NCBI GenBank assembly: GCA_002698785.1
Contig: PAAG01000051.1
Coordinates: 1 to 64,000 of the forward strand
Length of the DNA: 64,000 nt
Direction: 5' to 3'
Origin: Verrucomicrobiales bacterium
GTDB lineage: Bacteria > Verrucomicrobiota > Verrucomicrobiia > Verrucomicrobiales > DEV007
This document shows positions 1 to 64,000 of the stretch, piece by piece. Under the pieces are notes generated by a model. That model worked only from the letters and a program-made list of their open reading frames with translations. It was not told where the DNA came from and searched no databases. Each line of letters opens with the position of its first letter. Position 1 is the stretch's first letter. Both the position numbers and the translations under genes were made by a program.

Positions 1-1
1 C

Positions 2-1531
2 GACCTTATTGGTCTATCGGAAACCGGTTCAGGAAAGACTGCTGCTTTCGGTCTCTCCGGATTGTCACGTATCGACTGGAGCGATTCTTCTCCGCAGCTT
101 CTTGTGATTTGCCCGACACGTGAGCTGGCCGTCCAGGTGTGCGGTGAATTGCAGCGCCTTGGGTCAAAGATTCCCGAAATGCATGCCACGGCAATCTACG
201 GTGGTGCCCCAATCGATCGCCAGATTCGTGCGCTTCGACATGGTGCTCAGGTGGTAGTGGGAACTCCAGGCCGACTGATTGACCACGTGAAGAGGAAAAC
301 ACTCGACCTCTCCAAAGTGCGTGTTGCAGTTCTCGATGAGGCGGACCGCATGTTGGATATGGGCTTTGTGGAAGAGATGGAAGACATTCTCCGAGTGCTT
401 CCCGACGGCCACCAGACCCTCTTTTTCTCGGCCACAATGAATCCGGCGGTCGAAAAACTAATCGGTCGATTCGGGAATTCTCCTGACATGATCGAGATCG
501 AGCGCAAGCAGATGACCGTAGGCTCCATCGAGCAGGCCTGCTTCGAAGTGCGCCACAGATCTCGTATCGAACTTGTTTCCCGTATCATCGACTTGGAGCA
601 ACCGCGGCTTTCCATCATCTTCTGCAATACCAAACGCGCCGTCGATGAGTGCACTGAAGCTCTCTTGTCCCGAGGATATTCTGCCGACCGCCTACATGGA
701 GATATCGCTCAGACCATGCGGGAAAGGGTTCTTCGCCTGTTCCGTGAAGGCACCGTAGAAGTGCTTGTCGCCACCGATGTCGCAGCCAGGGGCATCGACA
801 TTGACGAAATCGACCTCGTCATTAATTACGAACTCCCCCAGGACCCCGAAGATTATGTGCACCGGGTAGGACGTACGGGGCGTGCCGGCAGAAAGGGAAA
901 AGCCGTTTCCTTTATTCACGGTCGTGATGCCTATCGCATTCGAACCATTGAGAAGTATACCAAGCAGAAGATCCCCCGCGCAGAAATTCCCACACAGGAA
1001 CAGGTGGACAATCACCTTGCCGATCAATTGCTGGAAAGCGTGGCGCAGCGCCTTGATGAAAGCACTGAGGAAAAATCCGTTGAGTCGCTCGAGCCCCTTC
1101 GCCGACTTGGTCATGAATGGGATGATATCGCAGGTGTCCTGATGTCGATGATTCAGGAAATGACGTCCCGCGATGGAGAAGAGATCATCGAAGACCGCCC
1201 CGACGAGCGGAATAATCGGAGAGAGCGAAACTCAGACAGGCAGCGGGATAGAAAACCACGTCAGCGAGACGACAAACTGGACCACGGAATGACGAGGCTC
1301 TTTCTCAGCCTCGGAAAGCGCGACCGAATTTCCGCCGGGGACATCGTCGGAATGTTGCATAACGAGTGTCACCTCGAACGGGGAGATGTCGGAAAAATCC
1401 GCATCATGCCCGGCTTTTCGCTCATCGATATCAAAGAAGACGCCGTGCTGAATGCTCTTCAAGCATCGAAGAACTCGAAACTTCGCGGCAAAAAGTTCAA
1501 GCTCGACTACGACCGCCAGGCCGGGAAGTAG
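2..1531 (+). CDS. DEAD-box ATP-dependent RNA helicase with DbpA-type C-terminal domain (5' end cut by window)
   Basis: An ATP-dependent RNA helicase, probably acting in ribosome assembly or RNA turnover in the cytoplasm. The frame is already open at the left edge, so the Q motif and start are missing. Visible motifs, counting from the first in-window codon: motif I ETGSGKT (7-13), Ia PTRELA (~38), DEAD (~112), SAT (~143), and HRVGRTGRAG near 290. After a charged linker (about residues 390-420, rich in Arg/Asp/Asn) comes a domain of ~75 residues matching the DbpA RNA-binding fold (pfam03880), beginning near TRLFLSLGKRDRISAGDIVG. That combination is typical of DeaD/CsdA-like helicases. The gene ends with TAG, 3 bases before the convergent neighbour's stop. 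Family certain; exact paralogue uncertain. Confidence 0.93.
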   Translation, partial: DLIGLSETGSGKTAAFGLSGLSRIDWSDSSPQLLVICPTRELAVQVCGELQRLGSKIPEMHATAIYGGAPIDRQIRALRHGAQVVVGTPGRLIDHVKRKTLDLSKVRVAVLDEADRMLDMGFVEEMEDILRVLPDGHQTLFFSATMNPAVEKLIGRFGNSPDMIEIERKQMTVGSIEQACFEVRHRSRIELVSRIIDLEQPRLSIIFCNTKRAVDECTEALLSRGYSADRLHGDIAQTMRERVLRLFREGTVEVLVATDVAARGIDIDEIDLVINYELPQDPEDYVHRVGRTGRAGRKGKAVSFIHGRDAYRIRTIEKYTKQKIPRAEIPTQEQVDNHLADQLLESVAQRLDESTEEKSVESLEPLRRLGHEWDDIAGVLMSMIQEMTSRDGEEIIEDRPDERNNRRERNSDRQRDRKPRQRDDKLDHGMTRLFLSLGKRDRISAGDIVGMLHNECHLERGDVGKIRIMPGFSLIDIKEDAVLNALQASKNSKLRGKKFKLDYDRQAGK

Positions 1532-1534
1532 GAT

Positions 1535-3727
1535 CTATTCTTCCTTCTTGGAAACACCAAGCGATTTCAACATTTCGTCGATACTAGTCGTGGGCACTTG
1601 GCAGGCGAAGTTCTGGCAAACGTAGGCCGTCGCTTTGCCATCCAGACTCGTTTGCGTTTCCGTGTAGGGAGCAACTTTAGTCAGAGCCGCCGCATTTTCT
1701 TCGGACCGATGCAATAGGACCTTATTCGGAATGAACTCTTCCTGCACTGCATCAATCATTCCCTCCCCACTCTCGCCACTGATGACGATTTCATAGGATG
1801 GCCCCATGTGGAATGTCAGCCAGGTGAGCGTCATAGAATAAATGGCGGGTCTTTCACCGATCTCGGTAGAGAAGGCGCGCACCAGTTCATCTCCCCGCGT
1901 CGCGTATTCAGGGGTTCCCGTCATGCGATGCAAACGAACGAGGTTCCCAATTGAGACTGCATTTCCACTCGGTATCGCCCCACCGTAGAGCTTCTTCGCA
2001 CGAACGATGAGCTTTTCCCCATCATCTGCAACGGTGTAATACCCGCCGGTTTCTTCGTCCCAGAATTGCTCGTCCAAAATTTTCTGATACTCGATCGCCT
2101 TCTCCAGATACTTGACCTCGAACGTGGCCTCATACACATCCAGCAGACCCCAGATCACGAAAGCATAATCCTCAAGATGTGCCGCTAGCCCAGCTTCTCC
2201 CTGGCGGTAGCGCTTATGAAGTCGCCCGCTCTCATCCGTAAGTTTATCCAAAGTGAAATCGGCAGCTTTCTTTGCCGCGACTTTGTATTCTTCCTCACCC
2301 AAAACCTGAGCGGCCCTGGCAAATGCGGCAATCATGAGACCATTCCAATCGGTGAGGATCTTGTCGTCTTTCTGCGGATGAATTCTTTTTTCCCGATGTT
2401 CGAAAAGTTTCTTTCTCAAGACCTCGACTCGTTCCGCGGCATCGTCGAGCAGCTCTTCTTTGAGGTGAGGAATGTTGGTGCCGGTTTTTTCGCGCGTTGC
2501 TTCCTCAAGAAAGTTTCCTTCGTCGGTCAAATGGAAGGTTTCGATGAAGAACTCCCCATCTTCTTCACCTAGCACCTCCTTAACCTCTGCCGTTGACCAT
2601 ACGTAAAACTTTCCCTCTTCCCCTTCGCTGTCTGCATCTTCAGCTGAATAGAAACCACCTTCCTCACTCGTCATATCCCGCAGTACGTATGTCAGGATCT
2701 CACGAGCAGTCCGGGCATAGCGCTCTTTACCGGTCACTTGATAAGCCTCAAGAAAAGCAATCGTGACTAGCGCCTGATCATACAGCATCTTTTCGAAGTG
2801 TGGAACGAGCCAGTCCTTGTCGGTAGCATAGCGATGTATGCCAAAACCGACATGGTCGTAAATCCCGCCTCGTCGCATCTCTGTCAGGGTCTTTTCCACC
2901 ATCTCGAGCGCTTCCCCATTACCCGTCCGATGGTGAAAACGAAGTAGGAACATCAAGTTCGGTGGAACAGGAAATTTCGGCGAAGATCCAAAGCCACCTT
3001 TCACCGGATCATAGGTCGTAGCGAAGTGAGAATAGGCGACATCAAAAATGCCACCATCCAGATCGCCACCAGGAGAACTCTCCATGATCTGGCCTAATTG
3101 CTCGGAAATACTGACAGCCGTTTCTTCTACCTCCTGCCGTCTCTCTACCCATGCATTATGGAGCTCAGTAGCCACCTTTTTGATTCCCGGGCGACCGGCT
3201 ACAGACTCTTTCGGAAAGTATGTCCCCGCAAAAAACGCATGTTTCTCGGGAGTCATCACGACGGTCATTGGCCAACCACCGCCACCGGTTATAGCCTGGG
3301 TAATTTGCATGTAGACCTCGTCGATGTCCGGTCGTTCTTCGCGATCTACTTTTACAGGGATAAAGCGCTCGTTGATAATCTCGGCAACCTCTTCGTCCTC
3401 AAATGACTCATGCTCCATCACATGGCACCAGTGACAAGTCGTGTAGCCGACACTCAAAAAGATAGGTTTGTCCTCTTCCTTCGCCCTGGCGAACGCTTCT
3501 TCACTCCATGGCCACCAGTCGACTGGATTCCTCGCATGCTGAAGCAGATAAGGGCTCTTTTCAAAAATCAGACGGTTGAATTCCTCACCGCCATCGGCGG
3601 GCAATTTTGAAATTTCTTCGGGCGATGGGAGAGGCTTTCTTACGTGTCCTTCTTCTGCAAACATATTGCCACCATGAAGGCATAAATGGCAGATGACGAA
3701 GAGTAATCCGAAAAATCGAGGGCGCAT
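1535..3727 (-). CDS. Thioredoxin-like DUF255 protein (YyaL / SPATA20-like)
   Basis: A ~730-residue protein of the YyaL family: an N-terminal thioredoxin-like DUF255 domain followed by an (alpha/alpha)6-barrel resembling sugar-processing enzymes. The signature [16 protein letters not shown] lies near residues 95-110, so the redox-type CHWC motif is at about 98-101. I chose the ATG at 3727 because the longer GTG start (3736) lies on the ribosome-binding site GAGGG, which is 8 bases upstream of the ATG. This start gives an apparent signal peptide ([16 protein letters not shown]), suggesting export, which is not usual for YyaL. The biochemical role of the family is unsettled. Length matches the family (~650-750). 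Confidence 0.92.
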
Positions 3728-3781
3728 TCTGGCCACCCTCGCACGATTGTTTTGAAGTAGCTACTACCCGATGCTGTATTT

Positions 3782-4288
3782 CTATTTGAGAGCCCGAGCA
3801 TGTTCTTTCTGAGCCTCGGTGTGGCCTCTCTCAACAAAACCGCTCACGATCTTCGCGTGATTTTGAGCGACTTTGACCGCAGCTGGTGTTTTACCGGTGA
3901 CAGTCACTGCAACGCCCCCTTTTATGTTCGTCAACTTCACCTCAATATCGTCGTAATGCTCTCGAAGCTCGGCAAAAGCAGGATCCCAATGCCGCACTCC
4001 GAATCCCCCGTCTAATCGAGACTCCATCTGAGATACGTGCTTTTGCAGTAACTTCGCTGTCTCTGGCTTCGCAGAAGTCGTCGTTGCCCGATATCCGTTC
4101 TCGGTCAAGACCACCTTCCGATCGAAATCTTCGTGAGCAGCAAACAACTCATGAATCACACCCCGAAAGTCTCCGCCGCCCATGGGCCCATGCCCTTTTC
4201 CTTTCCCGAAACCTGGAGGGCCAGCAATCGCCTGTGACGTAAGTAACACCGGAATAAAGAAGGAGAGAAAAATGTAAGAAGTTTTCAT
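3782..4288 (-). CDS. Small exported protein of unknown function
   Basis: A 168-residue protein that I do not recognise. The ATG at 4288 gives a clear signal peptide (KTSYIFLSFFIPVLLTSQAIA) followed by a Gly/Lys/His-rich stretch (about residues 24-40) and a soluble mixed alpha/beta domain. An in-frame GTG-type extension to 4426 would bury the signal sequence, so it is rejected. The domain contains HEDFDRKVVLTENGYRATTTS and a His-containing helix. These hint at a small periplasmic domain, but no catalytic motif is evident. It lies downstream of and in the same direction as the SpmA-SpmB fusion, with a gap of ~80 bases, so co-transcription is possible. Confidence 0.72.
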   Translation of the reverse strand: MKTSYIFLSFFIPVLLTSQAIAGPPGFGKGKGHGPMGGGDFRGVIHELFAAHEDFDRKVVLTENGYRATTTSAKPETAKLLQKHVSQMESRLDGGFGVRHWDPAFAELREHYDDIEVKLTNIKGGVAVTVTGKTPAAVKVAQNHAKIVSGFVERGHTEAQKEHARALK

Positions 4289-4365
4289 ATCGCGTATATC
4301 ACTAGATAACGATATAGGAATTCGAAAGGATACGGACTTGAGAAGACAAATCGCAATTTTTCTCC

Positions 4366-5754
4366 TTACCCGAACATTGCCCGACAGATGATCACTGCCG
4401 CTATGACACCCGCAAGATCGGCGCATAACCCCGCTGCAAGGGCGTGTCGAGTTCGACGGATACCAACAGAACCGAAATAAACTGCCAACACGTAAAAGGT
4501 CGTCTCCGTGGAGCCATACATGGTAGCTGCGGCATACTTCACCATTTCCGAGAGACCTTCGTTCGTCAGTATTTCGACCAACACACCCTGACTTCCGCTC
4601 CCGCTCAACGGTCTCATCAAGGCCATTGGAACGAGTTCAGCAGGAAATCCAACGAGATCGAGAACCGGTCGTAGCGCGTTGGTAAAAATATACAGTGCAC
4701 CCGAGTTCCTGAGAATGGCTAGCGCAGCAAGCATCGCAACGATGAACGGCATGATTCGGACAGCTACCCCCCACCCCTCTTTCGCACCTTCCACAAATTC
4801 CTCGTAGACTGGAACCTTTTTCAGAGCGGCGAATAGAATGAAAAAGACAATGATGAAAGGGATGGCAACAACTGAGATCGCCGAAACCAGCCGACGAAAA
4901 GGCGAATTCGAATCGTCACTTTCAACTTCTTCCAGGCTGGTTTTCTCTGCATCCAGAGCGATAGCGATTTCCCGCAGCCCCAATGCTTCCTGCAGTTGTT
5001 CCCGCTGATTGGGAAAAGTTTCGAGGTAGACAATACCTGCAAAGATCACAGCAACCAGCGAGAGCGCGACAGTCCCGAATTTTCCAATCTTACGGGATTT
5101 TCCAGTTTCTTCTTCTCCACCCCCACCCTCTTCCTCGATCACGACAGGAGTGGCAGCGCGATTGAAGATCGCCATTCTCTCGAAAAGTTTTACTGAGACG
5201 ATGGCTACCATGGTCGAAAACAACGTTGCCCCAATGGTGGTTGAAACGATGGCATAAGGCTCCGCCATCCCCTGCGCTGCGAGCAACCCGATCGCCGTTC
5301 CGGGGATCAACGTCACGGAACTGGTATTAATGGCGAGAAAGGTGCACATCGCATTTGTTGCCGTTCCTTTGTTAGGATTTAGCGAATCCAGTTCCTGCAT
5401 CGCCTTCAGCCCCAACGGAGTCGCTGCATTTCCGAGCCCCAGGACATTGGCTGCCATGTTCATGATCATCGCGCTCATTGCGGGGTGATTATCCGGAACA
5501 TCGGGAAACAAACGGGTCATAATCGGACGGACGACACGCGCCATGACATCAACCATCCCAGAGCGCTCCGCGAGACGCATCACCCCCAGCCACAGCATCA
5601 TGAAAGCACTCAAGGGAATGACGATATTGACAACGCCAATCTCGATCATATCGAACATCCCGTTCACGATTCCGTTGTCGCCCTTGATCTGCCCCAGTAA
5701 AGCAGCCACGGCTACCCCGACAAAAATCATCGCCATCCAGATCCAGTTCAGCAT
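4366..5754 (-). CDS. Fused SpmA-SpmB nucleoside-recognition (Gate) membrane protein
   Basis: A ~462-residue integral membrane protein carrying two nucleoside-recognition (Gate, pfam07670) halves. The N-terminal half matches spore maturation protein SpmA, with the conserved stretch MNMAANVLGLGNAATPLGLK. After an acidic Glu-rich linker (EEEGGGGEEE) and another transmembrane span, the C-terminal half matches SpmB (RPLSGSGSQGVLVEIL, YGSTETTFYVLAVYFG). In Bacillus these are separate genes; here they form one polypeptide. The ATG at 5754 begins directly with a membrane helix; the TTG at 5790 is less likely. Such fused proteins occur in non-sporulating bacteria, where the transported substrate is unknown. 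It is divergent from the sulfatase gene. Confidence 0.9.
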   Translation of the reverse strand: MLNWIWMAMIFVGVAVAALLGQIKGDNGIVNGMFDMIEIGVVNIVIPLSAFMMLWLGVMRLAERSGMVDVMARVVRPIMTRLFPDVPDNHPAMSAMIMNMAANVLGLGNAATPLGLKAMQELDSLNPNKGTATNAMCTFLAINTSSVTLIPGTAIGLLAAQGMAEPYAIVSTTIGATLFSTMVAIVSVKLFERMAIFNRAATPVVIEEEGGGGEEETGKSRKIGKFGTVALSLVAVIFAGIVYLETFPNQREQLQEALGLREIAIALDAEKTSLEEVESDDSNSPFRRLVSAISVVAIPFIIVFFILFAALKKVPVYEEFVEGAKEGWGVAVRIMPFIVAMLAALAILRNSGALYIFTNALRPVLDLVGFPAELVPMALMRPLSGSGSQGVLVEILTNEGLSEMVKYAAATMYGSTETTFYVLAVYFGSVGIRRTRHALAAGLCADLAGVIAAVIICRAMFG

Positions 5755-5873
5755 GGCGTTATCTAACGACAGGAATGAGCAGTACGGCAACAGAAACTCT
5801 TCTTCCAGATTCCCGGCTAACCGAGGGTTTGCAGATGCCGTCTGACATGTGCCATACTGAAAAACGAAACCCT

Positions 5874-7295
5874 ATGAGAATCCTCTCCCTTTTTGTTGCC
5901 CTCATTTTCACCGCTCTCAGCCATGCGGAAGAAAAGCCGAACTTTGTCTTCTTCATCACAGATGACGTAGGATGGAACGACATCGGATGTTACGGAAATG
6001 AAGCCATCAAAACGCCGAATCTGGATGCACTTGCGGAGCGCGGCCTGCGATTCACAAACGCTTACCTGACAATCAGCAGTTGCAGCCCCTCGCGATGCAG
6101 CATCATCACCGGACGCTACCCGCACAACACGGGCGCTCCCGAACTGCACACCGAACTCCCTGCCGATCAGTTCCGCTTTCCCGTAGCATTGAGAGAGGCA
6201 GGCTACTACACCATGCTGTCCGGGAAAAACCACATGGGCGACGTCTCGGACGCTTTCGAAACCATCTCCAAAGGCAAAGGTCCCGGCTCTTCGGACGACT
6301 GGGTCAAATTGCTGAAAGAACGGCCCAAGGATCAACCGTTTTTCGCGTGGTTCGCCTCAAAAGATGCTCACCGAGACTGGCAAATAGACGACGAGAACCA
6401 TGTTTACGACCCGTCGGAAGTCATGGTCCCGCCTTTCATGTACGATGGTCCGAAAACTCGCCAGGATCTCGCCGATTACTATCACGAAGTATCCCGCATC
6501 GATACGACAATGGGTAAACTGGTCGAGGAACTGAAAGAACAGGGAATTGAGAAAAACACCTACATCATTTTCATGACCGACAATGGCCGCCCTTTCCCAC
6601 GCTCTAAGACCAGGATGTACGACAGCGGAGTGAAAACCCCATTCCTCGTTGCGCGCCCTGAAACTATCGCGCCCGCCGTCACCGACTCCCTGATCAGCAG
6701 TATCGATCTGGCTCCCACCATTCTCGAGCTCGCTGGCCTGAAGCCTCGCAAAACGATGCAGGGTGTCAGTTTCACCCCAATTCTTGCAGATCCCAAAGCA
6801 ACTGTCCGTGATGTCGCTTTCGCCGAACAGAACTGGCACGTCTTCAAAGCTCATCAGAGAATGGTTCGCACGGGAGATTTCCTCTATATCAAAAACGCTC
6901 ACCCCGAATTGCTTCCTCTTAGCATGGAGAGCGACCCCAGCTTTCCCGCTGGAGAAGAACTTTGGGAAAAACACGACGCAGGTGAATTGAATGCCGCACA
7001 ATCAGCAATGTTCCAAGAGCCTCAACCCGAAGAAGAACTCTACCAGGTAAGCGACGATCCTTTTCAACTGACCAATCTGGCCGGAAAAGAAGAATTTACA
7101 GAAACACTACGGGAGATGCGCGAACTCCATCAGGAGTGGACGAAAGCGACAGGAGACACCGTTCCGACCAACCCAACCCCTGACCGTCAGACAATCGGCG
7201 GAAAAAAAGACAAAAACCATAAACACCTCGAATTTCCCGGTGCAGCAGCAGATGCGACAGCAATTAACAACGCAGGACCGGTCCGTCTTCCCTAA
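5874..7295 (+). CDS. Sulfatase, N-sulfoglucosamine sulfohydrolase-like
   Basis: A periplasmic or secreted type I sulfatase of 473 residues. The ATG at 5874 gives a signal peptide (RILSLFVALIFTALSHAEE); an upstream in-frame TTG is ignored. Metal-binding Asp pair at ~30-31 (FFITDDVGW). The formylglycine motif CSPSR has its Cys near residue 70 and needs activation by a formylglycine-generating enzyme. Further stretches (RTGRYPHNTG-like region; DPSEVMVPPFMYD; TDNGRPFPRSKTRMYDSG) resemble heparan N-sulfatase (SGSH) more than aryl- or choline sulfatases, so a sulfated glycan is the likely substrate. The substrate call is by similarity in memory only. Confidence 0.9.
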   Translation: MRILSLFVALIFTALSHAEEKPNFVFFITDDVGWNDIGCYGNEAIKTPNLDALAERGLRFTNAYLTISSCSPSRCSIITGRYPHNTGAPELHTELPADQFRFPVALREAGYYTMLSGKNHMGDVSDAFETISKGKGPGSSDDWVKLLKERPKDQPFFAWFASKDAHRDWQIDDENHVYDPSEVMVPPFMYDGPKTRQDLADYYHEVSRIDTTMGKLVEELKEQGIEKNTYIIFMTDNGRPFPRSKTRMYDSGVKTPFLVARPETIAPAVTDSLISSIDLAPTILELAGLKPRKTMQGVSFTPILADPKATVRDVAFAEQNWHVFKAHQRMVRTGDFLYIKNAHPELLPLSMESDPSFPAGEELWEKHDAGELNAAQSAMFQEPQPEEELYQVSDDPFQLTNLAGKEEFTETLREMRELHQEWTKATGDTVPTNPTPDRQTIGGKKDKNHKHLEFPGAAADATAINNAGPVRLP

Positions 7296-7343
7296 AAACC
7301 CTTGCACTGGGCAGGATACGGGATTGAGTAGCGGCCAGTGAAT

Positions 7344-8282
7344 ATGGGGAAAAGAGCTGTATTACTTTTTGCAGGACAGGGCGCTCAGACCGTTGGGATG
7401 GGACGCGACCTGGCGGAACAATACGATTTCGTTGGCGAGATGTTTGATCGCGCCAATGAACTTTTGGGATTTTCCCTGTCAGATGTCATGTTTAATGGCC
7501 CTGCTACGGAACTCACCAGAACTTCGATTTGCCAGCCCGCACTGTTCGTTCATGGCCTGGCTTGTCTGGAAGTATTAAAACGTCAGGTGCCAGACCTCGA
7601 AATCGCCGGCTGCGCCGGGCTTTCCCTGGGGGAATTCACTGCACACGCCGCCGCAGGCACCTTTGACTTCGCGACAGGACTTGAGCTCGTTGCCAAGCGC
7701 GGCACGTTCATGGAAGAGGCCACCAATTCTGTAGGTGGCGCCATGGCAGCCCTGATTGGGGGAGAGGAAGCCGATATTCGGCGCCTCGCTGAAGAATGCG
7801 ATATTGACGTGGCCAACTTTAACGCGCCAGGGCAAATCGTCATTTCCGGCACCAAGGAAGGCGTCGACAAAGCAGTAGCAGCAGCTCCCGAATTTGGGGT
7901 CCGCGTGGCTCAGCCACTTGATGTTGCCGGAGCCTACCACTCGCGGCTCATGATGCCTGCTCAGGAGAAATTGGCCTCAGTGCTGAAAGACACCGACATC
8001 CAGACTCCATCTGTCCCCGTCATCTGTAACGTGGACGCCACCGAAGTCACCGACGCAGATCGCATTCGCCAAACCTTGGAAGCACAAGTAAGTGGCTCCG
8101 TTCGTTGGAGCGAGTGTGTGCAGAACTACATTTCCCGAGGTGAGGATCTATTCATCGAACTTGGCCCCGGACGCATTCTAGCCGGACTGATGCGACGGAT
8201 CGACCGCAGCGTTACGGCCTTGACCGTCAGCGACGTCGAGTCTCTTGAGAAGGCTCTTGATGGATTACACGCGGTGGCCTGA
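7344..8282 (+). CDS. fabD: Malonyl-CoA:ACP transacylase FabD
   Basis: Transfers malonyl groups from CoA to acyl carrier protein for fatty-acid synthesis in the cytoplasm. It has FAGQGAQTVGMG at the N-terminus, the nucleophile elbow GLSLGE (Ser near residue 94) and the catalytic His in GAYHS (near 199). The GLSLGE variant instead of GHSLGE is common in cyanobacterial and plant enzymes and does not imply inactivity. Length of 312 residues is normal. I prefer ATG 7344; a GTG two codons upstream (7338) is equally possible as neither has a strong ribosome-binding site. It stands apart from other fab genes, convergent with the SanA-like gene (3-base gap). Confidence 0.95.
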   Translation: MGKRAVLLFAGQGAQTVGMGRDLAEQYDFVGEMFDRANELLGFSLSDVMFNGPATELTRTSICQPALFVHGLACLEVLKRQVPDLEIAGCAGLSLGEFTAHAAAGTFDFATGLELVAKRGTFMEEATNSVGGAMAALIGGEEADIRRLAEECDIDVANFNAPGQIVISGTKEGVDKAVAAAPEFGVRVAQPLDVAGAYHSRLMMPAQEKLASVLKDTDIQTPSVPVICNVDATEVTDADRIRQTLEAQVSGSVRWSECVQNYISRGEDLFIELGPGRILAGLMRRIDRSVTALTVSDVESLEKALDGLHAVA

Positions 8283-8285
8283 GTA

Positions 8286-8942
8286 TCACTGGTCCGCCTG
8301 CACCAGTCGCCGCTCCCTCCGTTCTTCCGAATGGATGAGGTAGAGGTCCAGCACAGCTTTCACACGGGCGAAGTATTCTCTGACCCTGACTTTTCGGGAA
8401 TACCCGGGGTCAACCTGTTCACTTCGAAGCGCAACAGCCTCAAGCCCCAGCTGGTCTGCAATGAAGAGCGCCCTGGAAACGTGGAAATCGTCTGAGACAA
8501 TCACAAATCGATCCAATCCGAAAACCGAATAAGCCCTTTCGACGGAATCAAATGTCCGTGCGCCCTGATCATCTGCCCAGATCTTCGACTCCGGCACACC
8601 CATTTCCACCAGATCAGCAACCATATCCCGAGTCTCGTCATAGTATCTGGAGTCCCGATACCCACTCACGAGCAGCGTTGTTACCTTTCCGGATCGAAAC
8701 AACTCAGCAGCTGCCTCCAAACGATTTACGAAATGCTGATTTGGAGTGTCAGGTCCAACCTTTTTGGACGTCCCAAGCACCAAACCGACAGGTTGTGAGT
8801 CAATTTCTGAAACCCGTTCGTATACACGGTCCTGTGTCGAACAAACAATCCAGAGGTTGCATCCGATCAAAACCGCTGCCAAACAGAGGACCGGCAACCG
8901 AAAGAACCAGAAAGTTATGGTCTGCCTCTTTTTGCGCGCCAT
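8286..8942 (-). CDS. SanA/YdcF-family (DUF218) membrane protein
   Basis: A 218-residue protein with one N-terminal membrane anchor (FWFFRLPVLCLAAVLIGCNL) and a DUF218 domain outside. It matches the SanA branch (vancomycin high-temperature exclusion protein) with VLGTSKKVGPDTPNQHFVNRL, LLVSGYRD, DDQGARTFDSVERA and FVIVSDDFHVSRAL. SanA is linked to cell-envelope barrier function in enterobacteria, but its reaction is unknown. The ATG at 8942 gives the anchor directly. Confidence 0.88.
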   Translation of the reverse strand: MARKKRQTITFWFFRLPVLCLAAVLIGCNLWIVCSTQDRVYERVSEIDSQPVGLVLGTSKKVGPDTPNQHFVNRLEAAAELFRSGKVTTLLVSGYRDSRYYDETRDMVADLVEMGVPESKIWADDQGARTFDSVERAYSVFGLDRFVIVSDDFHVSRALFIADQLGLEAVALRSEQVDPGYSRKVRVREYFARVKAVLDLYLIHSEERRERRLVQADQ

Positions 8943-9024
8943 GTTGAGAAATTCATGGAGAAGCTCTCAGGTCGAAGCCGGGGGACTTCTCCAATAAATA
9001 GTTACGTTTGAGTCGATCTATTCG

Positions 9025-10764
9025 ATGGGCACCATTGTAAGAGTTTTTTCCTATCTGAAGCGATACCCATGGCTGGGTGCCGCACAGCTTCTTTGTGCAG
9101 TCCTGATGACTGTATTTCAGATCGTATTCCCCGGAGTTACTAAAGTGATCACAGGTGAAGTGATGCCCGAGAAGGAATTCGAACGCCTCCTTCCGCTCAC
9201 CCTTCTCGCCGCGGGAGCGTTCTTTGCGACGAATTTACTGAACTCACTCAGGATCATTCTTAACAACACCTTCGAACAGCGCGTGATCTTTGACATTCGC
9301 TCCGATCTCTACCGAAAGATCCAGCGTCTCCCCATGCGCTGGTTCGACAACAAACGCACGGGCGATGTGATGACCCGCGTGACGGAAGACGTCATGGCCA
9401 TGGAACGTGTACTCATCGACGGCATCGAGCAGGGCGTCGTTGCCGTGTTGCAGATTCTCGTGTTCGCCATCGCCCTCTTTGTCCTCGATCCGATGCTGGC
9501 AGCCATTGCCCTCATCCCCATGCCATTTCTCATTTTTGGCGCATGGACCTATACAAAAACTGCCCCGGATAGGCACCGGAAAGTGCGAAGCTCCACGAGC
9601 GAAATGAACTCACTGCTTCACGACAACATCGATGGCATTCAGCAGATCAAGACATTCACCCGAGAAACTGCCGAGCATGAGCGATTCAACGAGGCGAGCA
9701 ATGTAGTCCGAAGGGCAACGCTCCATCTCATGAGAGTCTGGGCAGTCTACAACCCCAGCATGGAATTCTGTCGCAATGTTGGCTACGTGCTGGTTATCGG
9801 ATTTGGCGCCCATTCGGTCATGCAGGCTCCCACGCCAGAAGCGATGGAAGACCAGACCGGTACATTCGTCTTTTTCCTCGTCGCACTAGGATTGCTCTAC
9901 GAACCAGTCACCCGTCTCCACGGTTTGAACCAGATTTTCCAAGCCGGGCGCGCTGCAGGTGAGCGAGTTTTTGAAATCGTAGACGCCGAAGAAGAGCCGG
10001 ACATCGACATCGGGGAAAACCTGAAAACACCTGTCAGCGGTCATGTCGAGTTCGACCGCGTTGAATTTTCCTACGGCGAGAACATCTCCACATTAAAAGG
10101 AGTAACTCTGGAAGCACAGCCCGGCCAGATGGTGGCCTTGGTAGGGCATACAGGAGCAGGCAAATCTACGATTATCAATCTCCTGCAGCGATTTTACGAA
10201 GCCGATGCGGGCGAAATCCGAGTCGACGGCCAGAACATCAACGACCTGAAAAAGCGGTCCCTACGCGATGCCATGGGATACGTGACCCAGGAGAGCTTCC
10301 TCTTCAACGGGACGGTAAAAGAAAACCTACTCCTCGCTCGCGAGAACGCCACCGAAGAAGAAATGTGGGAAGCCTTGAGAGCAGCCAACGCGGCAAGTTT
10401 CGTCGAAGCACTACCCGAGCAACTCAGCACCAATGTAGGCGAACGCGGAGTAAAGCTCTCCGTGGGCGAAAAACAACGCATTGCCATTGCCCGTGTGATT
10501 CTCAAAAACCCACCAATCCTTCTCCTCGACGAAGCTACCGCCAGCGTAGACACCGAAACCGAAAAATTGATCCAGGGAGCCCTGGAGAAGCTGATGAAAA
10601 ACCGGACTAGCTTCGTTATCGCGCACCGCCTTTCCACCGTGCGAAACGCAGACCGAATCTACGTCCTCGACCATGGGGAAGTGGTGGAAGAAGGAGATCA
10701 CGAAACACTTCAAAGTCAGGACGGCATCTACGCAATGTTGTGTCGACAGAGCCTCATGGTGTAG
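9025..10764 (+). CDS. ABC exporter, fused permease and ATPase (MsbA-like)
   Basis: A 579-residue half-transporter working as a homodimer in the inner membrane. The N-terminal ~320 residues form a type IV exporter membrane domain (six spans, coupling-helix region RIQRLPMRWFDNKRTGDVMTR). The ATPase follows: Walker A GHTGAGKST (~374-382), Q-loop in VTQESFLF, signature LSVGEKQR (~478), Walker B ILLLDEATAS, and the switch His in IAHRLST. Length and layout fit MsbA or lipid-A exporter-like multidrug transporters. The gene stands alone, so the cargo cannot be deduced. Confidence 0.94.
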   Translation: MGTIVRVFSYLKRYPWLGAAQLLCAVLMTVFQIVFPGVTKVITGEVMPEKEFERLLPLTLLAAGAFFATNLLNSLRIILNNTFEQRVIFDIRSDLYRKIQRLPMRWFDNKRTGDVMTRVTEDVMAMERVLIDGIEQGVVAVLQILVFAIALFVLDPMLAAIALIPMPFLIFGAWTYTKTAPDRHRKVRSSTSEMNSLLHDNIDGIQQIKTFTRETAEHERFNEASNVVRRATLHLMRVWAVYNPSMEFCRNVGYVLVIGFGAHSVMQAPTPEAMEDQTGTFVFFLVALGLLYEPVTRLHGLNQIFQAGRAAGERVFEIVDAEEEPDIDIGENLKTPVSGHVEFDRVEFSYGENISTLKGVTLEAQPGQMVALVGHTGAGKSTIINLLQRFYEADAGEIRVDGQNINDLKKRSLRDAMGYVTQESFLFNGTVKENLLLARENATEEEMWEALRAANAASFVEALPEQLSTNVGERGVKLSVGEKQRIAIARVILKNPPILLLDEATASVDTETEKLIQGALEKLMKNRTSFVIAHRLSTVRNADRIYVLDHGEVVEEGDHETLQSQDGIYAMLCRQSLMV

Positions 10765-10815
10765 CCTCTTGCCGGCACGCATTCGTAACTCGGTTCGTTC
10801 GTCTAACTTAGCATC

Positions 10816-11370
10816 ATGAAATTCCCTCTCCTTCCCCTCGCTACACTCACAGCCATATTCCTTTCCTCCTGCGACGCTGTAATTACCCAGACTCCCGTCG
10901 CTGACTCGACATCCTCCCCTCTTCAGGAACAACTGGAAGGCACTTGGTACAAAGACGACCGATCCATGCTCATCGCATTCGATACCAATGGATCAGGTTA
11001 CGTAGCTGGTCTCGAATGGCGGAATGATGAGTTCAAAATCTCCAAGGCGGAACTGAATGCCGTCGAAGCAGACGGTAACCACTACCTCTCCATGAAGCCG
11101 CTCGAAGAGGATGGACCCGATGGCTACATGTTCACCGCGATTAACCTCGAGAAAGAAAACGAAATTCAAATCTACATCCCCGATTTGAAAAAGATCGAGA
11201 CATTGATATCCGAAGGGAAAGTCCCCGGTAAAGTCGATAAGGGGAGATACTCCACCATGATCCACGTGGATGACGTGAAGCTCTTAATCAAAGAAGCCAA
11301 GCCACTTGAAGACTACTTTCAGGTCGAAGACAGCATGACCCTGAAGCGGCTTTCCGTTGAATCGGAATAG
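10816..11370 (+). CDS. Putative lipoprotein of unknown function
   Basis: A 184-residue protein with a lipobox (FLSSC, Cys19), so it is predicted to be a lipoprotein. The mature part contains LEGTWYKDDRSMLIAF near residue 45, resembling the start of small beta-barrel, lipocalin-like lipoproteins, but I cannot assign a family. It starts ~50 bases after the ABC exporter in the same direction and may be co-transcribed. Confidence 0.78.
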   Translation: MKFPLLPLATLTAIFLSSCDAVITQTPVADSTSSPLQEQLEGTWYKDDRSMLIAFDTNGSGYVAGLEWRNDEFKISKAELNAVEADGNHYLSMKPLEEDGPDGYMFTAINLEKENEIQIYIPDLKKIETLISEGKVPGKVDKGRYSTMIHVDDVKLLIKEAKPLEDYFQVEDSMTLKRLSVESE

Positions 11371-11474
11371 GAGTGAACCGTACCTCTTTCCTCTTTCCTC
11401 TTTCCTCTCAATACCTACGGCTGCATATGCTGGGGAGGAACAGCAGCCAGCACCAGCACGAAAGAATCCATGGT

Positions 11475-11511
11475 ATCGAATATCGCGATGCAGTTGATTG
11501 CGATATTCGAT
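11475..11511. terminator. Perfect 12-bp inverted repeat between convergent genes
   Basis: atcgaatatcgc at 11475-11486 and its exact complement gcgatattcgat at 11500-11511, with a 13-base loop. It lies between the convergent lipoprotein and TonB-receptor genes. There is no clear T-run on either side, so a bidirectional terminator is a guess; a protein-binding dyad is the alternative. Confidence 0.45.
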
Positions 11512-11529
11512 CCATAGAAGGGCTCGGCA

Positions 11530-13923
11530 TCACCAGTGCAGGGTGGAGGAAATGATGAAGTCGCGACCAGGTTCCTCTTGAGCGATTGATGTGCGCTCGT
11601 ATGCCTGATCAAACAGGTTATCGACACCGAGCCGCAGTTGCCAGTTTTCAGTCGCTTGAAGCGTCACAAAGACTCCGTAGATATCGTATCCGCTCGTTTG
11701 GCTGAATGGGTCGTTTACAAGATCTTCTCTTCCAGAGTTCCAGATTCCATAGGCGCCTAGCTCCAGATTTTCCAAAGGCCGAATCCCCAGGGTAAGAGAG
11801 ACTTGATCTCCAGTCGTGCTATTCAGGAGCAACCCCGTCGTGATGTCTTCGCCCCGAACAGAGCCTGCCGCGAAGGAGCCAAACCAGACGTCGGCGTCAT
11901 AGTCGAAAACAAACTCGGCGCCGTAGATCTCGGTTTCCGCCCTGTTCACAGTCTGCCGAAATGCTTGCTCAAGACGCCCGTCGAAATCAATTCCGGAGAA
12001 TACCGTCGCATCAAAAGTCGGGCCAAACGGTCCGAATGAAACCGGTGTCGTTTCCGCAGGCACATCGTCGGGATTGGCAAACCCAGGATAGCCGCCAGCG
12101 TTGGTCGTCCCGACAATCTCGGAGTCATATGTATTCTCGCCCCTTTGGTAAAATCCCGTCAGGCGAGCAGAAACCTGAGCTCCGCCGACATCGTCGTTTT
12201 CGTAGTGGACACCCAGTTCAAAATTATCACTCGTTTCGGGGAGCAGGTTAGGATTAGGAATGAAGACCTCCTCGAAATAGTTCACATTAATCAAGCCCGG
12301 ATCTGGTGCTCCGGAACCGAATGGCGGAGGAAGAAAAAAGCCCCCAACCGGTTCACGAACTGTCTCGAAAAAATCTCGCGTCGGACTCGGCACAACCCCA
12401 AAGTGACTACCATCTTGATACAAATCGTTCAGGGTCGGCTGAGTAAACGCTTTTGAATATTGCCCAACGATTGAAAAATGTTCCCCAACGTCGAGGTCAA
12501 ATCCAATATGTGGATAGATTGCAGAATCCTCCTGACCGATCAGGGCACCTGCCGTTTTGGTTGTTTGATAGGTGTCGTAGCGCAGTCCGGTAAACAGGGT
12601 CAGCGCGTCTGAGATATCGACTTCATCGGTCAGGAAAAAGGCGAGGTGATCAGCCTCAGCATCGGGGCGACCACCGGAGTCACCGGGTGAACCAGGAGTT
12701 TGGAATAGCGCCCGGGATTCAGAACCATCCTGCGTCTCGGTGAAGAACTCCATCCCCGCGACAAACTCGTGCTCACGATTTCCGATCTGCACGATACTTC
12801 GATTCTGAAAGTCGATTCCAAACACCTCCAGATCATGGATATTCTGTCGACCGACGTTACTCCCCGTCGTCGCGAGGTAATTACGAACCTGCGTCGTCGT
12901 GTTGTAATAGAACGTCACATCCAGATCAACCCAGTCGTTCAGGATAGGGTTCCACTGATAGTTTCCAGTCCACTGCATGTAGTCGATCTCACGTCCTACA
13001 GGAGGGTTCGACGTCAAATCCGTATCACCCTGTGGATTCGCAGCGCCTTGATCCAGACTTTTGTAGTCAAAGACTGTAAACGTGAGTTTCTGGTCGTCCC
13101 CAGGGCGAATGACCAGTTTTGCGATATTACTGTCACGCTCGATAGCTGAGTCAGGCAGCTCAACATCTCCCGAAAGGGTAATATTATCACCATCCCTGCC
13201 GGAAGTACCGATCATAAGATCGAGGTTCTCCGAACGGACGGCACCCACGACGCTATTCGCCCATTCCTGCGTATTGGTGTGATAGGTGTTTCGGATCCTG
13301 AGTCCCAGGGGCATTCCATCGCGCGTGATATCTTCAGGATCGAGAGTAGAAATATTCACGACGCCCGCTGCACCACTCCCGTATAGAAAGCTACCGGCCC
13401 CTTTTAGAACCTCCGCTTGTTTCATGAAATCCGGCTCAATGAAGAAACGCTGACCAGCATGACCAGAGACAAAGTTCTGCCTGGCATCATCAATACGGAC
13501 AGTGACAGCGTTGCCACTCTGTCCACGTATCACCAATTGCTCCCCGACATATCTGGGTCCGCCAAACATCTCTACATTCGGCTCAGTTCGGATTAGATCG
13601 TCAAAAGAAAGCGGTGCAACGCGGGCGATATCATCTTCCGAAATGATTCCTACGGTAGAAGGGACGTCCGCGATTGGCTTTTCCGTCCGGGTAGCCGATT
13701 CAACCTTCCGCTCCACCACGGCTGGGCGGGGCACGCTGACTCGACGCACAGGCCGAGGCTCCAGTGTGGACTCAACCACAATCGTGTCTAGAGATTGGAG
13801 CTCTCCTTCGTCCTGCCCATTCAATACTGATGAAACGAGCACTGTCAGAAAGCCAATGGCTCCGAAAATGATGTTATGTTTCGCATTCTTGCGGGAAGCG
13901 ATGTCGCGTGTTGTGAAGTGCAT
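11530..13923 (-). CDS. TonB-dependent outer-membrane receptor, haem/haemoglobin type
   Basis: A ~797-residue outer-membrane receptor. After an export signal (NIIFGAIGFLTVLVSSVLNG) comes a region containing SLDTIVVEST, then the plug domain (about residues 80-190) with PSTVGIISEDDIARVAP, the motif LVIRGQSGNAVTVRIDDARQNF, and LKGAGSFLYGSGAAGVVNI. The remainder is a 22-strand barrel ending in Trp. The RIDDARQNF..GHAGQRFFIEP stretch resembles haem/haemoglobin receptors of the HmuR type. ATG 13923 is used; a GTG at 13932 is possible. It is divergent from a DUF6607-like gene. No Fur-box palindrome was recognised between the two. Confidence 0.88.
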   Translation of the reverse strand: MHFTTRDIASRKNAKHNIIFGAIGFLTVLVSSVLNGQDEGELQSLDTIVVESTLEPRPVRRVSVPRPAVVERKVESATRTEKPIADVPSTVGIISEDDIARVAPLSFDDLIRTEPNVEMFGGPRYVGEQLVIRGQSGNAVTVRIDDARQNFVSGHAGQRFFIEPDFMKQAEVLKGAGSFLYGSGAAGVVNISTLDPEDITRDGMPLGLRIRNTYHTNTQEWANSVVGAVRSENLDLMIGTSGRDGDNITLSGDVELPDSAIERDSNIAKLVIRPGDDQKLTFTVFDYKSLDQGAANPQGDTDLTSNPPVGREIDYMQWTGNYQWNPILNDWVDLDVTFYYNTTTQVRNYLATTGSNVGRQNIHDLEVFGIDFQNRSIVQIGNREHEFVAGMEFFTETQDGSESRALFQTPGSPGDSGGRPDAEADHLAFFLTDEVDISDALTLFTGLRYDTYQTTKTAGALIGQEDSAIYPHIGFDLDVGEHFSIVGQYSKAFTQPTLNDLYQDGSHFGVVPSPTRDFFETVREPVGGFFLPPPFGSGAPDPGLINVNYFEEVFIPNPNLLPETSDNFELGVHYENDDVGGAQVSARLTGFYQRGENTYDSEIVGTTNAGGYPGFANPDDVPAETTPVSFGPFGPTFDATVFSGIDFDGRLEQAFRQTVNRAETEIYGAEFVFDYDADVWFGSFAAGSVRGEDITTGLLLNSTTGDQVSLTLGIRPLENLELGAYGIWNSGREDLVNDPFSQTSGYDIYGVFVTLQATENWQLRLGVDNLFDQAYERTSIAQEEPGRDFIISSTLHW

Positions 13924-14058
13924 AAAACTCACTATTGCGACCGGGTCTCAGTTTCAATAAATATCTTTAGCGCGTGTTTGACTTCTAGCGCACGCTTGTG
14001 AGTCAGGACGGAAACAGGCTCTTGAACCTTATTTTCATCTGCAAGAAACTATGTATCC

Positions 14059-15000
14059 ATGAAAGCACCCTACCCCTTCACCTTTGCCATCACAGCTTTG
14101 CTGTTCTCGGTAATTGGAACACCCGACGATACGCAAGCGGCACCTCCGGAGAAAGATCGAAAAGCGATTCTGGCTATGTCAGGAGAATATCGAGTGTCTT
14201 TTGATTTCGAAGAAACCGTTTCTCTTCAGCCCGGTTACGAACTGAAAGAGCCCTATCACGAGGAAGCCACGGAACTCGTCATTGTGGTCGAAGACACGCC
14301 TCAGCGTATTGCTCTTCAGCACATCCTCGCCGTTGGTGGCGGGCGGCGAGTCGTAAAACACTGGAAACAGATTTGGACCTGGGAAGACACGCGCATCATC
14401 GAATTCCAAGGCAGAGATCAGTGGAAAGTACAAGAGTTATCTCCAGAGGAAGTTTCTGGAACATGGAGTCAACTGGTCACGCAAGTGGACGACAGTCCTC
14501 GCTACGAAAGTTTCGGAAAGTGGCAACACGACGGAGGATATTCGCGTTGGCAGTCTGAAGTTACCGCACGCCCCCTCCCTCGTCGGGAACATACGAAGCG
14601 GGATGATTACCAGGTTCTCCTTGCCGTAAACAGACATGCCCTGACTCCTGATGGCTGGGTGCACGAACAGGACAATCTGAAGCAAGTCGTCGACGAAAAC
14701 GGGCAAGCGATAAAATATATCGCTCGCGAGATCGGAGTAAATCGCTACACAAAAACAGACACGGCGGATTTCACGAAGGCGAAAGAGTACTGGGAAAGCA
14801 CCCGGCAATTCTGGGGCGACGTTTCGAGTTTCTGGGATGAAGTGGAGAAAACCCGCGACCACTACAGCATCGTCGAAGAAATCGACGGCAAGTCATTGAT
14901 GGACGAAGTGAACAACATTGCGAAAGTGCTGGCGAAGACGGGCAAACCTGAGCCCGAAGGAAAACCGGTGCAGCAGGTGATTGAGCCCTTCCTTAACTGA
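14059..15000 (+). CDS. DUF6607-like exported protein
   Basis: A 313-residue exported protein (signal: APYPFTFAITALLFSVIGTP). The pattern MSGEYRVSFDFEETVSL, HILAVGGGRRVVKHWKQIWTWED and the Trp-rich middle (FGKWQHDGGYSRWQSEVT) match what I recall as DUF6607, a family often found beside haem-type TonB receptors. The function is unknown. Here it is divergent from such a receptor (gap ~135 bases), which fits a shared role in haem or iron acquisition. A strong terminator follows. Confidence 0.78.
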   Translation: MKAPYPFTFAITALLFSVIGTPDDTQAAPPEKDRKAILAMSGEYRVSFDFEETVSLQPGYELKEPYHEEATELVIVVEDTPQRIALQHILAVGGGRRVVKHWKQIWTWEDTRIIEFQGRDQWKVQELSPEEVSGTWSQLVTQVDDSPRYESFGKWQHDGGYSRWQSEVTARPLPRREHTKRDDYQVLLAVNRHALTPDGWVHEQDNLKQVVDENGQAIKYIAREIGVNRYTKTDTADFTKAKEYWESTRQFWGDVSSFWDEVEKTRDHYSIVEEIDGKSLMDEVNNIAKVLAKTGKPEPEGKPVQQVIEPFLN

Positions 15001-15030
15001 CAAACCTCCTTTTCTTCAATTCTGCGTAGT

Positions 15031-15060
15031 AAGACCTCGGTAATCCACCGAGGTCTTTTT
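15031..15060 (+). terminator. Rho-independent terminator
   Basis: An 11-bp perfect stem (aagacctcggt at 15031-15041, accgaggtctt at 15047-15057) with a 5-base loop and a T-run. It ends the DUF6607-like gene. Confidence 0.9.
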
Positions 15061-15181
15061 CGTTGGGGCGTCTACGAAAATCCTGCAGCGCTCCTACGAG
15101 ACTTTGCGAAGGAATATTTCCGAATCGACACCAATTGGTGCGCAATGCACTGAATTTCATATTGTTTCAGAAAGAGACGTT

Positions 15182-17030
15182 ATGAAATCACAAATCCCCG
15201 AGTGTTTCGTTTCATCTGAGATTATAATCACATCCATCCAGTCCATTCGCCGCTGTGTCTTGTTTGCGGTCCTTATCGTTGGCTTGGCGCCCCAAGCTCA
15301 AGCTGATAATGCAGATATATTTGCCTTCGAAGCCTTTCAGGGGTTCAGCGCCCGCCCCGCGATTCCTGAGGCGAATATGATCCTCTCTTCGGACGGGCTG
15401 CTTTATGGCACAACGTCCGAGGGGGGAGCGAACAACTCAGGAACCATTTTCCGAATGGCCACCGATGGATCGCAATTCGAGACGCTGGTTCATTTCTCCT
15501 ACAACGGCTCTCAAAACAAGGGTGCCGCTCCTTTGAAGATACTTACGGAATGGGCCGACATGGCCATGAATCACTATCTCTACGGAACGACAGCCGAAGG
15601 AGGCGAAAATGGTAACGGAACAATTTTCCGAACTACCCCGACTGGCGACCTCGAGACATCAGTCGATTTCACCGGAACGGGAGGTTCGTTTCCAGGCAGT
15701 CACCCGGAAGGTGAACTGCTCCACGGGAACGACGGAAATTTCTACGGTACCACTCGATACGGTGGAACCAACGACGAAGGAGTGATCTTCCGGCTGTCAC
15801 CCACGGGCACGTTTACAGTTCTGTTCGAATTCGATTCCTCCGACATGACGAACAACGGCGCCTACCCTCGGTCGGCACCAACTAACACAGCAACAACAGG
15901 AGTCTTTGTCGGAACAACCTCCGGTGGCGGGGACAACGGAGACGGCACTGTGTTCAAGATCGATTCGTACGGAACAGTGACAACTCTCGTCCATTTCTCA
16001 GCCTATGATTCATCGAATCCCGGGGCCGCCCTTGCAGGTCCTTTGCTCCTTGCTTCTGACGGCGATTTTTACGGCACGACAGAGACGGGAGGTGACAATT
16101 CTAACGGAACCATATTTACAATAACCCCTGTCGGTTCTTTCACGAGATTGTTCGAGTTCCCGCTCTTGTCTTCGTATCCCTACGGACTGATCGAAGGTAG
16201 TGACGGTCATTTCTATGGCGTCTGCGAGGGATGCGGTTTCCCTCTTCCAATCGGTGGGGTCACTTACTACAACTACGGAAATGTGTTTCAATACACCTCA
16301 GAAGGTTCCTACAGTGTTCTTGTCGATTTCTACGGCGACGATGAAAACGGCACAAAGGGCCGCTACCCGATGAGCAGTGCTCTTTGAAGGAGCGGACGGT
16401 TATTTCTACGGAACAACGTCGGCAGGCGGAGTCCCCGGATACGGAACTGTATTCCGATGTTCGAACTACGGTTATCTGGAAACCCTATTCGAATTCAGCG
16501 GAACAGAAGGTGCATTCCCCGGAATCTCTCCTAACGCAGGGCCATTGATCGAGGATACAGAAGGCGATCTTTACGGAATTACTTCTTATGGAGGCCTTAC
16601 CGGTGAAGGAAAGCCAGCCGGGCTCGGACAGATATTTCGACTTCTGGATTGGCAGTATGTTGAACCTCCACCGGAGCCAACAAAACCTCTCATACAGGTT
16701 CGGTTAGGGGCCAAGGTTCTATCCAGCGGCCGCGGCGCCGTGAATTCCCGAACCGTTAAAGTTCGTCGCGCCAAAAGCAAAACTTTCACCATAGAAAACG
16801 TCGGCACGGAAGTTCTCGCTGGCCTATCCACCAAGGTGAAAGGAAAACACAAGCGAGACTTCCGGGCCACCCGCCCGGGAGCAGGAGCGCTTCCGGTGGG
16901 AGCAGCGACGACCTTTCGCGTGAAGTTCAAACCACGAGACATTCGCGTTCGAAAAGCGAGCCTGTATGTGAGAAGCAACGCGGTGAATGGAAGCAACTTC
17001 CTGATCAAGTTAAAAGGTCGCGGAAAATAA
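15182..17030 (+). pseudogene. GloVer tandem-repeat exported protein with choice-of-anchor-like tail, frameshifted
   Basis: A large exported repeat protein. ATG 15182 (preceded by AAGAGA) gives a signal sequence (CVLFAVLIVGLAPQAQA). Then follow about eight ~50-residue repeats of the GloVer type: DGLLYGTTSEGG..NSGTIFR, DGNFYGTTRYGG..DEGVIFR and so on. The first frame stops at 16387, but the next repeat continues in another frame from 16377 (EGADGYFYGTTSAGG..GYGTVF). Reading S-S-V/A-L-F-E-G-A-D-G across the junction would need a one-base shift at about 16376-16384. The C-terminal ~110 residues (from ~16690) resemble a HYDIN/choice-of-anchor-D beta-sandwich. It could be a true mutation, a sequencing error, or less likely programmed -1 shifting. 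Confidence 0.85.
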
Positions 17031-17084
17031 TGAGAGTTTCCCCTGCTGCGTTGATGTTCCGGCTGGTGGCGTTGATACTGGGAG

Positions 17085-17945
17085 ATGGACCTCGACTGCA
17101 TCACTTTCCGCCAACTGACGCGCAACGAACTCGACACCGCCGTCGACTGGGCGGCGGCGGAGGGATGGAACCCAGGGCTGCATGATGCTGATGTTTTCTG
17201 GGAGACAGATCCCGAAGGGTTCATCGGCGCCGAGCTGAACGGTGAACTGGTTGGGACAGGATCAATCGTTTCCTACGAGGGCGAGTATGGGTTCATGGGA
17301 TTCTTTATTGTCCGCCCTGAACTTCGTGGTTCAGGGATCGGGACGAAGCTGTGGTTTCACCGAAGAGATCTACTGAAGTCTCGATTGAAGCCCGGTGCCG
17401 TGATCGGTATGGACGGGGTTTTCGACATGCAGAACTGGTATGCGAAAGGTGGCTTCGAGTTTTACCATCGCAATCTGCGAATGGAGGGGGTTGGCGCTCC
17501 GGGACATCCTGATCCCGAAATCGTAGAATTATCGGCGCATTCATTTGAAAAAGTAGCAGCATTTGATCTTCCATATTTCGGATGTGCCAGGGACCCGTTT
17601 TTGAAGAGATGGCTTACATTGCCAGACTCCCTTGCGCTCGGATTTTTACGTGATGGCAAGCTGGTGGGTTACGGGGTAATTCGCCGTTGCCGAGAGGGGT
17701 GCAAAATCGGGCCGCTGTTTGCGGAAGATGGTGGAGTCGCAGAATCACTACTCGTCGCCCTTCGGACCTTCGGGGATGAAGTGCCGGTCTGGCTGGATAT
17801 CCCGGAGAATAACCCAGAAGCAGTTGCGCTGGCCGATCGGCACGGAATGAAGGAAGTTTTTGGGTGCGCGCGAATGTATTACGGAGCGGCTCCCGAGTTG
17901 CCTTGGGATAAAATTTTCGGGATTTCTACCTTTGAGCTAGGTTGA
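17085..17945 (+). CDS. GNAT-family acetyltransferase with second acetyltransferase-like domain
   Basis: A 286-residue cytoplasmic N-acetyltransferase. The N-terminal GNAT domain shows the acetyl-CoA loop RPELRGSGIGTKLW (about residues 84-97). The C-terminal ~130 residues match an Acetyltransf_18-type second domain (LGFLRDGKLVGYGVIRRC, CKIGPLFAEDG). Such two-domain GNATs are widespread; the substrate is not known. It is convergent with the SHD1 protein (6-base gap). Confidence 0.88.
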   Translation: MDLDCITFRQLTRNELDTAVDWAAAEGWNPGLHDADVFWETDPEGFIGAELNGELVGTGSIVSYEGEYGFMGFFIVRPELRGSGIGTKLWFHRRDLLKSRLKPGAVIGMDGVFDMQNWYAKGGFEFYHRNLRMEGVGAPGHPDPEIVELSAHSFEKVAAFDLPYFGCARDPFLKRWLTLPDSLALGFLRDGKLVGYGVIRRCREGCKIGPLFAEDGGVAESLLVALRTFGDEVPVWLDIPENNPEAVALADRHGMKEVFGCARMYYGAAPELPWDKIFGISTFELG

Positions 17946-17950
17946 CCCGG

Positions 17951-19162
17951 CTACTGCGACAATTTCTTCTTCCCCGGAAAACTCAGCTCCTCGATCGTTG
18001 TTCCATTCGAACTCTCGACGACTGCAGTCGCCTTGCCCCGATATTCAAAATACAGGACATAAGTTGGGTAATCCTTATCAGTAAGCTCTTCATCGAGCGC
18101 GAAGAAAACGGGATGCCAGGAATCATCGGCAATTTTGGGATTCGCCACATAGGATGAGGTGCCATCGATTTGGGCCGATGACGGCTTCTTTCGATGACTC
18201 ACAACCCGGCCTTCTTCTGTGAACACAAACATTTCTACGATCCCTTCGGCAGGAAGAATGTCACCCGACGCCCGCACCTCAGCGGTCATACAGGGTTTGT
18301 CACTCTGGTAGTCCCCATCAAAAACGATCGAGTAGCGATGAGTATCCTTTCGAAATCGACGAATCTCTACATCGACCATGGCGCCCGAATCCTTTGAACC
18401 ACTGCCCGAGAGCTTTGTCCTCTCCCAACCAGGAAAAAGATACTCCTTCTCAGGAAAATCGAGGTTCTCCAGACTCGTTCCTGGCATGGAACTGACGGCA
18501 TAGTCTTCGCCAGAACCGAATACCACCACCACAGTCGCCCAGTCCCCTTTTTCCAAAAACTCGGTTAGCGGAAAGTACACTTCGATCGGCTCCCCCTGTT
18601 CGAACTCCTTCGGCAAAGTCACGTACTTCCTGTTTTCGTCTTGTTGTCTGGGCGGTCCATCGAACTTCTCAATCATCCTCCCTTCGCGGTCGAAGAAGTA
18701 GGCTTTGATTTCTCCGGGTGCGGAAGGTTGAGAGCCTCGGAACTCTACCTTTGCTTCCACACATTTGATCCTGTATTCCCAACCCGCTTTCGTTGACACA
18801 TAGCCTGGAGAGTTCTCCCGCCTGAGCCCACGAATGTCGTAATTTTCGGATTCCTTCGGATTTTCCCAATCAATCTCCGGAGAATCAGGTTTCTCTGTAT
18901 ATGACTCTTTTGCGAAACTCGCATCGGCAGGGCTAAGCTTTTCGATCGGAAACGGAACAACGGTTCCGTTTTCCAGCCTTAAGAGAACCGTATTCTCATC
19001 CTCAAAACCTTCCAGCACAGCAGTGACCTGGCGCCCCGTCGAGTCTGTCCATGTCCTGGAAGCACCCACCTGGCCCATCAGAGCCGGAGCACATAGTACC
19101 GTCGCTATTACAAACCCAACGGAACATATCAATATATTATCACCAGCTCTCCTCATGTGCAT
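17951..19162 (-). CDS. Exported SHD1-domain protein of unknown function
   Basis: About 403 residues. The ATG at 19162 (or 19156) gives a signal peptide (ILICSVGFVIATVLCAPALMGQ). The mature N-terminus carries an SHD1-like domain (SRTWTDSTGRQVTAVLEGF ... VPFPIEKLSPADASF), a fold shared by many exported proteins of this phylum and by the DUF1549 protein in this window. The rest is rich in acidic and aromatic residues and appears to contain two repeats of a beta-rich unit (compare GSQPSAPGEIKAYFFDREGR with SDKPCMTAEVRASGDILPAE). No enzymatic motif is seen. Confidence 0.82.
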   Translation of the reverse strand: MHMRRAGDNILICSVGFVIATVLCAPALMGQVGASRTWTDSTGRQVTAVLEGFEDENTVLLRLENGTVVPFPIEKLSPADASFAKESYTEKPDSPEIDWENPKESENYDIRGLRRENSPGYVSTKAGWEYRIKCVEAKVEFRGSQPSAPGEIKAYFFDREGRMIEKFDGPPRQQDENRKYVTLPKEFEQGEPIEVYFPLTEFLEKGDWATVVVVFGSGEDYAVSSMPGTSLENLDFPEKEYLFPGWERTKLSGSGSKDSGAMVDVEIRRFRKDTHRYSIVFDGDYQSDKPCMTAEVRASGDILPAEGIVEMFVFTEEGRVVSHRKKPSSAQIDGTSSYVANPKIADDSWHPVFFALDEELTDKDYPTYVLYFEYRGKATAVVESSNGTTIEELSFPGKKKLSQ

Positions 19163-19247
19163 TTCTATATAACTACTCAAGGCAGTTGAGAAGCACAATT
19201 TTGTGAGGCATTCGTTATTTCAAGAATACCTTTCCCGGTTGAAGACG

Positions 19248-19283
19248 ATAAAAAACGATCCGATGGTTGCCCACCGGATCGTT
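19248..19283 (-). terminator. Rho-independent terminator of the OmpA-family gene
   Basis: On the minus strand, AACGATCCG pairs with CGGATCGTT (19254-19262 with 19275-19283) and is followed by six T residues. It lies ~50 bases past the OmpA gene. A second small hairpin (ttcgacc/ggtcgaa, 19300-19316) precedes it. Confidence 0.8.
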
Positions 19284-19334
19284 CTCGATCAATTCTTTCT
19301 TCGACCGTCGGTCGAAAGTTTTATCTTGTCAGAG

Positions 19335-20762
19335 CTACTGCGCTGAAGTGAATACCATGACGCGGCGGTCAAGAGCCCGGTAGTTTTCGGCGTAATCGGC
19401 CGGATACTGAGCCTCGGCCTCGCCATAGCCGACAGGTATCAAACGATTAGGGTCGACACCCATGTCGACAAGGTCGCGTGCGATCCGCTCGGCGCGCTGT
19501 TGAGAAAGGCGAAGGTTTGAACTGTAGTCCCCTTCCGCAGAAGCATGGCCCTCGATAATGAAACGCTTATTGCTCAGTTGGCTGGAGCGCATCGCTTCCG
19601 CCATGTCGACAACGATGTCGTAGGAATAAGCGTCGGCAAAGTCCGTGGAGCCCTGCTGGAAGAGAATGTCATCCCGAGACATCGCAGAATTCGGATCTAC
19701 GGGATAGGAGACGGCGTAGGCATCCCGGCCGCGGTAGCTTTCCGGAAGATCGCTGTAGTAAGATCCGCCCTGCCCTCCATCGTAGCGATAGGGACTATCC
19801 TGGTAGGGAGAAACATTTACCTGATCAAGGCGATCGTATGCCATAAGCACGGGCGGGATCTCTTCGCGTGAGTTGTAATAAACGACCCGGCGGTTCCCAT
19901 CGTAATAGTGTGGCTGGTGATGGCCGTGATCATCGTAGCCGTAACGACCTCCGGTATTGTATCCCGCAGGTCCCTGCTGGTATTCACGGTTCCCCTGAAA
20001 ACGGTTCACCATGTAGTTCACGGAATCTCGGCGTTCTACGTCGGTTCGGCCTACCTGGTCGTAGGGTAGTCTTTGGGGCGTTCTGTCTTTGGATACGATG
20101 TTTCCGACCACAGCTCCGGCAGCAGCACTACCAAGGATGGTCCAAATGAGGTTGTCGGCATCGTCTTTGTCTTCGATGCGGTGTGCGTGTTCTCGATGGC
20201 GGCGCTGCTCTTCTTCCCAGTTCCCTCTGCCACGGTTGTGGTCGCGAAGATAGTTGGCGGTCTGCGGGTTGATCTTGCGATTCAACTCTTTTCGCTTTTC
20301 GCGCTGACGAGCGTTCGCCTCTGCGGCGCGGGCAGCCTGCTCGCGGGCCTGGGGAGACTGCGTATTCTGGTTTGATGTGACTTTCTGCTGATTCCCGGTA
20401 TTACTCGGGGGCCTGTTGACAGTCATACGCGGGTTCTCATCCGCTTTCTTCGGCTGGGGAGCGGGTTTGTTGGCCTGCTGATTGCGATTCGCGTTGGCTC
20501 CGCCTTTGTTCTTATTATTGTTATTTTTGTTTGCGCCTCCCTTATTGTTGGCCATCTCGCGTTCCCGCTCTCGCTGCCTCTTGGCCTGCTCTCGCTCTTT
20601 TGCGGATTTGTTGTTCTTGTTTCCGTTTTTGTTGTTGTTTCCGTTCTTGTTCTGAGCGGCTTTCTTTGCTTCTTCCGCAGCCTTTACACGAGGATTGCCC
20701 TGCGCCATGAGGGTTCCGCAGGCCAGGGAAGAGATGAGCACGAGGTGAATGAGGATTTTCAT
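19335..20762 (-). CDS. OmpA-family protein with Asn/Lys-rich N-terminal region
   Basis: A 475-residue exported protein (signal: ILIHLVLISSLACGTLMAQ). Residues ~25-180 are low-complexity, rich in Asn, Lys, Gln and Arg. A glycine-rich segment (LIWTILGSAAAGAVVGNIVS, ~208-227) could be a membrane hairpin of the glycine-zipper type. After a Tyr/Gly/Asp-rich stretch, the C-terminal ~105 residues are an OmpA-like peptidoglycan-binding domain: FIIEGHASAEGDYSSNLRLS, RAERIARDLV, VGYGEAEAQYP and DRRVMVF. The expected role is anchoring the outer membrane to peptidoglycan. Confidence 0.88.
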   Translation of the reverse strand: MKILIHLVLISSLACGTLMAQGNPRVKAAEEAKKAAQNKNGNNNKNGNKNNKSAKEREQAKRQREREREMANNKGGANKNNNNKNKGGANANRNQQANKPAPQPKKADENPRMTVNRPPSNTGNQQKVTSNQNTQSPQAREQAARAAEANARQREKRKELNRKINPQTANYLRDHNRGRGNWEEEQRRHREHAHRIEDKDDADNLIWTILGSAAAGAVVGNIVSKDRTPQRLPYDQVGRTDVERRDSVNYMVNRFQGNREYQQGPAGYNTGGRYGYDDHGHHQPHYYDGNRRVVYYNSREEIPPVLMAYDRLDQVNVSPYQDSPYRYDGGQGGSYYSDLPESYRGRDAYAVSYPVDPNSAMSRDDILFQQGSTDFADAYSYDIVVDMAEAMRSSQLSNKRFIIEGHASAEGDYSSNLRLSQQRAERIARDLVDMGVDPNRLIPVGYGEAEAQYPADYAENYRALDRRVMVFTSAQ

Positions 20763-20886
20763 CCTTCCTAATACGATCCAGAAATCGAATCAGTAGAGTT
20801 TCGGACGATCAGGGAGTGAATTCTTATTCATCTTCATAAGATGTGGCGGGATCCGTCCAACAATCAGAACAACGCCACAAGAACCC

Positions 20887-21195
20887 ATGAAGATCCTCTC
20901 GGCCATTTTTTGTTTTTCCCTCTTTTCCCTGCTCGCCAACACAACGGCTTCAGAACCGAAAAGCGGTTCTCCCAAAGATTCAGAGAAGACAGAAACCGTT
21001 GATTCTGAAAAGCCGACGGTGATTAAATCTGAGTATGTCGATGGAAATAAAACGTTCAGCAGCTACTACGACCAAGATGGAGTGTTTCGCTGCCAGAGCT
21101 GGGGATGGGCACGCTACCTGGATTACTATTCAGACGGCACCACTCGCTATCGCAGAGAGACTTTCGGCGATCATCATTTCGCGAAGAATGATTGA
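20887..21195 (+). CDS. Small exported protein of unknown function
   Basis: A 102-residue protein with a signal peptide (KILSAIFCFSLFSLLANTTA), a Ser/Lys/Glu-rich spacer, and a C-terminal segment with two Tyr/Asp/Gly motifs (SSYYDQDGVFRC, LDYYSDGTTRYRRE). These recall short YD/MORN-like repeats. It is divergent from the OmpA-family gene with ~125 bases between the starts. Not recognised beyond this. Confidence 0.65.
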   Translation: MKILSAIFCFSLFSLLANTTASEPKSGSPKDSEKTETVDSEKPTVIKSEYVDGNKTFSSYYDQDGVFRCQSWGWARYLDYYSDGTTRYRRETFGDHHFAKND

Positions 21196-22029
21196 GAGGT
21201 CGCTCTCTCCAGAATCCATCAGGACGGTGGAACACAATTTTCTTAGCGGCTTCCGCTTTGGTGGGTGACGACTCCATTCGGGCGTCTGGCGAAAATGATG
21301 GGAAATGATGGTGGTTTCCGTTTTTCATCATTTCCCGCCGAGGATCCCATTTTACCACCTGTTTTCCAATAAGTTATAGCAATTCATCTTTTGTGCATTT
21401 TCCATCATTTCGGGATTTTTCGCTTCATTTCCTCCTGTCCCGGGACTTGGAGATTGGGTAGAGCATTTGCAATCTGGCTTCCTTTTGGACACCCAGCAAT
21501 TCTAACATAACCAGAATTCTTATGGAAGACATTTCCGGGATTCGAGGAGAGTGAAGGCTGGAGCGGGAATGCGGCCGAAGTGACGGATTCCTTTTGTCCC
21601 GCCGCACTTGTGAATTAGGGACCGTTGTCCTCAAAAATGACATTAATGCTATCGAGGAAATAGCTCTGGTTTGACTTTGTGAAGGGGCACACCACCACTT
21701 TTTTCACAAATTGAGCAAGAATATTCACCTCAGGTGTCTAGCACCAGCTCTTCCATAGAGGACGACCTATCCTGGCCGCACGATCTCCTAAGGTGCTGAT
21801 GGGCACATCGTTTCGTATCTCCACCTGTCCGGAAAAGCCCGAAATGCCTTGCCTGGAGGCGCGTCCAGCACAGTCGACATGGACCGATTGACGGTTGCTT
21901 GCTGTTGACAATACCAATGATGAATACGAAATTCTCTCTAGGTTACATTATTTATGAGAATTATCTCAAATGTAACACGCCGTTGTCTGGTGATTCTCCG
22001 AATTCCGACAACTCCCACCTTCCTCCGCC
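21196..22029. other. 834-bp region without a convincing gene
   Basis: No reliable gene, tRNA or IS end is visible. The sequence aaatgatg/catcattt recurs several times in 21290-21425. One pair forms an 11-bp stem (gggaaatgatg 21300-21310, catcatttccc 21326-21336). A 72-codon minus-strand frame (21425-21643) has no signal, ribosome-binding site or known motif and is not called. Around 21540-21620 the sequence is GC-rich with coding-like texture, possibly a gene remnant. Confidence 0.5.
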
Positions 22030-22749
22030 ATGAACTCAAAACACACTCTATTTGTCATCTTACTCGTTTCGCTGGGCCTGCCGTGGCTGGCTTCCGCTGA
22101 CACGGGAGCACGCGTCTACTGCTGGGCACCACACTTGTCCTCCCCGATTCTTCTGAATTCTCACGGACAGGGAATCGGCAGCTATGCCGGGCGCCCTTAC
22201 AGCTATAAAATCCTCGGAGTTGCAGGGCAGTTAACGCTCGGCGACCAATGCGACGGTGCCTTCGCAGCCCCAAACGATCCCAAAAGACGTTTCCGCCAGG
22301 GCTGGTGGATCGGGGGCCTGGGAAACCGAGTCGATATTTCATCGTCAGTGAAGCTCCAAGTGAACTGGGCGCAATACTATCCCGAGCGCCTCAGCGTGAC
22401 CGGCGACAGGCCGGGGGCTACTTCCGGACCGGTAAGAATTTATGGGGAAACCTGGCACACCAGGGAGATGTTCGGCTATCCTGAGGTGACACTCGTTTTT
22501 CACTTGGCTGGCAGCCAGGACTATTCCATCCCGAATCGTAACCCCAATGGCTACTTCTACGTGGTGGGAGAGTATCTCACTTCTCCTCCTGAAGTGACCG
22601 GCACATTGAACATCAGCGATTCTTCCGTACTGCAGGGATCGCGTACGAGCGTTGGATTTTCGATCAATCGGTCTGGCGGAACAACTCAGACACCTCCCTT
22701 TACCGGGTATGATCCCAATGGAGAGGTCGTTTTCATGAGCAGCAACTGA
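22030..22749 (+). CDS. Exported protein of unknown function
   Basis: 239 residues with a signal peptide (LFVILLVSLGLPWLASA). It is beta-rich with many Gly/Pro/Tyr/Trp residues and no recognised domain. Its first mature Cys residues (~31, ~77) could form a disulphide in the periplasm. It is the first of three consecutive exported proteins with gaps of ~25 and -4 bases, which suggests one operon. The 3' end reads into a gene whose protein is also exported. Confidence 0.72.
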   Translation: MNSKHTLFVILLVSLGLPWLASADTGARVYCWAPHLSSPILLNSHGQGIGSYAGRPYSYKILGVAGQLTLGDQCDGAFAAPNDPKRRFRQGWWIGGLGNRVDISSSVKLQVNWAQYYPERLSVTGDRPGATSGPVRIYGETWHTREMFGYPEVTLVFHLAGSQDYSIPNRNPNGYFYVVGEYLTSPPEVTGTLNISDSSVLQGSRTSVGFSINRSGGTTQTPPFTGYDPNGEVVFMSSN

Positions 22750-22774
22750 TAAGCCGCGATACCCGCGTTTGGAT

Positions 22775-23320
22775 ATGAGATCGATTTTACACCTATCAGT
22801 TGTCCTCCTGTTCTCTTCGGCGCTTCACGCCGAGTTACCCAAGGAGAGCGGACATGGCATTGAGTTTCTCCCCAAAGATCGCTCCGCTCCCATCGATAAA
22901 GGAATGGATGACGAGGAAATTCTGGAGCAACGAAAAGCTGTGAAATCCGGCGGCTTCCGTCCTGAAGGTTCCGAGCGAAAAGGCTGGGGTCTTCTTGAGA
23001 ATTCTGACTTTCTCTCCATGGACGGCCACTATGTGATTCTTCCGAAAAACTCCGTCGTCTTCGTACCTGAGAGTCGCAAAGAGAACATCCTATCGAAGCC
23101 CGAGGGCAAGATGTTAACCTGGCTTGAGTTTCAGACCCGATTCCGAGCCTTGGTCTACCCTATCGAGGTGACGATGAAGGAAGTGTCCGGCGAAGAGCCC
23201 ATTGCTCCTGAGAAATTGGAGGCTGCCGATCGATCGAACCGAATCGTTGTCGCGGTGCTTTCGCAGAATCCCGTTTCCGTCATCCCTGCCAAGGAATCGA
23301 AAGAATCTACCGCCCCATGA
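22775..23320 (+). CDS. Exported protein of unknown function
   Basis: 181 residues from the ATG at 22775 (TTG 22769 is an alternative). Signal peptide RSILHLSVVLLFSSALHA. The mature part is charged, with the stretch NSDFLSMDGHYVILPKNSVVFVP; no family is recognised. Its TGA stop overlaps the next gene's ATG (ATGA at 23317-23320), which indicates translational coupling. Confidence 0.74.
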   Translation: MRSILHLSVVLLFSSALHAELPKESGHGIEFLPKDRSAPIDKGMDDEEILEQRKAVKSGGFRPEGSERKGWGLLENSDFLSMDGHYVILPKNSVVFVPESRKENILSKPEGKMLTWLEFQTRFRALVYPIEVTMKEVSGEEPIAPEKLEAADRSNRIVVAVLSQNPVSVIPAKESKESTAP

Positions 23321-24336
23321 AACGGCTACTCCTTCTCATCTGGGCGCTCGCACTCGCCCCTTCATTTGGTTCCGAAGGCGGAATCATAAGACAGATCCAA
23401 TCTGTCGACGGAAATTCCGTGATCTATGATATTCCGATTAATTCGGACACGGGATCGATCCTATCATTTCCTCTCTCAAGTGACTCCGCTATTTTCCAGC
23501 TCTACACAACCGTGACGGGCCCGAACAATACGGAGACGCTCAAAAAGCTCGACGAGAAAGTCGTCGGCACATTTCTCCCAACAGCGAGTGTGGAGATACT
23601 TTCCGAAGATCCCTATTTTCCCGCACGCACTCGTGCCGATCAGCCCTACGGCGTCCGGCTGAGTATCAGTGGTCTGCTGGCGAACTCCCCGGATGTGGCA
23701 GAGCATCTGAAGACGGTGTACGTCGAGAGGTCTTACCTGAAATACAACAACGGAAACTACCAGCCAACCAGTGCTGGCGGGACGTATTCCGACGAGTTTT
23801 CCTTTCGCGAAAACGGGACCTACGTAGACAACGGAATTCTACAGATGATCCCCGGCCCCAAACCAACCAAAGTAGCCGGGGAAGAATCCTTCACCGTCTT
23901 TCTTCACCCGGACACAGGGACCTCGGCCGAACTTTCCAAGGCTACCGTCCAAATCTGGCCCGTTGCAGAGGTACAGATCAAAGGGCTCAAAGAGGGAGAA
24001 CAATACAACTCGATCCCGTCAAATGCGGCCGTCTCATTGAAAGACCTGTATCCTTCCAGTGTGACTTACGCCCAGGTCTACAAAGGCAACCATGCCGCCG
24101 GAATTGAGGGAACACCCTTACCGAACACGGTGGTTGCCTACAACACCCACATTCCCCAAAAGGCGCTACTTCCCCTGGCTGATCTCTCAAGTCTTCTTAC
24201 TGAAGATGGGACCTACACAGTCCAAGTGCTCACCATCACGCCGTTCAATGATGGAGCTCCGGAGATTCTCTCGCATGTGACATTTGATTGGTCTACGACC
24301 ATCAGTGTCAACGGCAGCATCACCGACGCAGAGTGA
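23317..24336 (+). CDS. Exported beta-rich protein of unknown function
   Basis: 339 residues with a signal peptide (KRLLLLIWALALAPSFGS). The body looks like repeated Ig-like or fibronectin-like strands with few Cys residues (for example TASVEILSEDPYFPARTRAD, VQIWPVAEVQIKGLKEGEQY). No motif with a known function is evident. It is translationally coupled to the preceding gene, and is the last of the three-gene set. Confidence 0.75.
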   Translation: MKRLLLLIWALALAPSFGSEGGIIRQIQSVDGNSVIYDIPINSDTGSILSFPLSSDSAIFQLYTTVTGPNNTETLKKLDEKVVGTFLPTASVEILSEDPYFPARTRADQPYGVRLSISGLLANSPDVAEHLKTVYVERSYLKYNNGNYQPTSAGGTYSDEFSFRENGTYVDNGILQMIPGPKPTKVAGEESFTVFLHPDTGTSAELSKATVQIWPVAEVQIKGLKEGEQYNSIPSNAAVSLKDLYPSSVTYAQVYKGNHAAGIEGTPLPNTVVAYNTHIPQKALLPLADLSSLLTEDGTYTVQVLTITPFNDGAPEILSHVTFDWSTTISVNGSITDAE

Positions 24337-24768
24337 TCGGTGCTTCGGGTGTTCTTCCTCTCGGTGTGTCCGGACACTGAGAGGCATCTGTATCAAAATA
24401 GCAAATCTCCGCCCCTTGCTTTTGCACCCGTATGCCTGTCCCTGTAAGACTCGAGGCGAACACTGCCGATGCGTTCGATCAAGCGTTCGGTGAGCATGTT
24501 AGAGCCGTAGGCAAAGTAATTCATCTGCTTAGTCGGCTTTTTTCAGTCGTTCGTCGGGAGGAATCTACCGAATATCGTCCGCCGTTCCATTGATTCCGTC
24601 TGGGTCCGGTGACTAAGCAGGCGTCGCCCCCTCCGCTCACCCATTTGTCCGTCTTGTGGGTGAGTGATGGTGGTAAAAAGTGCTTATTTTGTCGGCTGAC
24701 ACGTCTTCCACGCCTTCCGAGAAATGATGCCCCCTGCAACTGCTTTCCCTTTTGCCGACCCACACCTT
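24337..24768. other. 432-bp intergenic region with inverted repeats
   Basis: No gene is supported. There is an imperfect hairpin at ~24357-24384 (cctctcggtgt.../...cactgagagg) just after the upstream gene, which may end its transcript although no T-run follows. Another perfect 8-bp stem lies at 24636-24643 and 24657-24664 (ctcaccca/tgggtgag). A 10-bp inverted pair (ctgcttagtc 24525-24534, gactaagcag 24611-24620) encloses ~76 bases. Confidence 0.5.
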
Positions 24769-25686
24769 TCACTCCCATTCGCAGACAAACGCGGTGACAT
24801 TCGTTGAATCGGGAGGGGTATCGTCCCACTCATTCCAACGGTTCATGACGACGGCGTTGATCCCGCCATTGTTGTCCGGGCGGTTATCCCGCCAGTCAGT
24901 AAACTTGCTTTCCGAGCCGTCCACCCACCGCCAATCTTTGCCAGATTCATCGCTGACGAGGCCGATCCACAGGAAATCTCTGCTTCCGCGCAGACTTGCG
25001 ACGAGTTCGTCCTCCTTTCGACTTCCGATGCTGACGAGATTGCCGCCTAACTGCTCGCATTTCGCCTGGGCCTCGTTCCAATTCAAAGTCTCTTCGATGA
25101 CTGCGTATTTGTTTCCGTCCAGCTCAACAGCATCTTCAGGGATCAGAGATAGTCGACGGCGTTTCTCCGCCCAATCTGCGACCGGAATCAAGGTCTCGCC
25201 TTCCACCAGCTTGCTGACAAACTCGTGTTCGTCCCTGACCGCAACGGCATCGCCCAGTTTTCCTTCACGGGTCAGCTCGGATTGAAGCGTTTCCAATTTC
25301 TTGAGATACCCGTCGATCAAGTCAGCGAATTTTTCTTCGAGGCCTTTCGACCTTGTAGCTTTTGCTTCGAAATATGTTTTCTGAAGCCGCCGAAGATCGT
25401 TGTCCTCTCCCGGGTCGGTCGGATTGCCCGAACCGATCGCTGCGATCTCAGAGTCGACAGCTAGGACTTGATTCAGGTTTCCGGCTTGCTGGTGTTTCGT
25501 TTTCAGTGCCTCAAGACTCTTCCGATAGAGTTCATTTAATTCGGAAATAGGCTTGTAGAGCGTTTCCTGTTCCTTCTGCAATTCCTGCCGATATACATCG
25601 ACGAGAAAATTGGGCGACTCTTCACACCAGACCGCTCCCGCCGTGATGACGAGCATGTAGGTGAGAATGAAACAGTGGAGCCACAT
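24769..25686 (-). CDS. Exported coiled-coil protein with C-terminal C-type lectin domain
   Basis: 305 residues from ATG 25686, preceded by GGGGA. Signal peptide WLHCFILTYMLVITAGAVWC. Residues ~25-170 are an alpha-helical, coiled-coil-like stalk (LYKPISELNELYRKSLEALK, LQKTYFEAKATRSKGLEEKF, KLETLQSELTREGKLGDAV). The C-terminal ~125 residues form a C-type lectin fold: NWNEAQAKCEQLGGNLVSI, WIGL, WRWVDGS and a final FVCEWE. Only two Cys residues of the usual four are seen. It is probably a sugar- or ligand-binding surface protein. It shares its stalk pattern with the divergent LamG protein. Confidence 0.84.
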   Translation of the reverse strand: MWLHCFILTYMLVITAGAVWCEESPNFLVDVYRQELQKEQETLYKPISELNELYRKSLEALKTKHQQAGNLNQVLAVDSEIAAIGSGNPTDPGEDNDLRRLQKTYFEAKATRSKGLEEKFADLIDGYLKKLETLQSELTREGKLGDAVAVRDEHEFVSKLVEGETLIPVADWAEKRRRLSLIPEDAVELDGNKYAVIEETLNWNEAQAKCEQLGGNLVSIGSRKEDELVASLRGSRDFLWIGLVSDESGKDWRWVDGSESKFTDWRDNRPDNNGGINAVVMNRWNEWDDTPPDSTNVTAFVCEWE

Positions 25687-25913
25687 GGTTTCCCCGAAAA
25701 TAAAATCACCGGTCGAAGGGAGGTCAATGAATTTCGAAGCGTAATCACGATTCAGCGGGGCGCCTCTTTGCCCTTTGCGTGAAATCGACTGTGTCAACTA
25801 TTGGTCTGTTCCTTTATATTTATACGCTTTGTACGCTACTCCCTGTTTGTAAAAGCATTGAAGAATGTTCGACTCCTGAAGAGTTTTTCTCTATTGATTG
25901 CCATCAATTGGTC

Positions 25914-27128
25914 ATGGCTGCCTCTCGATATCCCTACCGCCGGCTCTTGCTTGCTGGAGCTTTTCTGAGTTTTCTCATTCTCCTAATACCGCCTGCTCAT
26001 GCGGAAGAAGCTTCCCTGGAATCGTATCAGGGGAAGTTCGAAGCGCGGCTCAATGCGATTGAGAGCGAACGCGCTGAGAAAGAAAAGGCGATCCTGGATG
26101 CCTATCGGAAGCGATTGGATGCGGAACGCCAGAAGTATCAGAGTGCAGGAAATCTGGAGAAGCTGCAAAGCGTCACCAAAGAGATCGCGCGGATCGACGA
26201 CGGAGAATTGACCGCTACCTACATGGAGGAGAATCCCGCCCCGCTTTTTCAGTCGTTCCGGGAGATTCTGATTGAAAGCTTTCGGCCGATACAGGCAGCG
26301 GAGAACGAGCAGAAGACCGCCCTGTACTCCGGCTATATCGAAGCGCTGACGAATTTGCAGACCGAACTCGTGAAAGCCGGTGAAGTGGAATCCGCGGTGG
26401 AAGTGAAGAATGAAATCGGATCGGCCAATACCGCGCTGGAACTTCTGCGGGAAGCCAGGATGGAGAACAAGGCGCCACAGCAATTCCCGCGGGATCTGGA
26501 GACAGCGTTGGTGATTCGATACACGTTCGACGAGGAATCCCCGGAAGCCGGGATCATCCCCAACCTCGCTTCATCACGATGGAAAGGGCAAGCCGATGGA
26601 GCAAAGGAAACGGAGGATGGAAAATTCGGGAAGGGCTATGCCTTTAACGGTGTGCCGGAACGGATCAAGATCCCGGAAGATCTACCAGACATGAATCGTA
26701 TGACGGTGGCGGCGTGGGTGAAAAAGGACACCGTGGAAGATAGCGCGGGTATTTTCTCGGACTGGGACGGCGCGAACGGACGCGATACGTTTCTCTCGAT
26801 TGTAGAAAGCTCGGGCTTTTTTGTCCGAGCCGATAAGGACGGGTCGGTACTGAAGGGATCCCTTGCGTTTACCGATCCGTGGAAAGAAGGGTGGAATCAT
26901 GTCGCATGGGTAATGGGCTCCCAGCAGTCGACGCTCTATCTGAACGGGAAAGTTGTCGGCACCATCGAACAATCCGGCTCGAACGATGGCAACCACAGGG
27001 CAGCTATCGGATCGGCAAACGACGGGCGTGGCATGGTGGGCTTTTACGGAACGCTGGATGAATTCCACATCTGGCGCGTAGAGCTGAGCGCTGACGAGGT
27101 ACGTCGGTTGTATGAATATGCGCCTTGA
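25914..27128 (+). CDS. Exported coiled-coil protein with C-terminal LamG/concanavalin-like domain
   Basis: 404 residues from ATG 25914 (the frame is open further upstream but lacks a signal). Export signal RRLLLAGAFLSFLILLIPPAHA. The helical stalk (residues ~30-195) has the same organisation as the divergent lectin protein: repeated L..YQ..LE..R..AG..E..V.. segments, such as RKRLDAERQKYQSAGNLEKL and IEALTNLQTELVKAGEVESA. The C-terminal ~200 residues are a LamG/concanavalin A-like jelly-roll (LVIRYTFDEESPEAGIIPNL, AAWVKKD, WNHVAWVM, LDEFHIWRVELSADEV). Its ligand is unknown. Confidence 0.86.
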   Translation: MAASRYPYRRLLLAGAFLSFLILLIPPAHAEEASLESYQGKFEARLNAIESERAEKEKAILDAYRKRLDAERQKYQSAGNLEKLQSVTKEIARIDDGELTATYMEENPAPLFQSFREILIESFRPIQAAENEQKTALYSGYIEALTNLQTELVKAGEVESAVEVKNEIGSANTALELLREARMENKAPQQFPRDLETALVIRYTFDEESPEAGIIPNLASSRWKGQADGAKETEDGKFGKGYAFNGVPERIKIPEDLPDMNRMTVAAWVKKDTVEDSAGIFSDWDGANGRDTFLSIVESSGFFVRADKDGSVLKGSLAFTDPWKEGWNHVAWVMGSQQSTLYLNGKVVGTIEQSGSNDGNHRAAIGSANDGRGMVGFYGTLDEFHIWRVELSADEVRRLYEYAP

Positions 27129-27192
27129 GAATCGGGAGTCGACGGTTGACACACTTTTACTTTGTCGCCTGCTCCTTATTACACTAACACGG

Positions 27193-28239
27193 TCACCCAC
27201 TCCCAATCACATTTACTTGAAGGTCTCGAAGCACTCGAAGACTCCCCCACTCCGCTCCTCTCATTTTCCGTGCGCCCGTCGTTCGTTTCTCACCATAGAG
27301 CCCCTTTTCTTTTCCTCGGGCAAACACATCGTCAACGAATTCCGCTGAGCCTAGCACGACACCGTCGCAAAAGTACCGAACCCGGTCGCGCAAGACTTCC
27401 GGCACGGTCATCTCGCCACGTTTTTCGGTTACGGCTTCTATTTTTTCTTGTGAAAACCCACGCCGCGACCGCTGGCCGAGCTCCGCATTCTCTTCTCTTT
27501 CCTCTCCCTCTTCGAAGAGAAATTGCCGGTATCGACTCCGGGTGCGGGGCCAGCTTGCTTTGAAGTCGCCGTCTGCTAGCGATTCAGCGAGCGCGACCCC
27601 GAGCCCTTCCCTTGCCAGTTTCGCGTTCCGGGTGCCTGAAAGGGATTCGGCATACCCGCACCAGCGATACTCCTCGGGACGATTTACGATTCCTGCACGG
27701 ACAGGATTCAGATCGATGTAAGCGGCGATCGTCAGGAGTGCGTTCTGGTTGCCCTCGACCAACACACTTTTAAAACGCCCCTCCCAAAGCGTCCCGGTGC
27801 GACCGAGTCGTTTATTCATGTAGAGAGTTACGCGCTGCTTCAACTCTTTGAGAAAGAATGACAAGCTGCCTCGACGGTATTCGTAGCGGTCCAGAATTTC
27901 GCGGTGCCATCTTTCGTCGCCCGACTTGCGAGCCCGCTCCAGTTCTTGCTTCACGGTCAGAACCGCAGAACCATCGTGGAGGCGAGGCAAGACGGCGAGT
28001 AATTCTTCCTCGGTCAGCTCAGGCAGTTCATCGCGGTCCGGCACCTCAAGGAGGAGGTGAAAGTGATTGGACATCAGACAGTACGTGACTACCCGCACGC
28101 CCATGAAGGCTTCGAGATTGCGCATGATGTTACGGAAGACCTCTTTGTCTTTGGCCTCGAAGACCATACGTCGATCCACCACTCTCGAAACGACATGGTA
28201 AAACGAACGCCCCTCTTCAATCAGCCGTGCGGTTCTCAT
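27193..28239 (-). CDS. REP-associated tyrosine transposase (RAYT, Y1_Tnp family)
   Basis: A 348-residue HUH-type DNA nicking enzyme. It contains the metal-binding HFH (residues 59-61, CLMSNHFHLLLEVP) and the catalytic Tyr region AAYIDLNPVRAG (Tyr near 174). Residues ~225-348 form a long basic/acidic C-terminal extension, typical of Verrucomicrobia/Planctomycetes RAYTs. RAYTs are usually single-copy, domesticated-like proteins that act on REP palindromes rather than moving themselves. No terminal repeats of an IS200/IS605 element were found around it. Confidence 0.88.
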   Translation of the reverse strand: MRTARLIEEGRSFYHVVSRVVDRRMVFEAKDKEVFRNIMRNLEAFMGVRVVTYCLMSNHFHLLLEVPDRDELPELTEEELLAVLPRLHDGSAVLTVKQELERARKSGDERWHREILDRYEYRRGSLSFFLKELKQRVTLYMNKRLGRTGTLWEGRFKSVLVEGNQNALLTIAAYIDLNPVRAGIVNRPEEYRWCGYAESLSGTRNAKLAREGLGVALAESLADGDFKASWPRTRSRYRQFLFEEGEEREENAELGQRSRRGFSQEKIEAVTEKRGEMTVPEVLRDRVRYFCDGVVLGSAEFVDDVFARGKEKGLYGEKRTTGARKMRGAEWGSLRVLRDLQVNVIGSG

Positions 28240-28801
28240 GCAGGCAGGATGGGGTCTTCCGGAATTTTTTCAAGGGAAATTACAATTGTATGTCTGTCCC
28301 TTTAAACTTTAAACGTTAAACGATCATCGCGAGTCCCTGCTTCGCCGCCTTAATCTTCTCTCGGGCAGTCTTGCTCCCAAGGGCTGAGATGATCTGCGCC
28401 AAGGTAGGATATTCGGAAACAACAGCGGCATGGTTTGAAACATTGGTCTTTGAATGGAATTCCCACGCTCTCGTCGCAGCCTCGTCGCTACTCTCCCTTT
28501 TCGCTCTTTGCAGGAAATTCTGGAAACGTAAGAGTAAGGCAAAGGGATGGATAGCAGCCCTTTGCGCCGGTGGAATTTGCTGTATTTCCGTCACCTCGGT
28601 TACCCTGATTTCGGTCATCGTCACAACGGCAGCGCCTATGCTGGTTCAGGTTGGTGAGAATCAGGAAATGCCCACGACAAGATGGTCTGGCGGCGACCGG
28701 TCGGAGAATTGAGAAATGACAACTAACCCATTTCACTGACATCTTTTACTTTTGTCCAAGTTTTTCCTCCCCTATTCGCCTATTTCTACGATTATATATA
28801 T
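28240..28801. other. 562-bp interval upstream of the ubiquitin-like operon
   Basis: Between the transposase and the sigma-like gene. 28288-28320 contains an AT-rich run of repeated tttaaac and gtttaac units. Two opposing short frames cover 28319-28712 (see the small-ORF entry). The last ~60 bases before the sigma-like gene are AT-rich (tacgattatatata), suitable for a -10 element, but no convincing -35/-10 pair is called. Confidence 0.4.
28389..28712 (+). CDS. Possible small two-helix membrane protein
   Basis: A 107-residue frame whose ATG has a fair ribosome-binding site (AAGGG, 7 bases upstream). It encodes two hydrophobic stretches (~ALVAASSLLSLFALC and a longer GGICCISVTSVTLISVIVTT) separated by a basic loop, with a polar C-terminus. 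An opposing frame of 102 codons (28319-28624, minus) has similar codon use. I cannot say which, if either, is expressed. If real, it would sit ~95 bases upstream of the sigma-like gene. Confidence 0.3.
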   Translation: MICAKVGYSETTAAWFETLVFEWNSHALVAASSLLSLFALCRKFWKRKSKAKGWIAALCAGGICCISVTSVTLISVIVTTAAPMLVQVGENQEMPTTRWSGGDRSEN

Positions 28802-28807
28802 GTGGAG

Positions 28808-29455
28808 ATGAAATCGTCATTCGAGATCGGGGAAATCCTATTCACGATTTGTGCTGGAACATATGAGGAAGCCGAAGAGGCTTTCACGTGGTTATATCAC
28901 AATTCTTGGGAAGAGATTTGGGGTGTCCTCAATGCGAGAGCGACACTGTGCGGTCTATCAATTGAAGACAAAAAATCAGTGGTTATCCACGCTTTTCAGG
29001 AATTCTGGAAAAAGGCGCGAAATGGAAACATTAAGGATACAGATAAAGACCCTAGAGCTTTACTTCACTCAATAGCGTTCAATAGAGCAATCGACCTCAT
29101 AAGGCGGAACACTTCGAAGAAAAGACATCTCCCAAAAGAGGAGTGGGATGGCTACGTAAAAGAGGTCATACGAGAATCCTCATTCGCAGTTCAATGGAGA
29201 AGCCTTGAAAGAAAGGCACTTGCGGATGACTTGATAGAAGATTTCCGAACATGGATGATGGAACAAGACGGCGTTCGTCGGAGAACTGCCTTTGCGATGG
29301 CAGAGTTCTTTCCCGATATCGCGAATCCTAAAGAAATTCATGAAATGCTCATTGATTCAGTGGATCCTCCACCTACATACGAATCTGTGAAAAAGGCTCG
29401 ACAGGATGTTCTCAATAAATTTCGAGCGTCGATTGATCAAAAATACAGGAGGTAG
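28808..29455 (+). CDS. Divergent ECF-like sigma-70-family factor
   Basis: 215 residues (ATG 28808; GTG 28802 is possible). A sigma region 2-like stretch is visible: VIHAFQEFWKKARNGN, then DPRALLHSIAFNRAIDLIRR, which fits the core-binding and -10 recognition helices. Near the C-terminus PPPTYESVKKARQDVLNKFR resembles the region 4 recognition helix. The overall match is weak, so it is a divergent sigma or sigma-like regulator. It is the first gene of the AT-richer plus-strand cassette and is followed 2 bases later by the next gene with an AGGAGG site. It may direct transcription of this cassette. Confidence 0.68.
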   Translation: MKSSFEIGEILFTICAGTYEEAEEAFTWLYHNSWEEIWGVLNARATLCGLSIEDKKSVVIHAFQEFWKKARNGNIKDTDKDPRALLHSIAFNRAIDLIRRNTSKKRHLPKEEWDGYVKEVIRESSFAVQWRSLERKALADDLIEDFRTWMMEQDGVRRRTAFAMAEFFPDIANPKEIHEMLIDSVDPPPTYESVKKARQDVLNKFRASIDQKYRR

Positions 29456-29457
29456 AA

Positions 29458-29847
29458 GTGAGCACTATGAACGAAAATGACGAAAAAGCGTTGATCGCAC
29501 TTCTTGCTTTTCGGATGCGTCTTTGTTCGGAAGCCGATCTCAACCGCAAGGATATTGAAAAGCTTTTGTCTGAGACTTGTAAGGTAAGCGACGAGGAAAG
29601 AGCTTTCTTCGAGTCTACCGACCCACTAGAATTGATTCGAAAAGCTGATGCCGAAGAGAAGATTATTTCTTTTCCAAAGACATTGCCCCCTGCGGATTTC
29701 CTTCTTGCTTCAGGATTCAATCGAGGAGGACATTCAAAAGAGTCCGAGGTCAGCAAAAACGAAAGCGTAGAGAAGAAAAGAGAGGAAATAAGAAAATCAC
29801 TACAAGAGAATAAAGGCGATTCAGACGAACAATCTAATAATGATTGA
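29458..29847 (+). CDS. Small acidic protein of unknown function, coupled to sigma-like and ImmA-like genes
   Basis: 129 residues. The GTG start at 29458 is supported by AGGAGG at 29447-29452, with 5-base spacing; an ATG at 29467 would be too far. The N-terminal ~80 residues are predicted helical (ALIALLAFRMRLCSEADLNR) and the C-terminus is a disordered Lys/Glu/Ser/Asn tail. It is not a known family. The order sigma – this gene – metallopeptidase, with an 8-base overlap into the peptidase, suggests an anti-sigma-like factor or protease substrate, but that is inference only. Confidence 0.7.
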   Translation: MSTMNENDEKALIALLAFRMRLCSEADLNRKDIEKLLSETCKVSDEERAFFESTDPLELIRKADAEEKIISFPKTLPPADFLLASGFNRGGHSKESEVSKNESVEKKREEIRKSLQENKGDSDEQSNND

Positions 29848-30628
29848 CCCGAAAACAGAGGCTCTTTGCGAAAGTATTCGTGATATCTTCAGTTGCACAA
29901 AAATTCCGATCGATCCAAAAGTTATAGCAAAAAAAGAGGGGATAATCCTTGCCCCTGATGACTATGGTCCGGGATTTGACGGGCGTATCGAATTTCTCCT
30001 GCCAGAACGGAAGTTCGTTATTTACTACCAAGACAGTTATTTACACGTACCTGAGGTTCGTATTAGATTTAGCCTTGCCCATGAGTTAGGTCACTTTTAT
30101 CTCGACCACCATAGAGAAGCCCTTTGTCAGGGCATTTCGCACGACTCAGAACAAGCTCTGATGTCCGATAGAGAGAGAGAAAGAGAGGCAGACTGTTTTG
30201 CGGCCAGCCTCCTAATTCCGCGTCGAGAAATCAAACAGAGAACTGGTGACAAAGGTTTCATGGATATGAAGCAGATTGTAGAATTGGCTGATGATTTGAA
30301 TGTTTCAATTCCCGCTGCAGCGATTCGATACTGCGGATACACTGAAGAGAATTGCGCCATAATTTTGTCAAAGGATGGTATCATTAGTTGTCATATACCG
30401 TCAGATGGCATGAGAGATTTCGGTCTGTCCTTTATGCGCTCTGGGGACCGGGTGCCTCGAGGATCGTCTGCAGAGAAGCTTATTGAGTTCGGGAATTACA
30501 GAGAAATTCGAGGCGAATCCTCAACCACAGATACGTGGTACCAAAGAGGTTACGACTCGCAGCCCCTCTACGAAGATTCCATTTCCCTTGGGTACGATGG
30601 ACGGGTATTAACGATGCTTTCGGTCTGA
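29840..30628 (+). CDS. ImmA/IrrE-family zinc metallopeptidase
   Basis: 262 residues. The zinc motif is HELGH (81-85, in FSLAHELGHFYLDHH), with the third ligand in EREADCFAASLLIP (~114-118). This is the ImmA/IrrE family, whose members cleave repressors or regulators in response to stress or mobile-element signals. The last ~110 residues are a variable domain (SDGMRDFGLSFMRSGDRVPR, TWYQRGYDSQPLYEDS) that may sense a signal. It overlaps the previous gene by 8 bases. Its most economical role is to destroy the neighbouring regulator and so release the cassette. Confidence 0.9.
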   Translation: MIDPKTEALCESIRDIFSCTKIPIDPKVIAKKEGIILAPDDYGPGFDGRIEFLLPERKFVIYYQDSYLHVPEVRIRFSLAHELGHFYLDHHREALCQGISHDSEQALMSDREREREADCFAASLLIPRREIKQRTGDKGFMDMKQIVELADDLNVSIPAAAIRYCGYTEENCAIILSKDGIISCHIPSDGMRDFGLSFMRSGDRVPRGSSAEKLIEFGNYREIRGESSTTDTWYQRGYDSQPLYEDSISLGYDGRVLTMLSV

Positions 30629-30801
30629 AACTCTGTATCGCACCGCCAAAGCTACTTCATTTCTGTGTGGAGACGCTCAGTTAGGGTCAACAGACGGTAG
30701 TTCTGGGTCCGAAAAAGTATTCTGATATTCCGCCTCCCCGTACTCTCCGATTTTCCGAGGATAATCATAAGGGGGCTATTCACGCCCAATTTCACAATTC
30801 A

Positions 30802-30834
30802 ATGAGCAATTACAAGACAATAAAATTCCAATGA
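30802..30834 (+). CDS. Possible leader peptide overlapping the DUF2188-like gene
   Basis: A 10-codon frame starting ATGAGC whose TGA stop overlaps the next gene's ATG (30831) by one base pair frame (ATGA). Neither start has a strong ribosome-binding site. It could couple translation, or be chance. Confidence 0.2.
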   Translation: MSNYKTIKFQ

Positions 30835-31061
30835 ACGAAGACAACTATCACGCAGTAAAGACCGACAATGGATGGGGAACCAGAAGAGAAGGGGCATCGC
30901 GAATCGGAAAAGAATTCGCGACCCAGAGAGAAGCCTGGAATGACACTAGAGAAAAAGCAAAACGCTCAGGTGGCGAGGCCTTCTTGCATGGGGAAGATGG
31001 AAAGATCCGTGAGCGAAACACCTACCCTAGGAGTCGCGACAAGTTTCCGCCGAGGGGCTAG
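30831..31061 (+). CDS. DUF2188-like small protein
   Basis: 76 residues. YHAVKTDNGWGTRREGASR, followed by FATQREAWNDTREKAKR and GEAFLHGEDGKIRERNTYPR, matches the DUF2188 pattern (a small beta-beta-alpha-beta fold). The family is of unknown function. The last base of its TAG is only 2 bases before the GTG of the ubiquitin-like gene. A ~200-bp gap separates it from the peptidase gene, so a separate promoter may lie at 30629-30830. Confidence 0.72.
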   Translation: MNEDNYHAVKTDNGWGTRREGASRIGKEFATQREAWNDTREKAKRSGGEAFLHGEDGKIRERNTYPRSRDKFPPRG

Positions 31062-31063
31062 TC

Positions 31064-31366
31064 GTGGTCAACACTCAATTCAGCAGATTACGAAAACAAT
31101 TTATCGAAACAACAATGAAAAAGGAGTCAAAAACAGTCACTATCGTAGTTGAGGGCACACCTCATGATTGGCCAAAGGGCGAAATCTCATTCGTCGAAGT
31201 CGTAAAGCTAGAAGTTCCGGGCTACACCGAAAACTCAAACATTACCTATTCGGTAAAATATAAGAGAGGCCAAGGAAATAAACCTGAAGGCACTTTGTCT
31301 CTCGGCAACAGTGTAAAAGTGAAAGAAGGGATGGTATTCAATGTTTCAGAAACTGGTGAGTCATAA
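31064..31366 (+). CDS. Multiubiquitin-family ubiquitin-like protein
   Basis: A small ubiquitin-like protein (pfam14452-type) expected to be activated by the following E1-like protein and attached to a target. GTG 31064 has the better ribosome-binding site (AGGGG, 6-base spacing); ATG 31115 would give an 83-residue protein starting KKESKTVTIVVEG. The C-terminal signature is VKVKEGMVFNVSETGES. It holds one domain copy rather than several tandem ones. It does not end in Gly-Gly; the only Gly near the end is two residues before the terminus, so trimming of the last two residues would be needed if a terminal Gly is used. Its 3' end overlaps the E1-like gene by 26 bases. Confidence 0.78.
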   Translation: MVNTQFSRLRKQFIETTMKKESKTVTIVVEGTPHDWPKGEISFVEVVKLEVPGYTENSNITYSVKYKRGQGNKPEGTLSLGNSVKVKEGMVFNVSETGES

Positions 31367-32537
31367 TGAGGATCTCAACCGCCTTGTTGAGAAGGGATAT
31401 GCCATTTCATTTGATGAGGGTTACTTGGTTATCCGAGATATTCCGTATCTGAATGACCAAAAGGAATTACGCACGGGTGCTATTGTTACTAAATTAGTAT
31501 TCGTAAACGACAATGAAGTTCGGCAGGACAACCATCAAATCTTTTTCGCAGGTTCAATTCCATGCGGTCTTGACGGAAAGATAATCCCGAACCTTGGTAA
31601 TCGCGAAACTTCGCTTCCATTGGGATCAGGTTTTTCAGATGTTGTAGTGCAACGTTCGTTTTCGAACAAACCGAGACGGAAAAAGAGATTCGATGATTTC
31701 TATGAAAAAATCGAAAGCTACGTCACCATAATATCGGGTCCTGCCATAGAACTTCACGACGTAGATCCGTACACTTACAATTGTGAAGAGTCCTTCCACT
31801 CTGACTCTGTGTTTCGGTTTCACGACACAATGACAAGTCGGGCCGAGATTACGGATCTCTCCACCAAGCTCAAAGAAGATGTGATCGCCATCATAGGACT
31901 CGGCGGAACCGGGTCCTATATTCTTGATTACCTCGCGAAGGTTCCCGCGCGGGAGATTCGGCTCTTCGACGTCAAACCCTATCATGTTCACAATGCCTTC
32001 CGATCTCCGGGAAGATTGGGAAAAGGCGAGCTCGGCCTTGCAAAAGCCGAGGTTTACAAGTCTCGATACGATAATTTCCGCACAGGAATTTTTCACTATT
32101 CTACTCATGTGGACTCCTCGAACGATGAGGAATTCGAAGAGGTGACGTTCGCGTTTGTATGTGTCGATAAAGGTTCTTCACGGTCCGGTATCTTCGACCT
32201 GCTCATCGAAAAGGGAATTCCCTTTATTGATGTTGGTATGGGTCTGAACCGGAAGAAGGGCCCAATCGACGGTATGCTGCGAGTGACTTATTACTCAGCT
32301 GAGAGGAGCAAGGAGCTCAGGGAAATGGGGCTCGCAGAAATCAATGATCAACCTGAGGACATTTATCGGGCGAATATTCAGATTTCGGAACTGAATGCGC
32401 TTAACGCAGCACTGGCCGTGATTCGTTTCAAACAACTCCGCGGATTCTATTCAGCTGATCCTGCCTACGAGCATGCCTTATTCACCATTGCCGATCTTCA
32501 CAATACTGGAGATGAAGAGGTTGGAGATGAAGATTAG
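31341..32537 (+). CDS. E1-like ThiF-family adenylyltransferase with N-terminal DUF6791-like domain
   Basis: 398 residues. The ThiF/E1 fold occupies about residues 180-365: glycine loop IIGLGGTGSYILDYL (186-191 GLGGTG), ribose-binding Asp210 (RLFDVKPYHVHNAFR), Arg221, Lys235 (GLAKAE) and Asp276 in VCVDKGSSR. These match enzymes that adenylate a ubiquitin-like C-terminus. The ~165-residue N-terminal domain (GYLVIRDIPYLN, HQIFFAGSIPCGLDGKII) resembles what I recall as DUF6791. Cys occurs only at 75, 148 and 274; none follows the adenylation core, so no conventional E1 catalytic Cys is visible. The start lies inside the ubiquitin-like gene. Confidence 0.84.
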   Translation: MFQKLVSHNEDLNRLVEKGYAISFDEGYLVIRDIPYLNDQKELRTGAIVTKLVFVNDNEVRQDNHQIFFAGSIPCGLDGKIIPNLGNRETSLPLGSGFSDVVVQRSFSNKPRRKKRFDDFYEKIESYVTIISGPAIELHDVDPYTYNCEESFHSDSVFRFHDTMTSRAEITDLSTKLKEDVIAIIGLGGTGSYILDYLAKVPAREIRLFDVKPYHVHNAFRSPGRLGKGELGLAKAEVYKSRYDNFRTGIFHYSTHVDSSNDEEFEEVTFAFVCVDKGSSRSGIFDLLIEKGIPFIDVGMGLNRKKGPIDGMLRVTYYSAERSKELREMGLAEINDQPEDIYRANIQISELNALNAALAVIRFKQLRGFYSADPAYEHALFTIADLHNTGDEEVGDED

Positions 32538-32928
32538 ACTGGAACGAGTTTACTACATGCCGAAGGAATTGCAGTTCGGCATTCTCTACGTTTCGGAAGA
32601 ATTTGACGCTGCGGCACATCTATGTGCGTGTGGTTGCGGGGCAAAGATCCGTACGCCACTCGGTCCGGCATTCTGGAGATTCACGGACACCAAGAACGGG
32701 CCGTCCCTTTACCCATCTGTAGGGAACTGGCAACTGAATTGCCAGTCACATTATTGGATCACAGACGGAGAAATCATATGGGCGGAGCAATGGAGACCAG
32801 AAGAAATTGCTGCTGGACTACTAGCTCAAGATTCACGGCGTAAGGCTTTCTATGACCGCTTGAGTAAGCCCCAAAAAGGTCAGTTGAAGAAACTATGGTA
32901 TTGGGTGAAGCAGCTATTTAGGAATTAG
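32527..32928 (+). CDS. DUF6527-like protein with Cys/His cluster
   Basis: 133 residues from ATG 32527 (GAGG upstream; ATG 32512 is also in frame). Pattern HLCACGCG (His31, Cys33, Cys35, Cys37), LYPSVGNW, then NCQSHYWI (Cys72, Ser74, His75) matches DUF6527, a family repeatedly found with bacterial ubiquitin-like E1 genes. The Cys/His set suggests a metal site, and Ser74-His75 with Cys72 are candidates for catalysis. Whether it processes the ubiquitin-like protein or plays an E2/E3-like part is not shown by sequence. It overlaps the E1-like gene by 11 bases and ends the cassette. Confidence 0.83.
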   Translation: MKIRLERVYYMPKELQFGILYVSEEFDAAAHLCACGCGAKIRTPLGPAFWRFTDTKNGPSLYPSVGNWQLNCQSHYWITDGEIIWAEQWRPEEIAAGLLAQDSRRKAFYDRLSKPQKGQLKKLWYWVKQLFRN

Positions 32929-33150
32929 GTTCAATCTGAATTGCAGCGATGAGTTAAATGTCAGTTTGCGTCCTGCAGTAAGTCTCACTGGTGTGCGCGG
33001 TTGAGTTGATACACTAGCTCAAGTGCGAAAAAAGTTCATTCAGAAGGCAGTGGCTCCTTCATGAAGATGGCTCATATCCGCTAACTTCGACATTTCGCCG
33101 TTCGCAGTATTACGGCTAGGATGCGAGCTTAGGAATTAGGCGTCACTCAA

Positions 33151-33181
33151 AACAAAAAAGCCGACGGTTTCCCGTCGGCTT
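33151..33181 (-). terminator. Rho-independent terminator downstream of ahcY
   Basis: Perfect 10-bp stem (aagccgacgg 33158-33167 with ccgtcggctt 33172-33181), 4-base loop. The minus-strand transcript from ahcY meets the hairpin and then a run of U residues, so this ends the ahcY transcript. The plus-strand cassette could use it too. Confidence 0.9.
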
Positions 33182-33212
33182 CTTCGTTTTGTAATTTGTT
33201 CGCCTATCGCTC

Positions 33213-34640
33213 TTAGTAGCGGTAATGCTCGGGCTTGTATGGGCCGTCCTGAGGAACACCGATGTAGCTGGCCTGCTCTTCGGTGAGGACGGTGAGCTTG
33301 GCACCGATCTTCTCGAGGTGAAGTCGTGCGACTTCTTCGTCGAGCTTCTTGGGAAGAACGTAAACGCCGGGGGCGTAGACTTCTTTGTTCTTCCAGAGGT
33401 CGATCTGGGCGAGTGTCTGGTTGGTAAAGCTGTTGGACATCACGAAGCTCGGGTGGCCGGTGGCGCAGCCGAGGTTGACGAGACGGCCTTCGGCAAGCAT
33501 GAAGATCTGGTTGCCGCTAGGCAGGGTGTAGCGGTCGACTTGGGGCTTGATGTTTTCCTTGGTGACGCCTTCTGCTTTGTTGAGCTTGGAGACCTGAATC
33601 TCGTTGTCGAAGTGACCGATGTTACAGACGATGGCCTGGTCCTTCATGGCGAGCATGTGGTCGAGGCGAATGATGTCTTTGTTCCCGGTGGTGGTGACGT
33701 AGATGTCGGCGGTGCCGAGGGTGTCTTCGATAGGAAGAACGCGGTAGCCTTCCATAGCAGCCTGGAGGGCGCAGATGGGGTCGATCTCGGTCACGATGAC
33801 CTGCGCACCGAATCCACGAAGGGTCTGGGCGCAGCCTTTGCCAACGTCTCCGTAACCGCAAACGACGGCAACTTTACCAGCAACCATGACGTCGGTGGCA
33901 CGCTTGATGCCGTCGACGAGGGACTCGCGGCAACCGTAGAGGTTGTCGAACTTGGACTTGGTGACGGAGTCGTTGACGTTGATGGCGGGAACGCGAAGCT
34001 TGTTCTGCTCGGCCATCTGGTAGAGACGGTGAACGCCAGTGGTGGTTTCTTCGGAAACGCCCTTCCAGTCTTTGAGGTAGTTGGTGAACTTGAGTGGGTC
34101 CTGCCCGTTGATGCGACGAAGGAGGTTCTGGATGACTTCCATTTCTTCGCTGTCGGCTTCGGCGTCGATGAAGGAGGTGTCGCCTTCTTCGAGCTCGGCT
34201 CCTTTGTGGATGAGGAGGGTAGCGTCGCCACCGTCGTCAACGATCATCTGAGGGCCTTTGCCGTCGGGCCAGGTGAGGGCTGCCTCGGTGCAGTCCCAGT
34301 ATTCTTCGAGGGTCTCGCCTTTCCACGCGAAGACGGGAACGCCGGCAGCAGCGATGGCAGCAGCAGCGTGGTCCTGGGTGGAGAAGATGTTGCAAGAGCA
34401 CCAGCGGACGTCGGCACCGAGGTCCACGAGGGTCTCGATAAGGACGGCGGTCTGGATGGTCATGTGGAGTGAACCCATGATGCGAACGCCGTCGAGGGGT
34501 TTGTCAGCGGCGTATTTTTCGCGTGTGGCCATGAGGCCGGGCATTTCGTGCTGGGCGACTTCGATTTCTTTGCGACCGAAGTCGGCGAGGGAAATGTCGG
34601 CGACTTTGTAGTCTTCGGTGATGGCTGTGGTTGCGCTCAT
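33213..34640 (-). CDS. ahcY: Adenosylhomocysteinase
   Basis: NAD-dependent hydrolysis of S-adenosylhomocysteine to adenosine and homocysteine in the methyl cycle; cytoplasmic. 475 residues, the normal length. The catalytic region contains [20 protein letters not shown], the NAD-binding motif [21 protein letters not shown] and the C-terminal KPEHYRY, which is the expected subunit-contacting Lys/Tyr end. It is read after metK (gap ~200 bases) in the same direction, and together they are likely co-regulated. Confidence 0.98.
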
Positions 34641-34820
34641 GTTTTGGATGTTAGATCTTTGATTTTGGGTATTGGGAGGGGCGATCTTGGATATTCGATT
34701 TTGGATGTTGGGCCCGGCTTGTGGGGGCAGGGGCTCTGGGCTCGGGTTCTGCCGGTGGACAGCCTAGACTTATGGTTTTCTTTTTGTCGTTCGTTCGTCG
34801 CTAGTGCTTTGCACATGCGG

Positions 34821-34838
34821 CTTCGACTGAAGTCGAAG
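34821..34838. repeat. 8-bp perfect dyad between metK and ahcY
   Basis: cttcgact–ga–agtcgaag, directly after the metK stop. No T-run follows, so it is not an obvious terminator. In the same ~200-bp gap there is G/T-rich, repeat-like sequence (gattttgg/ttggatgtt units, 34645-34715). Confidence 0.4.
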
Positions 34839-34844
34839 TTACGG

Positions 34845-36023
<1,179 letters not shown>

Positions 36024-36035
36024 GTCGTATTTACA

Positions 36036-36057
36036 AATCTTGATGGGTTGATAGATT
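36036..36057. promoter_or_regulatory. Candidate operator for the ArsR-methyltransferase regulator
   Basis: The 47-bp gap between metK and the divergent regulator contains aatct–12 bases–agatt (36036-36040, 36053-36057), with ttgat repeated inside. ArsR-family proteins bind dyads in such gaps, so this is the best candidate site. Confidence is low without a binding motif comparison. Confidence 0.35.
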
Positions 36058-36070
36058 AAGCGAGCTTCTT

Positions 36071-37000
36071 ATGCCGTCAATTTTAAAATCCCTGCGCCTG
36101 ATTGCCGATCCGACTCGCGTTCGAATCCTGAGTTTACTGCAACAGGAGGACCTGACTGTCGTTGAATTGCAGGAGATCCTGGGGATGGGGCAGTCGCGGA
36201 TTTCGACTCATCTGTCTCAGTTGAAGCAGGCGAACCTGGTGACAGACCGGCGCTCGGGGAAGAACATCATTTATACTTTCGGGAGTGATTCGGAGCCAAT
36301 CGATCAGAGGCTGCTGCAAACGGTGGAGATGGCGGCGTCGGACGTCGAGGAGATCGCGGACGATTCGGAGGCGCTGGCGCTATCGCTGAAGAAACGACGG
36401 GACAAGGCGCGGGCGTATTTCGATGAGCTGGCGGGGAAATTCGGGAAGACGTATCTGCCCGGACGGTCGTGGAAGGCGCTGGGAGAGACGCTTTTAAAGT
36501 TGATGCCGCCTATGGTGATCGCCGACCTCGGCGCGGGAGAAGGAACGTTTTCCCAACTCCTGGCGCAGCGGGCGAAGCGGGTGATCGCGATCGATAGCTC
36601 AGAGAAGATGGTGGATTTCGGCTCGAAGGTGGCGAAGGAAAATGGCTACACGAACCTGGAGTATCGGTTTGGGGAGATCGAGGAACCTCCGATCGATGCG
36701 GAGTCGGTGGATATCGCGTTTTTCAGCCAGGCACTGCACCACGCAGCAAAGCCGGAGAAGGCGATCGAGGCGGCCTATGGGATTTTGAAACCGGGAGGCC
36801 GGATCGTGATCCTGGATCTGCTGAAGCATCAGTTCGAGGAAGCTCGGGAGCTGTATGCGGATACGTGGCTGGGATTTTCGGAGTTGGAAATCTCGCGGTT
36901 TTTGAAATCGGCGGGTTTTAAGGAGATCGAGATCTCGACGGTGGATCGCGAGTCTGACCCGCCGCATTTCCAGACGGTGATGGCGATCGCGACGAAGTAG
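36071..37000 (+). CDS. ArsR-family regulator fused to SAM-dependent methyltransferase (SahR-like)
   Basis: 309 residues. The N-terminal ~90 residues are an ArsR winged helix (LRLIADPTRVRILSLLQQED, LGMGQSRISTHLSQLKQANL). From ~150 there is a class I methyltransferase domain: VIADLGAGEGTFSQLL (SAM loop), VIAIDSSEKM, and DIAFFSQALHHAAKPEKAI. This layout matches SahR, a repressor that senses S-adenosylhomocysteine and controls methyl-cycle genes. Its position divergent from metK-ahcY makes that role likely here. Methyltransferase activity is not implied. Confidence 0.88.
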   Translation: MPSILKSLRLIADPTRVRILSLLQQEDLTVVELQEILGMGQSRISTHLSQLKQANLVTDRRSGKNIIYTFGSDSEPIDQRLLQTVEMAASDVEEIADDSEALALSLKKRRDKARAYFDELAGKFGKTYLPGRSWKALGETLLKLMPPMVIADLGAGEGTFSQLLAQRAKRVIAIDSSEKMVDFGSKVAKENGYTNLEYRFGEIEEPPIDAESVDIAFFSQALHHAAKPEKAIEAAYGILKPGGRIVILDLLKHQFEEARELYADTWLGFSELEISRFLKSAGFKEIEISTVDRESDPPHFQTVMAIATK

Positions 37001-37026
37001 GGGTACATTGGGGAACTCCCCCAAGC

Positions 37027-37821
37027 ATGAAGTTCCCCGTTATTTTTACCGCTTTTCTCGCGGCGTGTGGAATCGCGCACGCAGACTGGAAAATTGGCGA
37101 TGCGACGCCCGCGCAGAGTGCGAGTTCGCAGTTGGTGTATCAACGAAAGAAGATCACGAAGGAAGGGGCAACCGGATATCAGTCCGCAAGGGATATCGAC
37201 GTGGTGTGGTTCCGGAAGTCGGAGTTCACGTTCAAAGTGGTCGATAATGGAGCGGGACCGAAGCTGCTGTATTCTTCGCTGAAGGAGGCGATGACGAAAA
37301 ACGGCTGCGTCGCGGGGTGTAATGGTGGTTTTTTCCTGAAGGATTTCTCCCCTTCCGGGCTGATGATCGAGAGTGGCAAGTCTACGGGAAGGTTTGGAAC
37401 AGGCGGCCTGCTGAGCGGGGTGGTTCTGACGAGCGGGAAGGGAAATCCGTATCTGCTGCGCCGCGCGGAGTATGGGCCGATCTATAAGCCGACGGAGCTG
37501 CTGCAGTCGGGGCCGTTTTTGGTGGATCAGGGAGTGACGGTGAATGGTCTGTCACCGAAGAATTCGCGGCGGCGGTCTTTTGTGCTGCACGATGGTGGTG
37601 AGTGGTTTGCGCTGGGGATTTCGGATCCTTTTACGCTGGCGGAGCTGGGGGAGATCCTGGCTGACCCGGACTTTGCTCCGAGCCAGAAGATTCATCGGGC
37701 GCTGAACCTGGATGGGGGCACGTCGACGGGTTTCTACGTAAATCGAGGCGAAGGGATGCAGGAGATCTCGATCGAACCCTACAAAACGGTGCGAAATTTC
37801 ATCGGAATCGTTCCTCGCTGA
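37027..37821 (+). CDS. Exported phosphodiester glycosidase family protein (NAGPA domain)
   Basis: 264 residues with a signal peptide (FPVIFTAFLAACGIAHA). A NAGPA/DUF2233-type domain follows: GCVAGCNGGFFLKDFSPSGL (~97-116), LLQSGPFLV (~158), RRRSFVLHDGG (~181) and ALNLDGGTSTGFYVN (~232). These motifs match phosphodiester glycosidases that remove GlcNAc-phosphodiester caps and related enzymes that act on exopolysaccharide. The substrate in this organism is unknown. It begins 26 bases after the SahR-like gene, but the topic is unrelated. Confidence 0.88.
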   Translation: MKFPVIFTAFLAACGIAHADWKIGDATPAQSASSQLVYQRKKITKEGATGYQSARDIDVVWFRKSEFTFKVVDNGAGPKLLYSSLKEAMTKNGCVAGCNGGFFLKDFSPSGLMIESGKSTGRFGTGGLLSGVVLTSGKGNPYLLRRAEYGPIYKPTELLQSGPFLVDQGVTVNGLSPKNSRRRSFVLHDGGEWFALGISDPFTLAELGEILADPDFAPSQKIHRALNLDGGTSTGFYVNRGEGMQEISIEPYKTVRNFIGIVPR

Positions 37822-37889
37822 GGCGAAAACCCCTGTCCTACCGTGATCGAGTCGAGATTTCCCAAAGGAAAATCTGTCACGAAAGTGGG

Positions 37890-38486
37890 GTGAAAAGTTA
37901 TAATATTTTTGTGGGAGATACTTCTACAGAAACGGAAGCCGACCTCGTTACCCGTGTGCAGAGTGGAGAACTGGAAGCTTATGAAGAGCTTCTGAGCCTC
38001 CACAGCACTCACTTGCGAGCGTTTATCGCCATGAAATTGCCAATTCCCCATCTCATCGATGAGATCGCGCACGAAACGTTCGTGTTCGCGCACCGGCATA
38101 TCATGGACTTTGAGGCAGGGACGGATTTTGGGAAATGGCTGCGAGCGATCGCTTTTAATCTGGTCCGGAAAGAAACGCTGCGTCACCAGCGTCTGTCGAA
38201 GAACCAGGAGAAGTTCCTGGAGCATCATCTCGTGCAGCAGGCCGGGAAGGGTGAATTCGCTCCGGAATCTCCCACGATGGTATATCTTGAGGAGTGCCTG
38301 CAGCGGCTTCCCGATAAACAGAGGGAGCTACTCAATCACAAGTATACCCTTTCGGAATCTTCCCGGGAGATCGCCGAAGCGTTTCAACAAAGTGAAGCCT
38401 GGGTGCGGACAACGCTTTGCCGCATTCGAACCAGCCTTCGACAGTGTATCGAACACAAGATCGAAGCCTCACCTGAACCTGTATAA
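37890..38486 (+). CDS. ECF sigma factor
   Basis: 198 residues from GTG 37890. Region 2: LVTRVQSGELEAYEELLSLH, FVFAHRHIMDFEAGTDFGKWLRAIAFNLVRKE. Region 4: CLQRLPDKQRELLNHKYTLS, then EIAEAFQQSEAWVRTTLCRIR. This is the planctomycete/verrucomicrobial ECF group that pairs with FecR-domain proteins. The next gene starts 6 bases after its stop and encodes that partner. Confidence 0.92.
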   Translation: MKSYNIFVGDTSTETEADLVTRVQSGELEAYEELLSLHSTHLRAFIAMKLPIPHLIDEIAHETFVFAHRHIMDFEAGTDFGKWLRAIAFNLVRKETLRHQRLSKNQEKFLEHHLVQQAGKGEFAPESPTMVYLEECLQRLPDKQRELLNHKYTLSESSREIAEAFQQSEAWVRTTLCRIRTSLRQCIEHKIEASPEPV

Positions 38487-38492
38487 TTTCAC

Positions 38493-40094
38493 GTGGACTC
38501 TGAACATTTAGAAGCCTATCTCGCTAACGAACTGGACGAAAACGGACGTCGCCAAGTGGAGTCTGCGTTGCGTCGCGACGCGGATCTGCGCGACAGCTTT
38601 GTGCACCAGATGCAGATGGACTCTGCGCTGAAAGTCTTTCTCGGTGATGGCGCCATGGAGGATAAGCAGAGCTTCGAACGAGGAGTGCTGGCCCAGCTCG
38701 AGTCTGAAGGAGCGGGCGATTATCGAAATTTTGCCAAGTCTGTCCTCACAGAAATCGTCGAGGAACGTGAAGGAGTTCGTCCGATCCACTGGCCGGATTT
38801 GATTAAGGCGGGCGTGATTGCTGCGGCAGCATCGATCGCGTTGATGTTTCTCCTGCAGAAAATCATTTTCCGCGAAGGTTCGCTAGTTCGCTCCTTTGCA
38901 GGCATTACAGAGACGCAAACGCCACAGCAATTTCTCGCCCGCATCGAGAATTATTCTGATCTGTCTCTTTCTTCCGAATCGGAAAAGAAGATCCGGAAGG
39001 ATGGCTGGATATCCGAAGGATTGATCCGCGTAGAAGAAGGCTCGGCTCTGATTGCCTTTAACTCTGGAGCAACGGTGATAGTCGATGCGCCCTCGGAGAT
39101 CAGTATCGAATCGGGAAACCGTGTCTTTTTGAAGTCTGGTCGCCTGACGGCAAACGTTCCGCCGCCAGCCACTGGCTTCACTGTCAACACGCCACGTCTG
39201 AACGCTGTCGATATCGGCACTCGCTTTGGTGTTTCGGTTGATGAAAATGGCGACTCCGAACTTCACGTGATGCAGGGGGAAGTGGAAGCGAGCAGAAGCA
39301 GTGGAAACTCGGTAACTACTCTTGTCAGAGAAGGTCTCGCCCTCCGTGCCGACGGCCGAACGAGGACGGAGCTTCAGGCAGTCCCCTACGAGGGAGATGT
39401 TTTCACGATGCAAGCGGGGAACCTCTCAAGTCCCGAACCTTTGTTGCAATACACTTTCAACGAATCGGGAGGGGCCATGATCGAAGACACGGGTAGCCTT
39501 CGTCAATTTGATGTTCCTATCGTTGGCCAGGGTGAGCTTGAAAACTCTCCCCTCCGAGCTGCGGGACAGATTGGGAGCGGGCTTGTTTTCCAACCCGGTG
39601 ACTTTATCGATGTCCCGTTGTCCCGAGATTTCCGACTGGATGAGGCGTACACAATTTCCTTCTGGGTAAAGATTCCGCCGAAGCTGAATCGTGATTCAGA
39701 CGAGATCATTTTTCAGTATGGACGTGAGGGATATGGCTGGAAGGTAGGCTGCAATTTCGATCATGACCGAGCCAATCGTGGCGCTCTTTTCATCGAGTCC
39801 GGTGGAGGATTTGTCGTTGGCTCCACGGACCTCGCGGACGGAAACTGGCACCACGTAGCGTATCGATTCCTGGGAGGAAAGGATGCGAGCCTGCCGAGCC
39901 ACCTCCACATTTTTGTCGACAGTTTCCCTGAACAAATCAGCCAGTTTCTTCCTGGAGAAATTGATTCCGGTCGAGCCGGGCTACTTCGCCTCGGCGGCAA
40001 TGACGAACGTTCCGGAATGCACGGATGGCTGGACGAATTCGCCATCTATCCCGAGGCTCTACCCACTCCCGTATTACAATCTTTTGGAAATTAG
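38493..40094 (+). CDS. FecR-domain anti-sigma-like protein with LamG domain
   Basis: 533 residues. The N-terminal cytoplasmic segment (~1-105, EAYLANELDENGRRQVESAL) is the likely sigma-binding part. One transmembrane helix follows (KAGVIAAAASIALMFLLQKI), then a FecR-like beta-domain (~165-285, GLIRVEEGSALIAFNSGATV) and a LamG/concanavalin A-like domain (~312-533) with YTISFWVKIPPKL and NWHHVAYRFL. GTG 38493 is used. It is expected to transduce an outside signal to the ECF sigma factor that precedes it. Confidence 0.9.
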   Translation: MDSEHLEAYLANELDENGRRQVESALRRDADLRDSFVHQMQMDSALKVFLGDGAMEDKQSFERGVLAQLESEGAGDYRNFAKSVLTEIVEEREGVRPIHWPDLIKAGVIAAAASIALMFLLQKIIFREGSLVRSFAGITETQTPQQFLARIENYSDLSLSSESEKKIRKDGWISEGLIRVEEGSALIAFNSGATVIVDAPSEISIESGNRVFLKSGRLTANVPPPATGFTVNTPRLNAVDIGTRFGVSVDENGDSELHVMQGEVEASRSSGNSVTTLVREGLALRADGRTRTELQAVPYEGDVFTMQAGNLSSPEPLLQYTFNESGGAMIEDTGSLRQFDVPIVGQGELENSPLRAAGQIGSGLVFQPGDFIDVPLSRDFRLDEAYTISFWVKIPPKLNRDSDEIIFQYGREGYGWKVGCNFDHDRANRGALFIESGGGFVVGSTDLADGNWHHVAYRFLGGKDASLPSHLHIFVDSFPEQISQFLPGEIDSGRAGLLRLGGNDERSGMHGWLDEFAIYPEALPTPVLQSFGN

Positions 40095-40150
40095 ACCTTT
40101 CGCACCTTATAATTACTAGAAAAAAATCAGATACTTTGTAACAGACATTC

Positions 40151-40177
40151 GATCACTCGATATCCATCTCGGTGATC
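40151..40177. promoter_or_regulatory. Dyad upstream of the DUF1549/DUF1553 gene
   Basis: gatcac (40151-40156) and gtgatc (40172-40177) with 15 bases between, in the 110-bp gap before the DUF1549/DUF1553 gene. A possible operator or ECF-related site; weak evidence. Confidence 0.25.
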
Positions 40178-40204
40178 CTATCTTTCACCCGAAAAAACCA
40201 AGCC

Positions 40205-42418
40205 ATGACCAAATCTAAACAGTGGAAACAAATCACAGGCTTCATTCTGGCCGCCGTTCTTCTGGTTCCTACTCTCCGCGCTGAGATGCGCACCTGGACA
40301 TCTGCAGACGGTAAGACTCTCGAAGCTGAATTCGCAGGGACCCAGGGAGCGGGTTCGAGTGCAAAAGTAATGCTCAAGCTACCAGACGGCAGCATGGTTC
40401 CCTATCCGATCTCGAAACTCAGCGAGGAAGACCGACTGTTTGTGAAGGGTAACCTTCCTGATGATCCCTCGGCTCTTGCTGCAGAGATTGACAAGCTCGT
40501 CCTGAACAAGATGAAGGAGAGCTACTACGGTCTTCGCGACGAACTGGCTGCTCTGCCAGGGAACACTAACATGAGCAACGCTGACAAGGCCAAGCGGAAA
40601 GAGGAAATCGAGCGCGAGATGCAAATGTGCATCCCCAACGAAATGACGGACGACAACCAGTTTCTCCGCCGCATCTACCTCGATGTTGCTGGTCGAATCC
40701 CAACTTATGATGAAGCTGAGGCTTTTCTTAACAGCCGCTCTGACACTAAGCGCGCCGACCTGATCGACGAGCTTCTCGAGTCTGAAGGATTCGTAATGCG
40801 GATGTTTAACTACTACTCCGATCTTTTCCGCATTCGTGAAGGAATCTTCATGATGGGCAATGGCGACCTGAAGGCCGACCCATACATCGAGTGGGTAAAG
40901 CAGTCCATTCGCGATGACAAGCCCTACGACGAAATGGTTCGCGACATGCTCACGGCAAACGGCCAGATCTGGGAAGACCCAGCTTCCGGCTATCTTCTCG
41001 CCGACTCAGGTATGCGCCTCTGTAATCTTTCTAACACGTTCACCGTGTTTATGGGCACCGAGATCACTTGTGCGCAGTGCCACGACCACCCGTTCGAAGA
41101 AGTCTACCAGATGGACTTCTACAAGATGGCTTCCTTCATGGGTGAGACCGAGACACGCGCTCGCGGTGGGAATTCCATGATGATGATGGGTGGTGACAAT
41201 TACCGCCAGGAAGTGCAGCGCATGAGCAAAGTGCTCAAAGACGCTGGCAAGCTGCGCGAGCGTGAGAACGAAGACCGCCAGCTGCGTCAGTGGCTCGGGG
41301 TGAAAAGCATCATGGTTTATGATGATGGCACCAACGCGGTCCGCCTTCCCCACGACTACAAATACGACGATGGCGAACCAGAGATGGAAGTGAAGCCAGA
41401 CACCTACTTCGGCGATCGCATGAATGTCGAAGAATTTGAATCTCCTCGCCACGCGTTTGCCGAGTGGGTTTCCTCGCCGGGTAATCCTCGTTTCACGATT
41501 AATGCAGTGAACCGTTTCTGGAAGATTGCTTTTGGGCTCGCTCAGATTGAGCCGGTCTACAACATCCCCGGTCACCTGGATGGACAGGCGCAGAACTACG
41601 AACTGCTCGTCTTCCTTGAGGAGATGATGAAAGATCTCGATTACAGCGTGAAGGATTTCTTCCGCGTCATTTACAACAGCAAGGCCTATCAGCGAGAGGC
41701 TGAGACGATGTCACCATCTCTCACCCAGGTCGACAAAGGCACGTATCACTTCCCTGGTCCTATTCTTCGCCGCATGTCTGCGGAACAGCTCTGGGACTCC
41801 CTTGTCACTCTGACAACTCCGGATCCGGAAGCCTTCACTCGCTCTGGGGCTGAGGAGTACAAGGAATGGATGCACACCGATACAACGACTTTGAAGACAG
41901 CCGATGAAATCATGTCCTACAAAGAATCGTGGAGAGACATTGGTAAGATTCGGAAATACAACGAGCAGTACGTGAGCCGTGACGACTATGTTGATGGTGA
42001 GGAAATGTTCCGCGCCTCTGAAATGCGCCAGCCAATGCCGGACAGTCACTTCCTGCGGATGTTTGGCCAGTCTGACAAGCAGCTCATTGAGAATCAGTTC
42101 ACGACCGGTTCTTCCCCTCAAGTGATGGCGTTGTTGAACGGCAAAATCACGAACAAGATCCTCACAAGCCCCGACGCCTACCTCATCAAAGAGATCGCGA
42201 ACGGAACCGGCTCGAAGCGCGATAATATTGAGAAAATCTTCCTCAGCGTCCTGACACGCCAGCCCACTTCTGAAGAGAAGCAGGTAGCCCAGTCCGGCAT
42301 GCGCGCCAAGCGCGAGAGCGGCATGAGCGACCAAGAAAAAATGGAAGCTGAGGCAGACGCCATCGGCAACGTCATCTGGGCACTCGTGAATACCCGCGAG
42401 TTCCTTTTCATCCAGTAA
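40205..42418 (+). CDS. SHD1 + DUF1549 + DUF1553 exported protein
   Basis: 737 residues from ATG 40205 (upstream in-frame start rejected because it precedes the signal). Signal peptide ITGFILAAVLLVPTLRA. An SHD1-like domain follows (MRTWTSADGKTLEAEFAGT ... VPYPISKLSEEDR), then DUF1549 (RRIYLDVAGRIPTYDEAEAF, RADLIDELLESEGFVMR), a c-type-like CAQCHDHPFEEVYQ motif, and DUF1553 (FTINAVNRFWKIAFG). The CxxCH can bind haem. These proteins are paired with DUF1501 proteins in planctomycetes and Verrucomicrobia; function is unknown. Confidence 0.93.
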   Translation: MTKSKQWKQITGFILAAVLLVPTLRAEMRTWTSADGKTLEAEFAGTQGAGSSAKVMLKLPDGSMVPYPISKLSEEDRLFVKGNLPDDPSALAAEIDKLVLNKMKESYYGLRDELAALPGNTNMSNADKAKRKEEIEREMQMCIPNEMTDDNQFLRRIYLDVAGRIPTYDEAEAFLNSRSDTKRADLIDELLESEGFVMRMFNYYSDLFRIREGIFMMGNGDLKADPYIEWVKQSIRDDKPYDEMVRDMLTANGQIWEDPASGYLLADSGMRLCNLSNTFTVFMGTEITCAQCHDHPFEEVYQMDFYKMASFMGETETRARGGNSMMMMGGDNYRQEVQRMSKVLKDAGKLRERENEDRQLRQWLGVKSIMVYDDGTNAVRLPHDYKYDDGEPEMEVKPDTYFGDRMNVEEFESPRHAFAEWVSSPGNPRFTINAVNRFWKIAFGLAQIEPVYNIPGHLDGQAQNYELLVFLEEMMKDLDYSVKDFFRVIYNSKAYQREAETMSPSLTQVDKGTYHFPGPILRRMSAEQLWDSLVTLTTPDPEAFTRSGAEEYKEWMHTDTTTLKTADEIMSYKESWRDIGKIRKYNEQYVSRDDYVDGEEMFRASEMRQPMPDSHFLRMFGQSDKQLIENQFTTGSSPQVMALLNGKITNKILTSPDAYLIKEIANGTGSKRDNIEKIFLSVLTRQPTSEEKQVAQSGMRAKRESGMSDQEKMEAEADAIGNVIWALVNTREFLFIQ

Positions 42419-42451
42419 TTCAGTAGAGAAAACTTTAACCACCACAAACCC

Positions 42452-43777
42452 ATGAAAGATCAATTGAATCGACTCGACCAACTGAGCCGTCGTCAGTTCG
42501 TGGCACGCACAGCCAAGACTGCTCTCGGTGTCAGCATTGTTCCCCTGGCCGGCACATCCAGCAAAGTGATCGCCGCCGCCGGTGGAGGAAAAGCAGAACA
42601 CTGTATTTTCTTCTACATGGCCGGAGGGATGACCCACATGGATACCTTCGACCCAAAACCCGGCACTGAGACCGGAGGTAACACGAAAGGCATTCCGACA
42701 GGTGTTGCCGGTGTTGAGTTGTCCGAGTTCATGCCCAAGATGGCAGAGCGCTTCAACGACATTGCCGTGGTTCGCTCCATGACGCAGAAGACTGGTGACC
42801 ACCGTGGTGGCAGCTACTGGATGCACACCAGTTACCAGCCTCGCGCCACGATCGTTCACCCTTCCATGGGTCCCTGGGCACAGAAGCTGAAGGGCAAGAT
42901 GCACGAGACCCTTCCTGATTCTGTGGTGATCGGTGGCGGTGGTAATCACCCGGGAGCTGGCTTTTTTGGTCCCGCCTTGTCTCCGCTTCCGATTGGAGAT
43001 CCTGACAAGGGAGTTCAGAATTCCCGCTTCTACGAAGGTGTCGATGAAGACCTCTTCGACAAGAGGCTCGAGTTGATGAACACCTTCGATGATTCTTTTC
43101 GCCGGAAGTTCAAGACAGACGAGGTTACTGCATACACGCAGTTCTACGACGAAACCCTTCAGTTGATGAAGAGTGAGGACCTTGACACTTTCGACCTTAC
43201 GAAAGAAGACAACTATCAGGAGAAGGTGAATCGCTATGGCAACTCCCGCGTTGGCAAAGGAGCGCTCCTCGCCAAACGCCTCGTAAGTTCAGGGGTCCGC
43301 TTCGTTGAAGTAGTCTCCGGAGGTTGGGACATGCACAATGATCTCTGGAACTCCATCCAGACAACTGGCGGTAGCCTCGACCAGGCTCTGGGCTCCCTGA
43401 TCGATGACCTCAAAGCAGAAGGCTTGTTTGAGAAGACACTGATCGTGGTTGGCACCGAGTTTGGACGGACTCCGAAGATCAACGTAAATGGCGGTCGTGA
43501 CCACCACCCACGAGTCTTTTCTACCATGTTCGCTGGCGGAGGTATCTCCGGTGGACAGGTTTACGGTAAGTCCGACAAACTCGGAAATGCTGTCGAAGAG
43601 AACCCTGTAACTCCGGGTGAGTTCAACGCAACCATCGCACACGCCCTTGGACTTGATCTCAATGAGGTAGTCTACTCTCCATCGGGCCGCCCCTTCCTCG
43701 TTGCTGGTCATACTCGCGATCCAAAGACGGACGAAATTATCACCGAGCACAATCCCATCATGGAGTTGTTCTCCTAA
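42452..43777 (+). CDS. DUF1501 exported protein
   Basis: 441 residues. The N-terminus contains a twin-arginine-type signal (LSRRQFVARTAKTALGVSI), so Tat export is likely. The DUF1501 (sulfatase-like fold) body has HCIFFYMAGGMTHMDTFDPK, RSMTQKTGDHRGGSYWMHT, EVVSGGWDMHNDLWN and VVGTEFGRTPKINVNGGRDH. It starts 33 bases after the DUF1549/DUF1553 gene and is followed by a strong terminator, so the two form one transcript. Confidence 0.94.
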   Translation: MKDQLNRLDQLSRRQFVARTAKTALGVSIVPLAGTSSKVIAAAGGGKAEHCIFFYMAGGMTHMDTFDPKPGTETGGNTKGIPTGVAGVELSEFMPKMAERFNDIAVVRSMTQKTGDHRGGSYWMHTSYQPRATIVHPSMGPWAQKLKGKMHETLPDSVVIGGGGNHPGAGFFGPALSPLPIGDPDKGVQNSRFYEGVDEDLFDKRLELMNTFDDSFRRKFKTDEVTAYTQFYDETLQLMKSEDLDTFDLTKEDNYQEKVNRYGNSRVGKGALLAKRLVSSGVRFVEVVSGGWDMHNDLWNSIQTTGGSLDQALGSLIDDLKAEGLFEKTLIVVGTEFGRTPKINVNGGRDHHPRVFSTMFAGGGISGGQVYGKSDKLGNAVEENPVTPGEFNATIAHALGLDLNEVVYSPSGRPFLVAGHTRDPKTDEIITEHNPIMELFS

Positions 43778-43810
43778 GGCGAAATCTCCGTCTCAATACT
43801 TCAAATGGAA

Positions 43811-43838
43811 AAGCCCGGGCGAGTCCCGGGCTTTTTTG
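43811..43838 (+). terminator. Rho-independent terminator
   Basis: A 9-bp GC-rich stem (aagcccggg 43811-43819 with cccgggctt 43825-43833) followed by TTTTTT. It ends the DUF1501 transcript. Confidence 0.92.
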
Positions 43839-43976
43839 TGAAAATCGGCGATCACTAGAAATTTAAGCTTTCTTAATTAAATAATTTCGTTACATATGTT
43901 ACCTACTGAGTTGGTCGCCGGTCACCAGGAAAGGATCACCGGAACTCAGTAAAAGAAGTATCCGCCTGCTCTTTCC

Positions 43977-45653
43977 ATGACACTGGTCGAACCTGCCTCC
44001 CCCACTTCGCCACCCGTGACTCCAACGGGAACAGGGACGAAGGCAGGAATACTCATCGTCGAAGGCGAGTCTACGACGCCACTTGGCCCGCGAATCGCAT
44101 TCGCCAATGAGACGGCAACCAAGCTTACCGGGTATGACGCTACCTCGTTGATCGGTTCTCCCATCGGACTCATCTACGATCGCAGTGACCTGAACACACT
44201 TATTTCGAAACTTCCTGCTATCGCTCAGCGTCCATCCTACTGCTGGATGAATCGAATGCTGGTTCGCAACGGTGGAAAACGAGAGATGTTCCATTGGACG
44301 ATTCGCCCCACGCATCGGGATGAATCCCCCACTCGGCATTTCACGCTGACTATTTCTCCCCTTCCTTCTCCCAAGGCCGATCCGAAGCCCGTGCCGCCAG
44401 AGCCGGTAGAAGGAGAAAAAATCGAAACGCTCCCCACCAAGGAGAACCGGATTGCACCCATCCGCTCCGAGGTAGCCGCAGCGACGCAAGACCAGTGGAT
44501 TGAGTCAAAGACAGAGTCTCTCGCACTTACTGCCGGAGGAGTGGCACACGATTTCAAAAATGCGCTTCAGACAATCCAGGCGAATCTCGAGCTCGCCCAG
44601 CTGGAGGCTCCCCCCACAAATGGAGTTCGCGCCTATCTGGCCGATGCGCAGAGCGCTCTCAGCGACGCAGAAAACCTCGCGCGTCAGATGCTGGCTTTCA
44701 CAAAGGAAAAGGAGCGGCCAACAAAAGTATTCCAAGTAAAAGACCTACTCGAACGTGTATGTCGACTGTGCACGGCGGGCACAAAAATCCAGTCTCACCT
44801 GACAATACAGGAACAGACTCGCCCCATTGAGGGAGACCCCTCTCAAGTCTATCAGGTCTTTCACAACCTCGTCATCAATGCGCGGCAAGCGATGCCCGGA
44901 GGCGGCATCCTGCACCTCACGGCGGGCAATGCCAATCTCACCGAAGGAAATCAATTTTCGATTTCCCCGGGACTCTACACTGTTGTGTCAGTCAAAGACC
45001 GAGGGTGCGGAATCGACGCGGCTGCGCTCCCCCATATTTTCGACCCCGACTTTTCGACTAAAAAGGGAGGTTCCGGAGTAGGGCTGGCGTCGTGCCGCTC
45101 GATTATCGAACGCCATGGTGGCGCGATTCGTGCCGCTTCAAAAATCGGGGTCGGAACAGAGTTCCTGGTATTCCTTCCGTCGTCATCAGAGCCGTGCAGC
45201 TCAGGCCCTCTCCTTCTTTCCGAAGCCAATAATGAGAGCATGTCGGATCACTCTTCAAGGAATGGCGAAACCGGCGGAGGGAGGATCCTGCTGGTAGAAG
45301 ACCAGGATGATGTGGCCCGTGCAACAATGGGCTTACTCAAGCATCTTGGCTACCAATCAGTTCGAGTCGCCAAAGGAGAAGAAGCAATCGTCGAATACAG
45401 GGCCAAGCTCTATTCCGATACTCCCTTTGACGTGGTCCTTCTCGATATGACGCTACCGGGAGGTTTGAATGGTGAAGAGGTAAAAAATGAGATCCACAAG
45501 CTGGAGCCCGAAGCAATCATCGTTGCGATGAGCGGTTATTTCGAAAAAGAGAATTCTGAGGAATACCAGAGGTCAGGATTTCGCGGGATTCTTCCCAAAC
45601 CATTCTCACTGGACGAACTTTCACACTGCCTGAAGGTCGCAGTTGGCACCTGA
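43977..45653 (+). CDS. Hybrid sensor histidine kinase (PAS, kinase, receiver)
   Basis: 558 residues, no membrane span, so a cytoplasmic sensor. PAS-type domain (~22-130, IAFANETATKLTGYDATSLI); HisKA with the phospho-accepting His191 in GGVAHDFKNALQTI; HATPase with HNLVINARQAMPGG (N box), DRGCGIDAAA and GGSGVGLASC. The C-terminal receiver domain (~430-558) has LLVEDQDDVARAT, the acceptor Asp in VVLLDMTLPGG (~490) and the conserved Lys in ILPKPFSLDE. No separate output regulator is beside it, so its targets are unknown. Confidence 0.92.
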   Translation: MTLVEPASPTSPPVTPTGTGTKAGILIVEGESTTPLGPRIAFANETATKLTGYDATSLIGSPIGLIYDRSDLNTLISKLPAIAQRPSYCWMNRMLVRNGGKREMFHWTIRPTHRDESPTRHFTLTISPLPSPKADPKPVPPEPVEGEKIETLPTKENRIAPIRSEVAAATQDQWIESKTESLALTAGGVAHDFKNALQTIQANLELAQLEAPPTNGVRAYLADAQSALSDAENLARQMLAFTKEKERPTKVFQVKDLLERVCRLCTAGTKIQSHLTIQEQTRPIEGDPSQVYQVFHNLVINARQAMPGGGILHLTAGNANLTEGNQFSISPGLYTVVSVKDRGCGIDAAALPHIFDPDFSTKKGGSGVGLASCRSIIERHGGAIRAASKIGVGTEFLVFLPSSSEPCSSGPLLLSEANNESMSDHSSRNGETGGGRILLVEDQDDVARATMGLLKHLGYQSVRVAKGEEAIVEYRAKLYSDTPFDVVLLDMTLPGGLNGEEVKNEIHKLEPEAIIVAMSGYFEKENSEEYQRSGFRGILPKPFSLDELSHCLKVAVGT

Positions 45654-45673
45654 TTTTGCCTTATCATCCTGGG

Positions 45674-46474
45674 TTAAGGTCTGTCACTCCGATACCAGTT
45701 GGCGAAGTTTTCCCGCATTCGTATCATTGCATCTTCCAGGTCCAAGCCCGCCCAGTTTGCGTAGGCCTGGTATATCGAGACCAGATTTGAGGGATGAGTA
45801 ATCGTTTCTCCGGAATCTGTTTCCATGGGGCATCGAATCAGATCCGGGGGAGGGAGCATGTCAGGCGCATCTGTCTCCAGTAGTATTCGATCCTCCGGCA
45901 CTTGCTCAAATACGGTAAGTTTTTTCGCTTTGTCAGGTCGGAAGAAATACCCAGAGATGGAAAATCGGGCGCCCAATGAGACAAACTGTTCGAGCATTTC
46001 GCCAGGTCCACCGTAGGAATGAAGAAGAAAAGGGACGGACAGGTTTGTATCCTCAAGGCAATCACGAAGGCTTCCCCATGCCTGCAGGCAATGGATCGCC
46101 AATGTTCTTCGCATCTTTTCTGCGAGGCCGAGTTGAAAGAGAAAGGCTTCTCGCTGGGCATCAAGATCATGATCACGAATCCAACGATCAAGCCCGATTT
46201 CTCCGATGCCTGCCTCGGGGTGACGATTCAGCATTTCGACGAGGTGTTCCTTCCAATTCGTGTCGATCACCTCGTTTACCTTCCACGGATGAAGACCGAA
46301 GAAGGGTATGACTTCATCGTATTCTGTTGCGAGAATCGATACAGCCTCCCAATCCTCCGGCGCAGTCCCGTTGACGACCAAAGTTTGGATTCCTTCGGAA
46401 CGAATCGAGTCTATGATGGCGGGCACTTTTCCCCTGAACCGGTGGTCCTGCAGGTGGAGATGGCTGTCGATCAT
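45674..46474 (-). CDS. TatD-family metal-dependent hydrolase
   Basis: 266 residues from ATG 46474 (AGGG upstream). It has the metal-binding IDSHLHLQDHRF, GEIGLDRW, IHCLQAWG, HSYGG, ILLETDAPDM and the late THPSNL motifs of TatD deoxyribonuclease-type hydrolases. These are TIM-barrel enzymes, often with 3'-5' nuclease activity. It lies just upstream of a GNAT gene on the same strand (31-base gap) and may be in one operon with it. Confidence 0.9.
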   Translation of the reverse strand: MIDSHLHLQDHRFRGKVPAIIDSIRSEGIQTLVVNGTAPEDWEAVSILATEYDEVIPFFGLHPWKVNEVIDTNWKEHLVEMLNRHPEAGIGEIGLDRWIRDHDLDAQREAFLFQLGLAEKMRRTLAIHCLQAWGSLRDCLEDTNLSVPFLLHSYGGPGEMLEQFVSLGARFSISGYFFRPDKAKKLTVFEQVPEDRILLETDAPDMLPPPDLIRCPMETDSGETITHPSNLVSIYQAYANWAGLDLEDAMIRMRENFANWYRSDRP

Positions 46475-46504
46475 TTTCCCTCGTGAGACTGAAGACAAGA
46501 CGCC

Positions 46505-47017
46505 TTAGTCCGCCAAGGTCAATCGCATCGGAATCATGTGCGAATGCTGGAATTTGAGCTTCTGAAAGAAGCGCTGGCTTTCCTCACTGATCTTATCCGT
46601 TAGTAGAGTGATCCGTTTAAAATCCTTCCTCTTCGCGAAATCGATGACGTAATTCACCAACTGAGTTCCGTATCCCTGCCCTCGAAAGTCGGGATGAATG
46701 ATGACATCCTCCAGCACGATTACGAAGCCCCCCATCGCGGTACTGATCGTGAAGAGAACGTTGACCATCCCAATGATCTCGTAATCCGTCCTCACGACAA
46801 AAATTCGGCCTCGGTTGGGCTGCTCCAGAATAGATTGAAGGCCTCTTTCCTGCTTCATCCGATCAGGGATGAAGTCTTCCTCCAGTTCAAACAACTGGGT
46901 CGTCAGATCCACCAGTCTTGGAAGATCCTCAAGCGTCGCAGGCTCAATACGGGCCCGCTGATTCAGCGGCTGTATCGGAGCGGTATGCGATATGTCCATT
47001 GATTCAGAATGGGCCAT
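46505..47017 (-). CDS. GNAT-family N-acetyltransferase
   Basis: 170 residues. GNAT motif A is VLEDVIIHPDFRGQGYGTQL (~101-120), followed by motif B-like FAKRKDFKRITLLTDK and RFFQKLKFQHS. It is a one-domain acetyltransferase; its substrate is unknown. The frame starts with ATG 47017; residues 1-20 are extra polar sequence and an internal start is possible. Confidence 0.9.
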   Translation of the reverse strand: MAHSESMDISHTAPIQPLNQRARIEPATLEDLPRLVDLTTQLFELEEDFIPDRMKQERGLQSILEQPNRGRIFVVRTDYEIIGMVNVLFTISTAMGGFVIVLEDVIIHPDFRGQGYGTQLVNYVIDFAKRKDFKRITLLTDKISEESQRFFQKLKFQHSHMIPMRLTLAD

Positions 47018-47085
47018 ACTCCAACTCGAACTTTAGCAAATCGTGCACCAAAGTAAAAGACTAGTTTGAGCAGGTAGATCGAGTT

Positions 47086-48114
47086 TCACTGACGATCGAG
47101 CGGAATCGAAATGAGTCGGTCGGCAGACTGGGTGAATTCTCTCATCGAAAAAACCCAGACGACGGCTTTTTTCCGGCTCCAATAGCCGGGCTCCGAAGTC
47201 GCCTTGTAAAAGAGCTGTTTCCGAGCCTGGACCATTCCGGAACCGCGAACTCCTACTAGGTCCACCGCCTGACCAAGGCGCTGTGACAGATGGTCAGCGA
47301 GCCCGGCGCCCTCGCAGTGCATGCCTCCTGAAGCTCCCTCGTGAAATACCAGCGTGTGGCTATCCCCCAGCAGCAGGACCGGGCTATCGGGACTCGGTGA
47401 AACACCGACTTTCCCCTGATGCTGGACTTTTCGAATGGATAGCGTTTCTCCTGGAACTTTCCCTTCCCACTCACTGCCAGCTATCTGATCTCCCGTGATC
47501 GTCAGTTCCTGGGTATCGGAGAGACCTATTGCTCCGTTCGAAGGCCCGTGTAGATCTTTCAACTCGGCAGCGATCTGGTCTGCGATTCTCTCTATCGCAA
47601 AGGGAGAATAATGCGCGTCCTGCGAGCAGTAGAGCTTAGGCACAATTTCCTGCTGCGTGTTTCTCAGTTGGAGAAAATCCGACTCGACGTCGATGACTTC
47701 GATGCCCTGTTTGGATAGGTTCTTCAGGAATGGCGAAGTCGTCCAGGGATCTCCGGATGCAAAGTCGTTGTCGAGCTTCTCGGGATAAATGGTCCCTTTT
47801 GGAGGTATGGGAACGAGGATAAGCCTGATCCCGCGTCCTGCCAGCAGGTCATCGAATTCCTTGATCGAAGGTATGGGGTCGGAGCCGTTCGCGGCTACTT
47901 CTGCCCAGGACTTAGTCCAGAACTCTCCTGTGCCCAAGTGCCTGAGTTCTTTGACGAGAAAGAACCACTCCGGATCGTCACCTCTCACGCTAGGCTGTGG
48001 AAGAACCCGGCTCATCGCCATTTCGGCAAAGGCGTTCCCTTTTTCCCCACCAAGGCATTGGGCGGAACCCCAAAATGCAATGAACAGGAGAATGAGGTTA
48101 CGAAGGCGGTTCAT
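47086..48114 (-). CDS. AlgX/AlgJ-like SGNH-fold exported protein
   Basis: 342 residues with a signal peptide (NLILLFIAFWGSAQCLGG). It matches the AlgX-related (ALGX) domain: LAGRGIRLILVPIPPKGTIY, the catalytic Asp-x-His in CSQDAHYSPFAIE and the SGNH-type Ser in VLLLGDSHTLVFHE. In alginate or acetylated-polysaccharide systems such proteins transfer or remove acetyl groups in the periplasm. No MBOAT partner gene is nearby, so this is a lone member. Confidence 0.86.
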   Translation of the reverse strand: MNRLRNLILLFIAFWGSAQCLGGEKGNAFAEMAMSRVLPQPSVRGDDPEWFFLVKELRHLGTGEFWTKSWAEVAANGSDPIPSIKEFDDLLAGRGIRLILVPIPPKGTIYPEKLDNDFASGDPWTTSPFLKNLSKQGIEVIDVESDFLQLRNTQQEIVPKLYCSQDAHYSPFAIERIADQIAAELKDLHGPSNGAIGLSDTQELTITGDQIAGSEWEGKVPGETLSIRKVQHQGKVGVSPSPDSPVLLLGDSHTLVFHEGASGGMHCEGAGLADHLSQRLGQAVDLVGVRGSGMVQARKQLFYKATSEPGYWSRKKAVVWVFSMREFTQSADRLISIPLDRQ

Positions 48115-48130
48115 TGCAATTGCTGGCTAT

Positions 48131-49612
48131 CTAGCTGCGAATATAACGTCGCTGAAGGTGTTCTACCAGAGCAGAGGCGTCGGCAGGTTTACCTGTAGCT
48201 TTGACGATCAGATCATCGGGAAGGTAGATGCTTCCTTTCTCGTGGATGTTTTGCCGCATCCAGTTCAGTAGTGGTGAGTAGTCGCCTTTCTCCAATCCCG
48301 TTTCGATAGCCGAATCGTCCTCCAGAGCAGTCTTCATGAGATGCGCGGCATTGATGTTCCCCAAGCTATAGGTAGGAAAGTATCCGAAAATACCCATGCT
48401 CCAGTGAATATCCTGAAGACACCCCTGGGAATCATTCTCGACCGGAAAACCGAAGTAGGATTCGAATCGCTTGTTCCATTCTCCAGGGATGTCTTTTACC
48501 GCCAATTCTCCAGAGAAGATGGCCCGCTCCAGTTCGAAACGGAGCAGGATGTGGAGATCATACGTAACCTCGTCGGACTCTACCCGAATGTAGCTGAGGG
48601 TGGCCTCGTTCACTGCGGCGAACATGTCCTCGGCTGATAGTCCCATCAGTTGAGGAAAGTGATGGATAGCGCGAGGCATCCACTGCTCCCAGAAAGCGAG
48701 ACTTCTTCCCACATGGTTTTCCCAGAGGCGGGACTGTGATTCATGAATGCCTAGTGAAACGGAGTTTCCAATCGGCTGTCCCCGCCATTCTTTTGGCAGC
48801 CCCTGTTCGTACAGGCCATGGCCAGCTTCGTGCAAGACACCGAAAAGTGAGCTGCAGAAATCGTTCTCATCGTAGCGAGTTGTTAGACGCGTATCGAAAG
48901 GCGCCATACCTGAACAGAAGGGATGAACGGCGGTGTCGATACGGCCCGCTTCAAAATCAAATCCTATCGCCTCGGCGACTTCCTGGTTCAGCGCTTGCTG
49001 AGCTTCTACAGGGAAAGGCCCGGAAAGGCGGCTACGATCGAATTTGGGTTGGTTCGTTGCTTCTTCCACAATCGGAATCAGCTGCTCACGAAGTGCTCCT
49101 AGCGTAGAGGTCAGCTTGTTCGTGGACGCGCCTCTTTCGAACTTATCAATGAGAGCGTCGTAGAGGTGTTCTTCGTATCCCCAACACTCTGCCTGCTCAT
49201 GGCAGAGCTCGATCAACTTAGTCAATGGTTCTGCAAAAAGAGAGAAATCCGACTTTTGACGTGCTTCCGTCCAGGCCGACTGAGCATGCACTCGTGTTTC
49301 TGCAAATTCCTGAACAAGTCGTTTGGGAAGTCGGGTTTCCTGTTCGTATTGGTGTTTCCACTCCCGGAGGTTGGCCTTTTCTTCCTGCGATTCAATCGAG
49401 TCCCCCGCTTCGGCAATCCATTCCCCTACTTCAGGTGCCGTGAAACGATCGTGTTGCCACCCACTGAACCAAGACATCTGCTCGGCACGGTATTGAATCC
49501 CTTTCTTCGGGAGCAAGACTTCCTGATCCCAGCTTAACAATGCCTGGGTGTCCCCTACCAATTGTAGCTCGCGGCCGAGCTGTTTTAAATTGTCGTATGC
49601 GGTGGCGCTCAT
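48131..49612 (-). CDS. Carboxypeptidase Taq (M32 metallopeptidase)
   Basis: 493 residues from ATG 49612, the normal family length. The zinc-binding motif HEAGH is in VLHEAGHGLYEQGLPKEW, and the family-specific segments HPFCSGMAPFDTRLTTRY, SLGIHESQSRLWENHVGRS and WDQEVLLPKKG are present. It removes C-terminal residues from cytoplasmic peptides. It starts 17 bases after the AlgX-like gene's ORF in the reading order (the AlgX-like gene follows downstream). Confidence 0.95.
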   Translation of the reverse strand: MSATAYDNLKQLGRELQLVGDTQALLSWDQEVLLPKKGIQYRAEQMSWFSGWQHDRFTAPEVGEWIAEAGDSIESQEEKANLREWKHQYEQETRLPKRLVQEFAETRVHAQSAWTEARQKSDFSLFAEPLTKLIELCHEQAECWGYEEHLYDALIDKFERGASTNKLTSTLGALREQLIPIVEEATNQPKFDRSRLSGPFPVEAQQALNQEVAEAIGFDFEAGRIDTAVHPFCSGMAPFDTRLTTRYDENDFCSSLFGVLHEAGHGLYEQGLPKEWRGQPIGNSVSLGIHESQSRLWENHVGRSLAFWEQWMPRAIHHFPQLMGLSAEDMFAAVNEATLSYIRVESDEVTYDLHILLRFELERAIFSGELAVKDIPGEWNKRFESYFGFPVENDSQGCLQDIHWSMGIFGYFPTYSLGNINAAHLMKTALEDDSAIETGLEKGDYSPLLNWMRQNIHEKGSIYLPDDLIVKATGKPADASALVEHLQRRYIRS

Positions 49613-49640
49613 TTCAGGAAAAGGGATACGGATGTACAAA

Positions 49641-49673
49641 AGAAAGCCGATCACCCAACTTGAGTGATCGGCT
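49641..49673 (-). terminator. Rho-independent terminator of the inactive trypsin-like gene
   Basis: A 10-bp stem (agccgatcac 49645-49654 with gtgatcggct 49664-49673), 9-base loop. On the minus strand it is followed by a U-rich stretch (TTTCTTTTG), just past the stop of the gene at 49694. Confidence 0.75.
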
Positions 49674-49693
49674 GAAAAAACTCATCATTGAAA

Positions 49694-50491
49694 TCAGTTG
49701 CTGGCTTTCCGTGCAAGGTTCGCCATGACCTGAACAGAGCCTGCCGAAATGGTTCCCAATACACCGGAGGGCTTCCCATCAATGATACGAACAACGGTGA
49801 TGCCGACTGGCTTGCCGTCGAGAGTAAAGAGGACAACTCCCTGAGCCGTGCCGACGTCGCTCACGAAGAACGTGCGGTCACCCTTGAAGACTGCTGTGAT
49901 ACGCCCCATCTGGAGAGTCGGCTGGTAGCCGTATACTGCAGACGCACGAGAAAGCCCCACAACACGGTCGGCGGCTTGTGCAGTTGCAGCGAACTGAGAG
50001 AGATCGACTTTCTCGAAATTCTTGCTCACCGCCTTGGCAGCGGCTTCGTCTGGAAGAATGAAGGCGAGATCTGCCTCCGCATCCTGACGAACTACTTTTC
50101 CAGGCAAAAGAACGGAATCGCCGTAGCTGATCTCGACTTCCTTGAAATCGAGCTTTGCCGATTGGATCGTGACGATCTTGTCCTCAATCTTGGCATCCTG
50201 ACCATTCAGCCCAATGCTGGCATCGATGGCAGCGTTGGAAACCACAATCAGGCCGTCGTCCCCAATGGTAACGCCCAACGTACGACGATGCTGTTCGCGA
50301 GGAGGCAAAGGATCGCCTGTCGTTGAGGCAGTCAATTCGCCCTTAACGGTCACGACTACGAGAGCCGCAGAATATTTATCCAGCAATGCGCGCGCCTGCT
50401 CTTCAACACTGTCTTGAGCAAATACAGTTCCAGCGGCCAATATCCAGCTGGCGAGCGCGATGGTGGCAATCGATGCCAAAGAGTACTTCAT
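49694..50491 (-). CDS. Exported trypsin-fold (S1C/DegP-like) protein lacking catalytic residues
   Basis: 265 residues from ATG 50491 with signal peptide SIATIALASWILAAGTVFA. The pattern AALVVVTVKG, GVTIGDDGLIVVSNAAID, DLAFILP and GTAQGVVLFTLDGKPVGI follows the order of a DegP/HtrA protease domain. The expected catalytic His (usually in NHV after the first TN) is replaced by Ala-Ile-Asp, and the GNSGG Ser region is GTAQG, so the triad is broken. No PDZ domain follows. It may be a binding protein or chaperone-like relic. It follows rpsD but has its own terminator and start. Confidence 0.7.
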   Translation of the reverse strand: MKYSLASIATIALASWILAAGTVFAQDSVEEQARALLDKYSAALVVVTVKGELTASTTGDPLPPREQHRRTLGVTIGDDGLIVVSNAAIDASIGLNGQDAKIEDKIVTIQSAKLDFKEVEISYGDSVLLPGKVVRQDAEADLAFILPDEAAAKAVSKNFEKVDLSQFAATAQAADRVVGLSRASAVYGYQPTLQMGRITAVFKGDRTFFVSDVGTAQGVVLFTLDGKPVGITVVRIIDGKPSGVLGTISAGSVQVMANLARKASN

Positions 50492-50568
50492 GAATCGTGG
50501 GGGTTTATCGTGATGCAAATGGTCCGAGAATCTAGCGAGACTACGGAGAACAAAAAGCCGTTTTTCTT

Positions 50569-50622
50569 ATAAAACGAAAATGTGACATTCGGTCATCGCA
50601 AAAGAACGCCGAATGCCACATT
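50569..50622 (-). terminator. Terminator after rpsD, end of the ribosomal transcript
   Basis: A 14-bp stem with one mismatch (aatgtgacattcgg 50579-50592 with ccgaatgccacatt 50609-50622), 16-base loop, followed on the minus strand by a U-rich tail. It lies ~25 bases past rpsD. Confidence 0.85.
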
Positions 50623-50645
50623 AGCAAAAATACGAGTCGTATGAA

Positions 50646-51257
50646 TTATCTTGAATACAATTCGACGACGAGCTGGACATTTACCATGGTGTCGATTTCT
50701 TCGGCATCAGGCAGACGATCCATTGTACCAGAAAGGTTTTCCTTATCAAAAGTGAGCCAGTCCATTACCGGGCGAGCCGAAGTCAGATCGACTGCGCGCA
50801 GACCCAGCTGCTGAGAACGTGTTGCCTCATTTACGGTGATTACATCACCCGGCTTCACGCAATAGGAAGGAACATCCACTTTCTGTCCATTCACTTTGAC
50901 GTGACCGTGGCCAACAAACTGGCGTGCGGCGCGGCGTGTGTTCCCCAAACCGAGGCGATAGCACACGTTGTCGAGACGAGTCTCAAGAAGCTGAACGAGA
51001 ATGTCACCAGTAATTCCCAAGCGGCGATGAGCCTCGGCGAAGTAACGGCGAAACTGCTTCTCCATGATTCCGTACTGGAGTCGGAGTTTCTGCTTCTCGG
51101 CAAGAGCGATCGCGTAGTCACTCTTCTTACGACGAGCACCACGTGCCCCGTGCTGGCCGGGAGGATAAGGGCGACGCTCAAGGGCCTTGGAAGGACCGAA
51201 AAGAGCCACACCGTAGCGGCGGCTGATTTTATCTGTAGGAGTTCTGTCTCTTGCCAT
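50646..51257 (-). CDS. rpsD: 30S ribosomal protein S4
   Basis: Primary 16S rRNA binder of the small subunit and translational autoregulator in some bacteria. 203 residues, normal size. Typical text: RRYGVALFGPSKALERRPYPPG, YGIMEKQFRRYF, S4 RNA-binding domain (~95-160) with LETRLDNVCYRLGLGNTRRAARQFVGHGHVKVNG. Usually rpoA and rplQ follow in the alpha operon; here a terminator comes instead. Confidence 0.98.
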   Translation of the reverse strand: MARDRTPTDKISRRYGVALFGPSKALERRPYPPGQHGARGARRKKSDYAIALAEKQKLRLQYGIMEKQFRRYFAEAHRRLGITGDILVQLLETRLDNVCYRLGLGNTRRAARQFVGHGHVKVNGQKVDVPSYCVKPGDVITVNEATRSQQLGLRAVDLTSARPVMDWLTFDKENLSGTMDRLPDAEEIDTMVNVQLVVELYSR

Positions 51258-51296
51258 CTCTTTCTGGGAAGGGAAAATGTTAACAATTCACAAGGA

Positions 51297-51875
51297 TTAT
51301 ACACGACGGGCCTTCTTCGGGCGGCATCCGTTGTGAGGAACTGGTGTGACGTCTCTAATCATGGTCACATCGATACCGAGTCCCTGAACGGCACGAACAG
51401 CAGACTCACGACCGGCGCCCGGTCCCTTGACACGCACTTCTGCCTGCTTGAGGCCGTGCGACATCGCCTGACGGCAAGCATCCTGAGAAACAAGCTGAGC
51501 TGCGTAAGCGGTGCTCTTACGAGATCCGCGAAAGCCCATCTTGCCAGCGCTAGACCAGCCGATAACGTTACCTGTGGCGTCTGTTACAGACACGATGGTG
51601 TTGTTGAAGGAAGCGGATACGTGAACAATTCCGTTGTGGACGTTCTTACTACCCTTGGCTTTGAGGATCTTTGGAGCCTCCGTGCCTTCTCCACCTTCAA
51701 GCTCAAGGAAGATATCCTCGGCCGTACGTGGCTTTTCTTTTTCCTTCTTTTCCTCTGCAGCTTCCTCAGCAGCAGGTTCGGCAGCTGCCTCAGGAGCTTT
51801 GCTCTCTTCTGCTGCTTCGGGTGCTGCGGTCTTCTTCTCTTCGACCACCTCTTCGGACTTTTCTTCTTCAGCCAT
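51297..51875 (-). CDS. rpsK: 30S ribosomal protein S11 with acidic N-terminal extension
   Basis: 192 residues against the usual ~130. The S11 core starts near residue 78 ([20 protein letters not shown]) and ends with [14 protein letters not shown]. The first ~65 residues are Glu/Ala/Lys-rich ([13 protein letters not shown]) with no match to S11, so an intrinsically disordered extension on the ribosome. The ATG at 51875 is unambiguous as the extension has no internal start with a ribosome-binding site. Confidence 0.97.
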
Positions 51876-51897
51876 CGTGCTTTACCAGGTATTAAAT

Positions 51898-52269
51898 TTA
51901 CTTACGGATAACTCCAACTGTCTTTCTCTTGCCCTTGCGTGTGCGGGCGTTGGTGGAGGTCCGCTGTCCGCGAACAGGCAATCCGCGACGGTGACGGTAG
52001 CCTCGGTAGCAGTTAATTGAAGTAATGCGCTTCAAATGCCCCTGAAGCTCACGACGAAGGTCACCTTCGATCATGATGCCACTGCCCGTAATTGCGTTTG
52101 CAATACGACCCAGCTGCTCGTCGCTCAATTCACCAGTGCGAATGTCTTTGTCGACGCCTGCTTCTTCCAGGATCTTTGGCGCGGTCTTGCGACCGATTCC
52201 GAAAATGTAAGGGAGAGACGCCTCGATGCGTTTCTCGTTTGGGATTTCTACTCCAAGTAAGCGTGCCAT
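51898..52269 (-). CDS. rpsM: 30S ribosomal protein S13
   Basis: 123 residues. It starts with ARLLGVEIPNEKRIEASLPY, includes GIGRKTAPKILEEAGVD, and ends RGQRTSTNARTRKGKRKTVG. It sits at the top of the small-subunit head and contacts the 50S subunit. It is 29 bases after rpmJ and before rpsK as in the usual alpha operon. Confidence 0.98.
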   Translation of the reverse strand: MARLLGVEIPNEKRIEASLPYIFGIGRKTAPKILEEAGVDKDIRTGELSDEQLGRIANAITGSGIMIEGDLRRELQGHLKRITSINCYRGYRHRRGLPVRGQRTSTNARTRKGKRKTVGVIRK

Positions 52270-52297
52270 GTTCTGATATGGTAAAATGTTCGACCGA

Positions 52298-52411
52298 TTA
52301 TCCCTGACGCTGCTTGTGACGCGGGTTTTTGCAAATCACACGGAGCACCCCATGTCGCTTAATAATGCGACAGTCACTGCAGAGTTTTTTTACGGAAGGT
52401 CTAACTTTCAT
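52298..52411 (-). CDS. rpmJ: 50S ribosomal protein L36
   Basis: A 37-residue protein: [18 protein letters not shown] followed by [18 protein letters not shown]. The CxxC...C...H zinc ligands are intact, so this is the zinc-type L36. It is read from ATG 52411 to TAA 52298. It has no clear ribosome-binding site; a small hairpin (GACAA/TTGTC) lies just before the start. Confidence 0.96.
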
Positions 52412-52436
52412 GAGACAATTTTTCGTTGTCAGGTTT

Positions 52437-52450
52437 CGTTCCTAGGAACG
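52437..52450. promoter_or_regulatory. Perfect 14-bp palindrome in the rpmJ leader
   Basis: cgttcctaggaacg is self-complementary in full. It lies ~25 bases before the rpmJ start, in the ~195-bp map–rpmJ gap, which also has AT-rich sequence suitable for an internal promoter. A regulator-binding site is possible. Confidence 0.3.
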
Positions 52451-52606
52451 TTTCGGCCGGATCGGCTACCCCTCTGACCACCACCCTCGACAAGATTTCG
52501 GCGGGAGGACGGAATGAGTACCACACTTTTCGCTTCTCGCAACCGGTGATTCCCTGTTTGTATCAATTTTTATTCGGTTTTTTTACAAATTTCCGGAAAG
52601 ACTCCA

Positions 52607-53422
52607 TCAAGCTGCAACAGCAGCAAAACTTCGCTCTCTCGGAGTTAAAATTTCTGGTTCTCCGTCCGTTACGAGGACGGTGTGTTCAAAATGAGCTGAA
52701 AGAGCCCGATCGGCAGTGATTACGGTCCAGTCATCTTCGAGGATGAGGACGTCTTCGGTACCTGCGTTTACCATTGGCTCGATGGCCAATACCATACCGG
52801 CCTGCAATTTCGGATTTTTGAAGCGCCGGTTGCGCATTTCTTTCGAATCCCAGTAATTGGGAACTTGCGGCTCTTCGTGAAGTTTTCGTCCGACTCCATG
52901 GCCCACGAACTGTTTCACCACTGTGTAGCCGTATTCTTTCACCGAGTCTTCGACTGACCCGCAGAGTTCAGATAAATACTTCCCTTCTCGCGCGTGGGAA
53001 ATCGCCGTGTAAAGGGAGGTTTCGGTAACAGCAAGGAGTGACTCAGCCACTTCGGAGAGTTTTCCGACTGCTACGGTCTTTGCGTTGTCGCCGATCCAAC
53101 CCTCTTTGCTCAAAATCCCGACGTCAATCTTAACGATATCGGTGTCGAGCAGCTTGCGGTCGCTACCGATACCGTGAACGACTTCTTCGTTTACTGAAAT
53201 ACAGATATGTCCGGGGAATCCGCGGTAGTTCAGAAATGCACTGGTGCAACCCGAGTCGGCCATCAGGTCGGCTGCCGCCTGATCGATTTCTCCGGTGGTA
53301 ACACCAGGCTTCGCCAAGTCGCAGGCTTTCCGTAGAATGTCCGCCGCCAAGGCCCCGGCTTCACGCAACCCATCGAGTTCGCTTCCCGTACGGAGCTGGA
53401 TCCTCGATTTACGTTTCGCCAT
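52607..53422 (-). CDS. map: Methionine aminopeptidase
   Basis: Removes the initiator Met from new proteins. 271 residues. Metal ligands visible: Asp in DTDIVKIDVG, Asp in WIGDNAKTVAVG, His in QFVGHGVGRKLHEEP, Glu in LAIEPMVNAG and Glu in AHFEHTVLVTDG. The N-terminal ~25 residues (AKRKSRIQLRTGSELDGLRE) fit the type I enzyme. It follows secY and precedes rpmJ; infA, often here, is absent. Confidence 0.97.
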   Translation of the reverse strand: MAKRKSRIQLRTGSELDGLREAGALAADILRKACDLAKPGVTTGEIDQAAADLMADSGCTSAFLNYRGFPGHICISVNEEVVHGIGSDRKLLDTDIVKIDVGILSKEGWIGDNAKTVAVGKLSEVAESLLAVTETSLYTAISHAREGKYLSELCGSVEDSVKEYGYTVVKQFVGHGVGRKLHEEPQVPNYWDSKEMRNRRFKNPKLQAGMVLAIEPMVNAGTEDVLILEDDWTVITADRALSAHFEHTVLVTDGEPEILTPRERSFAAVAA

Positions 53423-53442
53423 ATCCTTTCCCCGGGCTCCCC

Positions 53443-54963
53443 TTACTTACCTGCTGCGAACTGAAAATATACGATACCCCCGATAATCATGATGGCGGCA
53501 AGAACGAGCAACCAGATGATCTGATTCCCGCCTGCGGCAGCACCCGATGCGGATGGCTTGTCGAAGCGCCCACGGATCTTTCCTTTCCGGAGGAATCCGT
53601 CGTAGTGACGCTGAATCAAGTGAGTTTCAATCTGACGCATCACGTCGAGAAGAACACCCACCATGATGAGAAGTCCCGTTCCGCCAAAGAACTGTGCCGC
53701 CAAAGGAGGAACTCCCATAAGCGCAGTAAGAATCGGAGGAAGGATTGCAATAATGGTCAGGAAGATAGCGCCAGCGAAAGTTAGGCGGCTCATAGTCCGG
53801 TCAAGGAACTCTGCCGTCGGCTTGCCTGGACGGTGCCCAGGAATGTACCCACCGTTCTTTTTGAGATCATCAGCGATCTGATTCGGCTGGAACATGGTTG
53901 CGACCCAGAAGTAGCTGAAGAAAAAGATCATAAGACCGGTCATCGCGTAGTAGACCCAACCCCAAGTGCCACCTCCACCACCACCAAGGATGACGGAGAG
54001 GTTCTGCGCCCATGCTTTGTCGGGGAATGCCCAGCCAACAATCTGTGAAGGGAACATGAGGATCGCCTGAGCGAAAATGATCGGCATAACCCCTGCGTAG
54101 TTCACTTTGAGGGGCATGTGCTGGGTCTGCCCGCCATACATCTTTCCTCCACGAACCTGCTTCGCATAGTTGATTGGAACCCGGCGCTGGGCCTGTGTGA
54201 TTGCAATAACGGATGCGACCACGAAGAAAAGGAATGCCAGGAGGGCGACCAACTGGAAGGAACGCAGCGGGTTATCCCCTGCAGAGGCGACGTAAGTGTT
54301 GTAAACCTGGAACAGAGCACCCGGAAGAGCGTAAATGATGTTCACGGTAATAATGATGGAAACTCCATTACCGATGCCTCGTTCGGTGATCTGATCTCCC
54401 AACCACATCAAGAACATTGTTCCTGCAGTAATGATCAGCACGGTGCTGACCATGAATCCCCAACCTGCGTCCGGGACCAGGACACTGGACGAGTTTTCCG
54501 CAATCCCTCGAAGGAATGGGTTCGCCTGCGGGTTCTTCAACGACTGGGCGAGCATGTATCCCTGAAACAAACAGAGAACAAGGGTGAGCACCCTTGTGTA
54601 CATACTGATTTTCTGCCTTCCGCCATCTTCGCGAGCCAGTTTGCCCAATGACGGAACAACCGCCGTGAGAAGCTGGATCATAATCGAAGCACTGATGTAG
54701 GGCATGATGCCCAGCGCAAAAAGGGCGGAGTTCTGAAGTCCGCCCCCACTGAACACGTTCATCAAGGCGAGAACTGAGCTCAGGCCTTTGTCGTCATTCG
54801 ATTGGTGCTGAACCTGAGTGTACCACTCGTGCAGGACGTTTGCATCGACGCCCGGCAAGGTGATGACCGCCCCGAGACGGACGATCACAATCACAAGAAA
54901 GGTAAAGAGGATTCGAGATCGCAGCTCAGGGATTTTGAAGGTATTAGCGAACGCAGAAATCAT
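53443..54963 (-). CDS. secY: Preprotein translocase subunit SecY with extra C-terminal segment
   Basis: The channel of the Sec translocase. 506 residues against ~440 in E. coli. Core motifs: FKIPELRSRILFTFLVIVIV, ALGIMPYISASIMIQLL, GIGNGVSIIITVNII, RRVPINYAKQVRGGKMYGGQ and FNPNQIADDLKKNGGYIPG-like text. After the last core helix comes a Gly/Ala/Ser linker and an additional hydrophobic segment (IIWLLVLAAIMIIGGIVYF, ~483-501) near the end. It is 20 bases before map. Confidence 0.97.
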   Translation of the reverse strand: MISAFANTFKIPELRSRILFTFLVIVIVRLGAVITLPGVDANVLHEWYTQVQHQSNDDKGLSSVLALMNVFSGGGLQNSALFALGIMPYISASIMIQLLTAVVPSLGKLAREDGGRQKISMYTRVLTLVLCLFQGYMLAQSLKNPQANPFLRGIAENSSSVLVPDAGWGFMVSTVLIITAGTMFLMWLGDQITERGIGNGVSIIITVNIIYALPGALFQVYNTYVASAGDNPLRSFQLVALLAFLFFVVASVIAITQAQRRVPINYAKQVRGGKMYGGQTQHMPLKVNYAGVMPIIFAQAILMFPSQIVGWAFPDKAWAQNLSVILGGGGGGTWGWVYYAMTGLMIFFFSYFWVATMFQPNQIADDLKKNGGYIPGHRPGKPTAEFLDRTMSRLTFAGAIFLTIIAILPPILTALMGVPPLAAQFFGGTGLLIMVGVLLDVMRQIETHLIQRHYDGFLRKGKIRGRFDKPSASGAAAGGNQIIWLLVLAAIMIIGGIVYFQFAAGK

Positions 54964-55055
54964 CGTGCCAGGGTCGTATCAACGTATGTTCAGAAAGGGA
55001 AGAGAAAGGGTTGTTCGTCCCGGAAGTGCCCGGAACGAACCAGAGAGCGTGTCGA

Positions 55056-55502
55056 TTAAGACTCGGCGACAGATCCGCCGGCCTTTTCGACCTGTTCCTT
55101 AGCGGAAGCGGAAATCTTGTCGACGTCAATCGTGAGCTTCTTGGAAAGGTCTCCGTTTCCGAGGACCTTGATTCCGTCGCAAGCTCCTTTGACCAATCCG
55201 CAGGCACGAAGTGTTTCTTCGCTGACGGTGTCTCCGTCGGAGAACTTTGCTTCCAAATCGGAGAGGTTAACGATTGCGTACTGAGTCTTGAACTGGGCGT
55301 TGTTGAAACCCTTCTTCGGAAGGCGACGCATCATAGGCATCTGGCCACCCTCGAATCCCGGGCGAATGGAGGCACCGGAACGGGATTTCTGACCCTTGTG
55401 GCCCTTACCACAAGTCTTTCCAAGGCCTGAACTCTCACCACGACCGAGACGACGGCGGCGGTGACGAGAACCTGGAGTTGGTTTTAAATCGTGAAGTTTC
55501 AT
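55056..55502 (-). CDS. rplO: 50S ribosomal protein L15
   Basis: 148 residues. KLHDLKPTPGSRHRRRRLGRG and GKTCGKGHKGQKSRSGASIRPGFEGGQMPM are diagnostic. It follows rpsE with a 21-base gap; L30 (rpmD), usually between the two, is absent. The next gene is secY, ~90 bases on. Confidence 0.98.
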   Translation of the reverse strand: MKLHDLKPTPGSRHRRRRLGRGESSGLGKTCGKGHKGQKSRSGASIRPGFEGGQMPMMRRLPKKGFNNAQFKTQYAIVNLSDLEAKFSDGDTVSEETLRACGLVKGACDGIKVLGNGDLSKKLTIDVDKISASAKEQVEKAGGSVAES

Positions 55503-55523
55503 GACTGGGGATCAAATAGTTTG

Positions 55524-56264
55524 TTAGAGAGCCTTTTTCTCTGCAGTGCGCTTTCCGCGCAGTGCGTAGATCTGCTCTTTTGTTCTCAATTGCTCGAGAG
55601 CATTCAGTGTGGCTTTCACCACGTTTGCCTGATTGTTTGAACCAAGCGACTTGGCCAGAACATCTTTGATGCCGGCTGCTTCGACGACGGCACGAACACC
55701 ACCACCTGCGATAAGTCCCGTTCCCGGAGAGGCTGGACGGAGAAGGACACGACCACCACCATGCTCTCCCACTACTTGATGCGGGATAGTGTTCTCGGTG
55801 ATGTTCACTGCCACCATGTCTTTCTTGGAGGCTTCGCTTGCCTTCTTGATACACTCAGCAACTTCCTGAGCCTTACCGAAACCAAAGCCAACTCTTCCTT
55901 CGCGGTCACCGCTGACAACAAGAGCACTGAAGCTGAAACGACGACCACCTTTAACCACTTTCGCACAGCGGTTGATGTGAACGACTTTCTCGAAAGCGTT
56001 CTCTGCCTCTTCACGAGGAGCCGCGGGCGCATTTGAACGAAGGATCTCTTCCGCCTTCTTCAGCTTGTCGAAACGAGCTTTGTCCTCGCCTTCTTTCTCG
56101 CCACCTTCGGAAGAAGAATCCTTGGACTCAGCCGGATCCACTTCTTCAGCAGTTGGCGCAGCTTCTGCAACCGCTTCCGCTTTTTCAACGATCTCCTTTT
56201 CCGCAGCTTCCGTAGGCTTTACCTCTTCTTCTGCGGTGTTCTCGTTCTTGGTTTCGTCACTCAT
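55524..56264 (-). CDS. rpsE: 30S ribosomal protein S5 with acidic N-terminal extension
   Basis: 246 residues against the usual ~166. The S5 core runs from ~90 ([20 protein letters not shown]) and has [37 protein letters not shown] and [17 protein letters not shown]. The first ~85 residues are Glu/Ala/Lys/Ser-rich ([17 protein letters not shown]) and probably disordered. S5 lies at the mRNA entry side, so the extension would be solvent exposed. Confidence 0.97.
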
Positions 56265-56281
56265 GTAATTCGATACAAATT

Positions 56282-56638
56282 TTAGAAGTTGAGACCGCTT
56301 TCGCGAGCGGCGTCTGCCAGTGCCTTGACTTTGCCGTGGTATTGGAAACCACCTCGGTCGAAAACGACTGACTCAATCTTGGCCTCTTTGGCAGCCTTGG
56401 CGACTGCTTCGCCGACTTTCGCTGCGGCTTCCTTGTTCGATCCTGATGCACCAACGGCTTTATCCAATGTAGATGCAGCGGCAAGCGTGCGTCCACTCAC
56501 ATCGTCAATCACCTGGGCGTAGACGTTCTGATTGGAAAAATGCACAGCAAGACGCGGGCGCTCAGCAGTTCCGGAGATTTTTTTCCGGACTCGGCGGCGC
56601 ACTTTCGCACGGGCGCTTTTACGAACATACAGGCTCAT
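56282..56638 (-). CDS. rplR: 50S ribosomal protein L18
   Basis: 118 residues. [38 protein letters not shown] and [20 protein letters not shown] are diagnostic of L18, which binds 5S rRNA. It is preceded by rplF in normal spc order. Confidence 0.98.
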
Positions 56639-56670
56639 GGTCTTATTCTTTTGGTAAATGGTTTTACTGA

Positions 56671-57210
56671 TTATTTCACGCTCTTACCCTGCTTGCGGCG
56701 GACGTATTCGCCCTTGTAGCGTACTCCCTTGCCTTTGTATGGCTCGGGCGGGTAGTAGGAACGAACATCGGCTGCAAACTGTCCAACAAGCTGCTTGTCG
56801 ATGCCTTCCACTTTGATTTTTGTGTTTTCTTCGACGGTTACCGCCAAGCCTTCTGGAATAGGGTGGAGGACCGGGTGTGAGAAGCCAAGGCTGAGATCAA
56901 GGTCTTTCCCTTTCACTGCGGCACGAAAACCGACTCCCTGCACTTCCAATTCTCTTACGAAACCGTTGGTCACGCCTTCCACCATATTTGCGATGAGGCT
57001 GCGAGCGGTTCCATGGAGTGCACGAACCTTGCGGTCTTCCGAGTCACGTGTGACACGGACGGCTCCATCTTCCTGCTCGACGCCGATACCTTTAGGGAGT
57101 TCCCACTCGAGCTTTCCCTTGGGACCTTCAACGGTCACGACCGAACCTTCACCGGTTTTGATTTCCACCTTTTCCGGGAGATCGATTTGCTTTTTACCTA
57201 TCCTCGACAT
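56671..57210 (-). CDS. rplF: 50S ribosomal protein L6
   Basis: 179 residues: [36 protein letters not shown] and the C-terminal [19 protein letters not shown] are diagnostic. It follows rpsH in the normal order. Confidence 0.98.
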
Positions 57211-57255
57211 GATTTTTCGCTGGTTACAAAATTCGTTCGGAGCAGAGCCTCCTTC

Positions 57256-57654
57256 TTACCAAACAAGGGCAAGGAGTTCGCCTCCAATATTGTGCTTACG
57301 GGCAGAGTGCCCCGCCATGATTCCACGGGATGTTGAAAGGATTGCAATACCCATCCCTCCAAGGACCTTCGGGATATCGTCGCATCCGACGTACCGGCGA
57401 AGTCCTGGACGGCTGACTCGCTTGAGATTTTTCAGCGCAGGCGTGTGACCGGAATAGCGAGGCTTAGCCTTCAATTCCGCTTTCGCACCTTCACCGACTT
57501 TCTCATAAGACCACAAGTAGCCTTCTTCTTTGAGAATTCGGGCGATTTCCTCTTTGATCTTCGAGTAGGGAGCGTTGAACTCCTCTTTCTCTGCCATTGT
57601 GGCATTCTTGAATCGTGTGAGAAAATCAGCAATGGGATCGCTTACGACTGCCAT
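57256..57654 (-). CDS. rpsH: 30S ribosomal protein S8
   Basis: 132 residues: DPIADFLTRFKNATMAEKEE, LKNLKRVSRPGLRRYVGCDD and GMGIAILSTSRGIMAGHSAR are diagnostic. It directly follows rplE; rpsN is not between them. S8 often represses the spc operon. Confidence 0.98.
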   Translation of the reverse strand: MAVVSDPIADFLTRFKNATMAEKEEFNAPYSKIKEEIARILKEEGYLWSYEKVGEGAKAELKAKPRYSGHTPALKNLKRVSRPGLRRYVGCDDIPKVLGGMGIAILSTSRGIMAGHSARKHNIGGELLALVW

Positions 57655-57695
57655 GGGTTCAGGTTTGTTAAATGTTACTTTCTAAAATTGGGGGG

Positions 57696-58253
57696 TTATG
57701 CAGCGGCGCCAGGCTTACGGAATGGCAGACCGAGCAGCGTAAGAAGTTCGCGGGCTTCTTCATCAGATTGCGCGCTTGTTACGATAGTGAGGTTGAAACC
57801 AACCTGGCGATTGATCTTTTCGAGCTCAATCTCGGGAAAGATCGTGTGATCGGTAATACCGCAAGTGTAGTTGCCGCGGCCGTCGAATGACTTAGCGGAC
57901 AGTCCACGGAAGTCACGAATGGTAGGAGCCGCGATGTTGATGAAACGATCGAGGAATTCCCACATACGACGTCCTCTCAGAGTGACGCGGGCGCCAATGA
58001 CATCGTTTTCGCGGAGTTTGAAGTTTGAGATCGCGTTTTTTGCACGAGTCGGCACGGCACGCTGACCGGTAATTTTACCGAAGTCTTCGATGACGTTCTC
58101 TGACGCTGCCTTGCGGTCATCTTCTTTTCCAAATCCACTGCTGAGCACCACTTTTTCAATGGTGGGGACTTGATGCACATTGCCGTAAGAGTATTTCTCC
58201 TTCAGTCCGGAAACTACCTTGTCTTTGTAAATCGCTTTGAGTGCGGGTTCCAT
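57696..58253 (-). CDS. rplE: 50S ribosomal protein L5
   Basis: 185 residues: ALKAIYKDKVVSGLKEKYSY, GARVTLRGRRMWEFLDRFIN and DFRGLSAKSFDGRGNYTCGI are diagnostic. L5 binds 5S rRNA and P-site tRNA. Gap of 42 bases to rpsH. Confidence 0.98.
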   Translation of the reverse strand: MEPALKAIYKDKVVSGLKEKYSYGNVHQVPTIEKVVLSSGFGKEDDRKAASENVIEDFGKITGQRAVPTRAKNAISNFKLRENDVIGARVTLRGRRMWEFLDRFINIAAPTIRDFRGLSAKSFDGRGNYTCGITDHTIFPEIELEKINRQVGFNLTIVTSAQSDEEARELLTLLGLPFRKPGAAA

Positions 58254-58273
58254 ACCTCTATCCCTTGTAAAAA

Positions 58274-58516
58274 TTATCCTTTCGAAGCCAACTTGACGTT
58301 GGAAATGTGAATTGGACCTTCCTTCTCAACGATTCCTCCTTCAGGACGGTCCTGAGTGCGGCGAGCGTGCTTCTTAATGAGGCGCACGCCCTCCACGATG
58401 ACTTGCGACTTGTGCGGAAAGACCTGGAGAACTTTTCCAGTCTCACCTTTGTGGTTGCCTGAAATAACAACCACCTCGTCGTTTTTCTTTACGTGTGTCT
58501 TTACTCGCTTAGCCAT
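58274..58516 (-). CDS. rplX: 50S ribosomal protein L24
   Basis: 80 residues from ATG 58516, preceded by GGGAG at 8 bases; an in-frame TTG at 58531 lies on that site. [35 protein letters not shown] and [20 protein letters not shown] fit L24 (KOW motif). L24 starts 50S assembly. Confidence 0.97.
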
Positions 58517-58546
58517 TGCAATATCTCCCAAAAATTGTGTTTCTAA

Positions 58547-58912
58547 TTACAGGACCTCGGGTGCGAGAGAAACGATCTTCATGAAGTTCTTCTCGCGAAG
58601 CTCACGGGCAACGGGTCCGAAAATACGAGTGCCGCGAGGGTTCTTGTCCTTGTCGATGATAACGATTGCGTTGCTGTCGAAACGCAGAACAGAACCGTCG
58701 TTACGACGAATCGGCGCCGCTGTCCGCACCACTACGGCACGCACTACATCACCCTTCTTGACGTTCGCGGTCGGGATCGACTCACGAATGTGCGCGGTGA
58801 TGACGTCGCCAACACTGGCGGACCGGGAGCGAGTCCCAATCACCCCGATCATCTTTGCGACCCGGGCACCGGTGTTATCCGCCACCTGAACTTTGGATTC
58901 CATCTGAATCAT
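58547..58912 (-). CDS. rplN: 50S ribosomal protein L14
   Basis: 121 residues: [38 protein letters not shown] and [20 protein letters not shown] are diagnostic. The usual spc order is followed (after rpsQ). Confidence 0.98.
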
Positions 58913-58969
58913 GACTGTAAAACTAGTAAGAGTTAAAACTGCTTGGACGGCTTTTAGGCCGCGTTGTTG

Positions 58970-59239
58970 TTAATGCGAGAGAACTTCCTTGAGTTCCCAG
59001 CACTTCCGCTTACTGCGGGGACGGGTTTCTTCGATGAGGACGCGGTCGCCTACTGCGGCTGCACCTTCTTCATCGTGCGCAAAGAACGTGGAGGTCTTCT
59101 TCACGATCTTTTTGAATCGCGGATGAGGCACGCGGCGACGAACTTCGACAACGATGGTTTTCTCCATGGCGTCGGAAGTCACTACACCCACACGGGTCTT
59201 GCGCAATCCGGGTTCTTTGGAATTCTCTGATTCACTCAT
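58970..59239 (-). CDS. rpsQ: 30S ribosomal protein S17
   Basis: 89 residues: KTRVGVVTSDAMEKTIVVEV, HPRFKKIVKKTSTFFAHDEE and ETRPRSKRKCWELKEVL are diagnostic. Slightly N-terminally extended by ~10 residues (SESENSKEPG). Confidence 0.97.
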   Translation of the reverse strand: MSESENSKEPGLRKTRVGVVTSDAMEKTIVVEVRRRVPHPRFKKIVKKTSTFFAHDEEGAAAVGDRVLIEETRPRSKRKCWELKEVLSH

Positions 59240-59275
59240 TTCTAAATCTGCAAAAAGGGTAGCTACAGGGCCTTA

Positions 59276-59473
59276 TCAGGCTTCACGCTTGGCGGTGAGG
59301 AAGGTTTCGATTCGAGCGACTTCGCGGCGCACTTCACGGATGCGGGAGGGGTTTTCCAACTGCCCGCTTTCCTTCTGCACTCGGAGGTTGAGAGCCTCTT
59401 CCTTGAGTTCGCGACGGCGGGTCGCCAGCTCATCTACACTCAACTCACTCAGTTCTTTGGTTTTCTTGGCCAT
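59276..59473 (-). CDS. rpmC: 50S ribosomal protein L29
   Basis: 65 residues; two helices with ELSVDELATRRRELKEEALN, LRVQKESGQLENPSRIREVR and REVARIETFLTAKRE. It is at the normal position after rplP. Confidence 0.96.
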   Translation of the reverse strand: MAKKTKELSELSVDELATRRRELKEEALNLRVQKESGQLENPSRIREVRREVARIETFLTAKREA

Positions 59474-59503
59474 GATAGGAATGTCGGCTGAAGGTTTACG
59501 GGA

Positions 59504-59920
59504 TTACTGGTCCGAACGACGGACGAAGCGGCAACGAACGCCGAGTTTGTTTGATGCAAGCCGAAGCGCCTCTTTGGCAGCCGACTCAGGGACACCAGCG
59601 ATTTCGAACATCATGGTTCCAGGACGAACAACTGCTACCCAGTGCTCCACAGGACCTTTACCTTTACCCATACGAGTTTCAGGTGGGCGAGCAGTAACCG
59701 GCTTGTGAGGGAAGATACGAATCCAGACTTTACCTTTCCGCTTAAGGTAGCGGTTAATGGTAATACGGCAGGCTTCGATCTGGCGATTGGTGATCCATCC
59801 GCGCCCAAGGCACTGAAGACCGAATTCACCAAAACTGACCTTGGTTCCACGCTGCGCATTCCCGGCACGACTACCGCGGTGCGTTTTGCGAAACTTCACT
59901 CTTTTAGGCATCAAAGGCAT
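59504..59920 (-). CDS. rplP: 50S ribosomal protein L16
   Basis: 138 residues: [40 protein letters not shown] and [20 protein letters not shown] are diagnostic. ATG 59920 has a good site (AAGGAAAG); ATG 59911 is an alternative. Confidence 0.98.
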
Positions 59921-59974
59921 AGCGTCTTTCCTTTCTTAAATTTGGTTTTTCTCGAGTTTAATAGGTCCGGCTGA

Positions 59975-60697
59975 TTAACGATTCCTCGGGCCGCCGCCAC
60001 CATCACGGCGCTGCCCACGACCACCACCACCACGGCGGGGGCGCTTTTGATTGTTGTTATTTTCGCCAGGGATCTCCTCTTTCTTGTTGATCCAGACTTT
60101 CACTCCAATGATTCCCCAAACCGTCTCACCTTCGGCGAAACCGTAATCGATCGGGGTACGGAGTGTCTGGAGAGGCACTTTGCCCTCGCGGTATTGCTCG
60201 GAGCGGGCGATATCCGCACCACCGAGACGTCCGGCACAGCGAATACGAATTCCGTCGGCACCGAAGTCGATCGCTGTCTGAATGGCCCGCTTCATTGCGC
60301 GTCGGAAAGAAACCCGGCGCTCCAGCTGAGTTGCAACCTGAGCAGCAACCCATGAGGCGTCGAGTTCTGGCTGACGAATCTCGCTGATATCAACCTTCAC
60401 CTGGGACCCGTGACACATCTTGCTGATGGCATTGGTCATGATTTCGATTTCCGCGCCACGCTTACCGATGATAAGACCGGGGCGGGAAGTGTGCAGCGTC
60501 ACACGAACGCTGTTCCAAGCACGCTCGATAACGACCCTGGAAACGGCACCTTTTTGAAGCCTGTTGTCCAGATAGCGACGAACTCGCAAATCTTCGTGGA
60601 GTTGGTCTGCATACTCGCCAGGAGCGGCATACCACTTGGATTGCCAGTCCTTATTGACTGCGAGTCGGAAACCGATCGGATGTACTTTCTGTCCCAT
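59975..60697 (-). CDS. rpsC: 30S ribosomal protein S3 with Arg/Gly-rich C-terminal tail
   Basis: 240 residues. [20 protein letters not shown], the KH domain ([20 protein letters not shown]) and C-terminal domain [20 protein letters not shown] are normal. The tail from ~208 is Arg/Gly/Asn-rich ([20 protein letters not shown]), similar to RNA-binding RGG tails and beyond the usual end. Confidence 0.97.
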
Positions 60698-60722
60698 AAC
60701 AAAATCCTAATTAACTAATGAA

Positions 60723-61469
60723 TTACTTACCGTATTTCTCTTCGTGGAGTTCACGGGCCTTCGTAACCCATTCGTCCCTCTCGATGCGCCCTTTAAAGGA
60801 AAGGAGTTCATCGAACTCGGCGATATTCGCCTCCGTCCAGGCTGTGATCTGTTCGAATTTGTAGATACCTACGGAGTTCAGCTTTTCCTCGAGCTTGGGG
60901 CCAACTCCATTGATCAGCTTCAGATCGTCAACTTCGGCGGGGGCGGAGTCATAAACCATACCACGGGCTTCGTCAACTCTTGCTCCTTCGTCAGCGCTCT
61001 TTTTCGCTTCCTCTTTGGGTGCTTCTTTCTTTTCTACCTTCTCAGCCTTCTCTTCCTTAGGAGCAGCTGCGGCTTTTTTCTCCGACTTTGCGGCCTTTGC
61101 AGGCTTAGCTTTTGGAGATTTTTCCTCTGAAGGAGTTACATCGTCGCTCAGAACGACAGTGATGTGGCTGGTGCGCTTGTGGATAGGAGCACCCGACCCA
61201 CGAGCACGTGCTTTGAAACGCTTAAACGTAGGGCCTTCACCAACCACGGCGCTTTTCACGAAAAGTCCCTCAACGGACAACTCGAAATTGTTTTCAGCAT
61301 CCGCAAGAGCGGTCTTCATCGTCTTGGAGAAGAGTTCCGCAGCCTTACGAGGCGTGAAGTTGAGGATATCGAGCGCGTCTGAAACAGGCAGCCCCTGAAT
61401 CTCTCTCGCTACGTCGCGAGCCTTTCGCGCCGAGATCCTGGCAAACTTATATGTCGAAGTGACGTCCAT
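60723..61469 (-). CDS. rplV: 50S ribosomal protein L22 fused to a helix-hairpin-helix domain
   Basis: 248 residues against the usual ~110. L22 core: 1-110 (ARISARKARDVAREIQGLPV, RGSGAPIHKRTSHITVVLSD). Residues ~111-170 are a Lys/Ala/Glu-rich linker. The final ~70 residues (DDLKLINGVGPKLEEKLNSV, GIYKFEQITAWTEANIAEFD, SFKGRIERDEWVTKARELHE) are an HHH_5/H3TH-like domain, best known from DNA-binding and NuoE-associated proteins. The fusion appears in one frame, with no sign of assembly error. The L22 beta-hairpin lies in the exit tunnel while the C-terminus faces solvent. Confidence 0.96.
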   Translation of the reverse strand: MDVTSTYKFARISARKARDVAREIQGLPVSDALDILNFTPRKAAELFSKTMKTALADAENNFELSVEGLFVKSAVVGEGPTFKRFKARARGSGAPIHKRTSHITVVLSDDVTPSEEKSPKAKPAKAAKSEKKAAAAPKEEKAEKVEKKEAPKEEAKKSADEGARVDEARGMVYDSAPAEVDDLKLINGVGPKLEEKLNSVGIYKFEQITAWTEANIAEFDELLSFKGRIERDEWVTKARELHEEKYGK

Positions 61470-61490
61470 GTTGGTGATACAGTTTTTTGA

Positions 61491-62297
61491 TTAAAGATTG
61501 TTCTGGTGAGGCAAGAGGCGAAATCCATCGCCCACGGCGACTTCGCCGATGTCGGCCATTTTATCCTGCAAAACGGCTCCTGAAATTGTGTCGCGCACGT
61601 CTACCACGAGCGCAGTGAAGATGGGTCGTTCGCCGCGGAGTATGGCGATCGGTGTTCCCACCCGAAGGCCTTTTTCCTTTCCGGCATCGAGGACTACAAG
61701 GCCGACCGAATTGTCGATGCTGACTACGCGTGAACTGGAGAGATCTCCTGGTTCGCCGGTTCCCTCCTCAGAAGGGGCTTCGAGAGCTTCGCCAGCGGTT
61801 GCGATTGCAGCCTCGGCGGCAATGCGCTCTTTCTCGGCAGCTTCGGGTGTCGCCTGAAGGTATTTCAGGAACGCCTCGCTCAATGCCTGGAGAGCATCGG
61901 CGTGCCTTTCCACGTCCTGGCGTGAGATGTCCAGATCTCGAACAGCTTTTAACAAACGCTGCTGGAGGCTGTTCTCATCCTGAGTGAAAAGATCGATCCC
62001 GAAAGCCTGAAGCTTGAGCTGCATCTCGCGAGCCGCAGCCATCTGCTCTTCGCTTACGCGAACAGTTTCGGCGAGACTTTCTGCAAGTGCTTTGCGCTGC
62101 TCTTCAGACTTCTCCAATTCCTTGTTGGTCTTGGCGAGCTGCTCCTGCATTACGCCTAGCGCAGCCCTCAATTCGCGAAGCTCGACAGACTCATTCCCGA
62201 ACGCTGAATGCTCCCCACCCGCAATCAGGCATGCCGCAGCGACCACACCCAGAGACTGGGCGCGCAACGAGCATGTGTTGGAGTGGAGTGTGTGCAT
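61491..62297 (-). CDS. Exported coiled-coil protein inserted between rpsS and rplV
   Basis: 268 residues with a predicted signal peptide (RAQSLGVVAAACLIAGGEHSAFG). Residues ~37-165 are a coiled coil (LRELRAALGVMQEQLAKTNK, ELEKSEEQRKALAESLAETV). The C-terminal ~80 residues resemble a small beta-barrel (VSIDNSVGLVVLDAGKEKGL, RVGTPIAILRGERPIFTALV, GAVLQDKMADIGEVAVGDGF), like domains seen in periplasmic flagellar or chaperone-like proteins, though I do not assign a family. It is 21 bases from each ribosomal neighbour with no promoter or terminator, so it is transcribed with the ribosomal genes. Confidence 0.88.
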   Translation of the reverse strand: MHTLHSNTCSLRAQSLGVVAAACLIAGGEHSAFGNESVELRELRAALGVMQEQLAKTNKELEKSEEQRKALAESLAETVRVSEEQMAAAREMQLKLQAFGIDLFTQDENSLQQRLLKAVRDLDISRQDVERHADALQALSEAFLKYLQATPEAAEKERIAAEAAIATAGEALEAPSEEGTGEPGDLSSSRVVSIDNSVGLVVLDAGKEKGLRVGTPIAILRGERPIFTALVVDVRDTISGAVLQDKMADIGEVAVGDGFRLLPHQNNL

Positions 62298-62318
62298 TCT
62301 TTCGGAAAGAGTATGTGA

Positions 62319-62597
62319 TTAGCCTTTGATTTTCGGGTTGTGGCCACTGTGACCACCAAACTTACGAGTCGGAGAAAATTCTCCCAGCTTGTGACCGACC
62401 ATGTTCTCGGTAACGAAAACAGAGGTGAACTCTTTTCCGTTGTGAACGAGGAAGGTATGTCCGACGAAATCGGGAGTGACCATCGAACGGCGCGACCATG
62501 TCTTGATCGGGCGCTTCTTCCCGGATTCATTCATCGCGTCGATTTTGTCGAGGAGCTTCTCATCGACAAATGGGCCTTTTTTCAGTGAACGAGCCAT
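62319..62597 (-). CDS. rpsS: 30S ribosomal protein S19
   Basis: 92 residues: [40 protein letters not shown] and [19 protein letters not shown] are diagnostic. It follows rplB in normal S10-operon order, but the next gene is not rplV. Confidence 0.98.
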
Positions 62598-62622
62598 ATC
62601 TGATTTCTTCTAAAACTTGGTC

Positions 62623-63471
62623 TTAACGGCGGCGCTTTTTGTTCTTGCGGCGCTCTACGATAAATTTGTCACTGCCCTTGTACTTCTGGCGAGTGCGCTG
62701 CCCCTTGGTGTGCCCCCATGGGCTCTTCAGGTGCTGGCGACCACCACCTGATTTCGACTTACCTTCACCACCACCATTCGGGTGATCGACAGGGTTCATA
62801 CACATACCGCGAACAGTAGGACGAATCCCCATCCAGCGAGTGCGTCCAGCTTTGGCGCTGATAACCTGCTCATGCTGGCCGTTACCAACGATACCGATCG
62901 TGGCATAGCACTTCGTGTGGATCTTGCGGATCTCCCCGGAAGGCATCTTTACGAGAGCGTAGTTGCCTTCGCGGTTGGAAAGGATACAGGACTGTCCTGC
63001 GCTACGAGCGATCTGGCCACCGCGTCCGGGAGCAAGCTCCACGTTGTGAATGGTGGTTCCCGTCGGAATGACTGAGAGAGGAAGCGCACAACCTGGCTTG
63101 ACCGGTGCTTTCTCACCCGCAGTAACTTCCGCACCCACTTCCAGTCCTTTCGGAGCAAGAATGTAAGAACGCTGCTTGTCAGGATACTCGATCAGAGCAA
63201 TGCGAGCGCTACGGTTCGGATCGTATTCGATACCGATTACCTTGGCTGCCTCGTCGCGACGATTACGCTTGAAGTCAATGAGACGATACTTGCGCTTGTG
63301 ACCACCTCCGCGGTGACGACAAGTGATGCGCCCCTGATTGTTTCTACCGCCGGACTTCTTGAGTGGACGACACAAGCTCTTTTCAGGCTCGGACTTCGTT
63401 ACTTCTTCGAAGTCAGGGAGCAGCTTGTACCGGTTCGACGGTGTGACTGGTCTGTAAGATTTTAAACCCAT
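62623..63471 (-). CDS. rplB: 50S ribosomal protein L2
   Basis: 282 residues: [58 protein letters not shown]-like C-terminus and the conserved GGRxH-type region ([20 protein letters not shown], His near the peptidyl-transferase centre) are present. Normal length. Confidence 0.98.
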
Positions 63472-63491
63472 GCTGATTCGGCGTTAGTGGT

Positions 63492-63776
63492 TTATACAAG
63501 TTCGATGGTTTCTCCGTCTTCGAGGCGCACGAATGCTTTCTTCCAGTTCTTCGTGCGACCGAAGTCTGCGCGGCGTTCGCGCTTTTTCTTCCCGCGGTAA
63601 TTCGCCGTGCGTACATCGGCGACTTTTTTACCGAAGAGCTTCTCCACGGCTTCGCGGATCTCCAGCTTGTTCGCGCGAGGATTTACTTTGAAGACATACT
63701 CGTTGGATGTCTCAGAAAGCAGCGTCGCTTTTTCGCTGAGCTGGATTGTGTCAATTACTTGAAAAATGTCTTTCAT
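63492..63776 (-). CDS. rplW: 50S ribosomal protein L23
   Basis: 94 residues: IQLSEKATLLSETSNEYVFK, PRANKLEIREAVEKLFGKKV and NYRGKKKRERRADFGRTKNW are diagnostic. L23 lies at the exit tunnel and binds trigger factor and SRP. It precedes rplB in normal S10-operon order. Confidence 0.97.
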   Translation of the reverse strand: MKDIFQVIDTIQLSEKATLLSETSNEYVFKVNPRANKLEIREAVEKLFGKKVADVRTANYRGKKKRERRADFGRTKNWKKAFVRLEDGETIELV

Positions 63777-63796
63777 ATTAATGGACCTCCCGTGGA

Positions 63797-64000
63797 TCAG
63801 TTTGAAGTTCTGGATGCGAGGGTTTCGAGAGCATCCTCGACCAGGATGATTTTGGTGAAGTGCAGGAGCTGCTCGACATTTACTTCGTCGGCACTGATAA
63901 GCTGAGCACTCTGGAAGTTGCGAGCCGCGAGCTTTGTCTCGTCCGTGAAATCTTTCCCAACGATAAGGACGCGCTTCGCATCCTTGGCAAGACCGGAGAT
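63797..64000 (-). CDS. rplD: 50S ribosomal protein L4, C-terminal part (cut by window end)
   Basis: The minus-strand frame open at the right edge reads ISGLAKDAKRVLIVGKDF, DETKLAARNFQSAQLISADE, VNVEQLLHFTKIILVEDALE and ends TLASRTSN before TGA at 63797-63799. This is the C-terminal third of L4 in its normal place ahead of rplW (20-base gap). Its start, rplC and rpsJ lie outside the window. Confidence 0.95.
   Translation of the reverse strand: MSGLAKDAKRVLIVGKDFTDETKLAARNFQSAQLISADEVNVEQLLHFTKIILVEDALETLASRTSN

Follow-up and report, generated by a model that had tools for sequence, protein, structure and literature searches.

A candidate sigma-based controller, built on the CapP peptidase, beside a ubiquitin-like operon in a Verrucomicrobiales bacterium

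Seven plus-strand ORFs at positions 28802-32928 of a 64,000-nucleotide stretch of contig PAAG01000051.1 from a Verrucomicrobiales bacterium (the whole stretch is called the window here) raise the question of whether a sigma-like gene, a small gene and a peptidase gene form one unit with the ubiquitin-like (Ubl) operon that follows them, and what they would do for it. The right half, the Ubl operon, is of a known class, and the left half, the sigma-X-CapP triplet, is the newer part. A sequence-only reading had listed the seven genes, and all are real and lie where it placed them, with an 8-base overlap of the X and ImmA ORFs (29840-29847), a 26-base overlap of the Ubl and E1 ORFs (31341-31366) and, between the CapP and DUF2188 genes, a gap given as about 200 bp that measures 202 bp (30629-30830). 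Two details need qualifying: the ATG at 28808 assigned to the sigma-like gene exists, but the ORF opens two codons earlier with GTG 28802, and the 11-base overlap of the E1 and DUF6527 genes holds if DUF6527 starts at ATG 32527, but not for the longest ORF, which runs from 32473. The families proposed for an HMM check (DUF2188, Multi_ubiq, DUF6791 with ThiF, and DUF6527), and M78 as well, all scored above the curated Pfam cut-offs. The features are as follows.

28766 to 28791, plus strand: candidate promoter/operator element CCTCCCC-N14-TACGA, upstream of the sigma-like gene; suggestive only
28802 to 29455, plus strand: ECF-like sigma factor, class B (GTG 28802, ATG 28808), by profile-profile comparison and AF2 C-terminal fold
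29458 to 29847, plus strand: protein X (ATG 29467), family-less; proposed anti-sigma and CapP substrate
29840 to 30628, plus strand: CapP-type ImmA/IrrE metallopeptidase, HELGH at residues 81-85
30733 to 30758, plus strand: second candidate element, CCTCCCC-N14-TCCGA, upstream of DUF2188/Ubl; suggestive only
30831 to 31061, plus strand: DUF2188 protein (Pfam E 3.1e-18; PADLOC candidate PDC-S16 E 6.7e-22)
31064 to 31366, plus strand: single-domain Ubl (Multi_ubiq), probable start 31115, C-terminus TGES
31341 to 32537, plus strand: E1-like protein, DUF6791 fused to a ThiF domain (Pfam 3.1e-44 and 2.5e-11)
32527 to 32928, plus strand: DUF6527 protein (longest ORF from 32473), CxCxC...CxxH putative zinc site, Pfam E 1.3e-24
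33158 to 33181, plus strand: stem-loop ending in a T-rich tail, in the stretch that separates the island from ahcY; from a terminator-like scan

The DUF2188/Multi_ubiq/E1/DUF6527 operon class was predicted in 2006 (Iyer row 6e) and is now called Bub, per the parts of the two accounts available to us (PMC1779556, PMC13373217), in agreement with the earlier statement that sets of Multi_ubiq, E1 and metal-binding protein are known from comparative genomics. As described there, the class shares with the window a Multi_ubiq Ubl (with between one and three domains across the class), an E1-like protein in which an uncharacterized N-terminal domain replaces JAB, a small metal-binding protein, a sporadic distribution and Cap controllers nearby; we infer that DUF6791 is the uncharacterized domain X of the 2006 account. 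In contrast, the window has one Ubl domain, neither BubB/E2 nor JAB, an added DUF2188 gene, and sigma-X-CapP as the controller. The Bub operons catalogued number 544. The inactive E2/RWD-like protein BubB is also missing from some operons of the 2006 account, which prints the metal signature of the small protein as C-x3-C-x(35-38)-H-x2-C (PMC1779556, available part). The window DUF6527 reads C51-x3-C55-x34-C90-x2-H93, close in spacing but with the last two ligands swapped, and in longest-ORF numbering C51, C53 and C55 are kept in 80/81 rows and C90 and H93 in 81/81. The Ubl matches Pfam Multi_ubiq (E 2.1e-15) and the multi-ubiquitin protein of PDB 9cd2 (E 1.3e-5), and it probably starts at ATG 31115, which would give 83 aa like many relatives.

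The window peptidase is, by its sequence, CapP. It matches Pfam M78 (1.3e-11), PADLOC capP over its full length (E 2.5e-47) and the CapP structure 7t5t (E 4.7e-16), and residues H81, E82, H85 and E114 are kept in 58/58 aligned rows, the window included. In the CapP tree, sigma-coupled CapPs fall into two clades, class A (19/20, support 99/98) and class B (5/5, support 100/99). Class B, the smaller, consists of the window and four further loci (L107, L182, L183 and L184) and is sister to an HTH-coupled clade. The CapP of L039 grouped with the sigma-coupled CapPs before the sigma and X genes of that locus were noticed. A first tree included, and a second left out, 15 non-sigma-coupled rows (long branches, near-copies and long, possibly fused forms); L165, with a CapP ORF of only 141 aa, is in neither.

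The first protein of the window, taken alone, yields weak matches: NCBIfam PRK13919 (3.7e-4) and TIGR02937 (0.002) are both far under cut-off, and Pfam Sigma70_r2 (0.098) is under cut-off as well. Taken with its relatives, it is firmly assigned as an ECF-like sigma on profile evidence. The profile of the five class-B members matched a profile of five ECF sigmas with Prob 91.9 (E 7e-7, 164 columns), and adding the two ECF sigmas that the window sigma's own profile had retrieved, for seven ECFs, gave Prob 96.4 (E 1.4e-9; range 164-171 columns), whereas four unrelated control profiles gave Prob 0.1-1.0. Two relatives (L106 and L108) score above the Pfam Sigma70_r2 cut-off. In an AF2 model built on an alignment with class A in 7/9 rows, the predicted C-terminal domain is nearest to region 4 of E. 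coli sigmaE by fold search, at a Z of 7.9 that the tool places in the middling range for helical domains; beyond that domain the model is poor (mean pLDDT 54.6). Class-B against class-A sigma profiles gave Prob 0.5 with two class-B members and 56.5 with five, and the CapP tree splits the classes; a single sigma family for all triplets, in its simple form, was therefore rejected. Likewise rejected was the idea that the window sigma came from a phage or a plasmid: 72,556 plasmid records and 50,697 phage records gave no match at E 0.01, and viral contigs no confirmed match.

Protein X, about 130 aa long, has no family match above cut-off among the Pfam, NCBIfam and PADLOC models. Counterparts stand at the equivalent position in the other four class-B loci, those of L182 and L184 being assigned from position and alignment only, and class-B and class-A X proteins show no detectable kinship by profile comparison (Prob 1.2).

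Do the two halves belong together? The sequence-only reading had left this open, and we answer that they do, because sigma-X-CapP triplets recur beside the Ubl cassette and beside other immune operons. Triplets adjoin a Ubl cassette of the same type in seven loci (L005, L012, L023, L038, L039, L069 and L170), a Bub operon with E2 and JAB-E1 in L163, Bil ABCD in L168, 6A-MBL in L164 and L167, CBASS in L172, a SMODS cyclase in L182, a DncV-like cyclase with DUF2188 in L108, and, in Pontibacter actiniarum and Spirosoma linguale, operons with Multi_ubiq that lie on named plasmids. The Pontibacter triplet, from strain DSM 19842, consists of WP_025603826/825/824 and has a divergent promoter. Within class B, L183 shows a weak ThiF match only, and L107 is cut short by the end of its contig, the part present showing no immune gene. 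Among the 30 stretches examined after sigma searches, 13 held sigma matches without CapP (L109-L112, L159-L162, L169, L173, L175, L185 and L186). From the side of the operon, CapP adjoins in 56 of 82 loci of E1 relatives, with an HTH partner in 46 and as sigma-X-CapP in six, and none of these CapP loci scored for HTH and sigma together: beside CapP, the two are mutually exclusive. The arrangement had been called unusual, which fits the rare sigma-type partner (6/82) but not CapP, which is common (56/82), or DUF2188, which is present in 19/82.

We would like to note, separately, that genes we do not recognise adjoin the triplet at two loci, L166 and L171, with L158 and L174 as less certain cases.

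The island has 43-48% GC against 54-59% in both flanks, the low-GC block covers controller and Ubl operon alike, and the ahcY flank lacks the island in 3/3 congeners examined. The stem-loop at 33158-33181 has the most G-C pairs among the terminator-like sites of the region, which are weak as a class because eight were found against 5.1 (sd 2.4) in shuffles. Two sequence motifs were tried and set aside. The pattern CCTCCCC-N14-TMCGA has two exact copies in the 64 kb window, three in the 7.0 Mb genome and one in the 3.0 Mb genome G068, directly before the sigma gene, and in a scan with a matrix built from two sigma upstream regions the operon site comes 11th among 127,918 positions (42-base) or 131st among 127,942 (30-base). 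We rejected it as promoter evidence because it was chosen by eye, 12 of 100 window shuffles also give two copies at up to one mismatch, and a pairwise test of the two elements was null (149/300 shuffles as good); it is not recognisable in L182-L184. The T-tract AAGWTTTTTTG occurs, at one mismatch, in 5/17 further sigma-type intergenic regions against 0/26 HTH-type ones (P 0.006), and at two mismatches in 10/17 against 7/26 (P 0.057). It was dropped as a sigma-linked motif because its exact core is absent (0/17 sigma-type regions) and GC differs between the two sets.

The controllers named in the available part of a recent account are CapW, CapH+CapP and CapK+CapS, all presented there as repressor systems; CapH+CapP is among those known from Bub operons, with CapP activated by ssDNA and cleaving the repressor CapH at immune operons (PMC13373217). 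The window shares with CapH+CapP a CapP homologous over nearly its whole length and the position beside an immune operon. In contrast, the HTH repressor CapH is replaced by the ECF-like sigma and X, which occupy its position, and no HTH family matched any of the seven window proteins in Pfam. CapK+CapS and CapW are likewise dedicated regulators of adjacent immune operons, common to several systems; the window differs in having no kinase/STAS or WYL protein and in its sensor chemistry, and Pfam found neither GHKL kinase nor STAS-wHTH domains among its genes. The Bil models gave no match to the window proteins, and the same library detects BilA-D in L168. A further comparison is with those ECF sigma/anti-sigma pairs in which proteolysis releases the sigma. 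They resemble the triplet in gene order (sigma, small gene, protease), but the protease of the triplet belongs to the ImmA/IrrE metallopeptidases, and its neighbours form an immune-type operon. Titles and abstract openings among the literature matches listed, which largely exclude subscription papers and preprints, contained no report of a sigma-type immune controller.

We propose that the whole island is a mobile cassette for immunity or stress, in which a controller (28802-30628) is combined with an effector operon (30831-32928). At rest, X would keep the sigma inactive and the Ubl operon would be off. Phage or other DNA damage would produce single-stranded DNA, which would switch on CapP, and CapP would cut X; the freed sigma, with RNA polymerase, would then transcribe both the triplet that encodes it and the DUF2188-Ubl-E1-DUF6527 operon. 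The DUF6791-E1 would adenylate the C-terminus (...TGES) of the single-domain Ubl, which would be attached to targets or assembled without the usual cysteine relay, aided by DUF6791 and the putative zinc protein DUF6527. As a whole, this chain is about evenly balanced between right and wrong, and its parts differ: the triplet very likely controls the operon, and the sigma probably acts as an activator; X being an anti-sigma cut by CapP is a toss-up, and ssDNA or DNA damage is a somewhat favoured signal. For the output, Ubl attachment has a modest lead, and an anti-phage role is as plausible as another; in the part available to us, the account of Bub operons states that phage protection is not yet demonstrated (PMC13373217).

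That an ordinary stress sigma module stands beside a Ubl island by chance would suit the 202-bp gap, the co-orientation of triplet and operon (most other triplets are divergent) and the resulting layout unlike most triplets, but the recurrence of triplets beside immune or Ubl operons in several phyla, the presence of CapP beside 56/82 relatives of the cassette and the low-GC block across both halves render it very improbable. The sigma-like protein might instead have no polymerase role and be a CapH-like DNA-binding repressor, with CapP cutting either it or X, as corepressor, to bring about derepression. In CapH+CapP, the substrate is indeed a DNA-binding repressor, per the available part of that account (PMC13373217); moreover, class-B CapP is sister to the HTH-coupled clade, so the new partner would have replaced a repressor, and the lone sigma sequence shows weak conservation of region 2. 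Nevertheless, both the region-2 and the region-4 stretches of class B align with ECF sigmas, when a repressor would need region 4 only, and X, found in every triplet read (once as a fusion), would be superfluous; we regard a repressor as unlikely. It is less likely still that X serves CapP as an adaptor or as a sensor subunit, in which case the target of CapP would lie elsewhere. With longest starts, 16 of the 17 triplets measured have an X ORF that runs into the CapP ORF, and L170 carries a fusion of part of X with CapP, but X also overlaps the sigma ORF in 13/17 triplets and lies within nine bases of it in 16/17, and the class-A X profile, which was the sole search for X there, scored in 0/46 CapP+HTH loci. 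Sigma and anti-sigma genes often overlap or nearly touch.

The chemistry of the operon also admits a different reading, in which its product is a small modified peptide or a protein thiocarboxylate (ThiF/MccB-like chemistry) rather than a tagged protein. Pfam found no E2 or JAB among the seven window genes, as the sequence-only reading had observed. Across 81 rows, no E1 cysteine besides that of the CVD motif (76/81), which we take not to be at the catalytic place, is kept in 90% of relatives; the next best reaches 46/81. Residue Y342 of the E1 is kept in 81/81 rows. The earlier term "conjugation" is thus not borne out, there being no E2, no JAB and no conserved catalytic E1 cysteine. The terminal Ser of the Ubl, invariant in 82/82 rows (G98 in 80/82), takes the place of Gly-Gly, and the structural relatives of the E1 include MccB and ThiF. 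That DUF6791 hides an E2 or a JAB was rejected at the level of profiles: its profile gave Prob up to 1.3 against 13 whole or partial proteins (E2s, JABs, Ubl and E1s from L163, L167, L168, L184 and L188), and up to 0.3 against the E2s of L163, L167 and L168. On the other side, the closest fold to the E1 model (AF2, pLDDT 85.6) is Citrobacter BubCD (residues 168-395, Z 24.1, rmsd 2.9, 225 aligned, in a search covering residues 152-396), an E1 solved in complexes with Ubl and BubB according to the structure titles, and related operons such as that of L163 carry E2 and JAB. We consider such a peptide or thiocarboxylate product, like the repressor, unlikely, and retain Ubl attachment as the preferred output.

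Controllers set the timing at which dangerous immune operons are switched on. We lean slightly towards reading sigma-X-CapP as a general controller of immune operons, the fourth of its kind and the first to be based on a sigma factor. In it, a protease activated by DNA damage would free an ECF-like sigma for the neighbouring operon; such controllers would have arisen from CapP on two or more occasions and have moved among CBASS, Bil, 6A-MBL and Bub-type systems. If true, this reading would mean that such operons are switched on positively, and it would account for some of the database runs annotated "hypothetical protein - hypothetical protein - ImmA/IrrE" (two examples examined). The triplet would also be a marker by which new defence operons could be sought, and it joins CapP biology to sigma/anti-sigma biology, with the three-gene form present in the cultured Pontibacter actiniarum DSM 19842.

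The cassette was found as the sequence-only reading had described it: seven plus-strand genes with the overlaps reported there, arranged as a putative controller half and a ubiquitin-like (Ubl) operon half.

28802-32928, plus strand: all seven genes, by ORF reading
28802-29455, plus strand: sigma-like factor
29458-29847, plus strand: X, a protein of about 130 aa
29840-30628, plus strand: peptidase CapP
30831-32928, plus strand: Ubl operon (DUF2188 protein, Ubl, E1-like protein, DUF6527 protein)

Five of the proteins were assigned Pfam families above cut-off (Peptidase_M78, DUF2188, Multi_ubiq, DUF6791 + ThiF, and DUF6527), with one copy of the Multi_ubiq domain in the Ubl; the HMM check proposed for Multi_ubiq and DUF6527 thus came out in favor of both. 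When searched as single sequences, the first protein yielded weak sigma matches and the second (X) no family match. Judged by its sequence, the peptidase is CapP, matching the PADLOC capP model over nearly its full length (E 2.5e-47) and the CapP structure PDB 7t5t (E 4.7e-16). CapP is described in the excerpted passages of Chambers et al. 2026 (PMC13373217) as a protease that adjoins immune operons and, on binding ssDNA, cleaves the repressor CapH.

The cassette is an accessory island, since its GC content is low (43-48%, versus 54-59% in the flanks), the window's own is the sole listed match to reach into it when 18 close genomes (that of the window included) are searched with DNA, and ahcY has other neighbors in all three congeners opened. 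The right neighbors were read by eye as ahcY and metK, and the ahcY end is present in 16 of the 18 genomes. Immediately to the left, at window 27193-28239, lies a gene that by eye resembles a REP-type (REP-associated) transposase. Separately, window 37890-43777 encodes an ordinary ECF sigma factor together with a LamG-like protein and two large secreted proteins, a gene combination typical of Planctomycetota and Verrucomicrobiota.

The Ubl cassette is of a kind already known, to which the window adds one member. That sets of Ubl, E1, and metal protein are known from comparative genomics is borne out by Iyer et al. 2006 (PMC1779556), whose operons, in the passages excerpted, combine a Ubl of one to three domains, an E1 with a JAB or uncharacterized N-terminal domain, and a protein with the signature C-x3-C-x(35-38)-H-x2-C. 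We identify the uncharacterized domain with DUF6791 and the metal protein with DUF6527, and on this assignment the window fits the class, although its DUF6527 has the final two ligands in reversed order. The excerpts of Chambers et al. 2026 (PMC13373217) treat a family named Bub, and we read the 2006 class as Bub, a reading of our own to which the predicted fold lends support: the E1 as modelled by AlphaFold2 (pLDDT 85.6) has its nearest fold in Citrobacter BubCD (Z 24.1 over 225 residues; Foldseek E 9e-14). Of 288 genomes sampled in the window's phylum, 3 encode DUF6791, and relatives of the E1 are encoded in 115 of 72,556 plasmid records.

The chemistry of this operon probably differs from the textbook cysteine relay, because among 81 aligned close relatives of the E1 a single cysteine is conserved in at least 90% (that of a CVD motif, 76/81; the next reaches 46/81), all 82 Ubl rows end in Ser rather than Gly-Gly (mostly as TGQS, in the window as TGES), and the cassette contains neither an E2 nor a JAB peptidase, as had been noted from the sequence. 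Y342 of the E1 is invariant (81/81), and the BubCD structures include, by title, a Y370F mutant; the two positions may be equivalent.

We then consider which controllers accompany this E1 family in 82 loci (the best 80 of 188 relatives plus L005 and L006; L numbers denote DNA stretches from other genomes or plasmids). Of these, 56 have CapP no more than 3.5 kb upstream, accompanied by an HTH protein in 46, by sigma and X in six (L005, L012, L023, L038, L039, and L069), and by neither, as judged by profiles, in four, whose long CapP may be a fusion with the HTH. CapP paired with an HTH protein is therefore the usual controller; in a minority of loci, the window's among them, sigma and X occupy CapH's place. 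The claim that the arrangement is unusual holds in part: CapP is common and DUF2188 is present in 19 of 82 loci, but the sigma and X partner is found in only 6 of 82. The profiles were trained on part of the 82 loci, L039 not among them, contigs of several loci end less than 2.2 kb upstream, and the count of 82 includes four near-copies. HTH_3 was matched by 22 of 28 HTH-position proteins scanned. An HTH score was also obtained in 6 of the 26 loci without CapP, one of which (L084) has a marginal sigma score (9e-3). Upstream of the Ubl, CapP's place is taken by HATPase-type proteins in L009, L018, and L025 and by a wHTH protein in L016; these match, and are consistent with, the published CapK+CapS controller type.

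Several loci deserve separate mention. The four near-copies (L075, L076, L077, and L080) share identical CapP and near-identical Ubl loci under differing MAG labels (Thermoflexales, Kiritimatiellae, Hyphomonadaceae, and Rhizorhabdus), which likely reflects either very recent transfer or an error in binning. In Bacteroidota, two Ubl loci that lack CapP (L045:6338-7694 and L048:3192-4515) have an ECF sigma that is clear by profile (E 2.3e-11 and 7.3e-8), accompanied by a 239/242-aa protein, which we take to resemble the Panacea/SocA domain, and may represent an additional sigma-based controller type. In L030:4188-7552, a further Ubl locus without CapP, the upstream pair is a subtilase (S8) and an AAA ATPase. 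The DUF6527 gene of a Roseobacter (L046:9184-12040) seems to lie in two pieces about 2.4 kb apart, as an insertion would leave it.

Sigma-coupled triplets (sigma-X-CapP) fall into class A and class B, the latter comprising the window, L107, L182, L183, and L184. Of five reference ECF sigmas, the class-A sigma profile matches four (hmmsearch E 3e-14 to 9e-9), these four having come from the sigma search of the window's phylum and the fifth being the window's ECF sigma at 37890; two class-A sigmas pass the Pfam region-2 cut-off. The class-B profile matches the five ECFs with Prob 91.9 (E 7e-7), rising to 96.4 (E 1.4e-9) upon addition of two found by the class-B search itself, versus 0.1-1.0 for four unrelated profiles. 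The AlphaFold2 model of the window's sigma is poor overall (pLDDT 54.6), with residues 140-210 better modelled; its top 22 PDB rows are by title sigma factors or transcription-initiation complex chains, and the best is sigmaE region 4 on -35 DNA at Z 7.9, where a Z below 8 can reflect a common arrangement.

A 61-row CapP tree unites class B in a single clade (5/5, 100/99). Its sister group consists of five HTH-coupled CapPs from Ubl loci of alphaproteobacteria, with support of 99/93 for all ten together. Class A forms another clade (19/20, 99/98), with the long-branched L170 outside. Since the classes are separate clades and class B is sister to HTH-coupled CapPs, the HTH repressor would most simply have been exchanged for a sigma partner twice, or once with reversals. 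An earlier 70-row tree had placed L039 among sigma-coupled CapPs while its neighbors scored unknown, and its opposite strand then revealed sigma and X genes (E 1e-9 and 2e-9).

The triplet is a module in its own right. With sigma profiles as the sole search condition, we obtained 18 matches in 15 of 288 genomes of the window's phylum (probably Verrucomicrobiota; E 0.01), 9 in 8 of 343 for the phylum of L012 (Planctomycetota; 1e-5), and 19 in 18 of 345 for that of L069 (Bacteroidota); the class-B profile matched 6 of 335 genomes of the window's class. Among 30 stretches opened, chiefly the best-scoring ones, CapP stands in the triplet arrangement in 17 and is absent beside sigma in 13 (L109-L112, L159-L162, L169, L173, L175, L185, and L186). 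Most X were recognized by profile, those of L164, L171, L172, L182, and L184 by position. X overlaps CapP in 16 of 17 triplets and sigma in 13; in L174 it lies 303 bases from sigma, the CapP ORF of L165 is short, and in L170:7818-9452 X profile positions 4-59 are fused to a 544-aa CapP-like peptidase (24.9 bits).

Genes beside the 17 triplets
L163: Bub with E2 and JAB-E1
L164, L167: 6A-MBL (MBL protein above cut-off; cap2_3 partner just or somewhat below)
L168: BilA-D (E 4.9e-43 to 2.1e-134)
L170: Ubl and DUF6791-type E1
L172: CBASS patatin and cyclase
L108: DUF2188, DUF6602, and DncV-like cyclase
L182: SMODS cyclase about 0.8 kb off
L184: Ubl-like, JAMM-motif, and ThiF proteins (ThiF by Pfam, the others by eye)
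L183: weak ThiF (E 0.0044)
L106, L165, L171: DUF2188, with no recognized partner in the operon
L158: HTH protein and an ORF without match
L166: ORF without match
L174: no immune gene recognized
L107: contig end

Nine triplets thus have a clear immune or Ubl enzyme, one a weak match, three DUF2188 only, and the other four none of these recognized. DUF2188, a PADLOC candidate defence protein, lies beside triplets in L106, L108, L165, and L171 as well as in the window. Family-less genes next to triplets (L166:5349-6599 and L171:6062-6967; less surely L158:5138-7052 and L174:8259-10902) are candidates for undescribed defence systems. A CapP query from L163 matched 102 plasmid records, the best two of which (Spirosoma linguale pSLIN02 and a Pontibacter actiniarum plasmid) both encode sigma, X, and CapP divergently from a Multi_ubiq gene; on the latter, sigma and X are annotated "hypothetical". 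Right after the Pontibacter triplet (L188:5949-7669) come genes for UmuD and a Y-family polymerase, a neighborhood that would suit control by DNA damage.

What is new here is the variant with sigma and X of a CapP-based controller, a kind already known. No sigma-based immune controller was in print among the literature matches listed, and the sigma-factor passages excerpted from PMC13373217 do not treat a sigma gene but the anti-sigma resemblance of CapK and CapS. In CapH+CapP, according to excerpts of the same paper, CapP detects ssDNA and cleaves the partner holding the operon off. CapP of the window would likewise sense ssDNA and cut a partner that keeps the operon off. Because sigma occupies the operon-facing place, this substrate would be a sigma inhibitor, with X as the sole candidate, as it is encoded between sigma and CapP, overlaps each of them in most triplets, is once partly fused to CapP, and has by eye no obvious membrane segment. 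The released sigma would then transcribe the triplet together with the Ubl operon, which would be produced on demand.
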